From: Acetobacteraceae bacterium | Lineage (GTDB): Bacteria > Pseudomonadota > Alphaproteobacteria > Acetobacterales > Acetobacteraceae | DNA length: 64,000 nucleotides | NCBI GenBank assembly: GCA_947455205.1 | Contig: CANGNF010000014.1 | Span: 1 to 64,000 of the forward strand | Reading direction: 5' to 3' | Shown here: positions 1-64,000 of the stretch, one piece after another | How the letters are laid out: each line of letters begins with the position of its first letter | Position numbering within the stretch: the first letter of the stretch is position 1 | Notes under the pieces: generated by a model | What the model was told of the DNA's origin: nothing | Database searches by the model: none | Seen by the model: the letters and a program-made list of their open reading frames with translations, nothing else | Made by a program: the position numbers and the translations under genes

Positions 1-126
1 AACGGCACGGCACAACCTCGCTCTTCGCGGCGCTCGACGTGAAGGCCGGGACCATCATCGGCAAATGCCTGCCGCGTCACCGCGCGCTGGAGTTCCGCCG
101 CTTTCTCGACACCGTCGAGCAGAACG
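1..126 (+). pseudogene. IS630-family transposase, 5' part of a gene interrupted by an IS21 element (continues at 2743)
   Basis: Frame reads GTTSLFAALDVKAGTIIGKCLPRHRALEFRRFLDTVEQN; joins in frame to NVPKNLDIHVVMDNASSHKTK when 127-2742 plus one GAACG copy is removed. Confidence 0.85.
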
Positions 127-173
127 TGCACAGCGACAATCAGGATGAATGGGCGCGTCAATCAGGATGAATG
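127..173 (+). repeat. Left terminal inverted repeat of the IS21 element with two direct copies of G(A/T)CAATCAGGATGAATG
   Basis: gacaatcaggatgaatg at 135-151 and gtcaatcaggatgaatg at 157-173; complementary to the right end at 2697-2742. Confidence 0.8.
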
Positions 174-340
174 TTGAAGTTCTGGGCCGGCCCGCGGGCC
201 GGCCCAGAACTTTGGCGATGTCCTGAGGGGCGTCGCTTGCGATCGCGGGGCGTGTCGGGATGGAAGGTTCTCAAACGAGGGCCACTCCGTTGCCCGGCAG
301 TTCCATCAACGACCAGCAGGCGAGGCTCTACATGTCATGA

Positions 341-1795
<1,455 letters not shown>

Positions 1796-1796
1796 G

Positions 1797-2621
1797 ATGA
1801 TGCGCATGACCGCTACCACAACCAATGCCGCAGCCACCGATGCCGGCCGCCTGGCCCTGATGCTTGGCGAACTCCGCCTGCCCACCATCGCCCGGGCGTG
1901 GCCCGACCTGGCCGAGGTGGCCAACCGCGAGGGCTGGCCAGCCGCCCGCTTTCTCGCTGCCCTGCTGGAGCACGAACTGGCCGACCGCGCCCGCCGCCGC
2001 ATCGAGCGGCACCTGTTCGAGGCCCGCCTGCCGCCCGGCAAGACCCTCGACAGCTTCGACTTCACCGCCGTGCCGATGGTCAGCCGCGCCCATGTCTTGG
2101 CGCTGGCCGCCAATGATGGCTGGCTCGACGCCGGCCACCACATCCTTTGTTTTGGTCCGCCAGGCTCCGGAAAGTCCCACCTCGCCGCCGGCCTTGGCCA
2201 CGCATTGGTCGAGAACGGCTTTCGCGTCCTGTTCACCCGCACCACCGACCTGGTGCAGCGACTGCAGGTCGCACGCCAGGCACTCGCCCTGGAAGCCGCC
2301 ATCGCCAAGCTCGACAAGTACCACTTGCTGGTCCTCGACGACCTCGCCTACGTCCAGAAATCCCAGGCCGAAACCAGCGTCTTGTTCGAGCTCATAGCCG
2401 CCCGCTACGAGCGCCGCAGCATGCTCATCACCGCCAACCAGCCGTTCAAGGAGTGGGGCAGCATTTTTCCCGAGCCCGCCATGACCCTCGCCGCCGTCGA
2501 CCGCCTCGTCCACCACAGCGTCATCTTCGAGATGAACGTCGACAGCTACCGCCGCCGCGCCGCCAACGCCCGCAAGCCAAAGCAGGCACCACCGCCCGCG
2601 ACAATCAACGCCACAACTTGA
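1797..2621 (+). CDS. istB: IS21-family helper ATPase IstB
   Basis: ATG two bases after the istA stop codon; Walker A FGPPGSGKSHLAAGLGHAL and Walker B LLVLDDLAY; ITANQPFKEW motif. Confidence 0.92.
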   Translation: MMRMTATTTNAAATDAGRLALMLGELRLPTIARAWPDLAEVANREGWPAARFLAALLEHELADRARRRIERHLFEARLPPGKTLDSFDFTAVPMVSRAHVLALAANDGWLDAGHHILCFGPPGSGKSHLAAGLGHALVENGFRVLFTRTTDLVQRLQVARQALALEAAIAKLDKYHLLVLDDLAYVQKSQAETSVLFELIAARYERRSMLITANQPFKEWGSIFPEPAMTLAAVDRLVHHSVIFEMNVDSYRRRAANARKPKQAPPPATINATT

Positions 2622-2742
2622 TTGTCGCGCCGCGACAATCAGCCATTGCCACCGCGCCCCTCAGCAACAATCATCACTACGCAACGCGATCAATCCATGC
2701 ATCCTGATTGACGCCCGCTTTCAGCCAGATCGTCGCGCTACA

Positions 2743-3097
2743 GAACGTGCCCAAGAACCTCGACATCCACGTCGTCATGGACAACGCATCCAGCCACAAG
2801 ACTAAGTCGGTCCGCGACTGGTTCGCCAGGCGGCCCAACTGGCACGTGCACTACACGCCAACCTCGGCATCCTGGATCAATCAGGTCGAACGCTTCTTCG
2901 GGCTCATGACCGACGATCAGATCAGGAGCGGCGCTCATCGCTCCACCGCAGAGTTGGAAGCGGCGATCACCGCCTACATCGATGCCCGCAACGCCGATCC
3001 TAAGCCATTCCGTTGGACCAAGACCGCCAACGACATCCTCGCCTCTATCGAGCGGTTCCGCCACCGCACCATCGCTGTCCAGAAACAGTGTGGCTAG
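2743..3097 (+). pseudogene. IS630-family transposase, 3' part (DDE domain)
   Basis: NLDIHVVMDNASSHKTKSVRDWFARRPNWHVHYTPTSASWINQVERFFGLMTDDQIRSGAHRS. Confidence 0.88.
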
Positions 3098-3129
3098 AAA
3101 CTTCTCGGTCGGGACACTAGGTCATCGAC

Positions 3130-3550
3130 CGAGCGGGTCGAGGTGCCGTGCATACCCGAGCGGCGCTGCGCTGGTGCGCTGGATGCCAGAGGCCGCTGCG
3201 CCGGTGAAGCGGCTGTACGATGCGGGTTATTTCGGTTTCATCGTCAGCCAACGGTCCGGCGTGGCGCATGGATTCTTCCCCGAAGCCCACTGTTCAGAGG
3301 CTCGATGCTTGGATGCTGGAGCAACGGGCACCAGCCGGGGCCAGTATCGATGCCGTTAAGTATTGCCCACATCACCCGGACGGCTCGGTCGCGGCTCATC
3401 GACTGCCGCCGCCGGAAGCCAGCGCCGGGCATGATCAGCGACCTGTTGAAGACATGGCCGGTAGACGAGGTTGCGTCCTTCACGATCGGCGACCGCGACA
3501 CCGATATCGCTGCGGCAAGGCTGCCGGGATTGCTGGGCCCCTACCGGTGT
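3130..3550 (+). pseudogene. Degenerate HAD-type phosphatase (D-glycero-D-manno-heptose-bisphosphatase / HisB-like)
   Basis: Pieces in three frames: KRLYDAGYFGFIVSQRSGVAHGFFPEAH / VQRLDAWMLEQRAPAGASIDAVKYCPHHPDGSVAAH / RKPAPGMISDLLKTWPVDEVASFTIGDRDTDIAAA. Confidence 0.75.
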
Positions 3551-3553
3551 GGC

Positions 3554-3712
3554 GCAGGCCAGCCACGGAGGTGGTGGTTGTCTTCCAGTAGCCAGGAAAA
3601 TTGTAGCGCGCAGCCGCTCAGTGCGCAGGGCCCGACAGGGGGTGCGAGCCAAGTTCGCGCTGGCCCAGGCTTCGTCGATCAAGACGAGCCTGGTCGGATC
3701 GAGTGCAACTTC
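3554..3712 (-). pseudogene. Fragment of an IS630-type transposase
   Basis: Minus strand reads EVALDPTRLVLIDEAWASANLARTPCRALRTERLRA, then after a frameshift GYWKTTTTSVAGL (cf. LDPxRLVFIDETWxxTNMART...PHGHWKTTTFVAGL). Confidence 0.7.
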
Positions 3713-3746
3713 TACAGTTTTGTCAGCGAATGGATCACGCCGATGA

Positions 3747-4520
3747 TCAGCTGCGGAACTGCGCCCCAGCGTCCACATCCAGCGTGCTGCCGCTCAGATA
3801 GCCGCCGCGCGGGCTGGCGCAGAATACCGCCAGGTCGGCGATCTCCTCGGCCTTGCCGGCACGGCCGAGCGACAACCCGCTCATCATCTCTTCCCAGCGG
3901 CTCTCGTCGCCAAACTTGTTCTTCGCCCGCGTCTTGCTGAGCGTGACAATTCGGTCCGTCATCGTGGCACCCGGCGCGATGCCCACCACGCGCACACCCT
4001 TGTCCGTGCTGCGGCCACCGAGCGCGCCAGTGAAGGCGATCAGCGCCGCATTGCCCGCAGCGCCGCAGATATAGTCCGCGCGTGGCGCCCGCCCGGCCAT
4101 CCCGATGATGTTGACGATGACGCCGGCGCCCCTCGCCTCCAACCCCGGCAGATAGAGCTGCGTTAGGTGAATGTAGCCGAACACCTTGAGGTTCCAGGCC
4201 TCGATCCACTTCGGCAGGCTGATGTCGTGCACCGTGCCACCGGGGATGGCGCCGGCATTGTTCACCAGCACGTCGATCTCACCATGGGCCTTGTGGAGGC
4301 CCTCGCGCGCCGCGGGGTCGCTCAGGTCGGCGGCGTGAGTAGCGACATTGACGTTGTAGCGCGCCTTGATGCCGGCCGCGGCCTTGTCCAACGCCGCGCC
4401 GTCGCGGCTGGCCAAGATCACATCGCAGCCCTCGGCCGCGAAGGCCGTGGCGCAGGCCAGGCCGATGCCCTTCGACGCGCCGGTGACCAGCACGCGCTTG
4501 CCAGCGATTTCCATTTCCAT
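3747..4520 (-). CDS. SDR-family NAD(P)-dependent oxidoreductase
   Basis: MEMEIAGKRVLVTGASKGIGLACATAFAAEG and NNAG motif. Confidence 0.9.
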   Translation of the reverse strand: MEMEIAGKRVLVTGASKGIGLACATAFAAEGCDVILASRDGAALDKAAAGIKARYNVNVATHAADLSDPAAREGLHKAHGEIDVLVNNAGAIPGGTVHDISLPKWIEAWNLKVFGYIHLTQLYLPGLEARGAGVIVNIIGMAGRAPRADYICGAAGNAALIAFTGALGGRSTDKGVRVVGIAPGATMTDRIVTLSKTRAKNKFGDESRWEEMMSGLSLGRAGKAEEIADLAVFCASPRGGYLSGSTLDVDAGAQFRS

Positions 4521-4557
4521 GATGCAGAACCTCCCATCCCGTTGGATGGGCCGCACC

Positions 4558-6165
4558 CTACAACCGCGGCGTGATCCCTGAAATCCCCGTCGCCTGTTCC
4601 AGCGTGGCCAGCGCGACAAGATACGCATAGCGCGCATTGTTCGCCGCGGTCCGCGTGCCGTTCAGCGTGCGCAGCGCGTCCATCACGTCCAGCAGGCTGC
4701 GCCCGCCCGCCAAGTAAGCGCGCTCCGAACTCGCATAGGCTTCCTCCGCCCGCGCCACCGCGCCGCCGTTGTACAGTCCCAGCAAGGCCTTCGCCTGCTC
4801 ATACCCCGCCCAGGCTCCGGCGAACTCCGCCCGCGCCTGGAACAGCGCCTGGCGCGCCTGCGCTTCCCACTGGGCCTGCTGCGCCGCCGCCACCGCCAGG
4901 TTCCCCTCGGTGATTGGCCGGGTGAAGATGGGTATCGAGAGCGACAACGCGAACTGGTTGTTGGCGTAGGGCGTGGCATTCGAGATCTGCGGCAGGTTCT
5001 GCGGCAGGCGGGTGCGGTTCCAGCTGGCACCCACCGTCACGTCGCGGGTCCGCGCGGCTTCCACCAGCAGCGTATTGGCCGCCGCCGCGCCGGCCTGGCG
5101 CAACGCCACCAGCACGTCTGGCCGGTTCGGCACCGCCTCGGCCATCTCGTCGCGGCTGACCCCCGGGTCGGCGATGGTGTCGAACCGCCCGCGGATATCG
5201 AAGGCCACCGGGCTCAGCACCGTCCGCACCGTGGTCGGCGCATTGGCCGGCTCGGCGCCACGCGCCGGCGGCGTGGCCCGCCCCGGCCGCACCTGCACCC
5301 TCGGCGCCTCCGGCACGCTCGGCGCAATGCCAAGCGAAGCCAGCGTCCCCGCGCCAGGCTGGAAGGCGCTGGCATCGCTAGCCAGCAGCGCCGCCACCAG
5401 CGCCACGCCCTGGGCATAGGCCTGGGCATTGTTGGTCACATCCGCCTCGAACTGGATGCGGTTGGCCTGGAACCGCAGCAGGTCGCCTTCCGGAATCGCG
5501 CCGTCGCGCAGCTGGCGGCGCAGCAGCGCCTCGGTCCGGTCCAGGCTGGCGCGGTTGGCCAGCGCCACCTCAAGGTTGGCGCGCGCCTGCAACGCACCCA
5601 GGAAGTTCTGCCGCAGCCCAAACAGCTGGCCACGCAGCGCATCCAGCACCTGGGTCTCGGCGACCGAGATGTTCTCCTCGGCCAGCCGGGTCCGCAGCGT
5701 GCGCTTGCCGCCGCGCTCCACCAGCACCGAAAGCCCGGCATTGATGTTGTTCTGCGGCCCCAGGCCCCGCGCGCCGTCGAACGGGTCGCGCCGCGTCTCA
5801 TTGAACTGGGCGGAGGTATTGCCCACCGTCACCTGCGGCGGCGGTAGCGCGCCGGCCACCAGGCGCTGGGCCCGGGCGATGTCCACGCCGCGCCGCGCCG
5901 ACAGCACCAGCAGGTTGCGCTCCACCAGCAGCTTCTCGGCCACGTCCAGCGTCACCACCGGGGTGCCCTGGGGCAGCGGCAGCGGCTGCATGCCGGCGGC
6001 GGTGCCGGGCGCCGCCGGGCGGGGCGCCGGCGCCGGGCGCTGCTGCGCCCCGGCCGGCGGCACCGAAAGCGCGGCCATACCCAGCATCACGGCGGCACCG
6101 CGCCGCACCATGTCACCGACGCTCAGCATCCAATACATTCCTTGCCCGGTACGCCCAGGCGTCAA
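4558..6165 (-). CDS. TolC-family outer membrane efflux protein
   Basis: 535-aa ORF with signal-like N-terminus and outer-membrane-efflux repeats (LRQNFLGALQARANLEVALANRASLDRTEALLRRQLRDGAIPEGDLLRFQ). Confidence 0.87.
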   Translation of the reverse strand: MTPGRTGQGMYWMLSVGDMVRRGAAVMLGMAALSVPPAGAQQRPAPAPRPAAPGTAAGMQPLPLPQGTPVVTLDVAEKLLVERNLLVLSARRGVDIARAQRLVAGALPPPQVTVGNTSAQFNETRRDPFDGARGLGPQNNINAGLSVLVERGGKRTLRTRLAEENISVAETQVLDALRGQLFGLRQNFLGALQARANLEVALANRASLDRTEALLRRQLRDGAIPEGDLLRFQANRIQFEADVTNNAQAYAQGVALVAALLASDASAFQPGAGTLASLGIAPSVPEAPRVQVRPGRATPPARGAEPANAPTTVRTVLSPVAFDIRGRFDTIADPGVSRDEMAEAVPNRPDVLVALRQAGAAAANTLLVEAARTRDVTVGASWNRTRLPQNLPQISNATPYANNQFALSLSIPIFTRPITEGNLAVAAAQQAQWEAQARQALFQARAEFAGAWAGYEQAKALLGLYNGGAVARAEEAYASSERAYLAGGRSLLDVMDALRTLNGTRTAANNARYAYLVALATLEQATGISGITPRL

Positions 6166-7529
6166 TCGATGCGGGCCGCGCGGTCGATGAACAGCGACCC
6201 GCCGGTCACCACGCGCTCACCCTCGCGCAGCCCGTCCAGCACCTGCAGCATGTTGCCGCTGCGCATGCCCAGCGTTACCCGGCGCAGCTCGAAGGTTCGT
6301 TCGTCCAGCGCCGCCCACACGCTGGCCTCGCTGCCGCGGAAGATCACCGCCTGCAGCGGGATCGCCACGTTGCGCGTCGCCTCGCCGACCTCGATCTGGA
6401 AGCTGGCGAACATCTCCGGCTTCAGCAGCCGGTCGGGGTCGCGCACCTCCGCCCGCACCGTCAGCCGGCGCGTCACCGGGTCCAGCCCGGTGCCCAGCGT
6501 GGTGATCACGGCGTCGAACACCCGGTTGGGCAGCGCGCCCACGCGCACCGTCACCGTCTGGCCCAGCCGCATCGCCGGCACATCCACTTCCCGCACCGCC
6601 GCCACCAGCCACATGCTGGACAGGTCCGCGATGGTGAAGACCGGGTCGGCACTGCCGGTGGAGAGCCACTGCCCGGGGCCGACGCGGCGCTGCGTGACGG
6701 TACCCGCGATGGGCGCCACCACCGGCACCACCGCGTTCACCCGGCGGGTCTGCTCGATCTGGGCAATCTCCTCGGCCGGGCGGCCGAGCACGCGCAGCTT
6801 GTCGCGCGCCGCGTCCAGGGTGGCCTGGGCGCTCTTCAGGTCGGATTCGGCCGCACGGGCCGAGGCACGGGCCTGCTCCACCTCTCGCTGAGAGGCCGCG
6901 CGGGCGGCGAACAGGCTGGCCTGCCGGCGTTCCTCGCGCAGCGCCTGGTCCAGCGTGACGCGCGCCTTGCCGGCGGCATCGGCGGCCGAAAGCAGGTCGT
7001 TCGCCGCCCCGGCCAAGTCGGTGGTCTCCACCTCCAGCAGGGTGGCGCCGGCCTGGATATCCTCGCCCAGGCGGGCCAGCGCCCGCACCACGCGGCCGTT
7101 ATACGGCGCGAAGACCGGGGTGGAGCGGTCGTCATTATAGGCGATGCGGCCCTCGGCGACGCGTTCGGCGCGGAACTCCCGCACCGCCATCGCCTCGATC
7201 CGCAGCGCCTTCACCTCGTTCTCGTTCAGCCGAAACTGGCCGGCCGGCAGTACCGGGCCGGCCGGGGCGGCCAGCTTCGGCGCGTGCTGCTCGCCACCGC
7301 CCAGCAGCATCCAGCCCACCGCCAGCGCAGCCGCCGCGGCGCCACCCCACAACAGCCAGCGACGCCGCGGCCCATGCTGGCGCGGCGCTGGTCCCGGCGG
7401 CGGCGGCGCGGCGCCGGTCGGCAGCCCCTCAACCTCCTCGGGCGCCACCTCCGGCAGCAGGCCCTGGGTGGGGTGCATCCCCGCCTGGTGCCCGGTACCG
7501 CTGGCCGGCTGTTGGTGAATCACGTTCAT
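6162..7529 (-). CDS. RND efflux periplasmic adaptor subunit (CusB/CzcB-like)
   Basis: Single TM followed by barrel-sandwich hybrid (VFAPYNGRVVRALARLGEDIQAGATLLEVETTDL...VVAPIAGTVTQRRVGPGQWL). Confidence 0.88.
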   Translation of the reverse strand: MNVIHQQPASGTGHQAGMHPTQGLLPEVAPEEVEGLPTGAAPPPPGPAPRQHGPRRRWLLWGGAAAAALAVGWMLLGGGEQHAPKLAAPAGPVLPAGQFRLNENEVKALRIEAMAVREFRAERVAEGRIAYNDDRSTPVFAPYNGRVVRALARLGEDIQAGATLLEVETTDLAGAANDLLSAADAAGKARVTLDQALREERRQASLFAARAASQREVEQARASARAAESDLKSAQATLDAARDKLRVLGRPAEEIAQIEQTRRVNAVVPVVAPIAGTVTQRRVGPGQWLSTGSADPVFTIADLSSMWLVAAVREVDVPAMRLGQTVTVRVGALPNRVFDAVITTLGTGLDPVTRRLTVRAEVRDPDRLLKPEMFASFQIEVGEATRNVAIPLQAVIFRGSEASVWAALDERTFELRRVTLGMRSGNMLQVLDGLREGERVVTGGSLFIDRAARID

Positions 7530-7704
7530 GGTCGTTCCAGATCAGTCCGGGCGGTCATCCGGCCGGGCTTGCCGCGCCCTCCCCCGGCTTTTGGGGGCAG
7601 GTCGCGACAATGTTCACCAGCCGTAGCATGGCATCCTGCGCCACCCAAGCTTACCGGATTGCTGGGTGAATGCTGAAACCACGGCAACAACCCTGGCCGG
7701 TGCG

Positions 7705-9300
7705 TCAGATATCCAGCTCGATCAGGAACGGCCCCGGCTGGTTGAAGCTCTGCTCCATCAGCTCGGTCACGCCTTCCAGCGTGTTGGTCCGGGCGGCTTC
7801 CACCCCCATGGAGTTGGCCATCTGCACCCAGCTGATATCCGGGTTGCCCAGGTCCAGCATGTCCATGGCGGTGCGCCCGGGGTTGGCGCCCACGTTGCGG
7901 TATTCCCCCAGCAAAATCTGGTACTTGCGGTTGGACAGCAGGATCGTGGTGATCGGCAGTTTCTCCCGCGCCTGGGTCCACAGCCCCTGCACCGTGTACA
8001 TGGCGGAGCCATCCGCCTGCGCCGCGATCACCCGCCGCCCCGGCGCCCCGATGGCGGCGCCGATAGCCACCGGAATGCCATAGCCGATGGCACCGCCGCA
8101 GTTCATCAGCCAGTCATGCGCCGGCGCCGAATGGGTGAACGGGAAGAAACCACGCCCATAGGTGACAGCCTCGTCCACGATGATGCTGTCTTCCGGCATG
8201 ACCGAGGCAATCGCCCGCGCCAGCCCTTCCGGGGAAAGCGCGCCGCGCTGGCGCCCCGGCCGCGGGCCGTTGTCCGGCATGGCCACCTGCGGCGCGCCCA
8301 GTTCGTCGGCCACCGCGCGCAGCGCCGCCTCGGCGTCCTGCTCATAGCGCGTCAGCAGCGCCACGTTGGCGTCGGCCGGGTACAGGATGCTGGGCTTGCC
8401 GGGGTAGCCGAAGAAGCCGACCGGCGCCTTGGCGTTCACCAGCACCAGGTGCTCCACCCCCTTCAGCGCTTCCGTCGCCTGGTCCACCACATAGGGCACG
8501 CGCTCCAGCGGCAGGCGGCCCTGGCCGCGCTGCACGCGGGCGTTGCTGCCCTCGCACATCAGCTTGGCGCCGGTGGCCATGGCGATGCGGTGCGCCTGCT
8601 TCTGCGCGCCTTCCTTCAGCGCCAGGCCGCCCAGCAGCAGCAGCACGTTCTTCTTCTCGCGCAGCAGGCGCGCCACCTGCTGCACCGAATGCGGGTCGGC
8701 GGCCGGCACCGGCGGCACCGCCAGCGCGGGCGCCACCACGCCGCCATCGCCCCATGACGAATCGGAGGGCAGGATCAGCGTGGCGATCTGCCCCGGGCTG
8801 GTCCGCGCCACCTGCACCGCCTGCGCGGCGTCCGCGCCCACTTCCGGCGCGGTGGCCGAGACCTTCACCCAGGCCGAGACGCCGCGCGCCCAGCCTTCGG
8901 TATCGGCGGTCAGCGGCGCGTCGAAGATCCGGTGATAGGTCGCCATGTCGCCGGGGATGTTGACGATGCCGCTGCGCGCCCGCCGCGCGTCGTGCAGGCC
9001 AGCCAGGCCGTTGGCCAGGCCCGGGCCGCAATGCAGCAGGGTCGCCGCCGGCTTTTCCGCCATGCGGAAGTAACCATCCGCCGCCCCGGTGACGATATTC
9101 TCCTGCAGGCCAAGCACGCAGCGCATGCCGGGCACCCGGTCCAGCGCCGCGACGAAGTGCATCTCGGATGTGCCGGGATTGGCGAAACAGACATCAACCC
9201 CGCTGGCCAGCAGGGTGCTGACCAGGCTCTCGGCTCCGTTCACGGCGATCTTCTCCCAAGGAATGACCGCCAGGGTGCTTGAGCCAGCCGCCCGCCGCAA
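7705..9300 (-). CDS. Thiamine-pyrophosphate-dependent enzyme, acetolactate synthase large-subunit family
   Basis: NGAESLVSTLLASGVDVCFANPGTSEMHFVAALD...LGLQENIVTGAADGYFRMAEKPAATLLHCGPGLANGLAGLHDARRA. Confidence 0.87.
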   Translation of the reverse strand: MRRAAGSSTLAVIPWEKIAVNGAESLVSTLLASGVDVCFANPGTSEMHFVAALDRVPGMRCVLGLQENIVTGAADGYFRMAEKPAATLLHCGPGLANGLAGLHDARRARSGIVNIPGDMATYHRIFDAPLTADTEGWARGVSAWVKVSATAPEVGADAAQAVQVARTSPGQIATLILPSDSSWGDGGVVAPALAVPPVPAADPHSVQQVARLLREKKNVLLLLGGLALKEGAQKQAHRIAMATGAKLMCEGSNARVQRGQGRLPLERVPYVVDQATEALKGVEHLVLVNAKAPVGFFGYPGKPSILYPADANVALLTRYEQDAEAALRAVADELGAPQVAMPDNGPRPGRQRGALSPEGLARAIASVMPEDSIIVDEAVTYGRGFFPFTHSAPAHDWLMNCGGAIGYGIPVAIGAAIGAPGRRVIAAQADGSAMYTVQGLWTQAREKLPITTILLSNRKYQILLGEYRNVGANPGRTAMDMLDLGNPDISWVQMANSMGVEAARTNTLEGVTELMEQSFNQPGPFLIELDI

Positions 9301-9430
9301 GGCACGGCGTGCGAAGGCGCCTTCCGGCGGAAGCCGGCCTGCCCAGGCGTCGCGGCGCCGGCGTTACGAATTCCTGGCCGCGCCCGGCGCGGCTGGGCTA
9401 GGCTTGCCGCAACGGGGGAGTTGTTCAGAG

Positions 9431-9868
9431 ATGCAGAAGACCATTCTGATGGGGTTCATCGCCGGCTTCATCGCCGTGCTGGTGTTCCACCAGGGCACCG
9501 CCTGGTTGCTGTACAATTTCGGCAACGACATTCCGTCGGTGGTCAGCTTCTTCGGCCGCACCAACGCACCGTTCAACATGGCGCCGACCAAGCCGCTGGG
9601 CGTGCCGGTGGTGATCAGTCAGGCCTTCTGGGGTGGCATCTGGGGCATCGTGCTGGCCAGCATCCTGCGCCGCGTCCGCGTGCCGGACCTGGCGTTCAGC
9701 GCCATCTTCGGCGCCCTGGCGCTGACCTTCGTCGCCGTCACGCTGGTGCCCTACCTGAAGGGCCTGCCGACCTGGAACGGCGCCATCCCCTGGCGCGGCC
9801 TGCTGTACAACGGCGCCTGGGGCTTCGGCACCGCGCTGATGCTGCGCCCGCTGCTGGGCCGCGGCTGA
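9431..9868 (+). CDS. Small integral membrane protein of unknown function
   Basis: 145 aa with four hydrophobic stretches; MQKTILMGFIAGFIAVLVFHQGTAWLLYNFGNDIPSV. Confidence 0.75.
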   Translation: MQKTILMGFIAGFIAVLVFHQGTAWLLYNFGNDIPSVVSFFGRTNAPFNMAPTKPLGVPVVISQAFWGGIWGIVLASILRRVRVPDLAFSAIFGALALTFVAVTLVPYLKGLPTWNGAIPWRGLLYNGAWGFGTALMLRPLLGRG

Positions 9869-9973
9869 ACCCCAACGGTTGCCACCGTCGCCGGCGAAAC
9901 CTTGCGCCGCCGGCGGTTCGTGCCACCTTGCGCCGGGCGGGGTCACCTCCCCGCCCGCCACGGGAGCACAGCA

Positions 9974-11002
9974 ATGTCCAGGCAACGCTTCATCGTCTCG
10001 CGCCGCGCCGCGCTGGGCCTGGCCGCCGGCCCGGCCCTGGTGGCCGCCGCCCCCCGCGCCTTCGCCCAGCCCCGGCTGGACCGGGTCAGCTTCGTCACCA
10101 ACTGGCGCGCCCAGGCGGAACACGGCGGCTACTGGCAGGCGCAGGAAGCCGGGCTGTACCGCCAGGCCGGGCTGGAGGTCGACCTCCGCTCCGGCGGCCC
10201 GCAGATCAACCTGTCCCAGCTGCTGCTGGGCGGCCGGGTGGACATGGCCATGGGCAATGGCCTCGGCGCGCTGAACTTCGTGCGCGAGAACATCCCGTTC
10301 TGCGCCATCGCCGCCATCTTCCAGAAGGACATGGCGGTGCTGCTGGGCCACCCCGGCACGCTGCCGAACTTCGAGGCGCTGCGGGGCCGCCCCATCCTGC
10401 TCGGCGCCGAGACGCGGGCCACCGCCTGGCTCTTCCTCAAGCAGAAATACGGCCTGCGGGACGAGCAGGTGCGCCCCTACACCTTCAACCCGCAGCCCTT
10501 CCTGGCCGACAGGACCTTCGTCCAGCAGGGCTACCTGGGCAGCGAGCCCTTCACCATCCGCGCGGCCGGGGTGAACCCGGACGTGCTGCTGACCCACGAC
10601 GCGGGGTATGAGGATTACGGCGAGACCATCCACATCAGCCGCCGCCTGATCAGCGAGAAGCGCGAGGTGATCCAGCGCTTCGTCGATGCCTCCATGCATG
10701 GCTGGGACCAGTACCTGAAGGGCCCGGCCGGCGGCTTCGACACGTCAGCCGCCAACCGCGCCATCCGCGCCCAGAACACCGACATGCCGGCCGAGGTCAT
10801 CGCCTACGGCACCCGCATGATGAACGAGGCCGGCATCGTCCGCTCCGGCGACGCCGCGACGCTCGGCATCGGCGCCATGACGGAGGCGCGCTGGGGCAGC
10901 TTCTTCCGCGCCGTCTCGGCCGTGGGCGTGCTGCCCGCCAGCCTGGACTTTCGGCGCGCCTACGACCTCAGCTTCGTCAACAAGGGCATCGGCCGCGCGT
11001 GA
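9974..11002 (+). CDS. ABC transporter substrate-binding protein (NMT1/THI5/SsuA-like)
   Basis: Tat-like leader SRRAALGLAAGPALVAAAPRAFAQ; VSFVTNWRAQAEHGGYWQAQEAGLYRQAGLEVDLRSGG; next to ATPase and permease genes. Confidence 0.87.
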   Translation: MSRQRFIVSRRAALGLAAGPALVAAAPRAFAQPRLDRVSFVTNWRAQAEHGGYWQAQEAGLYRQAGLEVDLRSGGPQINLSQLLLGGRVDMAMGNGLGALNFVRENIPFCAIAAIFQKDMAVLLGHPGTLPNFEALRGRPILLGAETRATAWLFLKQKYGLRDEQVRPYTFNPQPFLADRTFVQQGYLGSEPFTIRAAGVNPDVLLTHDAGYEDYGETIHISRRLISEKREVIQRFVDASMHGWDQYLKGPAGGFDTSAANRAIRAQNTDMPAEVIAYGTRMMNEAGIVRSGDAATLGIGAMTEARWGSFFRAVSAVGVLPASLDFRRAYDLSFVNKGIGRA

Positions 11003-11748
11003 CCGCGGCGCTCGTCAGCCTCACCAGCCTCGGCAAGCGCTTCGCCTCGGGGACGGAAGCGCTGGCCGGCGTGGACCTGGCCATCGCGGCCGGCGAGTTC
11101 CTGGCCATCCTCGGCCCCTCCGGCTGCGGCAAGTCCACGCTGCTGCGGCTGCTGGCCGGGCTGGCGCCGCCCAGCAGCGGCAGCATCCATTGGTCCCGGC
11201 CGCCGGGGCCGAGGGACATCGGCTTCGTCTTCCAGGAAGCCACGCTGCTGCCCTGGGCCGATGCGCTGGCCAACACCGCCCTGCCGCTGCGCCTGGCCGG
11301 CACGCCGCCCGGGGAACGCAACGCCCGCGCCGCCGAGGCGCTGGCCGCCGTCGGCCTGGCCGGGTTCGAGCATGCCCTGCCGCGCGAGCTTTCCGGCGGC
11401 ATGCGGATGCGCGTCTCCATCGCCCGCGCGCTGGTCACCAACCCCGCGGTGCTGCTGATGGACGAGCCCTTCGCCGCGCTGGACGAACTGACCCGCCACC
11501 GGCTGAACGACGATCTGCTGGCGCTGCATGCCCGCACCGGCGTCACCGTGGTCTTCGTCACCCATTCGGTGTCCGAGAGCGTCTACCTCGCCTCCCGCGT
11601 CATCGTCATGGCGCCCCGCCCCGGCCGCATCGCGCGGGAATTCCACATCGCCGCCGCCTCCCCGCGGCCGCAGGGGTTCCGCACCTCGGTCGCCTATGCG
11701 GAGCTTTGCCACGACGCCTCCCTGGCGCTGGCCGCGGGCATGGCCTGA
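10999..11748 (+). CDS. ABC transporter ATP-binding protein
   Basis: Walker A GPSGCGKSTLLRLLAG, signature ELSGGMRMRVSIARAL, Walker B VLLMDEPFAALDE. Confidence 0.95.
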   Translation: MTAALVSLTSLGKRFASGTEALAGVDLAIAAGEFLAILGPSGCGKSTLLRLLAGLAPPSSGSIHWSRPPGPRDIGFVFQEATLLPWADALANTALPLRLAGTPPGERNARAAEALAAVGLAGFEHALPRELSGGMRMRVSIARALVTNPAVLLMDEPFAALDELTRHRLNDDLLALHARTGVTVVFVTHSVSESVYLASRVIVMAPRPGRIAREFHIAAASPRPQGFRTSVAYAELCHDASLALAAGMA

Positions 11749-12521
11749 TGCTGGACCGCGCCGTCCCGGCCGCGCTCGGCCTGCTGCTGCTGGTGCTGTG
11801 GGAAGTCCTGGTCCGCGGGCTGCAGGTGCCGCCCTACGTGCTGCCCGGCCCGCTCGCCATCCTGGCCGCGCTGGTGGAGGACCGGGCGCTGCTCGCCACC
11901 TCCCTCCTCGTCACCCTGAAGATCGCGCTGCTGGCGCTGCTGGCGGCGGTGACGCTGGGCGGGCTGCTCGCCATCGGCTTCGCCCAGTCCCGCATGGTGG
12001 AACGCGCGCTGTTCCCCTACGCCGTCATCCTGCAGGTCACCCCCATCGTCGCCATCGCGCCGTTGATCCTCATCTGGGTGGACAGCGTCACCTTCGCGCT
12101 GCTGATCTGCGCCTGGATCGTCGCCTTCTTCCCCATCCTGTCCAACACCGTGCTGGGGCTGAACAGCGCCGACCGCAACCTACTGGAACTGTTCCGGCTG
12201 TACGGCGCCACCCGCTGGCAGACCCTGTTCCTGCTGCGCCTGCCAAGCGCCCTGCCCTATTTCCTGGCGGGGCTGCGGGTGGCCGGCGGCCTGGCGCTGA
12301 TCGGCGCCGTCGTCGCCGAGTTCGTCGCCGGCGCCGGCGGCACCGGCAGCGGCCTGGCCTTCCGCATCCTGGAGGCCGGCTACCAGCTGAAGGTGCCCCG
12401 GATGTTCGCCGCCCTGGCGCTGATCAGCGCCTGCGGCATCGCCATCTTCGCCCTGCTGGGCCTCGTGCAGCACCTGCTGCTGCGCCGCTGGCACGACAGC
12501 GCCCGGGAAACCGAGGGCTGA
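11748..12521 (+). CDS. ABC transporter permease (SsuC/TauC-like)
   Basis: Start overlaps the ATPase stop codon; permease signature LFRLYGATRWQTLFLLRLPSALPYFLAGLRVAGGLALIGAVVAEF. Confidence 0.92.
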   Translation: MLDRAVPAALGLLLLVLWEVLVRGLQVPPYVLPGPLAILAALVEDRALLATSLLVTLKIALLALLAAVTLGGLLAIGFAQSRMVERALFPYAVILQVTPIVAIAPLILIWVDSVTFALLICAWIVAFFPILSNTVLGLNSADRNLLELFRLYGATRWQTLFLLRLPSALPYFLAGLRVAGGLALIGAVVAEFVAGAGGTGSGLAFRILEAGYQLKVPRMFAALALISACGIAIFALLGLVQHLLLRRWHDSARETEG

Positions 12522-12615
12522 TCCCACGCAGGGGGTCGCCTGGCCCCGCGCGGCACGGTCCGGCATCCATGCCGGCGCGGCTGAGTCCAGGCCGCCAAGA
12601 TTCTGCCTGCAAAAT

Positions 12616-12635
12616 GGTACGGGTTGGCCCGTACC
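12616..12635. repeat. Perfect inverted repeat GGTACGGG-TTGG-CCCGTACC upstream of the M23 gene
   Basis: Read directly; 8-bp arms, 4-nt loop. Confidence 0.6.
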
Positions 12636-14321
12636 TGCTCGCGCCCCGCGCGCAAGTGGAAGAACACAGGGAAAACTTCAACTTTTGGAGATTGCGCTGC
12701 CAGCCCGTCCGCGTCAGGAGTCGGGGCAAGGAGACAAACCGGCCACCGCGTGGGACCCCCCCTATCGCAGGATGGCCACACTGGGAGACCTGCGTTGGCA
12801 GCCAAGCAGCAAGGCCGCAAAGCCACGCCCGGTGCCTTGGCCAGTGGCCAGCCGCGCCCGTTCTTCCGCCCCCGCCAGCTGATCCTGCGCGACGGCGACC
12901 AGGTGCATGGCCTGTACCTGGCGCCCTGGCTGCAGAAATCCATGGCCTGGGTGCTCGCCCTGGGCCTGATCTGGGCCAGCGCCGCCAGCCTGGGCCTGTG
13001 GTACCAGTCGCAGCAGGCCGACGAGGCCGCCGAGGCCTTCCGCAACGCCATCGCCGACCTGTCGCGCCAGCAGATGCGCATCGCCGACATCAGCAAGGGC
13101 CTGGAAGGCCAGCGCGCCACGCTCGGCCGCCTGCTGGCCGAGGGCGCCGAGCGCCGCCAGCGCTCAGGCGAGGGCACCCAGCCGCTGCCGGCGTTGGAGA
13201 CCGAGATCGCCGGCCTGCTTGGCCGCATCGGGGAGCTGGAAGGCTCGCTGGACGGCATCCGCAGCAGCCTGGACCTGGCCCATGCCGACCGCCAGGCCAT
13301 TGCGCGGGAACGCGAGGCGATGGCGGAGCGCCTGCGATCCACCGAACGCCAGGCCGCCGCCCGCCTGCATGAGACCGAGCGCCTGGCCGAAGCCCGCTTC
13401 CGCGAGGCCGAGCGCGCCGCCGAGAGCCGCTTCCGCGACGCCGAGCGCCACGCCGAAACCCGCTTCCGCGATGCCGAGCGCCACGCCGCCGCGCGCCTGC
13501 AGGAGGCCGAGCGCAGCGCCGCCGAACGCCAGCACGGCCTGGAACAGCGGCTGGCCGAGGCGACCCGCGCGCACGAGGAAACCCTGGCCGGGCTGCACCG
13601 CCGCACCACCACCACGGTGTCGGAGGTGGAGCGGATTTTGGCCGAGGCCGGGCTGGAACCCGCCCGCCTGCTGCCCGCCCCGCCGCCACCGCCGCCCGGC
13701 GCCCCGCCCAGCCCGGAACGCCCGCGCCGCGCCCGGGGCGGCCCCTTCGTGCCGGCCTCGCTGACACTCTCGTCGCCGCCGGCACCGGCGCCCGCGCCGC
13801 TGACGCCGATGCAGCAATCCGCCCGCGACATCGACCAGCAGGCCGCCTGGCTGAAGCGCCTGGCCGTGCTGCTGCAGGCCAGCCCGGTCTCGGTGCCGCT
13901 GGCCCCCGGCTACCAGGTGGAGAGCAATTTCGGCCGCCGCGCCGACCCCATCCGCGGCCGCGCCGCGCACCACACCGGCATCGACCTGTCGGACGACCAC
14001 GGCACCCCGGTGCATGCCACCGCCCCCGGCCGCGTCACCGTGGCGGGGTGGGAGAACGGCTATGGCCGGGTGGTGGAGATCGACCACGGCTTCGGCCTGC
14101 GGACCCGCTACGCCCATCTCTCGGCCATCGCGGTGGAGGTGGACCAGCAGGTCGCCCGCTTCACCCGCGTCGGCCGCATGGGCTCCTCCGGCCGCAGCAC
14201 CGGCACGCACCTGCACTACGAGGTGCTGCTGGGCGGCCAGCACATGAACCCCGCCCGCTTCATGCAGGGTCGCTACACCCCCGTCTCCACCCCCAGCCCA
14301 GGGAACGGCCCCGGCCGTTGA
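12624..14321 (+). CDS. M23-family peptidase with long coiled coil; true start may be a TTG near 12795
   Basis: C-terminal GRRADPIRGRAAHHTGIDLSDDHGTPVHATAPGRVTVAGWENGYGRVVEIDHGFGLRTRYAHLS...GRSTGTHLHYEV; Glu/Arg/Ala heptad region. Confidence 0.88.
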   Translation: MARTCSRPARKWKNTGKTSTFGDCAASPSASGVGARRQTGHRVGPPLSQDGHTGRPALAAKQQGRKATPGALASGQPRPFFRPRQLILRDGDQVHGLYLAPWLQKSMAWVLALGLIWASAASLGLWYQSQQADEAAEAFRNAIADLSRQQMRIADISKGLEGQRATLGRLLAEGAERRQRSGEGTQPLPALETEIAGLLGRIGELEGSLDGIRSSLDLAHADRQAIAREREAMAERLRSTERQAAARLHETERLAEARFREAERAAESRFRDAERHAETRFRDAERHAAARLQEAERSAAERQHGLEQRLAEATRAHEETLAGLHRRTTTTVSEVERILAEAGLEPARLLPAPPPPPPGAPPSPERPRRARGGPFVPASLTLSSPPAPAPAPLTPMQQSARDIDQQAAWLKRLAVLLQASPVSVPLAPGYQVESNFGRRADPIRGRAAHHTGIDLSDDHGTPVHATAPGRVTVAGWENGYGRVVEIDHGFGLRTRYAHLSAIAVEVDQQVARFTRVGRMGSSGRSTGTHLHYEVLLGGQHMNPARFMQGRYTPVSTPSPGNGPGR

Positions 14322-14325
14322 CACC

Positions 14326-14772
14326 ATGTTCGGCAGCAAGAAATCCACCTCCCCGCTCGCCGTCTCCACCGGGGGCAGCCGCTCGCGCGTGCCGTCCATC
14401 ATCAGCGCCGACACCACGCTGAAGGGCGAGGTCCGCAGCACCGGGGAGTTGCACCTGGACGGCACGGTGGAAGGCGATGTCCACGCCGAGCGCCTGGTGA
14501 TCGGCGAGACCGCCAACGTCACCGGCAACGTCACGGCCGATACGGTGCGGGTCTGCGGCCGGCTGGACGGCAACGTCACCGGGCGGGAAGTGGTGCTGAC
14601 CGCCAGCGCCCGCATGACCGGCGACATCATGCACGAGGTCCTGACGCTGGAACCCGGTGCGCGCTTCTCCGGCGCGGTGCGTCATGCCGAGGCCAAGCCC
14701 GCCGCCCCCGCCCCGCGCTTCGCCGAGCCGGCGCTGGCCGCGCCGCTGAAGGCCAGCGCCGCGCCGGCCTGA
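14326..14772 (+). CDS. Bactofilin (polymer-forming cytoskeletal protein)
   Basis: Beta-helix repeats PSIISADTTLKGEVRSTGELHLDGTVEGDVHAERLVIGETANVTGNVTADTVRVCGRLDGNV. Confidence 0.93.
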   Translation: MFGSKKSTSPLAVSTGGSRSRVPSIISADTTLKGEVRSTGELHLDGTVEGDVHAERLVIGETANVTGNVTADTVRVCGRLDGNVTGREVVLTASARMTGDIMHEVLTLEPGARFSGAVRHAEAKPAAPAPRFAEPALAAPLKASAAPA

Positions 14773-14785
14773 GCCAAGCCCGCCA

Positions 14786-14807
14786 CCGGCGCCCGCACGG
14801 GCGCCGG
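14786..14807. terminator. Hairpin between convergent genes (CCGGCGCCC-GCAC-GGGCGCCGG)
   Basis: Perfect 9-bp stem in the intergenic gap between the bactofilin and pssA stop codons; no clear U tract. Confidence 0.5.
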
Positions 14808-14817
14808 AGCGCGACGT

Positions 14818-15729
14818 TCAGCCGTTCTCGCGCTCCGCCACGACAACGGGCTCCAGCAGCGCCTCGGCCTCGCGCTTCAGCCGCAGGTAGCTCCGCATCG
14901 CCAGTGGGATCATGCCGGCATAGATGAAGCCGCCGGCGGCCAGCGCCATCCAGGGTTCGCTGACCAGCAGCGCGATGTAGGCCGCGGCGCCCAGCAGCAG
15001 CGGCAGCACGTATTCCGCCGGCACCTTGAAGTTCTTAAAGCTCCAGGTTGGCAGCGTGCTGACCATCAGCGCGCCCACCGCCACCAGGAAGACGATGACG
15101 ACGGCCTTGTGCCGCACCAGTTCCGCCAGCACCGGCAAGTCCCATTCCCGCAGCGCCAGCGAGGCGAAGAGCGGGAACAGCACCAGCCCGGCCCCGGCCG
15201 GCGCCGGCACCCCGGTGAAGAAGTTCTGGCTGTAGGCCGGCTTCGGCGGCTCGGCCCCCAGTGCCAGCGGGCCTTCCACGATGCTGGCGTTGAACCGCGC
15301 CAGCCGCAGCGCGCTGCACACCGCGAACATCAGGCAGGGCGCGAAGCCCAGCCCGTGCATGTCGTGCAGCGCCCACATGTACAAAATCAGCGCCGGCGCG
15401 ACACCGAAGCAGAGGAAGTCCGACAGGCTGTCGAATTCGGCGCCGAACCGGCTGGTCGCCTTCAGCAGCCGCGCCAGCCGCCCGTCCAGGCCATCGATCA
15501 CGGCGGCCACCACGATCAGCGCCGCGGATTGCTGCCACAGCCCATCCAGCGCCACGCGAATGGCGGTGAGGCCGGCGCAGAGGCCGAGCAGCGTCATCAG
15601 GTTGGGGACCAGCCGGTTGAAGCTGGGGCCCTTGTAGCGCGGCCGGGTGCGTGGCCGGAACCGCCGCAGCCTGCCGCGCAGGCCGGGCTTGCCCCCAGGA
15701 GCTCCCGCAGGCCGGCCCGTGCCGCTCAC
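14818..15729 (-). CDS. pssA: CDP-diacylglycerol--serine O-phosphatidyltransferase
   Basis: [21 protein letters not shown] and [31 protein letters not shown] (CDP-alcohol phosphatidyltransferase motif); GTG start overlaps the psd stop. Confidence 0.92.
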
Positions 15730-16400
15730 GCCCGCAGGTCCGCCAGTACCGTCTCGCCGCCGATCATGGTCTGGCCTTCCAGCACCAGCGGACGCACGCC
15801 CTCGGGCAGATATACGTCGGTGCGGCTGCCGAAGCGGATGATGCCGAAGCGGTCGCCGGCGCGCAGCATGTCGCCCTGCTTGGCGTCGCACAGAATCCGC
15901 CGTGCGATCAGCCCGGCGATCTGCACCACCGCGATGTCGCGGCCATCCGCCAGGCGGATCGCCATGGCGTTGCGCTCGTTCAGTTCGCTCGCCTTGTCCA
16001 GGCTGGCATTGAGGAAGGCGCCGGCATGGTAGGCGATGCGCGTGACCACGCCATCAACCGGGCTTCGGTTGACGTGCACGTCCAGCACGGACAGGAAGAT
16101 CGCGATCCGGGTGCGCGGCTCGGGCCCCAGGCCCAGCTCCTCCGGCGGCACGGCGGTCTGCACATGCACCACCCGGCCATCGGCGGGGGCAATGACCAGC
16201 CCCGGCCGGGGTGGCGCCACCCGTTCCGGGTCCCGGAAGAAGTAGAGGCAGAAGGCCACGAAGGCCAGGCCGAGCCAGAACAGCCAGGTGCCAAGGAACA
16301 GCAGGCCCACCAGCGCGGCAACGCCGCCACCGATGAGGAAGGGTTTGCCCGCCGGGTGGGGCGGCGCCATCACCATGGCGAGGCTTCGGGTCAATGACAT
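15726..16400 (-). CDS. psd: Phosphatidylserine decarboxylase family protein
   Basis: [57 protein letters not shown]. Confidence 0.93.
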
Positions 16401-16453
16401 TGTGCCGCGGTTTATGGTCCTTTCACCATGGCTGGACAACCCTGGCGTCCATC

Positions 16454-16858
16454 ATGAACGCCCTCACCCTCGGCCCCTTCTCCGTCGCCCCCGACGGCAT
16501 CCTGCATCCCCTGGACGCGGGGACGCTGCCGGCGCTGCACTTTGCCTGGCGCGGCAGGGCCTGCGACGCCGAGCTGGACGGACCCTTCCTGCGCCTGGCC
16601 AGCGCCGCCGCGCGCATCCCCTCCTCGGCCGAACCGGGCGTTGACCGCAGCCGCGCCTTCGCCGAGCTGGCCGGGCTGCCGGCGCTGCTGCCCAAGGGCT
16701 GGAGCGTGAAGCTGCTGCCGGACCACCGGGTGCAGGTCCAGGCCGAGGCGACGCTGGACTGCCCGCCCACCGCCACCAGCCTGATCGCGGCCATGGTGCG
16801 CTTCGCCCTGGCGCTGGACCCCTACCTGGACCGGCTGGAACGCGCGGGCGTGCGCTGA
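16454..16858 (+). CDS. Hypothetical protein
   Basis: 134-aa ORF MNALTLGPFSVAPDGILHPLD...; no recognised domain. Confidence 0.6.
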   Translation: MNALTLGPFSVAPDGILHPLDAGTLPALHFAWRGRACDAELDGPFLRLASAAARIPSSAEPGVDRSRAFAELAGLPALLPKGWSVKLLPDHRVQVQAEATLDCPPTATSLIAAMVRFALALDPYLDRLERAGVR

Positions 16859-16948
16859 CCCGGAGGGTGATCGTCGCCTGAGACGCGAAACACACGTGAA
16901 AACAGTCGCTGGAGCCTGCCAGGCGCTTCCATCCGCGCCTGACGGACC

Positions 16949-18112
16949 CTAGCGCGGCAGCGCGAAGACCTGGCCGGGGTAGATCCGCGCGGGGTCGCGG
17001 ATCTGGTCGCGGTTCGCCTCGTAGATCACGGTGTAGCGAACCCCCCGGCCATAGGCCAAACGGGAAAGCCGCCACAGGCTGTGGCCCGGCTGCACCACCA
17101 CGCGGCCGTCGCGCAGCTGGTCCTGCGGCACCACGTCGCGCTGGAACGGCACCTCCACCCGCGCCAGCACCGTGCCGGCGGCGGAAAGCTGGTCGGCCCG
17201 CAGCAAATGCCGCCCCGGCCCCGGCTGGGTGCCCGGGGTCAACGCCCAGCGGCCAACCGAATCGGCCCGCGCATCGCCCAGCAAGGCTTCCCCGACATAC
17301 AGCCGCACCGTGCTGCCCGGCGTGGCGCCACCGGCGAAGCGCATCGCCCCGGCGTCGTTGTAGTCCACCACATCCACCGAAAGCCGGCCCAGCTCCGCCG
17401 CCGCGACCGGCGCCTGCAGCAGGCGGGGCGCGCCCTCCGTGGCGACGGGCGGCAGCAGCATGGCCATGGGGCCGGCCGGCGCGCTGGGCACCGGCTGGGC
17501 GACGGATTGGCTGGCGGGCTGGCCAACCGCTTGGCCAGCGGGCAGCCCGGGCGCCGGCGGGGCGCCGGCCACCGGGCGTTCCGGCACCAGCAGCACCACG
17601 GTCTCGGCGCCGGGCACCGGGTCCTGCCCCGGCAGCCGGGCGGTCAGCGCCAGTTCCCGCAGGCCGGGGGCCAGCGGGTCGCCGGGCAGGATCACCCATT
17701 CGCCGCGCGCATCGGCCCGCGCCCGACCCAATTCGCGGCCGCCCTCGGTCAGCACCACCTCGGCGCCAGGCTCGGCCCGGCCGGCGGTCACCAGCGTGCC
17801 CTGGGCGCCGATTCGCGCCACGTCGAAGCGCGGCGGCCGCACCGCGGGGGCCACGGCGGCGGCGGGCGGGGCCGGCGCGGGCGTGGTGCCGGCGGCGGGT
17901 GCGGGGGTGGTGGCCGGCGCGGTCACCGCGGCGGCCGGGGTGGCAGGCGGCGTCGGCGCCTGCAGCCCGGCGCGCGGCCGCAGGCCGGGAAATGCCTCGG
18001 GCAGCAGCAGCCAGGCGGAGCCAATGGCCGCCAATAGGATAAGTACGATCAGCCCAATGGCCCGCACGCTGCCGCCTCCATCCGGGACTCGGCCCAGGTT
18101 CGGCCGCGCCAC
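16949..18112 (-). CDS. LysM-domain protein with TM anchor and Ala/Pro-rich linker
   Basis: C-terminal VVQPGHSLWRLSRLAYGRGVRYTVIYEANRDQIRDPARIYPGQVFALPR. Confidence 0.88.
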   Translation of the reverse strand: MARPNLGRVPDGGGSVRAIGLIVLILLAAIGSAWLLLPEAFPGLRPRAGLQAPTPPATPAAAVTAPATTPAPAAGTTPAPAPPAAAVAPAVRPPRFDVARIGAQGTLVTAGRAEPGAEVVLTEGGRELGRARADARGEWVILPGDPLAPGLRELALTARLPGQDPVPGAETVVLLVPERPVAGAPPAPGLPAGQAVGQPASQSVAQPVPSAPAGPMAMLLPPVATEGAPRLLQAPVAAAELGRLSVDVVDYNDAGAMRFAGGATPGSTVRLYVGEALLGDARADSVGRWALTPGTQPGPGRHLLRADQLSAAGTVLARVEVPFQRDVVPQDQLRDGRVVVQPGHSLWRLSRLAYGRGVRYTVIYEANRDQIRDPARIYPGQVFALPR

Positions 18113-18196
18113 CGCATCACTTTCCGCTTATTGCCGGTATATTCAAGCACGCAGCGGCGGCGTGGCGCCGCCCGGGGTGGCAACAGGGGGCTAGGC

Positions 18197-18871
18197 ATGA
18201 CCGAGGCGTGGCAGAGAGTGAAGGTCTGGGACGGCTGGGTGCGGCTGTTCCACTGGTCCATCGTGCTGCTGGTGGTGGGGCAGTACGCCACGGCGGAACT
18301 GGCGCTGATGGAGTGGCATTTCCGCCTGGGCTACCTGGCGCTGGCGCTGCTGGTGTTCCGGCTGGGCTGGGGCCTGCTGGGCAGCGACACCGCGCGCTTC
18401 GCCCGCTTCGTGCAATCCCCGCTGGCCGCCCTGGCGCACCTGAAGCACCTGCGCCGGCGCGAGCCGGATACCGAGGTGGGCCACAACGCCGCCGGCGGCT
18501 GGATGGTGCTGGCGCTGCTGGCGCTGCTGCTGGCCCAGGTCGGCACCGGGCTGTTCGCCAACGAGGAACCCGGCGAGAGCTACGGCGCGCACGGCCCCCT
18601 GGCGATGCGCGTGACGGATGGGCTGAGCGGCCTGCTGACCGAATTGCATGAACTCGGCTTCAACCTGCTGGTCGGCGCCATCTGCCTGCATGTGGCGGCG
18701 GTGGTGGCCTATGCGGTGCTGAAGCGGCAGGACCTGGTGCGGCCGATGCTCACCGGCTTCAAGCGGCTGCCCGCCGGGATGGTGGCGCCGCGGCTCGGCC
18801 ACCCCCTGCTGGCGGTGGCACTGCTGGCGCTCGGCCTCGGCCTGGCCTGGTGGCTCAGCACCCAGGGCTGA
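18197..18871 (+). CDS. Cytochrome b561-like membrane protein
   Basis: MTEAWQRVKVWDGWVRLFHWSIVLLVVGQYATAE...ELHELGFNLLVGAICLHVAAVVAYAVLKRQDLVRPMLTG. Confidence 0.88.
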   Translation: MTEAWQRVKVWDGWVRLFHWSIVLLVVGQYATAELALMEWHFRLGYLALALLVFRLGWGLLGSDTARFARFVQSPLAALAHLKHLRRREPDTEVGHNAAGGWMVLALLALLLAQVGTGLFANEEPGESYGAHGPLAMRVTDGLSGLLTELHELGFNLLVGAICLHVAAVVAYAVLKRQDLVRPMLTGFKRLPAGMVAPRLGHPLLAVALLALGLGLAWWLSTQG

Positions 18872-18896
18872 CCCGCAAGGCAGCCCCAAACGAACA

Positions 18897-18926
18897 GCGC
18901 CGGCCGGGAGCGATCCCGGCCGGCGC
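18897..18926. terminator. Hairpin between convergent cytochrome genes (GCGCCGGCCGGGA-GCGA-TCCCGGCCGGCGC)
   Basis: Perfect 13-bp stem located between the two stop codons. Confidence 0.6.
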
Positions 18927-18948
18927 CAATGCTAGGTTCGTGCGGCGC

Positions 18949-19383
18949 TCAGCGCGCGCGATAGGTCCGGTGGCAGGCGCCGCAGGTCGGGCCCACCGCC
19001 TGCCAGGCGGCCTGGAAGGCAGCGCCGTCGCCACCCACCGCGGCGGTCCGCAGTGCCTGCAGCTTGGCCACCGTATCGGCGGACGCGCCACTGAAGCCGA
19101 CGGAGTCGGACCAGATGGTCGGCAGCGCCTTGGTGTCGCCGGTGCCGCTGCCCACCGGGAAGCGCGCGGGCAGCCCCTGGTAGAAGTTGATCATCTCCTC
19201 GATCGTCGCATTGAACTGGGTGCCGGCGCCCCGCGCATCCGCCACCGCCTTCATCGCGGTCATATGCTCGCCCATGCGCTTCAGCCCGGCGCGCCGCGCC
19301 GAAATGACCTCGCCCTGGGCCCACGCCGCCGTCGCGGCCCCCATCGCCAGCACGGCGATGCCGGCAAGCCAAATCTTCTTCAT
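18949..19383 (-). CDS. Cytochrome c, class II (c'/c556-like)
   Basis: Signal peptide MKKIWLAGIAVLAMGAATAAWA; C-terminal CGACH heme motif. Confidence 0.88.
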   Translation of the reverse strand: MKKIWLAGIAVLAMGAATAAWAQGEVISARRAGLKRMGEHMTAMKAVADARGAGTQFNATIEEMINFYQGLPARFPVGSGTGDTKALPTIWSDSVGFSGASADTVAKLQALRTAAVGGDGAAFQAAWQAVGPTCGACHRTYRAR

Positions 19384-19489
19384 CCAATGTCCCCCTCGAC
19401 CATTTGACACATTCATGCCACGGCAAGCCTGTTCGCCGGCCGGCCACACTACGTTACCTTACTGACCGGAAATGCACGCAGGAGTTTCC

Positions 19490-20077
19490 ATGCCGCACCC
19501 GCTCCGCTCCGTCGCCGTGTTCTGCGGCTCGCGCTTCGGGGCCGACCCGGCGCATGCGGCCGCCGCGCGGGCGCTGGGCCAGGGCCTGGCCACGGCCGGC
19601 ATCCGCCTGGTCTATGGCGGCGGCGGCGTCGGCCTGATGGGCGAGGTCGCCGGCGCCGCCCTGGCCGAGGGCGGCCAGGTCCACGGCATCATCCCCGACT
19701 TCCTGCTGCGCGCGGAACGCCCGCCGCCCAGCGGCATGGCGCTGGAGGTCGTGCCCAGCATGCACGCCCGCAAGACCCGCATGTTCGAGCTGTCGGACGG
19801 CTTCATCGCGCTGTCCGGCGGCCTCGGCACGCTGGACGAGCTGGTGGAGATCCTCACCTGGCGCCAGCTGGGCCTGCACGACAAGCCGGTCGTGGTGCTG
19901 GATATCGGCGGCTGGGCGCAGCCCTTCCTGGCGATGGTGGAAGCGATGATCGGCCAGGGCTTCGTCGCCGAGAGCGGCCGCCGGCTGTTCCAGGTGGCCG
20001 CCGACGTGCCGGCCTGCCTGGAGCTGCTGCGCCAGGCCCCGCCGCCGGACAGCGCCGTCCCCTCCGCCCGGCTGTAG
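19490..20077 (+). CDS. LOG/TIGR00730-family Rossmann-fold protein
   Basis: VFCGSRFG...LVYGGGGVGLMGEVA; LSGGLGTLDELVEILTWRQLGLHDKPV. Confidence 0.92.
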   Translation: MPHPLRSVAVFCGSRFGADPAHAAAARALGQGLATAGIRLVYGGGGVGLMGEVAGAALAEGGQVHGIIPDFLLRAERPPPSGMALEVVPSMHARKTRMFELSDGFIALSGGLGTLDELVEILTWRQLGLHDKPVVVLDIGGWAQPFLAMVEAMIGQGFVAESGRRLFQVAADVPACLELLRQAPPPDSAVPSARL

Positions 20078-20078
20078 C

Positions 20079-20798
20079 ATGGCCGGCTTCGCCCCCATCC
20101 TGGCCCGCGCGACGAAGCGCAAGGGCGGCCGCGCCCAGCTGGCCGCCCTGCTGCCGCCGCCGCCTCCCGGCCCGGCCGCCCTGGCCCGGCTGCCGGATGA
20201 CCGGGTGCTGGCGGAGATGACCCGCCGCATCTTCTGCGCCGGCTTCGTCTGGCGCGTCATCGACCAGAAGTGGGACGGCTTCGAGGCCGCCTTCGAGCAG
20301 TTCCAGATCCCGCCCTTGCTGTTCCAGCCGCCCGAGTTCTGGGAGCGCCTGACCAACGACAAGCGCATCGTCCGCCACGGCCAGAAGATCGGCGCGGTGC
20401 GCGACAATGCCCGCTTCATCGCCGATATCGCGCAGGAACATGGCAGCTTCGGCGCCTTCCTGGCGGCCTGGCCGGCCGACAACCAGGTGGGGCTGCTGGC
20501 GCTGCTGGCCAGGCGCGGCGCCCGGCTGGGCGGCAATACCGGGCAATACCTGCTGCGCTTCCTCGGCTGGGACGGCTTCATCCTGTCGCCCGACGTCATC
20601 GCCTGCCTGCGCGACAGCGGCGTGGAGCTTGCCGACCACCCCACCAGCCAGCGCGACCTGAAGGCGATCCAGGCGCAATTCAACGCCTGGGCGGCGGAAA
20701 CCGGCCTGCCACGCGCCCATCTGTCGCGCATCTGCGCCATGTCGGTGGGCGCAAACCTGATGCTGCACCCCGGCGACGAACCCGGCGAGGAAGGCTAG
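20079..20798 (+). CDS. DNA-3-methyladenine glycosylase I family protein
   Basis: RRIFCAGFVWRVIDQKWDGFEAAFEQFQIPPL; LTNDKRIVRHGQKIGAVRDNARFI. Confidence 0.8.
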   Translation: MAGFAPILARATKRKGGRAQLAALLPPPPPGPAALARLPDDRVLAEMTRRIFCAGFVWRVIDQKWDGFEAAFEQFQIPPLLFQPPEFWERLTNDKRIVRHGQKIGAVRDNARFIADIAQEHGSFGAFLAAWPADNQVGLLALLARRGARLGGNTGQYLLRFLGWDGFILSPDVIACLRDSGVELADHPTSQRDLKAIQAQFNAWAAETGLPRAHLSRICAMSVGANLMLHPGDEPGEEG

Positions 20799-20832
20799 TC
20801 TCGCCCCAACACTGCCAGAGGAAACCGCCGCG

Positions 20833-21363
20833 ATGCCGATCTACGCCCTGGGCGACAAGACCCCCACCCTGCCGGAAGCCGACCGCTACTGGGTCGCCCC
20901 CAACGCCACCGTCATCGGCGATGTCCGCCTGGGCCAGGATGTCGGCATCTGGTTCGGCGCCGTGCTACGTGGCGACAACGACCCGATCACCATCGGTGCC
21001 CGCAGCAACATCCAGGAAAACAGCGTCCTCCACACCGACCACGGCCAGCCGCTGACCATCGGGGAAGGCTGCACCATCGGCCACAGCGTCACCCTGCATG
21101 GCTGCACCATCGGCGACGCCACCCTCATCGGCATGGGCGCCACGGTGCTGAACGGCGCGGTCATCGGCAAGCACTGCATCGTCGGCGCCAATGCGCTGGT
21201 GACCGAAGGCAAGGTCTTCCCCGACTATTCGCTGATCGTCGGCAGCCCGGCCAAGGTGGTGCGGGAATTGCCGCCCGAGACCGCCGCCGCGCAGCAGAAG
21301 TCGTCGGACGGCTATGTCCGCAACTGGCAGCGCTTCGCCCGCGACCTGAAGCCCCTGGGCTGA
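20833..21363 (+). CDS. Gamma-carbonic anhydrase family protein
   Basis: Left-handed beta-helix: VIGDVRLGQDVGIWFGAVLRGDNDPITIGARSNIQENSVLHTDHGQPLTIGEGCTIGHSVTLHGC. Confidence 0.94.
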   Translation: MPIYALGDKTPTLPEADRYWVAPNATVIGDVRLGQDVGIWFGAVLRGDNDPITIGARSNIQENSVLHTDHGQPLTIGEGCTIGHSVTLHGCTIGDATLIGMGATVLNGAVIGKHCIVGANALVTEGKVFPDYSLIVGSPAKVVRELPPETAAAQQKSSDGYVRNWQRFARDLKPLG

Positions 21364-21445
21364 ACCCGTTGGGCTGAAGCCGGCGCGCGCCGTTGATTCG
21401 GCGCGCCCGCGGCGCTCTACTCCCCGCAACCGGGAGAGAACCGCC

Positions 21446-22429
21446 ATGACCACGCGTCGCGCCCTGCTTGCGGGCCTTGCCGCCCTGCCTGCCCTTGCCC
21501 TGCCGCGCGCCGCCCGCGCCGCCTGGCCGGAGCGGCCGATCCGCGTGATCGTGCCCTTCGCCGCCGGCGGCAACACCGATGTCGTCGCCCGCACCATCGC
21601 CCAGGCGATGCAGGAGATCATCGGCAAGCCCTTCGTCATCGAGAACCGCGCCGGCGGCGCCGGCAGCCTGGGCGCCGAGATGGCCGCGCGCGCGCTGCCG
21701 GATGGCCATACGCTGCTGGCCGGCTCCGGTGGCTCGCTGACCGCCAACCCGGTGATGCAGGCCAGCCTGCCCTACGACACCGAACGCGACTTCGCCCCCA
21801 TCGGCCTGGTCTCCCGCGTGCCGATCGTGCTGGTGGTGGCGCCCGGCTTCCGCGCCCGCAACTGGCCGGAATTCCTCACCTTGGCCAAGGCCACGGCGGG
21901 CCAGCTCAACGTCGCCACCCCGGCCATCGGCACCACGGCGCATTTCGGGCTGGAGATGCTGAACCACCAGGTCGGCGCCCGGCTGACCCATGTGCCCTAT
22001 CGCGGCGGCGGCTCCATGATCACGGACCTGCTGGCCGGCAATTTCGACGGCGCCCTGCTGGAGCTGACCACCGCCCTGCCGCTGCACCAGGAAGGCAAGG
22101 CCCGCATCCTGGCCGTGGCATCCACCCAGCGGGTGACCCAGCTGCCGACGATCCCCACCTTCATCGAGGGCGGCGTCCCCGGCTTCACCAGCACCAGCTT
22201 CACCGCGCTGCTGGCACCCAAGGGCGTGCCGGCCGAGATCATCGCCAGCCTGCGCCTGGCGCTGCTGGGCGGCCTGGCCATGCCCAGCGTGGTGCAGCGC
22301 CTGGTGGGCCTGGGCTGCAATCCCGCCACGCCGGAGGAAGCCTCTCCCGCCGGGCTGGCCAGCTACCTGCATGAGGAACTGGCCAAGTACCGGGAAGCCG
22401 CCCGCCTGGCCGGCATGCGGCCGGAATAG
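21446..22429 (+). CDS. Bug/TctC-type tripartite tricarboxylate transporter substrate-binding protein
   Basis: WPERPIRVIVPFAAGGNTDVVARTIAQAMQEIIGKPFVIENRAGGAGSLGAE. Confidence 0.93.
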   Translation: MTTRRALLAGLAALPALALPRAARAAWPERPIRVIVPFAAGGNTDVVARTIAQAMQEIIGKPFVIENRAGGAGSLGAEMAARALPDGHTLLAGSGGSLTANPVMQASLPYDTERDFAPIGLVSRVPIVLVVAPGFRARNWPEFLTLAKATAGQLNVATPAIGTTAHFGLEMLNHQVGARLTHVPYRGGGSMITDLLAGNFDGALLELTTALPLHQEGKARILAVASTQRVTQLPTIPTFIEGGVPGFTSTSFTALLAPKGVPAEIIASLRLALLGGLAMPSVVQRLVGLGCNPATPEEASPAGLASYLHEELAKYREAARLAGMRPE

Positions 22430-22620
22430 CCCGCCGGCGCGGGGGCTTCACATGCGCCGGCCGTGGCCCAGATCAGCGGGGCGGGCCATGCCCGGCGGCG
22501 CCTCGCCGTGCCACCATGGCCCCTGACCTGCGGAGAACGACCCCATGCGGCTGCACGGCGCCCCACGGCTGACCCAGGCGCCGGCCACCGCCCGCGCCAC
22601 GGCGCCGGGATACCCGCCGC

Positions 22621-24048
22621 ATGCGTGACCTGCTGATCATCGGCGGCGGGGTCAACGGCTGCGGCATCGCGCGGGACGCCGCCGGCCGGGGCATGGCGGT
22701 CACGCTGGTGGAACGCGGCGACCTCGCCGGCGCCACCTCCTCCTCCAGCAGCAAGCTGATCCATGGCGGCCTGCGCTACCTGGAGCAGTACGAGTTCCGC
22801 CTGGTGCGCGAGGCCCTGGCGGAGCGCGAGGTCATGCTCCGCATCGCGCCGCACATCGTCTGGCCGCTGCGCTTCGTGCTGCCGCATCGGCCCAGCATGC
22901 GGCCGCGCTGGATGATCCGCGCCGGGCTGTTCCTGTACGACCACCTGGCGCGCCGCGTCTCCCTGCCCGGCGCCGCCACCTGGGACACCAACGGCAGCCC
23001 GCTGAAGCCCGAGATCACCAGCGCCTTCGCCTATTCCGACTGCTGGGTGCAGGACAGCCGCCTGGTGGTGCTGAACGCCCGCGACGCCGCCCGCCGCGGC
23101 GCCGAGATCCGGCGCGGCTGCGAATTCCTGGGCGCCAGCCGAGACCCGGATGGCTGGACCGCCCGCCTCTCGGATGGCTCCACCCTGCGCGCCCGCGCGC
23201 TGGTCAACGCCGCCGGCCCCTGGGTGATGCAGACCCTGGCCACCACCCAGGCGCCGCCGCCCGGCCGCATCCGCCTGGTGCGCGGCAGCCACATCGTGCT
23301 GCCCGCGCTGTACCCCGGCGACCACGCCTTCATCCTGCAGAACGACGACGGCCGCGTGGTCTTCGTCATCCCGTATGAGGGCGGCTTCAGCCTGGTCGGC
23401 ACCACCGACGTGGTGCAGGACACCACCGCGCCGGCGGTCTGCACGGATGAGGAAGTGGCGTACCTGTGCGCCGCCGTCGGCCGCCAGTTCCGCGTGGCGC
23501 CGAAGCCGGAGGACGTGGTCTGGCGCTATTCCGGTGTGCGCCCGCTGTATGATGACGGCGCCGACAACCCCAGCGCCATCACCCGCGACTACGTGCTGAA
23601 GCTGGACCGCGACGGCGCCCCGCTGCTCAGCGTGTTCGGCGGCAAGATCACGACCTATCGCCGCTTGGCGGAGGAAGCGCTGGAGCTGCTGGACGCGCCG
23701 GCCAAGCCCTGGACCGCCGATGCCCCGCTGCCCGGCGGCGACTTCCGAGGCGGGCTGCCGGCGCTGGAGGCGACGCTGGCCGCCCGCCACCCCTGGCTGC
23801 CCGCCGCGCTGCGCGCCCGCCTGGCCCGCGCCTACGGCACCGAGACCTCCGCCCTGCTGGGCGACGCCAAGGCCATGGCCGACCTGGGCACCGACCACGG
23901 CGCCGGCCTGACCGACCGCGAGCTGGACTGGCTGCGGCGGGAGGAATGGGCCCGCACCGCCGAGGACGTGCTGTGGCGCCGCGGCAAGCTGGGGCTGCAC
24001 CTGACCCCGGCGCAGCGGGACGCCGTTGCCATCGCCATGGGCGGCTGA
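22621..24048 (+). CDS. glpD: Glycerol-3-phosphate dehydrogenase
   Basis: FAD-binding LLIIGGGVNGCGIARDAAGRG; SSSSKLIHGGLRYLEQYEFRLVREALAEREV. Confidence 0.95.
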   Translation: MRDLLIIGGGVNGCGIARDAAGRGMAVTLVERGDLAGATSSSSSKLIHGGLRYLEQYEFRLVREALAEREVMLRIAPHIVWPLRFVLPHRPSMRPRWMIRAGLFLYDHLARRVSLPGAATWDTNGSPLKPEITSAFAYSDCWVQDSRLVVLNARDAARRGAEIRRGCEFLGASRDPDGWTARLSDGSTLRARALVNAAGPWVMQTLATTQAPPPGRIRLVRGSHIVLPALYPGDHAFILQNDDGRVVFVIPYEGGFSLVGTTDVVQDTTAPAVCTDEEVAYLCAAVGRQFRVAPKPEDVVWRYSGVRPLYDDGADNPSAITRDYVLKLDRDGAPLLSVFGGKITTYRRLAEEALELLDAPAKPWTADAPLPGGDFRGGLPALEATLAARHPWLPAALRARLARAYGTETSALLGDAKAMADLGTDHGAGLTDRELDWLRREEWARTAEDVLWRRGKLGLHLTPAQRDAVAIAMGG

Positions 24049-24121
24049 ATCCACCCCAACCCCGCTTGCGGCCCGCCGCCGCCTCGTCCATTTGGTGGGC
24101 AGCGATTTCGGGGGGCCCGGC

Positions 24122-24346
24122 ATGGACCAGCAGAAGATGAGCAAGGGCCAGAAGGCCTATGAGGAACGCCGCGCCGCCAAGGCCGGGGTCAGCCTGGACA
24201 AGTGGCTGAACATGCGGGAACGCGAGAAGCGCGAGGAAGCCGCCGAAGCCGCCAAGGCGCTGCAGGCCGCCAAGGCGGAAGCCGCCCCGGCCAAGCCCGC
24301 GGGCTTCTTCAAGCGCCTGCTGGAACGCGCCCAGAAGCCGCTGTAG
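24122..24346 (+). CDS. Small charged hypothetical protein
   Basis: 74-aa Ala/Lys/Glu-rich ORF followed by a terminator. Confidence 0.6.
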   Translation: MDQQKMSKGQKAYEERRAAKAGVSLDKWLNMREREKREEAAEAAKALQAAKAEAAPAKPAGFFKRLLERAQKPL

Positions 24347-24353
24347 CGCGCGC

Positions 24354-24383
24354 CGCCGCCGGTGACCTCGCCGGCGGCGTTTC
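24354..24383 (+). terminator. Rho-independent terminator (CGCCGCCGG...CCGGCGGCG-TTTCTGTT)
   Basis: 9-bp stem followed by a T-rich tract, 8 nt after the 24346 stop codon. Confidence 0.7.
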
Positions 24384-24447
24384 TGTTCAACAGGCAGGGC
24401 GGTCCTTCCAAGCGGATCACGCCCTGGCGCCAGCGCCCGGCCGCACT

Positions 24448-24612
24448 TCAGGTTGCGATGGCGCGCAGCACCGCGAAGCAGGTCGCGCCGATGCTGGCGA
24501 CGCCGATGCCGGCCAGCACCACCTGCAGCGCCGCAAGGGCGATGTCGCCCGCTTTCCAACCCTGCTCCGGGGGACGCCGGGGCCAGGACGGCGGCGGTTG
24601 CTTTGCGTTCAT
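24448..24612 (-). CDS. Short single-TM hypothetical protein
   Basis: MNAKQPPPSWPRRPPEQGWKAGDIALAALQVVLAGIGVASIGATCFAVLRAIAT. Confidence 0.45.
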   Translation of the reverse strand: MNAKQPPPSWPRRPPEQGWKAGDIALAALQVVLAGIGVASIGATCFAVLRAIAT

Positions 24613-24755
24613 GCCCGAGTTCCGACTTTCCGACCCTGGCAGCCTATGCGGGCAAGCTGACGTCAGGCTGACGGAAGTCGCCCCTGCCACCCGGCTGCGG
24701 CGGCGCGGTTTTTGCGTTACCCTCCCCGCCTGGCCATGCCGTGGAGACCGCCGCC

Positions 24756-26075
24756 ATGATGAGCGCCGAACAGAACCGCCTGCTGACCGAAGCCGGCCCC
24801 GGCACCGCCGGCGGCGCGCTGCTGCGCTGCTACTGGCAGCCGGTGGCGCTGGCCGATGAGTTGGAAGGCGACCGCCCGCTGCGCCCGGTGAAGCTGCTGG
24901 GCCAGGACCTCGTGCTGTTCCGCGATGAAGCTGGGCGCCTCGGCCTGCTGGACCGCGACTGCCCGCACCGCAACGCCGACCTGGCCTTCGGCCGGCTGGA
25001 ACATGGCGGGCTGCGCTGCCCCTTCCATGGCTGGCTGTTCGACGTGGCCGGCACCTGCCTGGAAACCCCGGCCGAGCCGGAAGGCAGCACGCTCTGCCAA
25101 CGCATCAGGCAGGCCAGCTACCCCGTGGTGGAACGCAGCGGCGTCATCTGGGCCTATCTGGGCAAGGGCGCGGCCCCGGCCTTCCCCGCCTTCGACTGCT
25201 TCACCGCGCCGGACACGCATGTCTTCGCCTTCAAGGGCCTGATCAGCTGCAACTGGGTGCAGGCGCTGGAGGTCGGCATCGACCCCGCCCATGCCAGCTT
25301 CCTGCATCGCTTCTTCGAGGATGCCGACGCGTCAGCGAACTACGGCCGCCAGTTCCGCGCCACCTCGGCCGACAGCGACCTGCCGATGACCACCGTGCTG
25401 CGCGAATACCCGCGCCCCGTGATTGAGGTGGAAGCCGCCGACCACGGCCTGCGCCTGACCGCGCTGCGGAAGATCAGCGACACCAAGACCCATGTGCGCG
25501 TCACCGGCCTGGTCTTCCCGCAGGCCTTCCACATCCCGCTCTCCGGCGAGATGACCATCACCCAGTGGCACGTGCCCGTCGATGACACGCATTGCTACTG
25601 GTACGCGATCTTCACCAGCTTCGGCGCGCCGGTAGACAAGGCAGAGATGCGTCGCCAGCGGCTGGAGACCTACAGCCTGCCCGACTACATCCCGAAATAC
25701 GGCAAGCACAACGACTACGGCTTCAGCGCGCAGGAACAGCGCAGCGCCACCTACACGGGCATGGGCCAGGACATCAACGTGCACGACCAGTGGGCGGTGG
25801 AAAGCCAGGGCGCCATCCAGGACCGCCGGCGAGAGCATCTGGCGACCAGCGACAAGGCCATCATCGCCTATCGCCGCATGATGTTCGCGGCGATGAAGGC
25901 GGTGGAGGCCGGCGAGCGCCCGCCCTTGGCCGTGGACGAAGCCGCGGCCCGCCAGTTGCATGGACCCGCCACGATGGATGGCATGGGACCGACCGAGGGA
26001 TGGCAGCAGTACTGGCCGGAAGTGGACCGCCGGCGCCGCGCCAATGCGCCGTGGTCTCGCCTGGCCGCCGAATAG
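24756..26075 (+). CDS. Rieske aromatic ring-hydroxylating oxygenase, alpha subunit (phthalate-dioxygenase-like)
   Basis: Rieske CPHRNADLAFGRLEHGGLRCPFHGWLFD; catalytic GIDPAHASFLHRF. Confidence 0.92.
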   Translation: MMSAEQNRLLTEAGPGTAGGALLRCYWQPVALADELEGDRPLRPVKLLGQDLVLFRDEAGRLGLLDRDCPHRNADLAFGRLEHGGLRCPFHGWLFDVAGTCLETPAEPEGSTLCQRIRQASYPVVERSGVIWAYLGKGAAPAFPAFDCFTAPDTHVFAFKGLISCNWVQALEVGIDPAHASFLHRFFEDADASANYGRQFRATSADSDLPMTTVLREYPRPVIEVEAADHGLRLTALRKISDTKTHVRVTGLVFPQAFHIPLSGEMTITQWHVPVDDTHCYWYAIFTSFGAPVDKAEMRRQRLETYSLPDYIPKYGKHNDYGFSAQEQRSATYTGMGQDINVHDQWAVESQGAIQDRRREHLATSDKAIIAYRRMMFAAMKAVEAGERPPLAVDEAAARQLHGPATMDGMGPTEGWQQYWPEVDRRRRANAPWSRLAAE

Positions 26076-26076
26076 C

Positions 26077-27504
26077 ATGAGCGTCATCGAGCGCGCCGGC
26101 CTCTACAGCCGGGAGCAACAGGACGCCGCGCGCCAGGTGCTGGACCGCGTGGCGAAGGACGGCATCCAGCTGGTGCGCCTGGCCTTCGCCGACCAGCACG
26201 GCATGCTGCGCGGCAAGGCGGTGGTGGCGGAGGAACTGCCCGCGGTGTTCCGCAACGGCGTTTCGCTGACCTCCACGCTGTTGCTGAAGGATACGTCGCA
26301 CCGCACCGTGGTGCCGGTGTTCTCAGCCGGTGCCGGCATGGGGCTGAAGGCGCTGGAAGGCGCCGCCGACGTGCTGATGGTGCCGGACCCCCTCAGCTTC
26401 CGCGTGCTGCCTTGGTTGCCGGACACCGGCTGGCTGCTCTGCGACGTTACCTACCCCAACGGCGCGCCGATGCCGTTCTGCACCCGCAGCCTGGCCCGCC
26501 GCGCCCTGGCCGACCTGGCCGCCGATGGCTACGCGATGTTCAGCGGGCTGGAGGTGGAGTTCCACCTGACCAGGCTGCTGGACCCCAAGCTGGCGCCGGA
26601 AGACGCAGGCCAGCCCGGCACGCCACCCGATGTCGCGCTGCTGACCCAGGGCTACCAGTACCTGACCGAGCTTCGCCTCGACCAGATGGAGCCGATCCTG
26701 GAGATCCTCCGCCGCAACATCCAGGCGCTGAACCTCGGCCTCCGCAGCATCGAGGTGGAGTACGGTCCCAGCCAGGTGGAGTTCACCTTCCGCCCCGCCG
26801 AGGGGCTGCAACCCGCCGACGAGATGGTGCTGTTCCGTGCCGCGGTGAAGCAGGTGGCCCGCCGCCATGGCTTCCACGCCAGCTTCATGTGCCGCCCGCG
26901 CCTGCCCAACGTGATGAGCAGCGGCTGGCACCTGCACCAATCCCTGCTGAAGGGCGGCGACAACGCCTTCATCGGCAGCAACGGCGAGATGCTGTCGGCG
27001 ACCGCGCTGCACTGGATGGGCGGGCTGCTGGCGGAAGCGCAAGGCAGCGCCGCCTTCACCACGCCGACCATCAACGGCTACAAGCGCTTCCGCCCCTATT
27101 CCCTGGCGCCGGACCGCGCGGTGTGGGGCCGCGACAACCGTGGCGTCATGCTGCGCGTGCTCGGCCAGCCCGGCGAGCCCTCCACCCATGTGGAGAACCG
27201 CGTCGGCGAACCCGCCGCCAACCCGTACCTCTATTTGGCCAGCCAGGTGGTCGCCGGCCGCGCCGGCCTGGCCGCGCGGCTGGACCCTGGGCCTTCGGCG
27301 GATACGCCCTACGAGACCAAGGCCGCCCTGCTGCCCGCCACGCTGGAGCATGCGCTGGCCGCGCTGGACGCCAGCGCCACGCTGCGCGCCGGCTTCGGCG
27401 ACGCCTTCATCGACTACTTCCTGCGCATCAAGCGCGCCGAGGTCGCCAGGTTCAACCTGGAGGTCTCGGAATGGGAGCAGCGCGAATACTTCGACCTGTT
27501 CTGA
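26077..27504 (+). CDS. Glutamine synthetase family protein (GlnA-like ligase)
   Basis: SGLEVEFHL, GWHLHQSL, TINGYKRFRPYSLAPDRAVWGRDNRGVMLRV. Confidence 0.92.
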   Translation: MSVIERAGLYSREQQDAARQVLDRVAKDGIQLVRLAFADQHGMLRGKAVVAEELPAVFRNGVSLTSTLLLKDTSHRTVVPVFSAGAGMGLKALEGAADVLMVPDPLSFRVLPWLPDTGWLLCDVTYPNGAPMPFCTRSLARRALADLAADGYAMFSGLEVEFHLTRLLDPKLAPEDAGQPGTPPDVALLTQGYQYLTELRLDQMEPILEILRRNIQALNLGLRSIEVEYGPSQVEFTFRPAEGLQPADEMVLFRAAVKQVARRHGFHASFMCRPRLPNVMSSGWHLHQSLLKGGDNAFIGSNGEMLSATALHWMGGLLAEAQGSAAFTTPTINGYKRFRPYSLAPDRAVWGRDNRGVMLRVLGQPGEPSTHVENRVGEPAANPYLYLASQVVAGRAGLAARLDPGPSADTPYETKAALLPATLEHALAALDASATLRAGFGDAFIDYFLRIKRAEVARFNLEVSEWEQREYFDLF

Positions 27505-27517
27505 AGGAGCCACCCGC

Positions 27518-28717
27518 ATGCGCCTGATCCTGTCCGTCCTCGCGCTGCTGGCCGCCGCGCCCGCCGCCCGCGCGCAACTGCCGGAGGTGGTGCGCGTGGG
27601 CGTGCTGACCGACATGTCCGGCCCCTTCGCCGACCAGGTCGGCCAGGGCAGCGTCGTCGCGGCGCAGATGGCGGCCGAGGACTTCAACGCCACCAACCCC
27701 GGCTTCCGCGTGCAGATCGTCTTCGCCGACCACCAGAACAAGCCGGATGTCGGCAGCGGCATCGCCCGCCGCTGGGTGGACACCGAAGGCGTCCACGCCA
27801 TTGTGGACCTGCCCAATTCCGGCGTCGGCCTGGCGGTGATCCAGGTGATGAAGGAGCGCAACCTGACCGCGCTGGCTTCCTCCACCGCCAGCAGCGCCGT
27901 GACCGGCGCCGCCTGCGCGCCGACCACGGTGCAGTGGACCAGCGACACCTGGGCCCAGGGCAACGCGGTGGCCCGCGCCGTGATGCAGCAGGGCGGCAAC
28001 GCCTGGTACTACCTGACCGTGGACTACGCGCTGGGCCATGCGCTGGAAGCCGATACCTCCGCCGCCGTGATGCGCCTGGGCGGCCGCAATGTCGGCAGCG
28101 CCCGGCACCCGCTGAACACCGGCGACATGTCATCCCTGCTGGTGCGGGCGCAGTCCTCCGGCGCCAACGTCATCGCCCTGGCCAATACCGGCACGGATGC
28201 GATCAACGCCATCAAGCAGGCCAGCGAGTTCGGCCTGCTGCGTGGCGGCCGCATGCGCATCGCCGCCACCTTCCTGCAGATCTCGGATGTCCACGCGCTG
28301 GGCCTGCCGGTGGCGCAGGGCCTGCTGCTGGCCGAGCCGTTCTACTGGGACCTGAACGAGACCACCCGCGCCTGGTCCGCCCGCTGGGGCGCCCGCATGA
28401 ATGACCGCCGCCCCACCTTCAACCAGGCCGGCGTGTACTCCGCCACCATGGCCTGGCTGGCCGCGGTGAAGGCCGCCGGCACGGTGCAGGGGGAACGCGT
28501 GGTGGCGCAGATGCGCCAGGGCGTGACCCATGACCCGCTGTTCGGCGATGTCACGGTGCGCCCGGACGGCCGCGCGGTGCACGAGATGCACGTCTTCCGG
28601 GTGAAGACCCCGGCCGAGAGCCGCGGCCCCTACGACTACTACCAGCGCATCGCCACCATCCCGCCGGCCGACGCCTTCCGCCCGCTGACGGAAGGCGGCT
28701 GCCCGCTGGTGCGGTAG
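27518..28717 (+). CDS. Branched-chain amino acid-type ABC substrate-binding protein (periplasmic-binding type 1 fold)
   Basis: Signal peptide; VVRVGVLTDMSGPFADQVGQGSVVAAQMAAEDFNATNPGFRVQIVFADHQNKPDVGSGIARRWVD. Confidence 0.9.
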   Translation: MRLILSVLALLAAAPAARAQLPEVVRVGVLTDMSGPFADQVGQGSVVAAQMAAEDFNATNPGFRVQIVFADHQNKPDVGSGIARRWVDTEGVHAIVDLPNSGVGLAVIQVMKERNLTALASSTASSAVTGAACAPTTVQWTSDTWAQGNAVARAVMQQGGNAWYYLTVDYALGHALEADTSAAVMRLGGRNVGSARHPLNTGDMSSLLVRAQSSGANVIALANTGTDAINAIKQASEFGLLRGGRMRIAATFLQISDVHALGLPVAQGLLLAEPFYWDLNETTRAWSARWGARMNDRRPTFNQAGVYSATMAWLAAVKAAGTVQGERVVAQMRQGVTHDPLFGDVTVRPDGRAVHEMHVFRVKTPAESRGPYDYYQRIATIPPADAFRPLTEGGCPLVR

Positions 28718-28725
28718 CGCAGGAC

Positions 28726-28745
28726 GGGGCGCCGCGTGGCGCCCC
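28726..28745 (+). terminator. Hairpin GGGGCGCC-GCGT-GGCGCCCC downstream of the SBP gene
   Basis: Perfect 8-bp stem 9 nt after the stop codon; no U tract. Confidence 0.45.
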
Positions 28746-28963
28746 GAACGGGAAGGGGCAAGCGGGGGCGCCGCGTGGCAACCCGCACGGAAGCGGCGGC
28801 CCCCCCCTGCGGCGGCGGCCACATCACCGCAACCACCGGGCTTGTCCCGGTGGTCCAGGGCGCGCCGTGCAGCACCAACCCAGAACCGCCACCGCAGCCC
28901 TGCGGCCGGATGCGCGGAACCGTCCGCGCATCCATGCTGGACCGGCCGCGCCGCGGCCCGCCG

Positions 28964-29698
28964 CTACAGCAGCCCGCCGGCCGGCGCCGGGCGGGCGCGC
29001 TGGTTGTACATGATGGCCGCGCGCCGATCCCGTTCCTCCGGGCTCAGCTTGGTCACGTCCTCCGACAGCTCCGCCCCCACCGCCAGGCCGCGCTGCACCG
29101 CCGGCCGCGCCGCCAACTCCTGGTGCCAGCGCTTGAAGTAGGGAAACTCCTCGATGTCCTGGCCCTGCAGCTTCCAGTTGATGGTCCAGGGGAAGCAGCA
29201 CATGTCGGCCACGGTGTACTCGTCCCCGGCCAGATAGCGGCGGTCGTGCAGCCGGTTGTTCAGCACGCCGTACAGCCGGTTGGCTTCATCCGTGAAGCGG
29301 CGGACGGCGTAGCTCTGGTCCCCCTTGGTGTCGCCCAGGCGGCGGAAGTGACCGCACTCGCCCAGCTTCGGCCCCTGGTTGGCCATCTGCCAGATCAGCC
29401 ATTGCTGCACCTCGGCCTTCTTCCGCGCCGCCTGCGGCAGGAAGCGGCCGAGCTTGCTGGCCACGTACAGCATGATCGCGCCGCTCTCGAACACGCTGAG
29501 CGGCGGGCCGCCATCGGCCGGCGCGTGGTCCACCAGCACGGGCATGCGGTGGTTCGGGTTCAGCGCCAGGAATTCTGGCGTGAACTGGTCGCCGCGGCCG
29601 ATGTTGACCGGCACCACCCGGTACGGCACCCCCAGCTCCTCCAGCAATATCGTGACCTTCTTGCCGTTCGGCGTCGGCCAGTAGTGCAGGTCGAACAT
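28964..29698 (-). CDS. Glutathione S-transferase family protein (YfcG/YghU-like)
   Basis: MFDLHYWPTPNGKKVTILLEELGVPYRVVPVNIGRGDQFTPEFLALNPNHRMPVLVD. Confidence 0.93.
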   Translation of the reverse strand: MFDLHYWPTPNGKKVTILLEELGVPYRVVPVNIGRGDQFTPEFLALNPNHRMPVLVDHAPADGGPPLSVFESGAIMLYVASKLGRFLPQAARKKAEVQQWLIWQMANQGPKLGECGHFRRLGDTKGDQSYAVRRFTDEANRLYGVLNNRLHDRRYLAGDEYTVADMCCFPWTINWKLQGQDIEEFPYFKRWHQELAARPAVQRGLAVGAELSEDVTKLSPEERDRRAAIMYNQRARPAPAGGLL

Positions 29699-29799
29699 GG
29701 GCGGTGCCTCCATTGGTTGTGCCGGCGCGGGCGTCGAGGCCCGGCGCTGGCGGAAGGCTGGCGCGCCGCGGCGGCCGGCGTCAACCAGGCCCGCGCCAC

Positions 29800-30411
29800 C
29801 TACCCCCGGGGCGGCGGCGCGCTGGCGACCATGGCGGGGTGCGCCAGCAGCCGCTTCACGTAGGCCGCCACCTTCGGCGACGCGGCAATGGCGTCCGCGC
29901 CTTCCTGCTGCATCCTGATGTAGTTGAGGATCGGCACCAGGTCGGCATCGACCGCCGAGAAGCCCATCGGCAGCGCGAAGTCGCCGGCCAGCGCCTCCTC
30001 CAGCCAGGCCACCTGGGCCTGCAGCGCCTTCACCGCCGGCGCCACCGTGCCGCGTTCCGCCTTGGCGAAGACCAGCGGCACGATGAACTGGCGCATCATC
30101 ACCAGGTCGATGGTGGTGTTGATCAGGCTCAGCCATTCCTCGGCCTTGGCCATGGCCACCGGCTCCTGCGGCAGCAGCTTCGGCCCCGGGAAGACGGCGT
30201 CGATGTAGCCGATGATCGCCCGCGTCTCGAACAGCCGCACCGCGCCGTGGCGCATGACGGGAATCTTGCCGAAGGGGTGGATCGCCAGCACCTCCGCGCT
30301 GTGCGGGCGCGCCGGGTTCAGCGTGTACTCCACGCCCTTGAAGGCGCAGCACGCCCGCACCGCCCAGACGAAGTTGCTGAACGGCACACCGATGATTTCC
30401 AGCTCGGCCAT
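29800..30411 (-). CDS. Glutathione S-transferase family protein
   Basis: MAELEIIGVPFSNFVWAVRACCAFKGVEYTLNPARPHSAEVLAIHPFGKIPVMRHGAVRLFETRAIIGYID. Confidence 0.92.
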   Translation of the reverse strand: MAELEIIGVPFSNFVWAVRACCAFKGVEYTLNPARPHSAEVLAIHPFGKIPVMRHGAVRLFETRAIIGYIDAVFPGPKLLPQEPVAMAKAEEWLSLINTTIDLVMMRQFIVPLVFAKAERGTVAPAVKALQAQVAWLEEALAGDFALPMGFSAVDADLVPILNYIRMQQEGADAIAASPKVAAYVKRLLAHPAMVASAPPPRG

Positions 30412-30508
30412 CCGGCCCTCCCTTGCTTGGTCCGGGCAGGCTAGCACGCGTTTTGTTGCATCGGCAGCAGGCTGGCGCGGCGGCGCCGGCCGGGGCAGGC
30501 TGGGCGGC

Positions 30509-31237
30509 ATGTGTGGACGCTACTTCCAGTACCGGGCGCCGGCCGCCATTGCCGCTTACTTCCAGGCCGGCAACCCGCTGGCCAATACGCCGCCCAGCTT
30601 CAACCGCGCGCCGACGCAGGACGGCCTGGTGCTGCGCCGCCACCCCGAGACCGGCGCCCGCCACCTGGACCCGCTGCGCTGGGGCCTGGTGCCGCGCTGG
30701 AGCAAGGACGCATCCGGCGGCGCCCGCATGATCAACGCCCGCAGCGAAGGCATCACCGAACGCCCCGCCTTCCGCGAGGCGATCTGGAAGCGCCGCTGCA
30801 TCGCCACCGCCGACGGCTTCTATGAGTGGCAGGTCAACGGCAAGGCCAAGCAGCCCTTCGCGGTGGCCATGGCCAGTGGCGAGCCGATGCCCCTGGCGGG
30901 GTTGTGGGAAGGCTGGCGCGGGCCGGACGGCGCCGTGCTGCGGACCTTCACCATCATCACCACGGTGGCGACGCCGAGGCTGGCCCCGCTGCATGAGCGC
31001 ATGCCGGTGATTTTGCCGAAGGAGGCCTGGAGCATCTGGCTGGCCGAGGAACCGGCCGAGCCGGAGGCGGTGCTGGCGCTGCTGCGGCCGTTCGATGGGG
31101 CCGCGCTGCGGGTGTGGCCGGTCTCGCCCCGTGTGGGCAAGGTGGCGGAAAATGATGCGGGGTTGCTGGAGCGGGACCCGCTGGCGGTGGTTCCAGCCGA
31201 TCTGGACGATGGGGCGGTGCAGGTCCCCGCCGGCTGA
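30509..31237 (+). CDS. SOS response-associated peptidase (YedK/HMCES family)
   Basis: Starts MCGRYFQ; RWGLVPRWSKDASGGARMINARSEGITERPAFREAIWKRRCIATADGFYEW. Confidence 0.95.
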   Translation: MCGRYFQYRAPAAIAAYFQAGNPLANTPPSFNRAPTQDGLVLRRHPETGARHLDPLRWGLVPRWSKDASGGARMINARSEGITERPAFREAIWKRRCIATADGFYEWQVNGKAKQPFAVAMASGEPMPLAGLWEGWRGPDGAVLRTFTIITTVATPRLAPLHERMPVILPKEAWSIWLAEEPAEPEAVLALLRPFDGAALRVWPVSPRVGKVAENDAGLLERDPLAVVPADLDDGAVQVPAG

Positions 31238-31262
31238 GCGGGGCGCCCCTGGACGGGACGGG

Positions 31263-31682
31263 TCAGTCGTCCCGATGCACCCGCTCCATCTTCTCGTGGC
31301 GCTCCTGCGCCTCGATGCTCATGGTCGCGATCGGCCGCGCTTCCAGCCGGCGCAGGCCAATCGGCTCGCCCGTCTCCTGGCAATAGCCGTAGCTGCCATC
31401 GCCCACGCGCTCCAGCGCCTGGTCGATCTTGCCGATCAGCTTGCGGGCGCGGTCGCGGGTGCGGAGTTCCAGGGCGCGGTCGGTTTCCACGCTGGCGCGG
31501 TCGGTCAGGTCGCTTTCGGCGATGCCGCCGGCGGTGGAGAGGCTGGCCAGGGTATCCCCGGCTTCCCGCACCAGTTCCTGGCGCCACTTCAGCAGCTTCT
31601 GGCGGAAGTATTCCAGCTGCTGGGGGTTCATGAACTCCTCGGTGTCCGAGGGGCGGTAATCCGGCGGCAAGGTGCTCAGCAT
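31263..31682 (-). CDS. dksA: RNA polymerase-binding transcription factor DksA
   Basis: YFRQKLLKWRQELVREAGDTL...DLTDRASVETDRALELRTRDRARKLIGKIDQALERVGDGSYGYCQETGEPIGLRRLEARPIATMSIEAQERHE. Confidence 0.95.
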   Translation of the reverse strand: MLSTLPPDYRPSDTEEFMNPQQLEYFRQKLLKWRQELVREAGDTLASLSTAGGIAESDLTDRASVETDRALELRTRDRARKLIGKIDQALERVGDGSYGYCQETGEPIGLRRLEARPIATMSIEAQERHEKMERVHRDD

Positions 31683-31828
31683 GATGGACGACCCCTTGAA
31701 CAGCGGGGCGGCTCCCGAACAAGCCGTCTCCCGAAGCGGGCGGACCATTAACACAAGCGGTGCATCCGCCAATAGGGGGGATGCCTCCAATTCACGGTTG
31801 CGGGGCGGTTTCACGCCATTGCCATGAC

Positions 31829-32233
31829 TCAGCCGCCACGCCGCGCCGCCTCCACCGCGGCGCGCAAGGCGATGGCCTGCACCACGTCCCGCAGCGCCGG
31901 GTCGGCACCCGCCTCGCCCTCCGCCAGCGCCGCCAGCCGGCGCAGGCGCGCGGGGTCGGCCGCGCCGCCCAACATCTCCCGCTGCAGGCCGTCCAGCTCC
32001 TCCAGCAGGGAATCGGCGCGGCGGCGGGCCGCCTGGTCGCGCTCGGCGTCGCCCTGGCCGGATTGCAGCGCCAGCAGGCCGAGCCCCGGTGCCGCCACCG
32101 CCGCAGCCTGGCGCGCTTCCGCCGCACCGGATGAAGCCTCGGTGCCGCCCAGGCTGAAGCCGCCCTTGCCGGGGCGCACCTTGGCCGCCGGCGCCGCCGT
32201 GCCCGGCCCGCCTACCCTGCCGATGCCCTGCAT
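31829..32233 (-). CDS. fliX: Flagellar assembly regulator FliX
   Basis: MQGIGRVGGPGTAAPAAKVRPGKGGFSL...ERDQAARRRADSLLEELDGLQREMLGG; divergent from flgI as in other alphaproteobacteria. Confidence 0.8.
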   Translation of the reverse strand: MQGIGRVGGPGTAAPAAKVRPGKGGFSLGGTEASSGAAEARQAAAVAAPGLGLLALQSGQGDAERDQAARRRADSLLEELDGLQREMLGGAADPARLRRLAALAEGEAGADPALRDVVQAIALRAAVEAARRGG

Positions 32234-32427
32234 GACCTTCGCCCTTTTCTGTCGAAGCCGGTTTGTGCCCAGACCCGGCACCATCCGCCGCCACCCGGCA
32301 AAGCCTGCCGCCCGAAACACCCCTTCCGGCCTGGAAAACCCTGGCACGGGCCTTGCCCTTGCCCTGTGCCAACCAGGATGGATTGGAGGCACACAACGTG
32401 GCGCGCATAGATTGCTTCAGGGCTAAG

Positions 32428-33519
32428 ATGGCCCTCGCCATGTTGGTGCTTGCCCTGGCACCGGCCTTGGCCTGGGCCCAGCCGGTGCGGATCAAGGACA
32501 TCGCCGACTTCGAGGGCGTGCGCGACAACCAGCTTGTCGGGTACGGCCTGGTGGTCGGCCTGGCCGGCACCGGCGACAAGCTGCGGACCAGCGTCTTCAC
32601 CCGGCAGACCCTGATCGGCATGCTGGAGCGGCTGGGCGTCAACACCCGCGACAACGCGGCGCAGCTGGATACCCGCAACGTGGCCGCCGTGATGGTGACC
32701 GCCAACCTGCCCGCCTTTTCCCATAACGGCAGCCGGGTGGACGTGGCGGTCTCGGCGCTCGGCGACGCCACCAACCTGCAGGGCGGCACCCTGTTGGTGA
32801 CGCCGCTGCTGGGCGCCGATGGCGAGGTGTACGCCGTGGCCCAGGGCGCCGTTGCCACCGGCGCCATTGCGGCGCGCGGCGCCGGCGCCAGCGTGCAGCG
32901 CGGCGTGCCCACCGCGGCGCGCATCGCCAACGGCGCGGTGGTGGAGCGCGACCTGCCCTTCTCCCTGGCCGGGCGGACCACTTTGCGGATTTCCCTGCGC
33001 AACCCGGACCTGACCACGGCGCGCCGCATGGCCAACGCGATCAACACCGCGGTCCGCGCCGACGTGGCCCGGGCGACCGACCCGCGCACCGTTTCCCTGA
33101 ACCTGGTCGGGCGGGACCCCGTCGGCTTCCTGACCGATATCGAACAGCTGCGGGTGCAGCCGGACATGGCGGCGCGAGTCGTCATCGAGGAAGCGTCCGG
33201 CACCATCGTGATGGGCGCGGATGTGCGGGTTTCCACCGTGGCCATCGCCCAGGGCAACCTGACGATCCGGGTGACCGAGACGCCGCAGGTTTCCCAGCCC
33301 GGGCCGCTTTCCAACGGGCAGACCACGACCGTGGCGCGGACCAACATTCAGATCGACGACCAGAACGAGCGCCGCATGGGCGTGCTGCAGCCGGGCGTTT
33401 CCCTGCAGGAGCTGGTGCGCGGGCTGAACGCCCTGGGGGTGGGGCCGCGCGACCTGATCTCGATACTGCAGACCATAAAGGCAGCCGGCGCGCTGCAAGC
33501 CGACCTGGAGCTGCGCTGA
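32428..33519 (+). CDS. flgI: Flagellar basal body P-ring protein FlgI
   Basis: RIKDIADFEGVRDNQLVGYGLVVGLAGTGDKLRTSVFTRQTLIGMLERLGVN. Confidence 0.95.
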   Translation: MALAMLVLALAPALAWAQPVRIKDIADFEGVRDNQLVGYGLVVGLAGTGDKLRTSVFTRQTLIGMLERLGVNTRDNAAQLDTRNVAAVMVTANLPAFSHNGSRVDVAVSALGDATNLQGGTLLVTPLLGADGEVYAVAQGAVATGAIAARGAGASVQRGVPTAARIANGAVVERDLPFSLAGRTTLRISLRNPDLTTARRMANAINTAVRADVARATDPRTVSLNLVGRDPVGFLTDIEQLRVQPDMAARVVIEEASGTIVMGADVRVSTVAIAQGNLTIRVTETPQVSQPGPLSNGQTTTVARTNIQIDDQNERRMGVLQPGVSLQELVRGLNALGVGPRDLISILQTIKAAGALQADLELR

Positions 33520-33818
33520 TGACCCCCGTTGCGATCCTGCCCGCCCACGACCCTCTGCTGGCCCGCGCCACGCCGAAGATGCGCCAGGCGGCCCAGGCCT
33601 TCGAGGCGCAGGCGCTGGCGCAGCTACTGGGGCCGATCTTCGCCACCGTGGACACCAGCAAGACCGTCATGGGTGGCGGCTCTGGCGAGAGCACCTGGCA
33701 GCCGATGCTGGTGGACGCCATGGCCAAACGAATTGCCGGGGCCGGTGGCCTCGGCCTGGCGCAGCCGGTGCTGCGCGAAATGATCCGCATGCAAGCCAAC
33801 AGGGACACACAGCCATGA
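33519..33818 (+). CDS. Rod-binding protein (FlgJ N-terminal domain type, CheL-like)
   Basis: MRQAAQAFEAQALAQLLGPIFATVDTSKTVMGGGSGESTWQPMLVDAMAKRIAGAGGLGLAQPVLREM; no muramidase domain. Confidence 0.85.
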   Translation: MTPVAILPAHDPLLARATPKMRQAAQAFEAQALAQLLGPIFATVDTSKTVMGGGSGESTWQPMLVDAMAKRIAGAGGLGLAQPVLREMIRMQANRDTQP

Positions 33819-34219
33819 TGATGGACAGCCTGATCGCCGCCGGCCTGCGCCTGGCCGAAGCGCTGCGCGCCGAGAACGAAGCCCTGGCCACGCTGGACCT
33901 GGGCCGCGCCGCCAGCCTGGCGGACCACAAGATAAAGGCGAGCGACGCCTTCGCCGCCGCCTTTGCCGCCGCGGTGAAGCTGGGGGTGAAGGCCGAAGGC
34001 CCGACCCGCAAGACCACCGCCGAGCTGACCACCCGGCTGGAGAGCCTGGGCGCCGAGAACCGGCGGCTGCTGGAACGCGCCATCGGCATTCAGAGCCGGG
34101 TGATCGAGACGATCGCCGGCGCCGCCATTCCCCGCAGCGTGCCCGGCGGCTACGGCGCGTACGGGCAGCGCACCGTGCCGAAGCAGGCGCCGGCGCTGGC
34201 CTTGGCGCGTCGCGCCTGA
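33815..34219 (+). CDS. FlgN-like flagellar protein (hypothetical)
   Basis: Overlaps the FlgJ-like gene; helical 134-aa protein with RLAEALRAENEALATLDLGRAASLADHK. Confidence 0.6.
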   Translation: MMMDSLIAAGLRLAEALRAENEALATLDLGRAASLADHKIKASDAFAAAFAAAVKLGVKAEGPTRKTTAELTTRLESLGAENRRLLERAIGIQSRVIETIAGAAIPRSVPGGYGAYGQRTVPKQAPALALARRA

Positions 34220-34328
34220 GGCGCGCGGGTGTTGCTGGCCTAGGGCGCGCGGGACGTGGTTGCGTAGGGGAGGCCAGGGGCGCTGCCCCTGGACCCCGCC
34301 CGACGCGGGGCGTCGGGGCCCCATGGGT

Positions 34329-34943
34329 TCAGGGTGGGGCCAGGTGTTTGGGGATGCTGACGCGGCCGCCGATGAAGCGGTGCATCCATTTCAGCTCCCG
34401 CAGGGTGGTGCGGAGGCGCCTCTTCGGCTCCTCCAGCGCCCGGATGAACAGGTGGCGCATGACGGGAAGCCACTTTTTGGACAAATCCGGCTTGGGCAGC
34501 AGCCACCACGGGCCCGGCAGGGCGGAAAGCTGTCCTAGCCTCTGGGCCAGGACCAGGCCGGGCAGCTTGAGGATGCGGAGCGCGCGGCGGTAGCAGCGGC
34601 ACACCCAGTGGTGCATGCGGCGGAGCATCAGCGGGCAGTCGGGGTGGGCCATGGCCTGAAGCAGGCGGGTCCAGACCCCGGCATGCGCCCAGCGGCGGAA
34701 CTGGCGGGAGGCGGTGTCGGCCGGCCCCATTTCCGGCGGGAGGTTGCGCCAGGGGCCGTTGTGGCAGGCTACCCAGAAGATGGCGTCCAGCCGGGCGCGC
34801 AAATCGAAGATCGGGCGGCCCGGGCCGCGCTGGCCGGGTCGGGCTTCGAAGAAGGGGCGGAGGACGGCGAACTCGCTGGGGGTGAGGTGGTCCCAGGGGC
34901 GGGTGGTGGCGTAGTGGGAGGGGTAGCCGGGGCGGGAGAGCAT
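34329..34943 (-). CDS. IS5-type transposase N-terminal-domain protein (DUF4096-like), stand-alone
   Basis: HLTPSEFAVLRPFFEARPGQRGPGRPIFDLRARLDAIFWVACHNGPWRNLPPEMGPADTASRQFRRWAHAGVWTRLLQAM; no DDE catalytic domain follows. Confidence 0.75.
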   Translation of the reverse strand: MLSRPGYPSHYATTRPWDHLTPSEFAVLRPFFEARPGQRGPGRPIFDLRARLDAIFWVACHNGPWRNLPPEMGPADTASRQFRRWAHAGVWTRLLQAMAHPDCPLMLRRMHHWVCRCYRRALRILKLPGLVLAQRLGQLSALPGPWWLLPKPDLSKKWLPVMRHLFIRALEEPKRRLRTTLRELKWMHRFIGGRVSIPKHLAPP

Positions 34944-35091
34944 GGGTGGGGCGCCTGGGGGATGGGGGGCGCGCAGGGTGGTAGGAATTTATGCCGATGT
35001 CGAGGCGCTTATGGGATTGATCTGTCATAAATTCAGTAGACAGGAGTTTAAACGACTCCGTATCATTCTGGCCATCAAACCCGGAGATTTT

Positions 35092-36012
35092 ATGGCCTTC
35101 CCTATAGAAGACAAACTCGTCGTGGGTATTACGTCTACCGCTCTATTTGATCTTACGGCCGAGCATGAGATATTCCTCACTAAGGGCTTAGATGCATTTC
35201 GTACCTATCAAATGCAAAACTGTGCGAAAATTCCACCGATGGGATCGGCCTTTCCATTCATTAAGCGACTTCTACATCTGAACAAGCTTTTCCCCGATGA
35301 AAAGCCGGTAGAAGTAGTATTTTTGTCCAGAAATGACCCGGAGGCCGGTCTCCGGATCATGGATGCGGTTTCTTTTTATGATCTTGACATAACTAGGGCT
35401 TTTTTCCTTTCCGGCAAAGCCCCATATCCGTACATGGCCGCAGTGAACGCATGCCTTTACCTAAGCACAAACAAAGAAGAAGTTAAAGACGCGATAAACG
35501 GGGGGTTTCCGGCTGGGCATGTACTGCCCTGCACGTCGTTTGATGACACAAACGATACCCAACTTCGACTAGCGTTTGATTTCGACGGCGTCCTTGTAGA
35601 TGACGAAGCAGAAACTAAATATGCCGACGGAGGCCTACCTCTATTTCAGTATCATGAGGTCGAAAATAAAGATAAGCCTTTGAATGGAGGTCCTCTCATG
35701 CCTCTGCTTCAGAGGATTTCTGCCATTCAAAAAATGGAAGCGATCAACTCAAATCGTACAAATGGTGAGAAAGCCGTCCGGGTTTCCATAGTGACGGCGC
35801 GCAATGCGCCGGCTCACGAGCGGCTCATAACTACGATGAAGCACCTCGGAATCGAGCCCGACGAGCTATTTCTAACGGGAGGCATTGAAAAGAAGAATAT
35901 ACTCGACGTCATGAAGCCGCAGATATTTTTTGATGATCAGCTTGGGCACTTAAAACCGGCATCTGCGAACACGCCCTGCGTTCATATTCCTTTTGGTATA
36001 CGAAACAAGTAA
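35092..36012 (+). CDS. 5'-nucleotidase (cytosolic type I-like, HAD fold); AT-rich, probably horizontally acquired
   Basis: HAD motif I LAFDFDGVLVDDEAE, motif II SIVTARNAPAHERL, motif IV IFFDDQ; composition differs sharply from flanks. Confidence 0.85.
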   Translation: MAFPIEDKLVVGITSTALFDLTAEHEIFLTKGLDAFRTYQMQNCAKIPPMGSAFPFIKRLLHLNKLFPDEKPVEVVFLSRNDPEAGLRIMDAVSFYDLDITRAFFLSGKAPYPYMAAVNACLYLSTNKEEVKDAINGGFPAGHVLPCTSFDDTNDTQLRLAFDFDGVLVDDEAETKYADGGLPLFQYHEVENKDKPLNGGPLMPLLQRISAIQKMEAINSNRTNGEKAVRVSIVTARNAPAHERLITTMKHLGIEPDELFLTGGIEKKNILDVMKPQIFFDDQLGHLKPASANTPCVHIPFGIRNK

Positions 36013-36160
36013 GTTGGCCGAGGTGGCTTTCCGTCAGACAGGTTCCTATGTTGCCAAAGCATAGGCCGTAGGCCGCGACAGGCTCACTCTGGCCCTCCCC
36101 TCCCCTCCGCGCTACAGACCCCCCATCTGTCAGCCGCACCACCCGAGGGAACCGCCAAAA

Positions 36161-38017
36161 ATGCCCGCATACCGCTCTCGCACCACCACCCATGGCCGCA
36201 ACATGGCCGGCGCCCGCGGGTTGTGGCGCGCCACGGGCATGAAGGATGGGGATTTCGGCAAGCCGATCATCGCGGTGGCCAACAGCTTCACCCAGTTCGT
36301 GCCCGGGCATGTGCACCTGAAGGATCTGGGCCAGCTGGTCGCCCGGCAGATCGAGGCCGCCGGCGGCGTGGCGAAGGAGTTCAACACCATTGCGGTGGAT
36401 GACGGCATCGCCATGGGCCATGACGGCATGCTGTACAGCCTGCCCAGCCGGGAGCTGATTGCCGACAGCGTGGAGTACATGGTCAACGCGCATTGCGCGG
36501 ATGCCATGGTCTGCATCAGCAATTGCGACAAGATCACGCCGGGCATGCTGATGGCGGCGATGCGGCTGAACATCCCCACCATCTTCGTCAGCGGTGGGCC
36601 GATGGAGGCCGGGACCGTTGACCTCAAGGGCGTGAAGCGGAAGGTCGACCTGATCGACGCCATGATCATGGCCGCCGACCCCAACATGACGGATGCCGAG
36701 GTTGAGACGGTGGAGCGGTCCTCCTGCCCCACCTGCGGCAGCTGCTCCGGCATGTTCACCGCCAACAGCATGAACTGCCTGACCGAGGCGCTGGGCCTGG
36801 CGCTGCCGGGCAATGGCACCATCGTGGCCACGCACGCGGACCGGAAGGGGCTGTTCGAGGCCGCGGGGCGCAAGATCGTGGAGATCACCCGGGCGTATTA
36901 CGAGACGGAGGATGCCTCCGTGCTGCCGCGCAACATCGCGACCGTGAAGTCGTTCGAGAATGCGATGACGCTGGACATCTCCATGGGTGGGTCCACCAAC
37001 ACGGTGCTGCACCTGCTGGCCGCGGCGCAGGAAGGCGGCGTGGACTTCACCATGGCGGATATCGACCGGCTGAGCCGCCGGGTGCCGGTGCTGTGCAAGG
37101 TGGCGCCGTCCATCATCAATGTGCATTGCGAGGATGTGCACCGGGCCGGTGGCATCATGGGGATTTTGGGGGAGCTGGACCGCGCGGGGCTGCTGGACAC
37201 CAGCACCAGCCGGGTGGATGCGCCGACGCTGGGCGAGGCGTTGAGCCAGTGGGACCTGATGCGCCAGCCGGCCGAGGCGGTGCGGACCTTCTACAGCGCG
37301 GCGCCTGGTGGGGTGCCGACGCAGGTGGCGTTCAGCCAGGCGAGCCGGTTCGAGGAGCTGGACACCGACCGCGATGCCGGCGTGATCCGGCGCAAGGACA
37401 AGGCGTTCAGCCAGGATGGCGGGCTGGCCGTGCTGTTCGGCAACCTGGCGCTGGAAGGCTGCATTGTGAAGACCGCGGGCGTGGATGAGAGCATCCTGAA
37501 GTTCAGCGGCCCGGCGCGGGTGTTCGAGAGCCAGGACAGCTCGGTGGCGGCGATCCTCGGCAAGAAGATCGTGGCCGGGGACATCGTGGTGGTGCGGTAT
37601 GAGGGGCCGAGCGGCGGCCCTGGCATGCAGGAGATGCTGTACCCGACCAGCTACCTGAAGAGCGTCGGCCTGGGGAAGGCCTGCGCGCTGGTGACGGATG
37701 GGCGGTTCTCGGGCGGGTCGTCGGGGCTTTCGATCGGCCATCTGTCGCCGGAAGCGGCGGAGGGTGGGCTGATCGGGCTGGTGGAGGATGGCGACATGAT
37801 CGACATCGACATCCCGAACCGGACGATCAACCTGCGCGTGGCGGAAGACGTGATCGCGGCGCGGCGGGCGGCGATGGAGGCGCGGGGCGCGGATGCCTGG
37901 CAGCCGACCGAGAAGCGGACGCGGGTGGTGAGCACGGCTCTGCAGGCGTATGGCGCGATGGCGAAGAGCGCGGCCTATGGCGCGGTGCGGGACGTGAGCC
38001 GGCTGCGTCGGCGGTAG
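36161..38017 (+). CDS. ilvD: Dihydroxy-acid dehydratase
   Basis: [75 protein letters not shown]. Confidence 0.97.
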
Positions 38018-38069
38018 TGATGCCGGCGCGGCTTGCCCTGGCTTGAAGGCCAAGGCAGGTTCGCGCCGC

Positions 38070-38609
38070 ATGCTTGCCCTCGCCCGTCGTCATTCCACGC
38101 TGCTTGCGCTGTCCGCCATCACGCTGGTGGCGGTGGTGCTGGTGCGCGTGCTGAAGGGGCCGGACGCCGTGGCGCATGCCTGGGGCGGGTCGGTCGATCT
38201 CGTCATCGGCATATTGCCGTCCATGCTGATGGGCATGCTGATGGCCGGCTCCCTCCGGCAGCTGGTGCCCACGGGCGCGCTGGCCAAGTGGATGGGGGCG
38301 GAGAGCGGGTGGAAGGGCCTGGTCATCGCCTCGGCGGTCGGGATCGCCACGCCGGGCGGGCCGATGGCCGCCTTCCCCATGGTGCTGGTGCTGAGTGGCG
38401 CCGGGGCTGACATCGGCTGCGTCATCAGCTTCATCGTTTGCTGGGGGCTGAACGGGTTCAACCGGATCCTGGTGTGGGAAGTGCCGCTGCTGGGGCCGGA
38501 TTTCGCGCTGCTGCGCTTCCTCTCGGGCCTGCCGATGGGGTTCATCGCTGGCTGGATCTCTCGCCGGGTGCCGCTGCGCTGGGCGCCGCCGGAGAGCCTG
38601 CCGCGATGA
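38070..38609 (+). CDS. Permease-like membrane protein, half-size, paralogue 1
   Basis: Multiple TM; GILPSMLMGMLMAGSLRQLVPTGALAKWMGAESGWKGLVIASAVGIATPGGPMAAFPMVL. Confidence 0.8.
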   Translation: MLALARRHSTLLALSAITLVAVVLVRVLKGPDAVAHAWGGSVDLVIGILPSMLMGMLMAGSLRQLVPTGALAKWMGAESGWKGLVIASAVGIATPGGPMAAFPMVLVLSGAGADIGCVISFIVCWGLNGFNRILVWEVPLLGPDFALLRFLSGLPMGFIAGWISRRVPLRWAPPESLPR

Positions 38610-39121
38610 CCGGGCGCCTGATCCTGGCGGCGCTGGCGCTGCTGTGCTTCGGCCTGGCGCTGCGCAAGGGCCGGCCGGCGGGGCTGCGGGCATTGCGGGA
38701 AACCAGGGACAACCTGGTGCGCATCATGCCGATGATGCTGGTGGCGATGCCGATGGCGACCTTTCTGGCGGAGCTGGTGCCGGCGGATGTGGCCAGCGGC
38801 TGGCTGGGGCCGGAGAGCGGGCTGACCGGGCTGGTGGTGGCCAGCTTCGCCGGCGGGCTGATCCCGGGCGGGCCTTATGCGAGTTTTCCGCTGGTGCTGA
38901 CCTTTTTGAAGGCCGGGGCGGGGCCGGCGCAGATGGTGGCGCTGATCACCGGCTGGGCGGTGCTGGCGTTCCACCGCGTGGTGATGTGGGAAATCCCGGT
39001 GCTGGGGGCGCGGTTCGCGGTGGTGCGGACCATCTCCTCATTGGCGCTGCCGCTGCTGGCGGGGCTGATCGCGGAGGCGCTGATGCCGCTGTTCCCGCAT
39101 CTGCTGGCGGGGATGCGATGA
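38606..39121 (+). CDS. Permease-like membrane protein, half-size, paralogue 2
   Basis: RIMPMMLVAMPMATFLAELVPADVASGWLGPESGLTGLVVASFAGGLIPGGPYASFPLVL; start overlaps the preceding stop. Confidence 0.8.
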   Translation: MTGRLILAALALLCFGLALRKGRPAGLRALRETRDNLVRIMPMMLVAMPMATFLAELVPADVASGWLGPESGLTGLVVASFAGGLIPGGPYASFPLVLTFLKAGAGPAQMVALITGWAVLAFHRVVMWEIPVLGARFAVVRTISSLALPLLAGLIAEALMPLFPHLLAGMR

Positions 39122-40026
39122 GCGTCGCGCCGACAGGCGCGCGGCCTCAGGGCACGCCGACAGGCGCGCGGGCTCAGGGCGCACCCGCGGATGGTGCCGA
39201 GTGGGACGCCGCGCTGGCGCTGCGGGCTGGCGGGCCGGTGCCGGCGGGCGGGATGGGCCGGCTGTTCGGGCCGTTGTTCGCGCCGCCGCGCGGGGCGGAT
39301 GGCTGCGTGGTGGTCGGGCGGCTGGCGCAGACGCTGGACGGGCGGATCGCCACGGTTTCCGGCAGCAGCCAGTGGATCGGCGGGCCGGGCGATATCCTGC
39401 ACACGCATCGGCTGCGGGCGCTGTGCGACGCGGTGCTGGTGGGCGCCGGCACGGTGCGGGCGGACAACCCGCGGCTGACCACACGGGAATGCGCCGGGCC
39501 AAGCCCGACCAGGGTGGTGCTGGACCCGTCCTGGCGGTTGGCGGCGACCTACGGGATCTTCGCCGAGGGACCGCCGACCCTGCTGGTGGTGGCGGAAGAC
39601 GCGCCGGCACCGGGGCCGGGGCCTGGGCCGCACGGTGCCGCTGCCGAGCGCCATGGCGCCGCGCGCGAGCGCCATGGCGCCGCTCGCGAGCGCCACGGCG
39701 CCGCGGAGGTGGTGCGGGTGCCGCGGGCCGGCGATGGGCTGGACCTTTCGGCGGTGCTGGCCATGTTGGCGGGGCGCGGGTTGCGGCGGGTCTTCGTGGA
39801 AGGTGGCGGGGTGACGGTGTCGCGGTTTCTGGCGGCGGGCTGCCTGGACCGGCTGCATGTGACGGTGGCGCCGGTGCTGCTGGGCAGCGGCATCCCCGCC
39901 TTCACCCTGCCGGAAGCGGCGCGGATAGCCGATGGGCTGCGGTTTTCCTGGGCGGTGCATGAGATCAGCCCGGATGTGCTGCTGGACATTGCGCTGGACC
40001 GCGCCAGGCCGGGGGTTTGCGCATGA
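39118..40026 (+). CDS. RibD C-terminal-domain (pyrimidine/dihydrofolate reductase-like) protein
   Basis: VVVGRLAQTLDGRIATVSGSSQWIGGPGDILHTHRLRALCDAVLVGAGTVRADNPRLTTR; VFVEGGGVTVSRFLAAGCLDRLHVTVAPVLLGSGIPAF. Confidence 0.9.
   Translation: MSVAPTGARPQGTPTGARAQGAPADGAEWDAALALRAGGPVPAGGMGRLFGPLFAPPRGADGCVVVGRLAQTLDGRIATVSGSSQWIGGPGDILHTHRLRALCDAVLVGAGTVRADNPRLTTRECAGPSPTRVVLDPSWRLAATYGIFAEGPPTLLVVAEDAPAPGPGPGPHGAAAERHGAARERHGAARERHGAAEVVRVPRAGDGLDLSAVLAMLAGRGLRRVFVEGGGVTVSRFLAAGCLDRLHVTVAPVLLGSGIPAFTLPEAARIADGLRFSWAVHEISPDVLLDIALDRARPGVCA
39128..39180 (+). repeat. Two direct copies of a 27-bp-period repeat in the RibD-like N-terminus
   Basis: cgccgacaggcgcgcgg(c/g)ctcagggc twice, period 27; encodes PTGAR(P/A)QG(T/A). 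Confidence 0.85.
39646..39708 (+). repeat. Three in-frame copies of a 21-bp repeat
   Basis: gagcgccatggcgccgcgcgc-type unit x3; encodes ERHGAAR-ERHGAAR-ERHGAAE. Confidence 0.88.
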
Positions 40027-40135
40027 GGGCATGGGGCCGGGCGCCGGGCGCGCCGCGCGCGGAGAGGGCGCGCCATGGCCGTGGGATCGGCGCTGGCCGG
40101 CCAGGCGACATGCCGGGCAGCAGGGGGTACGGCGC

Positions 40136-41077
40136 ATGAGGGCACTCTGGTACGTCGCGCCCGGCGTGGCGGAGCTGCGCTCTGAGCCGCCGCGCGCGCC
40201 AGGGCCGGATGAGTGCCTGGTGCGGACGCTGTACAGCGGCATCTCGCGCGGGACGGAACGCCTGGTGCTGGCCGGCCGGGTGCCGGAAAGCCAATGGCCG
40301 GTGATGCGCGCGCCGCTGATGGCGGGCGAATTCCCCTTTCCCGTGAAGTACGGCTACAGCCTGGTGGGCACCCGGGCGGATGGCCAGCGGGTGTTCTGCC
40401 TGCATCCGCACCAGGACATCTGCGTGGCGCCGGAAGCGATGTGCGTGCCGGTGCCGGACCACGTGCCCAGCCGCCGCGCCGTGCTGGCGGCCAACATGGA
40501 AACCGCCGTCAACATCATGTGGGACGCGGCGCCCCTGGTGGGGGAACGCGTGCTGGTGGTGGGCGCCGGGGTGGTCGGGCTGCTCAGCGCCTTCCTGCTG
40601 GCCAGGCTGCCGGGGGTGGAGGTGGCGGTCTGCGACGTGGATGCCTCCCGCGCCGAGCTGGTGGAGAGCTTTGGCGCGCGGTTCGTGCTGCCTGAGGATG
40701 CGCCCGGCGAGCGGGATCTGGTGGTGCATGCCAGTGCCTCCCAGGCCGGGCTGCGGCTGGCGCTGCGGAGCTGCGGGTTCGAGGCGCGGATCGTCGAGGC
40801 CAGCTGGTATGGCGATGCCGAGGTCTCGCTGCCGCTGGGCGAGGGCTTCCATGCCAAGCGGTTGAGGCTGGTCTCCACCCAGGTGGGCGCGGTGGCGCCG
40901 GTGATGCGCGGGCGGCGCACGCATGGGCAGCGCCTTGGTCTTGCCCTCGGCTTGCTGGATGATGCGCGGCTGGATGCGCTGCTGGGTCCGGAGGTGGCGT
41001 TCGACGCGCTGCCCAGCGCCCTGCCCGCGCTGCTGGCGCCCGGCGCGCCCGGGCTGTGCCCGGTTGTTGCCTACTGA
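40136..41077 (+). CDS. Zinc-binding alcohol dehydrogenase-like (MDR) oxidoreductase
   Basis: YSGISRGTERLVLAGRVPESQWPVMRAPLMAGEFPFPVKYGYSLVG; VGERVLVVGAGVVGLLSAFLLA. Confidence 0.88.
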   Translation: MRALWYVAPGVAELRSEPPRAPGPDECLVRTLYSGISRGTERLVLAGRVPESQWPVMRAPLMAGEFPFPVKYGYSLVGTRADGQRVFCLHPHQDICVAPEAMCVPVPDHVPSRRAVLAANMETAVNIMWDAAPLVGERVLVVGAGVVGLLSAFLLARLPGVEVAVCDVDASRAELVESFGARFVLPEDAPGERDLVVHASASQAGLRLALRSCGFEARIVEASWYGDAEVSLPLGEGFHAKRLRLVSTQVGAVAPVMRGRRTHGQRLGLALGLLDDARLDALLGPEVAFDALPSALPALLAPGAPGLCPVVAY

Positions 41078-41118
41078 GCCCGTGTCCCGTTGTTTCCTAT
41101 CGATAAGGTGAGACCAGC

Positions 41119-41517
41119 ATGTTCAGCCTGACCGTCAGCGACCACATCATGATCGCGCACAGCTTCCGCGGCGAGGAATTCGGCCCGGCGCAGAAGCTGC
41201 ACGGCGCCACCTTCGTGGTGGAGGCGGAGTTTCGCGCCGTGGATATCGACGGGCTGGGGCTGCTGGTGGATATCGGGCTGGCGAAGCAGGAGCTGGGCGT
41301 GGTGCTGGGGGCGCTGAACTACCAGAACCTGGACGCCATGCCGGAGCATGCGGGGAAGAACACCACCACGGAGTACCTGTGCCGGTTCATCCACCAGCAG
41401 CTGGCGGCCAGCGTGAAGGCGGGCAAGCTGGGCAACCAGGGCGTGGGCGTGACGGGGTTGAAGGTGACGCTGCGGGAAAGCCCGAATGCCTGGGCGAGCT
41501 TCGAGGGCGACGTTTAA
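41119..41517 (+). CDS. 6-pyruvoyl-tetrahydropterin synthase/QueD-fold protein with altered active site
   Basis: [85 protein letters not shown]. Confidence 0.85.
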
Positions 41518-41520
41518 TCA

Positions 41521-42656
41521 TGCCGCCGGATGGTCGCAGCGCCGCCCTGCCCCATGAAGCATCGCTTCATGGGGACCCCGAGGGCACGCGCGGAGAGCTG
41601 AATCCGTCGGCCAAACTCAACATCGCGCTGCTGGTGCCGGGGCCGTTCGACGCTGTCTCCGGCGGGTATATCTACGACCGGCGGCTGGTGCAGGGGCTGC
41701 GGGCGCTGGGGCATCAGGTTGAGGTGGTGGAACTGGCGGGACGGCACCCGCTGGCCGACGAGGCCGCCGAGGCAAGCGCGCGGGCGGCGCTGGCGCGGCT
41801 GCCGATGACGACGCGGGTGGTGATCGACGGGCTGGGGCTGCCGGCCTTCGCCGGGCTGGCGCGGGAGCTGGTGGTGCGCCGCGCGGTCGGGCTGATCCAT
41901 CACCCGACGGCGCTGGAGCCGGGCTTCTCGGTGGAGGACCAGGCGCGGCTGCGGAGCACCGAGGGGCTGCTGTTCGGCGCGCTGGCGCGGCTGGTGGTGA
42001 CGCATCGCTTCACCGCGGAGCGCCTGGTGGCGCAGTTCGGCGTGGAGGCCGGGCGCGTCGGCGTGGTAGAGCCGGGGACGGATGCGGCTTCGCGCGCGAC
42101 GGGCAGCGGTGGCCCGGGCGTGGCGGTGCTGAGCGTGGGCGCGGTGGTGCCGCGCAAGGGGCACGACGTGCTGCTGCGGGCGCTGGCCGGGGTGGCGGAT
42201 GTGGAGTGGTCGCTGACCATTGCCGGCGGCGAACGCGACCCGGTGCATGCCCACGGCCTGCGGGCGCTGGCCGAGGAGTTGGGCGTGGCGCAGCGCGTCA
42301 CCTTCGCCGGGGAGGTCAGCGACGCGGCGCTGGAGGCGCTGTATGCCCGCAGCGACCTGTTCGCGCTGGCGACGCATTGGGAAGGCTACGGCATGGCCGC
42401 GGCCGAGGCGCTGGCGCGCGGCCTGCCGGTGGCGGTGACGGCCGGCGGCGCGATCGCCGAGGTGGTGCCGCTGGAGGCGGGCATCGTCTCGCCGCCCGGG
42501 GATGTGGTGAGTTTCACCAAGGGGCTGCGGCGGGTGCTGTTCGATACCGGGCTGCGCGCCGCCATGGCGGATGCGGCCTGGGCGGCGGGGCAGCAGCTGC
42601 CGCGCTGGGAAGACCGCGCGGCGCTGTTTGCCGCTGAGCTGGAGCGCGTGGCGTGA
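41521..42656 (+). CDS. Glycosyltransferase family 4 protein (start uncertain, 5' codons overlap a repeat)
   Basis: GGYIYDRRLVQGLRALGHQVEVVEL; YARSDLFALATHWEGYGMAAAEALARGLPVAVTAGGAIAEVV. Confidence 0.9.
41550..41574. repeat. Inverted repeat CCCCATGAAGC-ATC-GCTTCATGGGG
   Basis: Perfect 11-bp arms, 3-nt loop, inside the 5' end of the GT4 ORF. Confidence 0.8.
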
Positions 42657-43591
42657 GCGAGGAATTCGAGCTCGATTGGCTGGACCTGCGGGAGCCGCAT
42701 GACGCGGCGGCGCGGAGCGAGGCACTGGCCGAGGCGCTGATCGCCCGGCTGCCGGCGCGGCCGCGGCTGATGGATCTGGGCGCCGGCACAGGCAGCCTGT
42801 TCCGCTGGCTGGCACCGCGCATCGGCCGGGCGCAGGCCTGGACCCTGGTGGACCAGAACCGCGAGATGACCGAGGCGGCCTTCGACACCATTGCCGACCG
42901 GGCCGAGCAGGTGGGGCTGAAGGTGACCTTCCCCAACCGCCGCACGCTGCTGGTGCACGCGCCGGGCGGCGCCTGGCGGGTGGAGGCGCTGATTGCCGAC
43001 CTGGCGCATGCGCCGGACAACCTGCCGCTGCAGAATGCCGATGCGGTGGTGTGCAGCGCGCTGTGCGACCTGGTTTCGGCGCCCTGGCTGGCGCGGATGG
43101 CGGCGGCGATCCGGGTGCCGTTCTATGCCGGGCTGAACGTGGACGGGCGCGACCGCTTCCTGCCGCCGGTGCCGGGGGATGCGCTGGTGGCGCGCGGCTT
43201 TGCCCGCGACCAGGGGCGGGACAAGGGGTTCGGCGGCCGGGCGCTGGGGGCCAAGGCGGCGGCCGAGATCGCCCGTGCCTTCGGCGCGCAGGGCTACCAG
43301 GTGCAGGCGGCGGCGAGCGACTGGGTGCTGCGCGGCGGTCCCGCGACATCCCTGCTGAGCGAGCTGGTGTTCGGCCATGCCGAGGCGGCGATCGCGCAGG
43401 ACTTCCGCCATGCCGCGCAGATCTCGGCGTGGCGGGAGCGGCGGTTGCAGCAGGGCAGCCTGGGGCGGCTGCAGGCGCGGATCGGGCACCGGGACGTGCT
43501 GGCGCTGCCGCCGGAGGCGGGATGGCCGGCGGCGGCGCCGGTGCCGGCGCGGGCGGCGATGGCGCCGGCCCTGCCGCGTCGGCGACGCTGA
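42653..43591 (+). CDS. Class I SAM-dependent methyltransferase
   Basis: RLMDLGAGTGSLFRWLAPRIGRAQAWTLVDQN; start overlaps the GT4 stop codon. Confidence 0.88.
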   Translation: MSEEFELDWLDLREPHDAAARSEALAEALIARLPARPRLMDLGAGTGSLFRWLAPRIGRAQAWTLVDQNREMTEAAFDTIADRAEQVGLKVTFPNRRTLLVHAPGGAWRVEALIADLAHAPDNLPLQNADAVVCSALCDLVSAPWLARMAAAIRVPFYAGLNVDGRDRFLPPVPGDALVARGFARDQGRDKGFGGRALGAKAAAEIARAFGAQGYQVQAAASDWVLRGGPATSLLSELVFGHAEAAIAQDFRHAAQISAWRERRLQQGSLGRLQARIGHRDVLALPPEAGWPAAAPVPARAAMAPALPRRRR

Positions 43592-43619
43592 GCGCGACGG
43601 CCGCGCGGAGCGGGGCGCT

Positions 43620-44015
43620 TCAGAAGCGCTGCTGCTGCAGCCAGGCGCAGGCGGTTGGGTTGCGGTCCAGCTGGCAGGCGGTGTTGGCCCGCAGCAGGGA
43701 CACATAGTAATTGCAGGTGGCGGGGTCGCCGCCGAAGCAGTTGCTGCCCATGGCGTAGAGCCGGCAGGCCGAGGCGAAGCCACGGATCTCGCAGGCGTTG
43801 CGGTGGTAGGGCACGCAGTTTTCCGGCCGGCCGGTGGTGATGCAGGCGGCCTCCAGGTTCACGTTGGCCGGGGGGCGGGCGCATTGCAGGGGGTAGCCGT
43901 TCTGGTCGCGGCCGCAGGGGGCGCCGGGGTCCTGCGCGCGGGCCGGCGCAGGCGCAAGCAAGGCAAGCAGCAGGGGCGCGGCGGCCAGTGGCAGCCGTAG
44001 GGACAGGGCGGGCAT
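43620..44015 (-). CDS. Secreted Cys-rich hypothetical protein
   Basis: Signal peptide ending ARAQ; mature part contains ten Cys residues. Confidence 0.65.
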   Translation of the reverse strand: MPALSLRLPLAAAPLLLALLAPAPARAQDPGAPCGRDQNGYPLQCARPPANVNLEAACITTGRPENCVPYHRNACEIRGFASACRLYAMGSNCFGGDPATCNYYVSLLRANTACQLDRNPTACAWLQQQRF

Positions 44016-44155
44016 GGCGGATGCTCCGAGCCGGGGTGCGGACCCTGGCGCGCAGCATAGGCGGCAGCGGCGCCGCGCCTGCCATCAAGGGCGCGTGTGA
44101 TGCCGCCGCCCCTCCCGACGCTGCCGCGCGGTTCAGCCCTTAGGCACGTCGCGCC

Positions 44156-44593
44156 TCAGGGCGTGCGGGGCACGTAGGCGACCGCCTCCACTTCCAGCGC
44201 GCAGCCCATGGGGGTGGCGCCGGCCTGCATGCGGGTGCGGGCGGGCAGGACTTCCTGGCTGCTGAAGTAACTCCGATAAATGCGGTCGAAGGCTTCTTGC
44301 TGCTTCTGGTCCTTCAGCCAGACGATCACCTTCAGCAGGCAGTCCATGTTGCTGCCGGCGGCCTCCACCAGGCGCTTCAGGTGGTTCATCACCACGCGGA
44401 CCTGGTGGTCGAACGGCACGTCCGGGAAGGGCGGCGGCGGCTCGCCACGGCCGCGGGCGGCGCGCAGCGCGGCGCAGTAGTCTTCCTCGAACGGTGGCAG
44501 GCCGGAGACGTAGACCATGTCGCCATGGCGGACGCAGAGGTTGAACGGCCCCGCGGTTTCCGGCACCCCGGCCTGGATGACTTGCTTTTCCAT
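44156..44593 (-). CDS. RidA family protein
   Basis: HGDMVYVSGLPP...MNHLKRLVEAAGSNMDCLLKVIVWLKD...LPARTRMQAG. Confidence 0.9.
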   Translation of the reverse strand: MEKQVIQAGVPETAGPFNLCVRHGDMVYVSGLPPFEEDYCAALRAARGRGEPPPPFPDVPFDHQVRVVMNHLKRLVEAAGSNMDCLLKVIVWLKDQKQQEAFDRIYRSYFSSQEVLPARTRMQAGATPMGCALEVEAVAYVPRTP

Positions 44594-44638
44594 TGGTGCG
44601 CCCCTTTGCTTCGGGGCCCAGGGTAGAGGGAGTTCGGC

Positions 44639-45112
44639 ATGACGGAAAAGCCCATCGCCATCGTCGCCGCCGAGGTGCCGGCGCGCGAGGCCAGCGGCTA
44701 CCCGGCGGATTTGCAGGACCGCGTGCGCGGGCGGCTGAAGCGGGCGCTGGGCGACCGGTTCGGGCTGGGCAGCTTCGGCGTCAACCTGACCACGCTGAAG
44801 CCGGGGGCGCAGAGCAGCCTGCGCCACGCGCATACGGTGCAGGATGAGTTCGTCTATGTGCTGGAAGGCACGCCGACCTTGGTGACGGATGCCGGGGAGA
44901 CGCTGCTGGCGCCCGGGATGTGCGCGGGGTTCAAGGGCGGCAGCGGGGACGCGCATTGCCTGGTGAACCGCAGCGCCCAGGATGTGCTTCTGCTGGAGGT
45001 GGGGGATCGGCAGCCGGGCGATGGCGCGACCTACCCGGATGACGACCTGGCAGTGGTGATGGGCGCGGACGGAAAATACCGCTACAGCCGCCGCGACGGG
45101 ACGTCGCTCTGA
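44639..45112 (+). CDS. Cupin-domain protein
   Basis: LKPGAQSSLRHAHTVQDEFVYVLEGTPTLVTDAGETLLAPGMCAGFKGGSGDAHCLVN. Confidence 0.93.
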   Translation: MTEKPIAIVAAEVPAREASGYPADLQDRVRGRLKRALGDRFGLGSFGVNLTTLKPGAQSSLRHAHTVQDEFVYVLEGTPTLVTDAGETLLAPGMCAGFKGGSGDAHCLVNRSAQDVLLLEVGDRQPGDGATYPDDDLAVVMGADGKYRYSRRDGTSL

Positions 45113-45182
45113 TAAAAGGTACGGGACGCCGCTTTAGCGGCTGCGCGCTGCGACTGCCTGCGCGGGAATGAGGGAGAGAGTG

Positions 45183-46439
45183 ATGCCGGTGCTGTTGGGC
45201 TGCATAGCCGATGATTTCACGGGCGCGACCGACCTGGCGAATACGCTGGTGAAGGGCGGCATGACCGCGGTGCAGGTCATCGGGGTGCCGGAAGGCCCGC
45301 TGCCGGACGCCGATGTGGTGATCGTGGCGCTGAAGAGCCGCACCGCGCCGGTGGGCGTGGCGGTGGGGGAGAGCCTGGCGGCCGCCGAGGCGCTGCTGAA
45401 GGCGGGCGCGCGGCAGTTGTTCTTCAAGTACTGCTCGACCTTCGATAGCACGGAGGCGGGGAATATCGGGCCGGTGGCGGATGCGCTGGTACAGCGGTTG
45501 GGCTGCGGCTTCGCGCTGGCCAACCCGGCGTTTCCGACCAATGGGCGCACCGTGTACCAGGGGCACCTGTTCGTCGGCGGCATGCTGCTGAACGAGAGCG
45601 GGATGGAGAACCATCCGCTGACGCCGATGAAGGACGCCAACCTGGTGCGGGTGCTGTCGCGCCAGACGGATGGCACGGTGGGGCTGGTGCCCTTCGTCAC
45701 CGTGGAGCAGGGCGCCCAGGCGATCCGCAAGGCGCTGACGGTGCTGAAGGAGAGCGGGCGGCGCTACGCCATTGTGGATGCGGTGACCGACGCGCACCTG
45801 GTGGCGATTGGCGAGGCGGCGAGCGAGCATGCGCTGATCACCGGCGGCAGCGGCATTGCCATGGGGCTGCCGGCGAATTTCCGCGCCAAGGGGCTACTGC
45901 CGGAGCGCGGCGACAGCGCCGCCGAGTTGCCGCCGATGGTCGGGCATGCGGCGGTGCTGGCGGGGAGTTGCTCTCGCGCGACGCTGGGGCAGATCGGCTT
46001 TGCGCGCGACCATATCCCGACGCTGGAGCTGGATGCGCTGGCGACGCCGGATGCCGGGGCGCTGGCGGCGCAGGCGATGGCCTGGCTGGAGGGCAAGCTG
46101 GGCGCCTCCCCGGTGCTGGTGGCGGCGAGTGCCCCGCCGGACAAGGTGGCGGCGTTGCAGGCCAGGCTGGGGCGCGATGCCGCAGGCGCGCTGGTGGAGC
46201 ACGCGCTGGCCGAGGTGGCGGAGTACATGGTGCGCCAGGGCGTGAAGCGGCTGGTGGTGGCGGGGGGTGAGACCTCCGGCGCTGTCGTCTCGCGCCTTGG
46301 GGTGACGAGCCTCAGGATCGGGCGGGAGATCGACCCCGGGGTGCCGTGGACCTACGCGGAACCAGCGGGCCTGCACCTGGCGCTGAAGAGCGGCAATTTC
46401 GGCACGCGGGACTTCTTCCTGAAGGCGTTCGAGCAGTGA
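45183..46439 (+). CDS. otnK: Four-carbon acid sugar kinase family, 3-oxo-tetronate kinase
   Basis: MPVLLGCIADDFTGATDLANTLVKGGM; FFKYCSTFDSTEAGNIGPVADAL; VLAGSCSRATLGQI; VAGGETSGAVVSRLGV. Confidence 0.92.
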   Translation: MPVLLGCIADDFTGATDLANTLVKGGMTAVQVIGVPEGPLPDADVVIVALKSRTAPVGVAVGESLAAAEALLKAGARQLFFKYCSTFDSTEAGNIGPVADALVQRLGCGFALANPAFPTNGRTVYQGHLFVGGMLLNESGMENHPLTPMKDANLVRVLSRQTDGTVGLVPFVTVEQGAQAIRKALTVLKESGRRYAIVDAVTDAHLVAIGEAASEHALITGGSGIAMGLPANFRAKGLLPERGDSAAELPPMVGHAAVLAGSCSRATLGQIGFARDHIPTLELDALATPDAGALAAQAMAWLEGKLGASPVLVAASAPPDKVAALQARLGRDAAGALVEHALAEVAEYMVRQGVKRLVVAGGETSGAVVSRLGVTSLRIGREIDPGVPWTYAEPAGLHLALKSGNFGTRDFFLKAFEQ

Positions 46440-46440
46440 G

Positions 46441-46554
46441 CCCCGATGGTCGGAGCGCCGCAGGGCGCGGAGAGCTAAATCGGATGGCCCAGCCGGCCCC
46501 CGATGACCGCAGGGGCGAAGGCCCCGAAGGTCTGAATCGGGCGGCCCAGCCATG
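46441..46554. repeat. Intergenic repeat block with two related sub-copies, related to 41530-41615
   Basis: cccgatggtcggagcgccgcagggcgcggagagctaaatcggatggcccagccg followed by cccgatgaccgcaggggcgaaggccccgaaggtctgaatcgggcggcccagcc. Confidence 0.6.
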
Positions 46555-47187
46555 AGCGAGGAGGCGCGGCTGCGCGAAAGGCTGGCGGAGCATGGCGCTT
46601 CGCTGTTCGCGCGCGGGTATTCCGTGGGCAGTGCCGGCAATATCTCGGTGCGGCTGGAGGACGGGTTCCTGATGACCCCGACCAACTCCTGCCTCGGGCG
46701 GCTGGACCCGGCGCGGATCTCCAAGCTCGACCGGCAGTACCGGCATATCGGCGGCGACAAGCCTTCCAAGGAGGTGTTCATGCATCGCGCCTTCCTGGAC
46801 ACCAGGCCGGAAGCGGGCGCGGTGGTGCACCTGCATTCGACGCAGGCGACCGCCATTGCCTGCCTGGCCGCGCCGGGCGAGGACGCGCCGATCCCGCCGC
46901 TGACGCCCTACTTCGTCATGCGCGTCGGCCGGCGGCTGCCGGTGGTGAAGTACTACCGCCCCGGCGACGCGGCGATGGAGCCGGCGATTGCCGAGGCGGC
47001 GCGCGATGCGCGGGCGGTGCTGCTGGCGAACCATGGGCCGGTTGTCTCCGGCAGGACCTTGGACGATGCCGTTTATGCCGCCGAGGAGCTGGAGGAAGCC
47101 GCCAAGCTGGCGCTGATGCTGCGCGGCCAACCGGCGCGGCTGCTGACGCCGGCGGAGATCGACGACCTGCTGGGGACTTTCGGATGA
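46552..47187 (+). CDS. otnC: Class II aldolase, 3-oxo-tetronate 4-phosphate decarboxylase
   Basis: GASLFARGYSVGSAGNISVRLEDGFLMTPTNSCLGRLDPARISKLD; VVHLHSTQATAIA; LANHGPVVSG. Confidence 0.92.
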   Translation: MSEEARLRERLAEHGASLFARGYSVGSAGNISVRLEDGFLMTPTNSCLGRLDPARISKLDRQYRHIGGDKPSKEVFMHRAFLDTRPEAGAVVHLHSTQATAIACLAAPGEDAPIPPLTPYFVMRVGRRLPVVKYYRPGDAAMEPAIAEAARDARAVLLANHGPVVSGRTLDDAVYAAEELEEAAKLALMLRGQPARLLTPAEIDDLLGTFG

Positions 47188-48143
47188 AGCGGCGGGCGCT
47201 GCTGGCGGCCGGGGCCGCCCTGCCCTTCGCTGCCCAGGCGCAGGTGTGGCCGGACCGGCCGATCCGCTTCATCCAGGGCTTCGCGCCCGGCGGCACCACC
47301 GACATCCTGGCCCGGCTGCTGGCGCCGGAGCTGGCGGCGGCGCTGGGCCAGCCGGTGGTGGTGGAGAACCGGCCCGGCGCCGGTGGGACGCTGGCGGCCG
47401 AGGCGCTGGCGCATGCCCGGCCGGATGGCAGCACGATGATGCTGCTGAACAACGGCTTCGCGGCCTCGGCCGCCATCTTCCGCCGGCTGCCCTACGACCC
47501 CGCGCGCGACGTGGCGGTGGCCAGCGTGGTCGCCAGCATGGCGCTGGTGCTGCTGGTGGCGCCGGACGCGCCCTGGCGCAGCCTGGAAGGCTTCCTCACC
47601 GCCGCGCGGCAGCAGCCGGGGGAGCTGAACATCGCCACCGTCGGCGTCGGCAGCACCCAGCACTTCGCCGCCGAGGCGCTGCAGGCGGCCAGCGGCACCA
47701 GGCTGACGCATGTGCCCTACCGCGGCACGCCGGATGCGCTGGTGGCGCTGCGCGCCGGCCAGGTGCAGGCGGTGATGGAGACCGCCGCCGCCGTGCTGCC
47801 CCAGGTGCGCGCGGCCGAGGCGCGGGCGCTGGCGGTGACGACGGCGCGGCGGTTCGACGCGCTGCCGGACGTGCCCGCGGTGCAGGAGAGCGCCGGGCTG
47901 GACGGCTTCCTGCAGGCCACCTGGTACGCCATCGGCTTCCCCGGCGGGACCGATGCGGCGATACTCTGGCGCCTGCAGGCGGAGCTGGAGGCGGCGATGC
48001 GCAAGCCGGCGCTGCGGCAACGCCTGGCCGGGCTGGGGCTGACCCCCATCGGCAGCACGCCCGCCGCCGCCGGCGCCTATGTGCAGGATGAGATCGAGCG
48101 GGCGCGCCGGCTGGTGATGACCGCGAATATTCCCCAACAGTAG
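47184..48143 (+). CDS. Bug/TctC-type substrate-binding protein
   Basis: WPDRPIRFIQGFAPGGTTDILARLLAPELAAALGQPVVVENRPGAGGTLAAEAL. Confidence 0.93.
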   Translation: MKRRALLAAGAALPFAAQAQVWPDRPIRFIQGFAPGGTTDILARLLAPELAAALGQPVVVENRPGAGGTLAAEALAHARPDGSTMMLLNNGFAASAAIFRRLPYDPARDVAVASVVASMALVLLVAPDAPWRSLEGFLTAARQQPGELNIATVGVGSTQHFAAEALQAASGTRLTHVPYRGTPDALVALRAGQVQAVMETAAAVLPQVRAAEARALAVTTARRFDALPDVPAVQESAGLDGFLQATWYAIGFPGGTDAAILWRLQAELEAAMRKPALRQRLAGLGLTPIGSTPAAAGAYVQDEIERARRLVMTANIPQQ

Positions 48144-48158
48144 ACCCTGGAGCACGTC

Positions 48159-48764
48159 ATGCAGCTTGCCACCCCGCCGGACCGCGAAGCCCCGGCCGAC
48201 CACCCGATCGAGGCCAATATCCGCCGGCGCTGGAGCCCGCGCAGCTACGCCGAGACCACGGTGAGCCAGAGCGCGCTGCACAGCCTGCTGGAAGCGGCGC
48301 GCTGGAGCGCCAGCTGCTTCAACCTGCAGCCGTGGAACTTCATCGTGCTGCGCAAGGACGAACACGCCGCGGCGCATGAGAAGCTGTTCGGCTGCCTTTC
48401 GGTCAACAACCAGGGCTGGGCCGGCAAGGCGCCGGTGCTGATGCTGGCGGTGGCGCGCACGACCAAGCCGGCCGATGGCACGCCCAACCCCTATGCCTGG
48501 TACGACACCGGCGCGGCGGTGGCCAACCTGGCGGCGCAGGCGGGGCCGCTGGGCCTGCAGGTGCATTCCATGGCCGGGTTCGATGGCGCCAAGGCGCGCG
48601 AGGCCTTCAACATCCCCGAGGGCTTCGACCCCGTCTGCGCGCTGACGGTGGGCTACCCCGGCCCGGCCGAGGCGCTGCCGGAAGCGCTGAAGCAGCGCGA
48701 GACCGCGCCGCGCGTGCGCCGCAAGGTGGAGGAGTTCGCGTTCTTCGGCGGGTGGCAGGGCTGA
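48159..48764 (+). CDS. Nitroreductase family protein
   Basis: RRRWSPRSYAETTVSQSALHSLLEAARWSASCFNLQPWNFIVLRKDE. Confidence 0.93.
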   Translation: MQLATPPDREAPADHPIEANIRRRWSPRSYAETTVSQSALHSLLEAARWSASCFNLQPWNFIVLRKDEHAAAHEKLFGCLSVNNQGWAGKAPVLMLAVARTTKPADGTPNPYAWYDTGAAVANLAAQAGPLGLQVHSMAGFDGAKAREAFNIPEGFDPVCALTVGYPGPAEALPEALKQRETAPRVRRKVEEFAFFGGWQG

Positions 48765-49381
48765 TGGACGCGGAGACCGCGGACCGGATCGCGATCCGCG
48801 CCCTGGTGGAGAACTGGGCGGTGTGGCGCGATGCCGGCCACTGGGACCGCTTCGCCACCTGCTGGCACGAGGACGGCTACATGATGGCCACCTGGTGCCA
48901 GGCGCATTGGCGCGACTTCATCGCCGCTTCGGTGGCGGGGTGGGACAAGGGTGTCTCGATCCTGCACTTCCTGGGCGGGCACAGCGCGGACGTGAACGGC
49001 ACGCGCGCGATCAGCCAGACCAAGATGACGATCAGCCAGCGCGCCGAGGTTCATGGCGTGCTGGTGGACGTGGTCTGCACCGGGCGGTTCTACGACTTCC
49101 TGGAGAAGCGCGAGGGCAAGTGGGGCGTGGTGCTGCGCCAGCCGATCTATGAGAAGGATCGGATGGACCCGGTGAGCCCTTCCGCGACCCTGGCGCTGGA
49201 CGCGGCGCTGCTGGAGAAGTTCCCGGAGGGGTATCGGCACCTGGCCTATGCGCAGACGCAGATCGGCTACGAGGTGAAGACCGACATGCCGGGCCTGAAG
49301 GGCGACATCGTGGCGGCGCTGTACGCACGCGGCGCGCAGTGGCTGGCCGGTGGGCCGCATGGTGGGCCGGTGCCGGCCTGA
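48764..49381 (+). CDS. NTF2/SnoaL-like domain protein
   Basis: DRIAIRALVENWAVWRDAGHWDRFATCWHEDGYMMATW. Confidence 0.88.
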   Translation: MDAETADRIAIRALVENWAVWRDAGHWDRFATCWHEDGYMMATWCQAHWRDFIAASVAGWDKGVSILHFLGGHSADVNGTRAISQTKMTISQRAEVHGVLVDVVCTGRFYDFLEKREGKWGVVLRQPIYEKDRMDPVSPSATLALDAALLEKFPEGYRHLAYAQTQIGYEVKTDMPGLKGDIVAALYARGAQWLAGGPHGGPVPA

Positions 49382-49455
49382 CCGCTGACCGCCGCCGGTG
49401 GCAGCACCGGCGGCGTGGAGCGGCCTGGTGGCCTTGAGGCCAGCGCAAACGAAAA

Positions 49456-49481
49456 GGGCGCCACCCCTGCGGGTGGCGCCC
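49456..49481 (-). terminator. Rho-independent terminator for the histone H1-like gene
   Basis: GGGCGCCACCC-(loop)-GGGTGGCGCCC followed by TTTTCG on the minus strand. Confidence 0.75.
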
Positions 49482-49506
49482 CATTCTCGCCGGGATCAGG
49501 CGGCGA

Positions 49507-50160
49507 TCAGCTCTCGGTCGTCTCGGTCACTTCCGGCGCCGGGGCGGCGGCGGCAGCGGCGGCAGCGGCCTTCTTCGCGGCGCGGGTAGCAGCGGCCTTC
49601 TTCGCCGCTTCCGAACGCGCGGACGGCGCGGCCTGGGCGGCGACGGCCTTCTTCGGCGCGGCCTTCTTCGGCGCGGCAGCCGGCTTCTTGGCGACGGCGG
49701 CGCGGCGGGCGGCCGGCTTCTTCGTGGCGGCGGCCTTCTTCGGCGCGGCCTTCTTCGCGGCCACCGGCTTCTTCACCGCGGCCTTCTTGGCGGCCGGCTT
49801 CTTGGCGACGGCCTTCTTGGCCACGGCCTTCTTGGCAGCCGGCTTCTTCGCGGCGGCGGCCTTCTTCGGCGCGGCTTTCTTCGGCGCGGCCTTCTTCGGG
49901 GCGGCCTTCTTCGCGGCCGGCTTGCGGGCGGCAACCTTCTTCGGCGCGGCCTTCTTCGCGGCCGGTTTCTTCGCCGCCGGCTTCTTCGCGGCAGCGGCCT
50001 TCTTCGGCGCGGCCTTCTTCGGGGCGGCCTTGGCGGCGGGCTTCTTCGCGGCGACGCGGGCGCGGGCGGTTGCCGGCTTCTTCGCGGTGCGGCGGGTGGT
50101 GGCCATGGCCATCGCCTGGGCGCGCGGGGCCTCGGGGGTTTCGATCGTGTCGTCGGTCAT
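49507..50160 (-). CDS. Histone H1-like Lys/Ala/Pro repeat protein
   Basis: 217 aa, mostly AAKKP / AAPKK repeats with an acidic Glu/Thr tail. Confidence 0.9.
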   Translation of the reverse strand: MTDDTIETPEAPRAQAMAMATTRRTAKKPATARARVAAKKPAAKAAPKKAAPKKAAAAKKPAAKKPAAKKAAPKKVAARKPAAKKAAPKKAAPKKAAPKKAAAAKKPAAKKAVAKKAVAKKPAAKKAAVKKPVAAKKAAPKKAAATKKPAARRAAVAKKPAAAPKKAAPKKAVAAQAAPSARSEAAKKAAATRAAKKAAAAAAAAAPAPEVTETTES

Positions 50161-50960
50161 GCGGAATCTCCTTGGGCTTGAAGCAGAGGAAGCTCAGCGG
50201 GGTTGGTCGTGCGAAGGCGACACGGCGCGGATCCCGAAGCACGCGGTGCCGCACTGTTCGCTGCCCAGGCCTTGCGAACGGAAAGCCACGGCGGCAGCAT
50301 CACGACGTAGCATCGCCGTTGCCCGACCCCTGCTTCCCCACAGCCGAACATCAAGCGGATGCCGTGCTGCGGCGAGGGTGTTGCGACGAAAGTAACGCCG
50401 CCTTCCCTGCGCGTTTGCGGTCCATGGACCGTCCTTCCCTGCTGCGGCACTGGTTGACAGCTTCAGCGAATTCCCACTCCTGCGAATCGCGTCGGCAAAC
50501 TTGGTGCGCGCGAATCACGCTATCTGCACGCACGTATGGACTGTCAACAAAATCCGCATCCGCACCCACTATTTTTCTGCGTGACGGCGTGCAAGCACGC
50601 GCGATGTGTGCATGCGACGACGTCGCGCGTGCAATTGCGGCGCGATGGTGGCGCTGCGTCAGCGCATGCGCGATGCGCTGCGTGATGCGCGCGACGATGC
50701 GTTGTGGTGCGCCGCGATGCTGATGCACGCGGTGCGGCGACGCCGATGCGATGACGCGGCGCAAGCGTGAACGGCGTGATGCCGCGCTGACGGACAGGCG
50801 CCAGCTTAACGCCGGTTAATGCGCGCCCGCGGCGTGCGTGCGCCGCAAACGCGAACGGCCGCCGGGGGAACCGGCGGCCGTGTGGGATGTGCGATACGGT
50901 GCAACCCGCCGCCAGGGATGGCGGCACCGCGGTGTCAGCGCGCCGCCATCGGCAGCGCGC

Positions 50961-51036
50961 CTTGGTTCAGCGTGCCGACACAGGCGGCGTCGCGCCGCAG
51001 GCGTGCCTCTTGGTTCAGCGTGCCGACATCGGCGGC
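50961..51036. repeat. Direct repeat covering the 3' end of prpC (28-bp unit, 26/28 identical, offset 48)
   Basis: cttggttcagcgtgccgacacaggcggc at 50961-50988; cttggttcagcgtgccgacatcggcggc at 51009-51036. Confidence 0.85.
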
Positions 51037-52151
51037 ACGGCGCGCTGCTCCAGCCCGGTGTAGTAGCTCAGCGGGCGGATCAGGCGGTTGTCGGCGCCCT
51101 GCTCGAACACATGCGCCGCCCAGCCGGTGATGCGGCTGGCCACGAAGATCGGCGTGAACAGGGGGATGTCGAAGCCCATCAGGTAGTAGGCGGGGCCGGC
51201 CGGGAAATCGAGGTTGGGGTGGATGTTCTTTTCCTTGAGCATCTTCGCCGCCAGCACGCGGCTGGTTTCCATCCAGCGGCGGTCGCCGACCACCTCGGCC
51301 ATCTTCTCGGCGTACTTGGTCATCGTCGGCACGCGGCTGTCGCCGCTCTTGTAGACGCGGTGGCCGAAGCCCATCACCAGCGCCTTGTGGTCGAAGCGGG
51401 TGGAGAGCCACTCCTCGGCCACGTCGGGGCTGCCGATTTCCTTCAGCATGTGCATCACGGCTTCGTTGGCGCCACCGTGCAGCGGGCCCTTCAGCGCGGC
51501 GATGCCGGCGGTGATGGCGCCGTGGATGTCGGCCATCGTGCTGGTGACGGTGCGCGCCGTGAAGGTGGAGGCGTTGAAGGTGTGCTCGGCGTAGAGGATC
51601 AGCGACACGTCGAAGCTCTTCAGCACCTCCGGCGCCGGCACCTTGTCGAAGACCAGGTTGAAGAAGTTCTCGGCGAAGGTGTGGCTGGGGTTCGGCGCGA
51701 CGGGCAGCAGGCCCTTGGCGGCGCGCGTCGCCGCGGCGATGCAGGTGGGGATCTTGGCCAGCAGGCGCATCGCCTTGCGGCGCTGGGCGGCGTCGCTGGT
51801 GTCGCCGGCCTCGGGATCCTCAAGACCCAGGAAGCTGACGCAGGTGCGGATCGCGTCCATCGGGTGCGCGTCCTTCGGGAACGCCTTGATCACCGCGTGC
51901 AGCGACGGGCTGATCTCGCGCTCCGCGGCCTCGGCGGCGCGGAAGTCGGCCAGCTGGGCGGCGGTGGGCAGCTCGCCATTCCACAGCAGGTAGGCCACTT
52001 CCTCGAAGCAGCACAGCTCGCACAGGTCCTGCACCGCGTAGCCGCGATAGGTCAGGCTGTTGGTCTCCGGCATCACCTTGGAGACCGCTGACACGTCGGC
52101 ATAGACGCCGACCAGGCCCTTGTAGATGGTGGGCTCGTTGGAACCGCTCAT
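51015..52151 (-). CDS. prpC: 2-methylcitrate synthase/citrate synthase
   Basis: YRGYAVQDLCELCCFEEVAYLLWNGELP; GPLHGGANEAVMHML; GFGHRVYKSGDSR. Confidence 0.93.
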   Translation of the reverse strand: MSGSNEPTIYKGLVGVYADVSAVSKVMPETNSLTYRGYAVQDLCELCCFEEVAYLLWNGELPTAAQLADFRAAEAAEREISPSLHAVIKAFPKDAHPMDAIRTCVSFLGLEDPEAGDTSDAAQRRKAMRLLAKIPTCIAAATRAAKGLLPVAPNPSHTFAENFFNLVFDKVPAPEVLKSFDVSLILYAEHTFNASTFTARTVTSTMADIHGAITAGIAALKGPLHGGANEAVMHMLKEIGSPDVAEEWLSTRFDHKALVMGFGHRVYKSGDSRVPTMTKYAEKMAEVVGDRRWMETSRVLAAKMLKEKNIHPNLDFPAGPAYYLMGFDIPLFTPIFVASRITGWAAHVFEQGADNRLIRPLSYYTGLEQRAVPPMSAR

Positions 52152-52355
52152 GGGGGTCGCTCCCGTTCGATGGTGGTGAGGCCCCTCCCCCGGGTTGGCC
52201 CGGCGGAGGGGTTCTAGGCATATACTAACGGCGCGAGGCCTGGCCTGGTGCCGAGGCGCCGAACGGCGCCGGCCGCGGATGCGGCGATCGCCAGGGCCGC
52301 GGATGCGGCCGCGTCATGCCGAAGGCATCCCCTCGGCATGACGCGTCTGAGGGCA

Positions 52356-53906
52356 TCAGAAGATGCCGGGCTTGCCTTCGGCCAGCGTGCCGGCCGGCAG
52401 CGTCACGTTGAGAACGTGCAGCTCCCCCGCCGGGATCTTCGCCAGGTCCTGCACATCCGCCAGGAAGCGGTTGACCTCGCGCGCCGTCAGGATGCCGTCC
52501 GTCAGGGTGCGGAACTTGTGGATGTACTGCTCCCGGCCGAAGGGGCGGGCGCCGTTCGGGTGGGCGTTGGCGACGCCCAGCTCATCCACCAGCTTGGAGC
52601 CGTCCTGGAAGAAGATCTCGACCTTGCCGCCGAAGGACAGCTCGTTGGGGTCCTTGGAGTGATACTTGCGGGTCCACTCCGGGTCCTCGATGGTCTCGAT
52701 CTTGTGCCACAGCGCCACGGTGTCCTTCCGCGCCGCGCGCTTGGGGGCGTAGCTGTCCACGTGGTGCCAGCTGCCGTCCTGCAGGGCGACGGTGAAGATG
52801 TACATGATGGAGTGGTCCAGCGTTTCGCGGCTGGCCTTGGGGTCCATCTTCTGCGGGTCGTTGGCGCCGGTGCCGATCACGTAGTGGGTGTGGTGGCTGG
52901 TGTGGATCACGATCTTCGCGATGTCCTCCAGCTTGCGGCCGCTCTCGGCGATGTCGGCCTTCATCTTGAAGGCCAGGTCGATCAGCGCCTGGGACTGGTA
53001 CTCCGCGGAATGCTCCTTGGTGTAGCTGTCCATGATGGCGCGCTTGGCTTCGCCGGCGCCGGGCAGCGGCACCTGGTAGTAGGTGGGGTCGTAGACCGTC
53101 TTGCGGCCCTTGCTGTCGGCCTGCGTGCGGCCGTTAAGCACCCAGGCGATGACGCTGTCCTCGCCTTCATAGATCGGGTTCGGCGCGCCCTCGCCGCGCA
53201 TGGCGCGGTCCACGGCCTCGATCGCCAACTTGCCGGCATGGGCGGGGGCGAAGGCCTTCCAGCTGCTGATCTCGCCCTTGCGGGACTGGCGGAAGCTGAT
53301 GGAGGTGTGCAGCGCCTGCTGCACCGCCTGGAAGATCACGTCCTGCTTCAGCCCCAGCAGCGTGCCGACGCCGGCGGCGGCGGAAGGCGCCAGGTGGGCG
53401 ATGTGGTCCACGCGGTGTTCATGCAGGCAGATGGCGCGGACCAGGTCGATCTGGATCTCGTAGCCGGTGGCCAGGCCGCGGATCAGGTCCTTGCCCGACT
53501 TTTCCATGGTCTGCGCGACCGCCAGCACCGGCGGGATGTTGTCGCCGGGGTGGGAGTAGTCGGCGGCCAGGAAGGTGTCGTGGAAGTCCAGTTCACGCAC
53601 CGCGGTGCCGTTGGCCCAGGCGGCCCATTCCGGGCTGACGCGGACCGTGTTCTTCATGCCGAACACCGTGGCGCCGCCCTTCTTCGCGTGGCCCAGCGCC
53701 ATGTCGCGGGCCGAGGTGACCGGGCGGCGGTTGATGGCGGCAACGGCGACCGAGGCGTTGTCGATGATCCGGTTGATGATCATCTCCTGCACGTCCTTCT
53801 GGACGGCGACCTTGTCGGCGGCGACGCCGGCGATCTTCCAGGCAAGCTGGTCCTCGCGCTTCAGCAGTGCCTTGGACGGGTGAACCTTGACGTCGTGCAG
53901 TTGCAT
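52356..53906 (-). CDS. prpD: MmgE/PrpD family protein, 2-methylcitrate dehydratase
   Basis: [75 protein letters not shown]. Confidence 0.93.
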
Positions 53907-54150
53907 GTGCGGCGTTCCCTTTGCGGTCAATGGCGCGATGCCGCTTTGTGTCGCCGCTGGCAAGGCTTTACCAGCCCCTTTGGCATTCCGATTGACGGCC
54001 GCTCACGATAGGTTTTCCGTATTGAATGCCCTCAAGCGCCGGGCGCCGCCATCCGGCGGCTTGGCTTGCGCCGCACAAGCGGCGACGGCCGTTCGGCCTT
54101 GCGGCCCTGGCGGGCCGTGGCTCTCAGCCGGGGCGCAAGGGGGCAGGCGC

Positions 54151-55080
54151 GTGGACTTTCGCATCGTCAGGCGGCTCGGGCATTTCCTCGCGGTGGCGGA
54201 GGAAGGGCATTTTGGCCGGGCGGCGGCGCGGCTCGGCATCAGCCAGCCGCCGCTGACCGCGCAGATCCAGGCGCTGGAGGCGGAGCTTGGCGTGCAGTTG
54301 CTGGAGCGCACCCGCAAGGGCGCCCGGCCGACGCGCGAAGGCGAGGCGCTGCTGCCCATTGTGAGAAGGTTGGCCGAGGATGCCCGCCAGGTGGAGAGCC
54401 TGGCGCGGGAGCTGCGCGTCGGCCGGCACGCGCCGATGGCGCTGGCCTGCGTGACCTCCGCGCTGTTCGACTTTCTGCCGCCGCTGGTGCGGGCGTTGCG
54501 GAGCGAGCTGCCGGACGCGGCGATGAGCGTGCAGGAGATGGACACCTCCGACGCGGTGGAGGCGCTGCGGCGGGGCGAGGTGGACTTCGCCCTGGCCCGG
54601 CTGGACGCCGACCGGCCGCCGCTGCGCGTGTTGCCGCTGGGCGACGAGATGATGGTGGCGGCGCTGCCGGAGGCGCATCCGCTGGCGCAGGAGGAAGGGC
54701 CGCTGCCGCTTGGCGCGCTGGCGGCGGAGACACTGATGGCGCTGCCGCGCAGCATCAGCCCGGCCTATTTCGACCGGCTGATCACCGCCTGCCGCGCCGC
54801 GGGGTTTGAGCCGAACACGGTGCGGGAGGTGGGCAGCGCCATGGCGCAGCTGGCCTTCGTGGCGGCGGGGCTGGGCGTGGCGCTGGTCTCCACCGGCATG
54901 GCGCGGCTGCGGCCCACGGGCGTGACCTTCCGCCCGCTGGCGGACCCGGTGGGGTCAGTGCCGGTGGCGCTGGTGTGGAACGCCGAGCGCGAGACGGATG
55001 CGGCGCGGGCGGCGGTGGCGGTTGCGCGGCGGCTGTTCCACGGCGATGCTGCGCCCAACGTGCTGCTTGGAGTTGAGTGA
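54151..55080 (+). CDS. LysR-family transcriptional regulator
   Basis: FRIVRRLGHFLAVAEEGHFGRAAARLGISQPPLTAQIQALEAELGVQLLERTRKGARPT (GTG start). Confidence 0.94.
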   Translation: MDFRIVRRLGHFLAVAEEGHFGRAAARLGISQPPLTAQIQALEAELGVQLLERTRKGARPTREGEALLPIVRRLAEDARQVESLARELRVGRHAPMALACVTSALFDFLPPLVRALRSELPDAAMSVQEMDTSDAVEALRRGEVDFALARLDADRPPLRVLPLGDEMMVAALPEAHPLAQEEGPLPLGALAAETLMALPRSISPAYFDRLITACRAAGFEPNTVREVGSAMAQLAFVAAGLGVALVSTGMARLRPTGVTFRPLADPVGSVPVALVWNAERETDAARAAVAVARRLFHGDAAPNVLLGVE

Positions 55081-56468
55081 TGGAACCGCTGGCTTTCGAC
55101 CGGGTGATTCGGGGCGACCTGGTGCTGCCGGATGGCGTGCTGTGGGACGGCTACGTGGCGATACGGGGCGAGGTGATCGCCGCCATCGGCCAGGGCGCGG
55201 CGCCGCCGGCCAAGGGGACGCTGGATTTCCGTGGCAGGTTCGTGCTGCCGGGGCTGGTGGACGGGCACATGCACACCTCCTCGGCCCTTGGCTGGCCGGG
55301 GATCGAGGGGGCCAGCAAGACGGCGGCGGCGGGCGGCGTGACCACCTGCGTGGACATGCCCTACGACATTCCCCGCCCGGTGACGGATGCCGGGATCCTG
55401 GCCGAGAAGATCCAGGTGGTGAACGCCACGTCGCATGTGGACATGGCGCTGTACGGGACCATCAAGAAGGAAGGTGGCGTGGATGCCATCGCCGGGCTGG
55501 CCGAGGCGGGTGTCTGCTCCTTCAAGCTGTCCACCTATGAATACGACGCGGTGCGCTTCCCGCGGATCGACCACCCGACCATGGTCGCGGCCTTCCATGA
55601 GATCGCCCGGACCGGGCTGATGGTGGCGATCCACAACGAGGACCAGGAGCTGGTGGTGAAGCTGACCGAGCAGGCGCGCGCCGCCGGCCGGACCGATCCC
55701 ATCATGCATTGCCGCACCAGGCCGCCGCTGGCGGAGAGCATGGCGAACCTGGAGATCTTCGAGATTGGGCTGGAGACGGGGGCGCATGTGCACATCGCGC
55801 ACAGCTCCATCGCCCGCGGGTTTGAACAGGCCGAGTTGTTCCGCCGCATGGGCGGGCTGGCGAGTGGCGAGGCCTGCCTGCAGTACCTCTGCATGACCGA
55901 GGAGGACATTGTCCGGCTGGAAGGCTTCGGCAAGTGCAACCCACCCTTCCGCACCGCCGAGGAGGTGGAGCGCATGTGGGGCGCGCTGGTGGCGGGCAAG
56001 GTCAGCTACATCTCCACCGACCATGCGCCCTGGCCGTACGAGCGGAAGGTCTACAAGGGCGATATCTTCGCCCCTGGCGCCGGGCTGACGGGGATGCAGA
56101 GCTTCGCGCCGGTGATGTTCACGCTGCTGCGGGAACGCGGGCTGCCGCTTTCCTTGATGGCGAAGTACTGCGCCGAGGAGCCGGCGCGCTTCCATGGGCT
56201 GGCGCCGAAGAAGGGCGCGATCCGGATCGGCGCAGACGCCGATCTGTGCGTGATGGAGGAAGGCGACTTCACCTTCAACGCCGCGGATATCCAGGACCGC
56301 GAGGAGAATCGCTGGTCGCCGTATGACGGCCGCAAGGTGCAGGCGCGGGTGGTGGCGACCTTCCTGCGCGGGTCGTGCATCTGGGACGGCAGCGCGGTGC
56401 TGGCCAAGCCGGGGACCGGGCGGTTCGTGCCGCGCCAGGGGAAGGACATCTATATCGGCGCCGGTTGA
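55080..56468 (+). CDS. Cyclic amidohydrolase (hydantoinase/allantoinase/dihydroorotase-like)
   Basis: LPGLVDGHMHTSSALGWPGIEGASKTAAAGGVTTCVDMPYD; STDHAPW; SFKLSTYEY. Confidence 0.9.
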   Translation: MEPLAFDRVIRGDLVLPDGVLWDGYVAIRGEVIAAIGQGAAPPAKGTLDFRGRFVLPGLVDGHMHTSSALGWPGIEGASKTAAAGGVTTCVDMPYDIPRPVTDAGILAEKIQVVNATSHVDMALYGTIKKEGGVDAIAGLAEAGVCSFKLSTYEYDAVRFPRIDHPTMVAAFHEIARTGLMVAIHNEDQELVVKLTEQARAAGRTDPIMHCRTRPPLAESMANLEIFEIGLETGAHVHIAHSSIARGFEQAELFRRMGGLASGEACLQYLCMTEEDIVRLEGFGKCNPPFRTAEEVERMWGALVAGKVSYISTDHAPWPYERKVYKGDIFAPGAGLTGMQSFAPVMFTLLRERGLPLSLMAKYCAEEPARFHGLAPKKGAIRIGADADLCVMEEGDFTFNAADIQDREENRWSPYDGRKVQARVVATFLRGSCIWDGSAVLAKPGTGRFVPRQGKDIYIGAG

Positions 56469-56597
56469 CCGGGACGGGTTGCCCGGCACGGGCACGCGCA
56501 GGGGCACGGGCACGGGCGCGGGCGCGGGCGCGGCAGGTTGACCGGGGCGGGCGGGCGCATCAGCTTGGCGGCTTCGCCAAGCCATCAGGGTGTGCCC

Positions 56598-57545
56598 ATG
56601 CCTCGTCAGATTCGCCTCGCCGGTGCCCAGCTGGGGCCGATCCAGCGCGCCGATAGCCGCGCCGCGACCCTGCAGCGGCTGATCGCGCTGCTGGAAGCGG
56701 CGGCGAAGGACGGCGCCGAGCTGGTGGTGTTTCCGGAGCTGGCGCTGACCACCTTCTTTCCGCGCTGGTACATGCCGGATGGCGATGCGGAGCTGCTGGG
56801 CTACTTCGAGAAGTCGATGCCCAACCCGGCCTGCCAGGCGCTGTTCGACCGGGCGAAGCAGCTGGGGGTGGGCTTCTACCTGGGCTATGCCGAGCTGACG
56901 CCGGACGGGCACCGCTTTAACACCGCCATCACGGTGGGGCCGGATGGGGCGGTGCTGGGCAAGTACCGCAAGATTCACCTGCCCGGCAGCAAGGACTTCC
57001 GCCCGGCGCAGGAATTCCAGCAGCTGGAGAAGCGCTACTTCGAATACGGCGACATGGGCTTCCCGGCCTTCCGCGGGCCTTCCGTGTGGAACAGCCCGGT
57101 GCTGGGCATGCTGGTCTGCAACGACCGCCGCTGGCCGGAAGGCTGGCGCGTGCTGGGCCTGCAGAGCGTGGAACTGGTGATGGTGGGGTACAACTCCGCC
57201 AGCTACGACCCCAATGGCGGGCCGAACGAGAACCTGGAGCGGCGGACCTTCCATTCCGTGCTGGCGGCGCAGGCCAATGCCTACATGAACGCGACCTGGG
57301 CCATTGCGGTGGCCAAGGCCGGCGTTGAGGACGGCGCCGGGCTGATCGGCGGGTCCTGCATCGTGGACCCCAACGGCATCGTGGTGGCGCAGGCCAAGAC
57401 GCTGGGGGATGAGCTGATCATCGCCGATGTGGACTTCGACGCCTGCCTGCAGGGCAAGGAGAAGATGTTCAACTTTGCCCAGCACCGCCGGCCGCAGTGG
57501 TATGGGCCGATCGTGGAGCAGGTGGGCGCGGTGCCACCGAAGTGA
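56598..57545 (+). CDS. N-carbamoyl-D-amino-acid hydrolase-like nitrilase, paralogue 1
   Basis: Nitrilase triad: VVFPELALTTFFPRWY (Glu), KYRKIHLPG (Lys), LVCNDRRWPE (Cys). Confidence 0.92.
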   Translation: MPRQIRLAGAQLGPIQRADSRAATLQRLIALLEAAAKDGAELVVFPELALTTFFPRWYMPDGDAELLGYFEKSMPNPACQALFDRAKQLGVGFYLGYAELTPDGHRFNTAITVGPDGAVLGKYRKIHLPGSKDFRPAQEFQQLEKRYFEYGDMGFPAFRGPSVWNSPVLGMLVCNDRRWPEGWRVLGLQSVELVMVGYNSASYDPNGGPNENLERRTFHSVLAAQANAYMNATWAIAVAKAGVEDGAGLIGGSCIVDPNGIVVAQAKTLGDELIIADVDFDACLQGKEKMFNFAQHRRPQWYGPIVEQVGAVPPK

Positions 57546-57787
57546 GCGAGCGGGAGGACGAGATCACGGCGCTGCGGCGGGAGGTGGCCGAAGGCCGCGT
57601 TCTCACAACCGTAGGCGTGAAAGCGGCAATCTCGGCGTTGCTGGCGGTCGAGGAGGCGCTGAAGGTGATCCAGCCTCGCAATGCACTGGCGCCACGCGAT
57701 CCGCATCTGGATCTTGCGGAAGCCCACGTAAGTCGGGGCCTGGAAGTGCTTCGGAAAGCCTTCGAGGAGGCGCCTGATGGCGCGTGA
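57542..57787 (+). CDS. Hypothetical protein
   Basis: GTG start overlapping the preceding stop; SEREDEITALRREVAEGRVLTTVGVKAAISALLAVEEALK. Confidence 0.55.
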   Translation: MSEREDEITALRREVAEGRVLTTVGVKAAISALLAVEEALKVIQPRNALAPRDPHLDLAEAHVSRGLEVLRKAFEEAPDGA

Positions 57788-58214
57788 GAGGGAAACTCAG
57801 GACTACTGGCGTGCAAGTTTGGCTCAGCGCCAAGGCGCTAACGACGCGGCCCTTGCCCACGGCGGCGGCGATGGCCATCCTCCAGGCATGGAAACCGAGG
57901 TCGCCCTTCTGAAGCAGCGCGCCGACCAGTCCGACATTCGCCTGGCGCGGATGGAGGAAAAGCTCGACCGCATCAGCGACCAGCTCGGGCAGGTTGCCAC
58001 TAAGGCCACGGTCTGGACCGCGCTCGGCACCGGTGGCGGCATTGCTTTGGCGATCATCGCGCTGTTCGTCGATATCCTCGCCTATCTTCAGGACGAGCGG
58101 GTCGCCAGCACCAGTGCGCCGCCGCCGCAACCCAGCTTTACGTTGAACATGCCGGCCTGGCCGACGCCACCGGCCTCCCCCGCGGCCCCAGCGGTGGCGC
58201 CAGCCCGGCCCTGA
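57777..58214 (+). CDS. Hypothetical coiled-coil plus single-TM protein, phage-like architecture
   Basis: EVALLKQRADQSDIRLARMEEKLDRISDQLGQVATKATVWTALGTGGGIALAIIALFVDIL, then Pro-rich tail. Confidence 0.6.
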   Translation: MARERETQDYWRASLAQRQGANDAALAHGGGDGHPPGMETEVALLKQRADQSDIRLARMEEKLDRISDQLGQVATKATVWTALGTGGGIALAIIALFVDILAYLQDERVASTSAPPPQPSFTLNMPAWPTPPASPAAPAVAPARP

Positions 58215-58290
58215 GCCGGCGAACCTCGCGTTAGTTGCCGCCGGGCCGCGCGCCCGGCATCCTGCCGTAAAACCACGGGAGGATCGCGCC

Positions 58291-59265
58291 ATGCAGCGCC
58301 GCCATCTCATTGCCGCCGGGCTTGCCCTGCCCGGCCTTGCCCTGCCCGCCATCGGCCGCGCGCAGGAGGCCTGGCCGTCCAAGCCGGTGCGGATCGTGGT
58401 GCCCTATCCGCCGGGCGGGCCGAACGACTTCCTCGCGCGGCTCTATGCCCAGCAGCTGGGGCCGATACTGGGGCAGCAGGTGGTGGTGGAGAACCGGGCC
58501 GGCGGCTCCGGCGTGATCGGCACCGATACCGTGCTGAAGTCGGCGCCGGATGGCACCAGCTTCGCGATCTGCGACGGCGGCAGCCTGGTGATCGCGCCGC
58601 ATACCCAGGCCATGCCGTACAAAGTGCCGGACGAGGTGGCGCTGATCTCGGTGGTGACGGAGGTGCCGGAGGCGCTGGTGGCCAGCCCGCGGCTGGGGGT
58701 GAAGACGCTGCCGGAGCTGCTGGAGCTGGCGAAGCGGCAGCCCGGCAAGCTGAACATCGGCACCGCCGGGGCGGCGGGGATCAGCCACCTGGCGGCCTGG
58801 TCCTTCAAGCGGCAGACCGGGGCGGAGGTGGAGGTCATCACCTATCGGGGCGCGGCGCCGGCGGTGACGGACCTGATTGCCGGGCAGATCCAGCTGCTGT
58901 TCGCCGACCTGCCGCCGCTGATGCCGCACATTGCCGCCGAGGCGCTGGTGCCGCTGGCGCTGGCGGCGCGGCGGCGCAGCCCTTCCCTGCCCAACCTGGC
59001 GACCACGGTGGAGCATGGCTTCCCGCGGCTGCTGGCCGAGAACTGGTACGCCTGCGTCGGCCCGGCGCGGTTGCCGGCGGCGGTGCAGCAGAAGATGTCG
59101 GCGGCGCTGCGCCAGGCCAGCGAGGTGCCGGCGCTGAAGCAGGCCTTGGCCGCGCAGGGCGCCCAGGCCTACTGGTGCAGCCAGCGCGACTTCGCCGCGC
59201 GTGTGGCCGAGGAAAGCCCGATGTGGGCCGAGATTGCCGCCGCCGCGCATGTGCGGGCGGACTGA
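58291..59265 (+). CDS. Bug/TctC-type substrate-binding protein
   Basis: WPSKPVRIVVPYPPGGPNDFLARLYAQQLGPILGQQVVVENRAGGSGVIGTD. Confidence 0.93.
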   Translation: MQRRHLIAAGLALPGLALPAIGRAQEAWPSKPVRIVVPYPPGGPNDFLARLYAQQLGPILGQQVVVENRAGGSGVIGTDTVLKSAPDGTSFAICDGGSLVIAPHTQAMPYKVPDEVALISVVTEVPEALVASPRLGVKTLPELLELAKRQPGKLNIGTAGAAGISHLAAWSFKRQTGAEVEVITYRGAAPAVTDLIAGQIQLLFADLPPLMPHIAAEALVPLALAARRRSPSLPNLATTVEHGFPRLLAENWYACVGPARLPAAVQQKMSAALRQASEVPALKQALAAQGAQAYWCSQRDFAARVAEESPMWAEIAAAAHVRAD

Positions 59266-59280
59266 GGAAGGCGACGGCCG

Positions 59281-59425
59281 GCAGCGGTAAGCGCCACCGC
59301 CCGCGAGCGGGCGGATTGAGGGAGGCTACGGGCCGCAAGCGGTAAGCGCCACCGCCAGCGAGCGAGCGGATTGAGGGCGCCCGAACGCAAGCGGTAGGCG
59401 CCACCGCCCGCGAGCGGGACGGACC
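59281..59425. repeat. Three tandem copies of a roughly 53-bp intergenic repeat
   Basis: gcaagcggtaagcgccaccgcccgcgagcgggcggattgagg-type unit at about 59281, 59335 and 59386. Confidence 0.85.
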
Positions 59426-59496
59426 GAAGACGCCGGCCGCCGCTTGATTGTGCGGGCGCGGGGTGCATGCTGGCGCGAACCTGGAGTTGACCCCGC

Positions 59497-60462
59497 ATGA
59501 CCCGTCGCCTCGTCCTTGCCGCCGCACAGCTCGGCCCGATCCAGAAGGCCGAGGGGCGCGACGTGGCCGTGGCGCGCATGGTGCGGCTGATGGAAACCGC
59601 CGCGCGCCGGGGTGCCGAGGTGGTGGTCTTCCCCGAACTGGCGCTGACGACGTTCTTTCCGCGCTGGTATGAGGAAGACCTCTCCCACGCCGACCATTGG
59701 TACGAGCACGCACTGCCGTCCAACGAGACGGCGCCGCTGTGGGCGGCCGCCAGGAAGCACGGCATCGGCTTCCACCTGGGCTATGCCGAGAAGACGCCGG
59801 ACGGGCACCGCTACAACACCGCTGTGTATGTGCACCCGAATGGCGAGACCGTGCTGAAGTACCGGAAGGTGCACCTGCCCGGGCACAAGGAGTTCGACCC
59901 GGTGCGCAAGGTGCAGCACCTGGAGAAGCGGTATTTCGAGCCGGGCGACCTGGGCTTCCCCGTGGTGCGGGCGCCGGTTGGTGGCGCCGGGCCGGTCAAC
60001 CTCGGTATCCTCATCTGCAATGACCGGCGCTGGCCGGAAGCCTGGCGCGTGCTGGGGCTGCAGCAGGTGGAGCTGGTGATGTGCGGCTACAACACGCCCA
60101 GCCTGAACGCGGAGAACCGCGGTTTCGAGGCGCATCACCTGCGGGTGGCGCACAGCCACCTGGCCATTCAGGCCGGGTGCTACCAGAACAGCTGCTTCGC
60201 CGCCGGCGTGGCCAAGGCGGGGACCGAGGACGGGCACGAGCTGTTCGGCCATTCCATCATCGTCAACCCGCAGGGCGAGATCATGGCCCAGGCGACCAGT
60301 TGGGATGACGAGCTGATCATCGCCGATTGCGACCTGGACATGTGCGAGCTGGGGCGGACCACGATCTTCGACTTCGCCCGGCATCGGCGGGTGGAGCACT
60401 ACACCCGGATCGTGGAGCAGACCGGCAGCGTGGCGCCGGCGGCGTGGGCGCCGAAGGGGTAG
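59497..60462 (+). CDS. N-carbamoyl-D-amino-acid hydrolase-like nitrilase, paralogue 2
   Basis: VVFPELALTTFFPRWYEEDLSHADHWYE; KYRKVHLPGHKEF; LICNDRRWPEAWRVLGLQ. Confidence 0.94.
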   Translation: MTRRLVLAAAQLGPIQKAEGRDVAVARMVRLMETAARRGAEVVVFPELALTTFFPRWYEEDLSHADHWYEHALPSNETAPLWAAARKHGIGFHLGYAEKTPDGHRYNTAVYVHPNGETVLKYRKVHLPGHKEFDPVRKVQHLEKRYFEPGDLGFPVVRAPVGGAGPVNLGILICNDRRWPEAWRVLGLQQVELVMCGYNTPSLNAENRGFEAHHLRVAHSHLAIQAGCYQNSCFAAGVAKAGTEDGHELFGHSIIVNPQGEIMAQATSWDDELIIADCDLDMCELGRTTIFDFARHRRVEHYTRIVEQTGSVAPAAWAPKG

Positions 60463-60582
60463 CGCCGGCACCATGCCCGGGATGTGATCCGGCAAGCCGG
60501 ATTGGGCGTGCCGCGACTTGCGGCGGCGCAAGGCGTTGCAGCCTCGGCGGGCGCATGGTTGGCGCCCATGGAGGATGCCCCG

Positions 60583-60885
60583 ATGCGCTATGCCGTTGCC
60601 GTGCTTCTGCTGCTGGTCGCCGCGCCCGCCGGGGCGCAGGCCCCTACCCCCGGCGCCGCGATCGGCGCCGAGAACCGGCTGAACCGCGCGTTGGAGCAGG
60701 ACCGCCAGCGCGACCAGGCGCGCGACCTGCGCGGACCGATCCCGGAAGGGCCTTCCAGCACGCGGGCGATGGAGGATGACCGCCGGTCCCTCGGGCCGAG
60801 CGTCGGGCGGCCGGAGGTCGGCGGGCGGCTGGAACCCGGCGGGGAGCGCGGCGCGCTGACCGGCGGGATGAACCCGCAGCGGTAG
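60583..60885 (+). CDS. Secreted hypothetical protein
   Basis: Signal peptide MRYAVAVLLLLVAAPAGAQ; charged 80-aa remainder. Confidence 0.6.
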   Translation: MRYAVAVLLLLVAAPAGAQAPTPGAAIGAENRLNRALEQDRQRDQARDLRGPIPEGPSSTRAMEDDRRSLGPSVGRPEVGGRLEPGGERGALTGGMNPQR

Positions 60886-60924
60886 CGGCCGGGTCGAGCC
60901 GCCGGCGCGGGCCGGACGCTGGCC

Positions 60925-61140
60925 TCAGCCGCCGGCGTCGCGGCCCATGCGGCCCAGCGCGGCGCCGATATGGCCCAGCATGGTCGGGTCCGCCACGGCG
61001 CGGGACAGCGCGGCTTCCATCAGCCGGGCGGATTCCTCATAGGCCACCGGCGCCAGGTCGCGGGGCGGCACGCTGCCGCGCGGCTTGCCGGTATGGGCCA
61101 GCAGGCCCAGCGCGGTGGGCAGGTGGGCGTCGTGCTTCAT
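60925..61140 (-). CDS. Small hypothetical protein downstream of the racemase
   Basis: MKHDAHLPTALGLLAHTGKPRGSVPPRDLAPVAYEESARLMEAALSRAVADPTMLGHIGAALGRMGRDAGG. Confidence 0.55.
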   Translation of the reverse strand: MKHDAHLPTALGLLAHTGKPRGSVPPRDLAPVAYEESARLMEAALSRAVADPTMLGHIGAALGRMGRDAGG

Positions 61141-61142
61141 GG

Positions 61143-61817
61143 TCAGGCTACCTGTTGCATGGCGGCGGGGGCGCGGCCGGCCACGGCCAGCAATGCTGCA
61201 AGTCCGGCAGCCTGGCAGGGTTCGATGACAGGTATGCCAGCGGCGTCCTCGGCCGCGGCGGCGTGGCTGGCCAGGCCGGTGCAGCCCAGCACGATCGCCT
61301 CGGCGCCCTCGGCGGCCAGCTCGCGCGCCGCCTGCTGGATCCGGGCGCGCGGGGCCTGCGGGTCGGTCAGGGTTTCCATCGGCAGGTTCAGCGGGATGAA
61401 GCCGGCCAGCCGTGCCTCCAGCCCCATGGCCTGCAGCACCCGGCGCTGGCGCGGGCGGCTGGTTTCCATGAAGCCGATCATGCCGAAGCGTTCCCCGCGG
61501 GTCAGCGCCGCCGCCACGGCGCAGCGCAGCATGCCCAGCACCGGCTTGGTCGTCGCCATGCGGACGGCTTCCAGCCCCGGGTCGCTGACGCAGCCGATGA
61601 CGTAGCAGGCGGCGTCCTCGCGCTCCACCATGCGGGCCAGGGGTTCGGCCACGCTGTACCAGTCCCGCCAGGTGGCGATGGCCGGCGGCCCGCCCGGCAG
61701 CGACACGACCTCGAACGGAGCGAGGTGCGGCGCGTTGAAGGGAGCCATGGCGGCGGCCATGCCGCGCGTGCAGTTGACGGAGCTGTTCGGGTTGATGACA
61801 AGGATGCGGTTGCTCAT
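61143..61817 (-). CDS. Asp/Glu/hydantoin racemase family protein
   Basis: MSNRILVINPNSSVNCTRGM; AIVLGCTGLASHAAAAEDAAGIPVIEPCQAA. Confidence 0.93.
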   Translation of the reverse strand: MSNRILVINPNSSVNCTRGMAAAMAPFNAPHLAPFEVVSLPGGPPAIATWRDWYSVAEPLARMVEREDAACYVIGCVSDPGLEAVRMATTKPVLGMLRCAVAAALTRGERFGMIGFMETSRPRQRRVLQAMGLEARLAGFIPLNLPMETLTDPQAPRARIQQAARELAAEGAEAIVLGCTGLASHAAAAEDAAGIPVIEPCQAAGLAALLAVAGRAPAAMQQVA

Positions 61818-62002
61818 GCGGCCAAGCCTTGCGCGAGAAGGGCTTGTGGCGCAAGTCCCGGGCAGCGCAGGCGGCGATCTGCGCAATAGTTGATCGCAGG
61901 CCTTGAAGCCTTGCCACCTTCCGCGCCATATTGCGTTGCACAATAAGCGCCCGCGCCGCACGCCCGATCCGGCGGCCTCCAGGCCCTGAGGAGTATTGCG
62001 CC

Positions 62003-62446
62003 GTGCGCTGGGAACCGAACCGTGAAGCCGCCCCGCTGCCCTGGGCCGCGCCGTCCTACGGCGCCGGGCTGGGCCGTGGCCTGGCCAACCATTGCCCCTG
62101 CTGCGGCCAGGGCACCGTGTTCAAGCCGGGGCTGCGGAACTGGCTGAAGGTGGTGGACAAGTGCGAGCACTGCCGCGCGCCGCTGGGCGAGTTGCGGGCC
62201 GATGACGCGCCGCCCTACTTCACCATCCTGCTGACCGGTCACCTGCTGGTGCCCTTCATCTTCATGGTCGAGCGCGCCTACGAGCCGCCGATGTGGCTGC
62301 ACATGGTGGTGTGGCTGCCGCTGTTCACCCTTGCCTGCATCCTGCTGCTGCGGCCGATCAAGGGCGCCGTGGTGGGCTGGATGTGCGCGCTGGGCTTCGA
62401 GAGCGAGCCGGAGGCGCCGGCGCCGGCGCGACCCACCGATGCCTGA
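62003..62446 (+). CDS. DUF983-family protein
   Basis: GLGRGLANHCPCCGQGTVFKPGLRNWLKVVDKCEHCRAPLGELRADDAPPYFTILLTGHLLVP (two CxxC). Confidence 0.9.
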   Translation: MRWEPNREAAPLPWAAPSYGAGLGRGLANHCPCCGQGTVFKPGLRNWLKVVDKCEHCRAPLGELRADDAPPYFTILLTGHLLVPFIFMVERAYEPPMWLHMVVWLPLFTLACILLLRPIKGAVVGWMCALGFESEPEAPAPARPTDA

Positions 62447-62942
62447 CGTGGCCAGCCAGCGGGTGCCGCCTCCGCCCACGGCGCGGCTGGTGCGGCTGGA
62501 ACTGCCGGACGCCTCGCCGCTGCCCTCCCCCTATGCCGAGGCGGACCGACGCCAGGCGGTGAGCGACCTGCTGGCGCGCAACGTCTTCGCCCCCGCCGGG
62601 CTGCCGCCAGGCCCCTACGCGCTGCACCTGGCGGTGCGCGACGGTCGGCTGCTGTTCGACATCCGCGACGCCGAGGACGCGCCGCTGCATGCGCTGGTGC
62701 TGGCGCTGGGGCCGTTCCGCCGGCTGATCAAGGACTACCACCTGGTGGTGGAGAGCCATGAGCAGGTGGTGGCCGAGGGCGGCCACGAGGCGCGCATCCA
62801 GGCGATCGACATGGGCCGGCGCGGCCTGCACAACGAGGGCGCGGAGCTGCTGGTGGCGCGGCTGGCGGGGCGCGTGGAGCTGGATTTCGAGACGGCGCGG
62901 CGGTTGTTTACGCTGGTGTGCGCGCTGCATCAGCGGATCTAG
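62439..62942 (+). CDS. UPF0262 family protein
   Basis: ERRQAVSDLLARN-like motif (ADRRQAVSDLLARNVFAP); FRRLIKDYHLVVESHEQVVAEGGHEARIQAIDMGRRGLHNEGAELL. Confidence 0.88.
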   Translation: MPDVASQRVPPPPTARLVRLELPDASPLPSPYAEADRRQAVSDLLARNVFAPAGLPPGPYALHLAVRDGRLLFDIRDAEDAPLHALVLALGPFRRLIKDYHLVVESHEQVVAEGGHEARIQAIDMGRRGLHNEGAELLVARLAGRVELDFETARRLFTLVCALHQRI

Positions 62943-62963
62943 GGCGCGCGGGTCCGCCCTGGC

Positions 62964-64000
62964 TCAGGGCAGGTCGCGGGCCAGGCGCAGGCCGGCGTCG
63001 TGCCCGCGGAGATCCGGCGGGACGCCCCAGCGAAAGGCAACGCGCAGCTCGCGCGGGTCGTCGTCCCAGCTGCCGCCGCGCTGCAGGCCGTCGCAGCCCG
63101 GCGTTGCCGGGCGGGGGCTGCCATCGGCCGGGGTGCCGTCCAGGCTCTCGGTATAGCAATCCGCCACCCATTGCCGGGCATTGCCGCCCATGTCGTGCAG
63201 GTTGAAGCCGTTGGGTGGGAAGTGGCCGACCGGGTTTGTGCGGGCGAAGCCGTCCGTGCAGGGGGCGACGGCGGCCGTGGCGCCGGGGTGGCTGGCCTGG
63301 TCGGCGCCATTGGCGCTGGCGCATTGCCGGGCGGCGTCGCTGCCCCACCACCAGGCCGAGGTCCCGCCGGCGCGGGCGGCGTATTCCCATTCGGCCTCGG
63401 TGGGCAGGCGGTAGCGCTGGCCGCTGCGGGCGGAAACCCAGGCGGCGTAGTCGAGCGCGTCCTGCCGGTTGACGCAGACCACGGGGTCCTGGTCGGTCTG
63501 CGGAAAGCCGCGGTTGCGCCAGCTGGCGCCGCGCCGGTCCACCACCTCGCCATTGACCAGGATGCTGCAGCTGGGCGGGTCCGGCCGGGCGGTGGCGGTG
63601 ACGAAGGCGCGCCACTCGCCGACGGTGACCGGGTAGCGGCCGAGCGCAAAGCGGCGGGCGATGGTGATGGCCTGCTGCGGTCCCTCATCCGGGTCGCGCT
63701 CGGGCTCGGTGGCCGGGGAGCCCATGGTGAAGCGGCCGGGCGGGATCACCACCAGCTCGGGGCAGTCCGCGCAGTCGCGGAAGACCGATCCGGGGGCGCC
63801 GGCCGCGAGGCTGGGGGCCGGCTTCGGCATCGGTTGGGACGCCGGGGCGCCGCTGGGCTGGGCGGGCGGGGCCGGGAGGGGCGGGATGACCCAGGCGCTG
63901 AGGGGCGCCGGCGCGCCGCGGGGCGGCAGCGGTTGGGGCGGCGGGGCCGGGCGCTGCGGAATGACCCAGGCGCCGCTGGGCGTGGGGGCCGGGCCGGGTG
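62964..64000 (-). CDS. Formylglycine-generating enzyme/SUMF1-family protein with Pro-rich N-terminal region; 5' end beyond the window
   Basis: VVIPPGRFTMGSP...RLPTEAEWEYAARAGGTSAWWWG...GFNLHDMGGNARQWVADCY...LQRGGSWDDDP; frame stays open to 64000. Confidence 0.88.
   Translation of the reverse strand, partial: PGPAPTPSGAWVIPQRPAPPPQPLPPRGAPAPLSAWVIPPLPAPPAQPSGAPASQPMPKPAPSLAAGAPGSVFRDCADCPELVVIPPGRFTMGSPATEPERDPDEGPQQAITIARRFALGRYPVTVGEWRAFVTATARPDPPSCSILVNGEVVDRRGASWRNRGFPQTDQDPVVCVNRQDALDYAAWVSARSGQRYRLPTEAEWEYAARAGGTSAWWWGSDAARQCASANGADQASHPGATAAVAPCTDGFARTNPVGHFPPNGFNLHDMGGNARQWVADCYTESLDGTPADGSPRPATPGCDGLQRGGSWDDDPRELRVAFRWGVPPDLRGHDAGLRLARDLP

Follow-up and report, generated by a model that had tools for sequence, protein, structure and literature searches.

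A T-fold protein of the SCO6650 family in a conserved operon of an Acetobacteraceae bacterium

The locus and its gene order

The window considered here is a 64,000-nucleotide stretch of an Acetobacteraceae genome that carries, all on the + strand and in this order, genes for a RibD_C reductase, an MDR/ADH-like oxidoreductase, a T-fold protein, a GT4 glycosyltransferase, and a methyltransferase. The T-fold gene (41119 to 41517) encodes a 132-amino-acid protein of the SCO6650 family, predicted to be zinc free, with the signature MIAHS, FGPAQ-LHGAT, DIG, NLD, TE, and ES; the open reading frame, its coordinates, and the motifs quoted in the initial annotation of this DNA proved exact on rechecking. 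Upstream are the RibD_C-type pyrimidine reductase (39118 to 40026), in which a repetitive insert of RHGAARE-type repeats splits the domain match, and the MDR-family, ADH-like oxidoreductase (40136 to 41077), which scores best against a BchC-like NCBIfam model, under the cutoff, and reads SRGTE at the place where zinc ADHs usually carry a Cys motif. The GT4-family glycosyltransferase gene (41520 to 42656) directly follows the T-fold gene, and its stop is overlapped by the gene for a class I SAM-dependent methyltransferase (42653 to 43591); structural comparison of the GT4 protein gave no telling relative. Just upstream of these genes, a pair of half-size ArsP_1-type permeases (38043 to 39121) may serve this lineage as an accessory transporter.

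Neighbors were counted with HMMs built from the loci and run over 81 loci, namely, the window and its 80 best-match loci, many of them from Roseomonas-like bacteria, toward which the counts are therefore weighted. The ADH-like gene directly precedes the T-fold gene in 80 of the 81 loci, GT4 lies directly downstream in 77, the methyltransferase is present in 73, and all four of these core genes occur in order in 71. RibD_C was found in 58 loci and was not detected in the examined flanks of the other 23, where some contigs are short; the permease pair recurs in 17. Other neighbors are a CDP-alcohol phosphatidyltransferase (34 loci), a flippase-like LPG_synthase_TM protein (31), a creatininase (23), and GTP cyclohydrolase II, or GCHII (22). 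Among loci from the sample of the same class, ADH, T-fold, and GT4 genes stand together in 28 of 29, and the remaining locus is truncated where its contig ends. The most divergent relatives (loci L138 and L139; 38 to 40% identity) come from alphaproteobacterial genomes of 1.4 to 1.6 Mb with 26 to 27% GC, and in both the creatininase, ADH, T-fold, GT4, methyltransferase, RibD_C, and GCHII genes are contiguous. Retention of a full seven-gene operon in such small, AT-rich genomes suggests that the pathway is worth keeping even there. Annotated copies with the same core were found in Methylosinus, Thiodictyon, Microbacterium, Streptomyces, and Agrobacterium. The literature searched contained no account of the operon, which may have been published elsewhere.

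Several features of the surroundings differ among lineages. The GCHII and creatininase homologues of the window genome are on contigs other than that of the operon, and no homologue of the flippase-like protein was found in this genome by a search run without a positive control. Because CDP-alcohol transferase and flippase-like genes, frequent neighbors in other lineages, do not adjoin the window operon, linkage of the product to a lipid can at most be proposed for particular lineages. Cytochrome b561-type genes adjoin the operon in the Thiodictyon and Agrobacterium plasmids (L147, 9528 to 10085; L150, 10011 to 10544), a hint of a redox-active product. Downstream in the window, between 44156 and 47187, open reading frames judged by eye resemble RidA, a cupin, a DUF1537/four-carbon acid sugar kinase (45168 to 46439), and a class II aldolase (46552 to 47187); the kinase-like and aldolase-like frames are found again beyond the operon's downstream end in many acetobacterial loci and probably form a separate sugar-acid cluster.

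Fold, family, and active-site residues of the T-fold protein

The initial annotation had assigned the protein a PTPS/QueD fold, and this is borne out by both profile and structure. Pfam PTPS (PF01242) is matched at 3.2e-21 and 76 bits (cutoff, 22.4), and an AlphaFold2 model (pLDDT, 96.6) superposed with Foldseek reaches a TM score of 0.96 to Protein Data Bank (PDB) entry 3d7j and 0.76 to E. coli QueD; other PTPS structures also match, and matches to GTP cyclohydrolase I (GCHI) are weak. The protein scores far under the cutoffs of the NCBIfam models for QueD (33.7 bits versus 89.25) and 6PTHBS (23.8 bits versus 125.5). Its closest solved relative is SCO6650 of Streptomyces coelicolor (3d7j; E value, 1.5e-45; 61% identity), which, in the 2008 structural work of Spoonamore, Roberts, Heroux, and Bandarian, reportedly lacks zinc, the catalytic triad, and PTPS activity and retains a pterin-like pocket. 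Gene fusions involving the T-fold protein and relatives of it in phages were sought, and none were found.

A scan of a genome collection returned at least 590 relatives from several phyla, and the best 80 of these include members from Alpha-, Beta-, and Gammaproteobacteria, Actinomycetota, Gemmatimonadota, and Acidobacteriota. Sampling 289 genomes of the same class turned up relatives in 36. A phylum-level sample of 299 gave 23 matches, of which 19 are true members, clearly apart in score; the four weakest (approximately 1e-16) look canonical, with Cys and HGH, and were left out.

We aligned a profile of relatives to the crystal sequences of E. coli QueD (4ntk), C. elegans PTPS, and human PTPS, which sets LHGA over LHGH and LNYQNLD over LDHHYLN. 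In the window protein, Ala24 replaces the catalytic Cys, Tyr68 the catalytic His, Asn67 the catalytic Asp, and Ala30 the third zinc His; the zinc-type His14 and His28 and the likely pterin-contact residues Glu85 and Glu120 are retained. Thus, of the residues that mark QueD and PTPS, one of the three zinc His and the catalytic Cys and Asp-His are missing, and the protein instead carries the marks of the SCO6650 family: HGA for HGH, Ala at the Cys site, and Tyr or Phe at the catalytic His. These marks recur with little variation among 110 aligned relatives, with A24 in 109, A30 in all, and Y68 in 102 (another 7 have F, so that Tyr or Phe occupies the site in 109). His14, His28, Ala30, Thr31, Asp51, Glu85, and Glu120 are found in 110 of 110; at position 67, 50 relatives have N and 48 have D. 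Among 47 divergent T-fold sequences, 23 positions are invariant and length is near constant.

This alignment to crystal sequences reproduces the mapping onto QueD drawn in the initial annotation. The claimed losses of the Cys, the Asp-His pair, and one zinc His hold for the window protein. Profile and fold comparisons both put the substitutions at the canonical sites, with no catalytic equivalents elsewhere in the fold. Loss of the Asp does not extend to the whole family: Asp stands at position 67 in nearly half of it, which makes Asn67 the exception among otherwise family-wide substitutions. In the aligned sequences, it is the missing Cys, His, and third zinc His that define the SCO6650 family, and loss of the Asp is particular to part of it. 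The kept pair of His, the Asp, and the two Glu residues form a conserved alternative site and do not reflect decay, given that the substitutions are family wide and conserved. In PTPS, the equivalent Glu residues, including that of the TTE segment, contact pterin, and by analogy Glu85 and Glu120 may do so here.

Proposed chemistry and competing readings

The neighboring enzymes point to a substrate class. A RibD_C orthologue from another genome is closest to archaeal-type 2,5-diamino-6-ribosylamino-4(3H)-pyrimidinone 5'-phosphate reductases (6p8c; also 2azn), at 2e-25 versus 5e-5 to Mycobacterium Rv2671. In GCHII, the site of E. coli RibA Tyr105 is Met in Streptomyces-type loci and mostly His in Actinomadura/Pseudonocardia-type loci; SCO6655, with Met at this site, goes no further than the formamido product. 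All 18 loci whose GCHII has Met or His also contain a creatininase, as do 3 of the 8 whose GCHII has Tyr (Fisher P = 8.5e-4, from lineages that are not independent). The three Tyr-GCHII loci with an adjoining creatininase weaken the formamide link, as well as the use of Met or His in GCHII as a strict marker of creatininase loci. GCHII, creatininase, and reductase converge on a 2-amino-4-oxo diaminopyrimidine, so the T-fold protein would be placed on that intermediate or on a pterin derived from it; PTPS-fold proteins recognize the 2-amino-4-oxo edge.

We propose that GTP cyclohydrolase II would open GTP, in some lineages to a 5-formamido intermediate that a creatininase-family formamidase would deformylate, and that the RibD_C reductase would reduce 2,5-diamino-6-ribosylaminopyrimidinone phosphate. 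The T-fold protein may then bind the 2-amino-4-oxo-pyrimidine, or else a pterin derived from that compound, via Glu85 and Glu120 and perform or guide a metal-independent step before glycosylation and methylation, with the ADH-like protein, GT4, and methyltransferase predicted to oxidize or reduce, glycosylate, and methylate the product of that step. We infer the substrate class, step order, product, and catalysis from gene content and homology, and the order of steps is guesswork; the operon probably makes a pterin-like compound. We put at about two in three the probability of our main reading, that the window protein belongs to the PTPS/QueD T-fold superfamily as a zinc-free protein of the SCO6650 family, stands at the core of a conserved biosynthetic operon, and acts on a diaminopyrimidine or pterin derived from GTP. 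A broader proposal is more tentative, namely, that there is a widespread, undescribed pathway from GTP to a pyrimidine or pterin bearing glycosyl and methyl groups, in which the zinc-free T-fold protein catalyzes a new metal-independent step. Its product is perhaps membrane linked in many lineages, as the CDP-alcohol transferase, the flippase-like protein, and sometimes cytochrome b561 would suggest.

The initial annotation had offered diverged chemistry or a noncatalytic scaffold, and of this the loss of catalytic residues stands. The implied single divergent protein gives way to a widespread, structurally solved family, and an active role on a pterin or pyrimidine substrate is favored because of the invariant pocket residues and the nearly fixed biosynthetic operon. 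A T-fold scaffold or carrier that holds a labile diaminopyrimidine or pterin and hands it between reductase, GT4, and methyltransferase is a minority possibility: replacement of the catalytic Cys, His, and third zinc His in essentially all relatives would fit it, and the near-fixed neighbors suggest partner contacts, but His14, His28, Asp51, Thr84/Glu85, and Glu120 show almost no variation in the pocket region, seemingly more constraint than a binder needs. We consider it unlikely that the T-fold protein rearranges and closes an unreduced diamino-ribosylaminopyrimidine to a dihydropterin, with RibD_C reducing the pterin and GT4 and the methyltransferase yielding a methylated pterin glycoside. 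GCHI, which rearranges and closes the ring within one enzyme, is itself a T-fold enzyme (the fold matches to it are weak), and cyanobacterial pterin glycosyltransferases are known, both of which speak for such a route; against it, the RibD_C orthologue is far nearer pyrimidinone reductases than Rv2671, and the T-fold protein lacks a zinc site for GCHI-like chemistry.

In public plasmid records, relatives of this protein carry the name "6-carboxytetrahydropterin synthase," in keeping with a QueD or PTPS that, for all its residue changes, would still serve the synthesis of queuosine, biopterin, or folate. We regard this as very improbable, because the window protein scores far under the QueD cutoff and its Cys, its catalytic His, and one zinc His are gone. 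Furthermore, the genome has its own PTPS-family gene with Cys and HGH (contig C9, 21888 to 22316) between queC-like and queE-like open reading frames, and no que or fol genes were seen in the operon. Because this canonical QueD gene is part of a queC-D-E cluster in the same genome, the queuosine role is filled elsewhere. The QueD on contig C9 is itself quite divergent and has no PDB sequence match by phmmer. The separate canonical QueD, together with the residue and score evidence, makes public QueD labels on such T-fold genes look wrong, and correcting them would prevent false queuosine predictions. Least credible of all is a decaying pseudoenzyme without function, for which the lost catalytic residues might speak, but which is at odds with the near-constant length, the invariant positions among divergent sequences, and the hundreds of genome loci in several phyla.

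Comparison with known systems

The window protein shares with E. coli QueD (4ntk) the T-fold, the first two zinc His positions, the T/S-E segment, and the C-terminal Glu, and differs from it, at 22% identity and under the NCBIfam QueD cutoff, in the absence of the catalytic Cys, the Asp-His pair, and the third zinc His. Likewise, it has the fold and TTE segment of eukaryotic PTPS (human, 1b66; C. elegans, 2g64) but neither the full zinc ligand set nor the Cys-Asp-His triad. Plasmodium PTPS, in which Glu replaces the active-site Cys, with new chemistry and with the HGH zinc ligands kept (PMC2229834), is a precedent for a PTPS-family protein with a replaced Cys; the window protein has Ala rather than Glu at that site and has lost a zinc His. 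With respect to the pathway, the creatininase-family enzyme BrbF was experimentally shown to deformylate the 5-formamido precursor to the diaminopyrimidinone phosphate (PMC9478397). A creatininase-family enzyme thus produces what a RibD-type reductase then uses, as we infer for the fuller operons; however, the BrbF route ends in riboflavin, whereas the operon adds T-fold, ADH-like, GT4, and methyltransferase genes.

The nearest parallel is SCO6650 itself, which shares the HGAT motif, the loss of the Cys, His, and third zinc His, and the fold (TM score, 0.96). The neighbors differ in part; for the actinobacterial relatives they include creatininase, GCHII, CDP-alcohol transferase, and flippase-like genes, and the window has ArsP-type permeases instead. 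The window protein repeats, in another organism, what the SCO6650 structure had shown, and it is a correct observation on a protein of an already known kind; the product of the operon is the wider question. An operon of up to seven or more genes, found from Streptomyces to small AT-rich alphaproteobacterial genomes, offers a direct handle on that metabolite.
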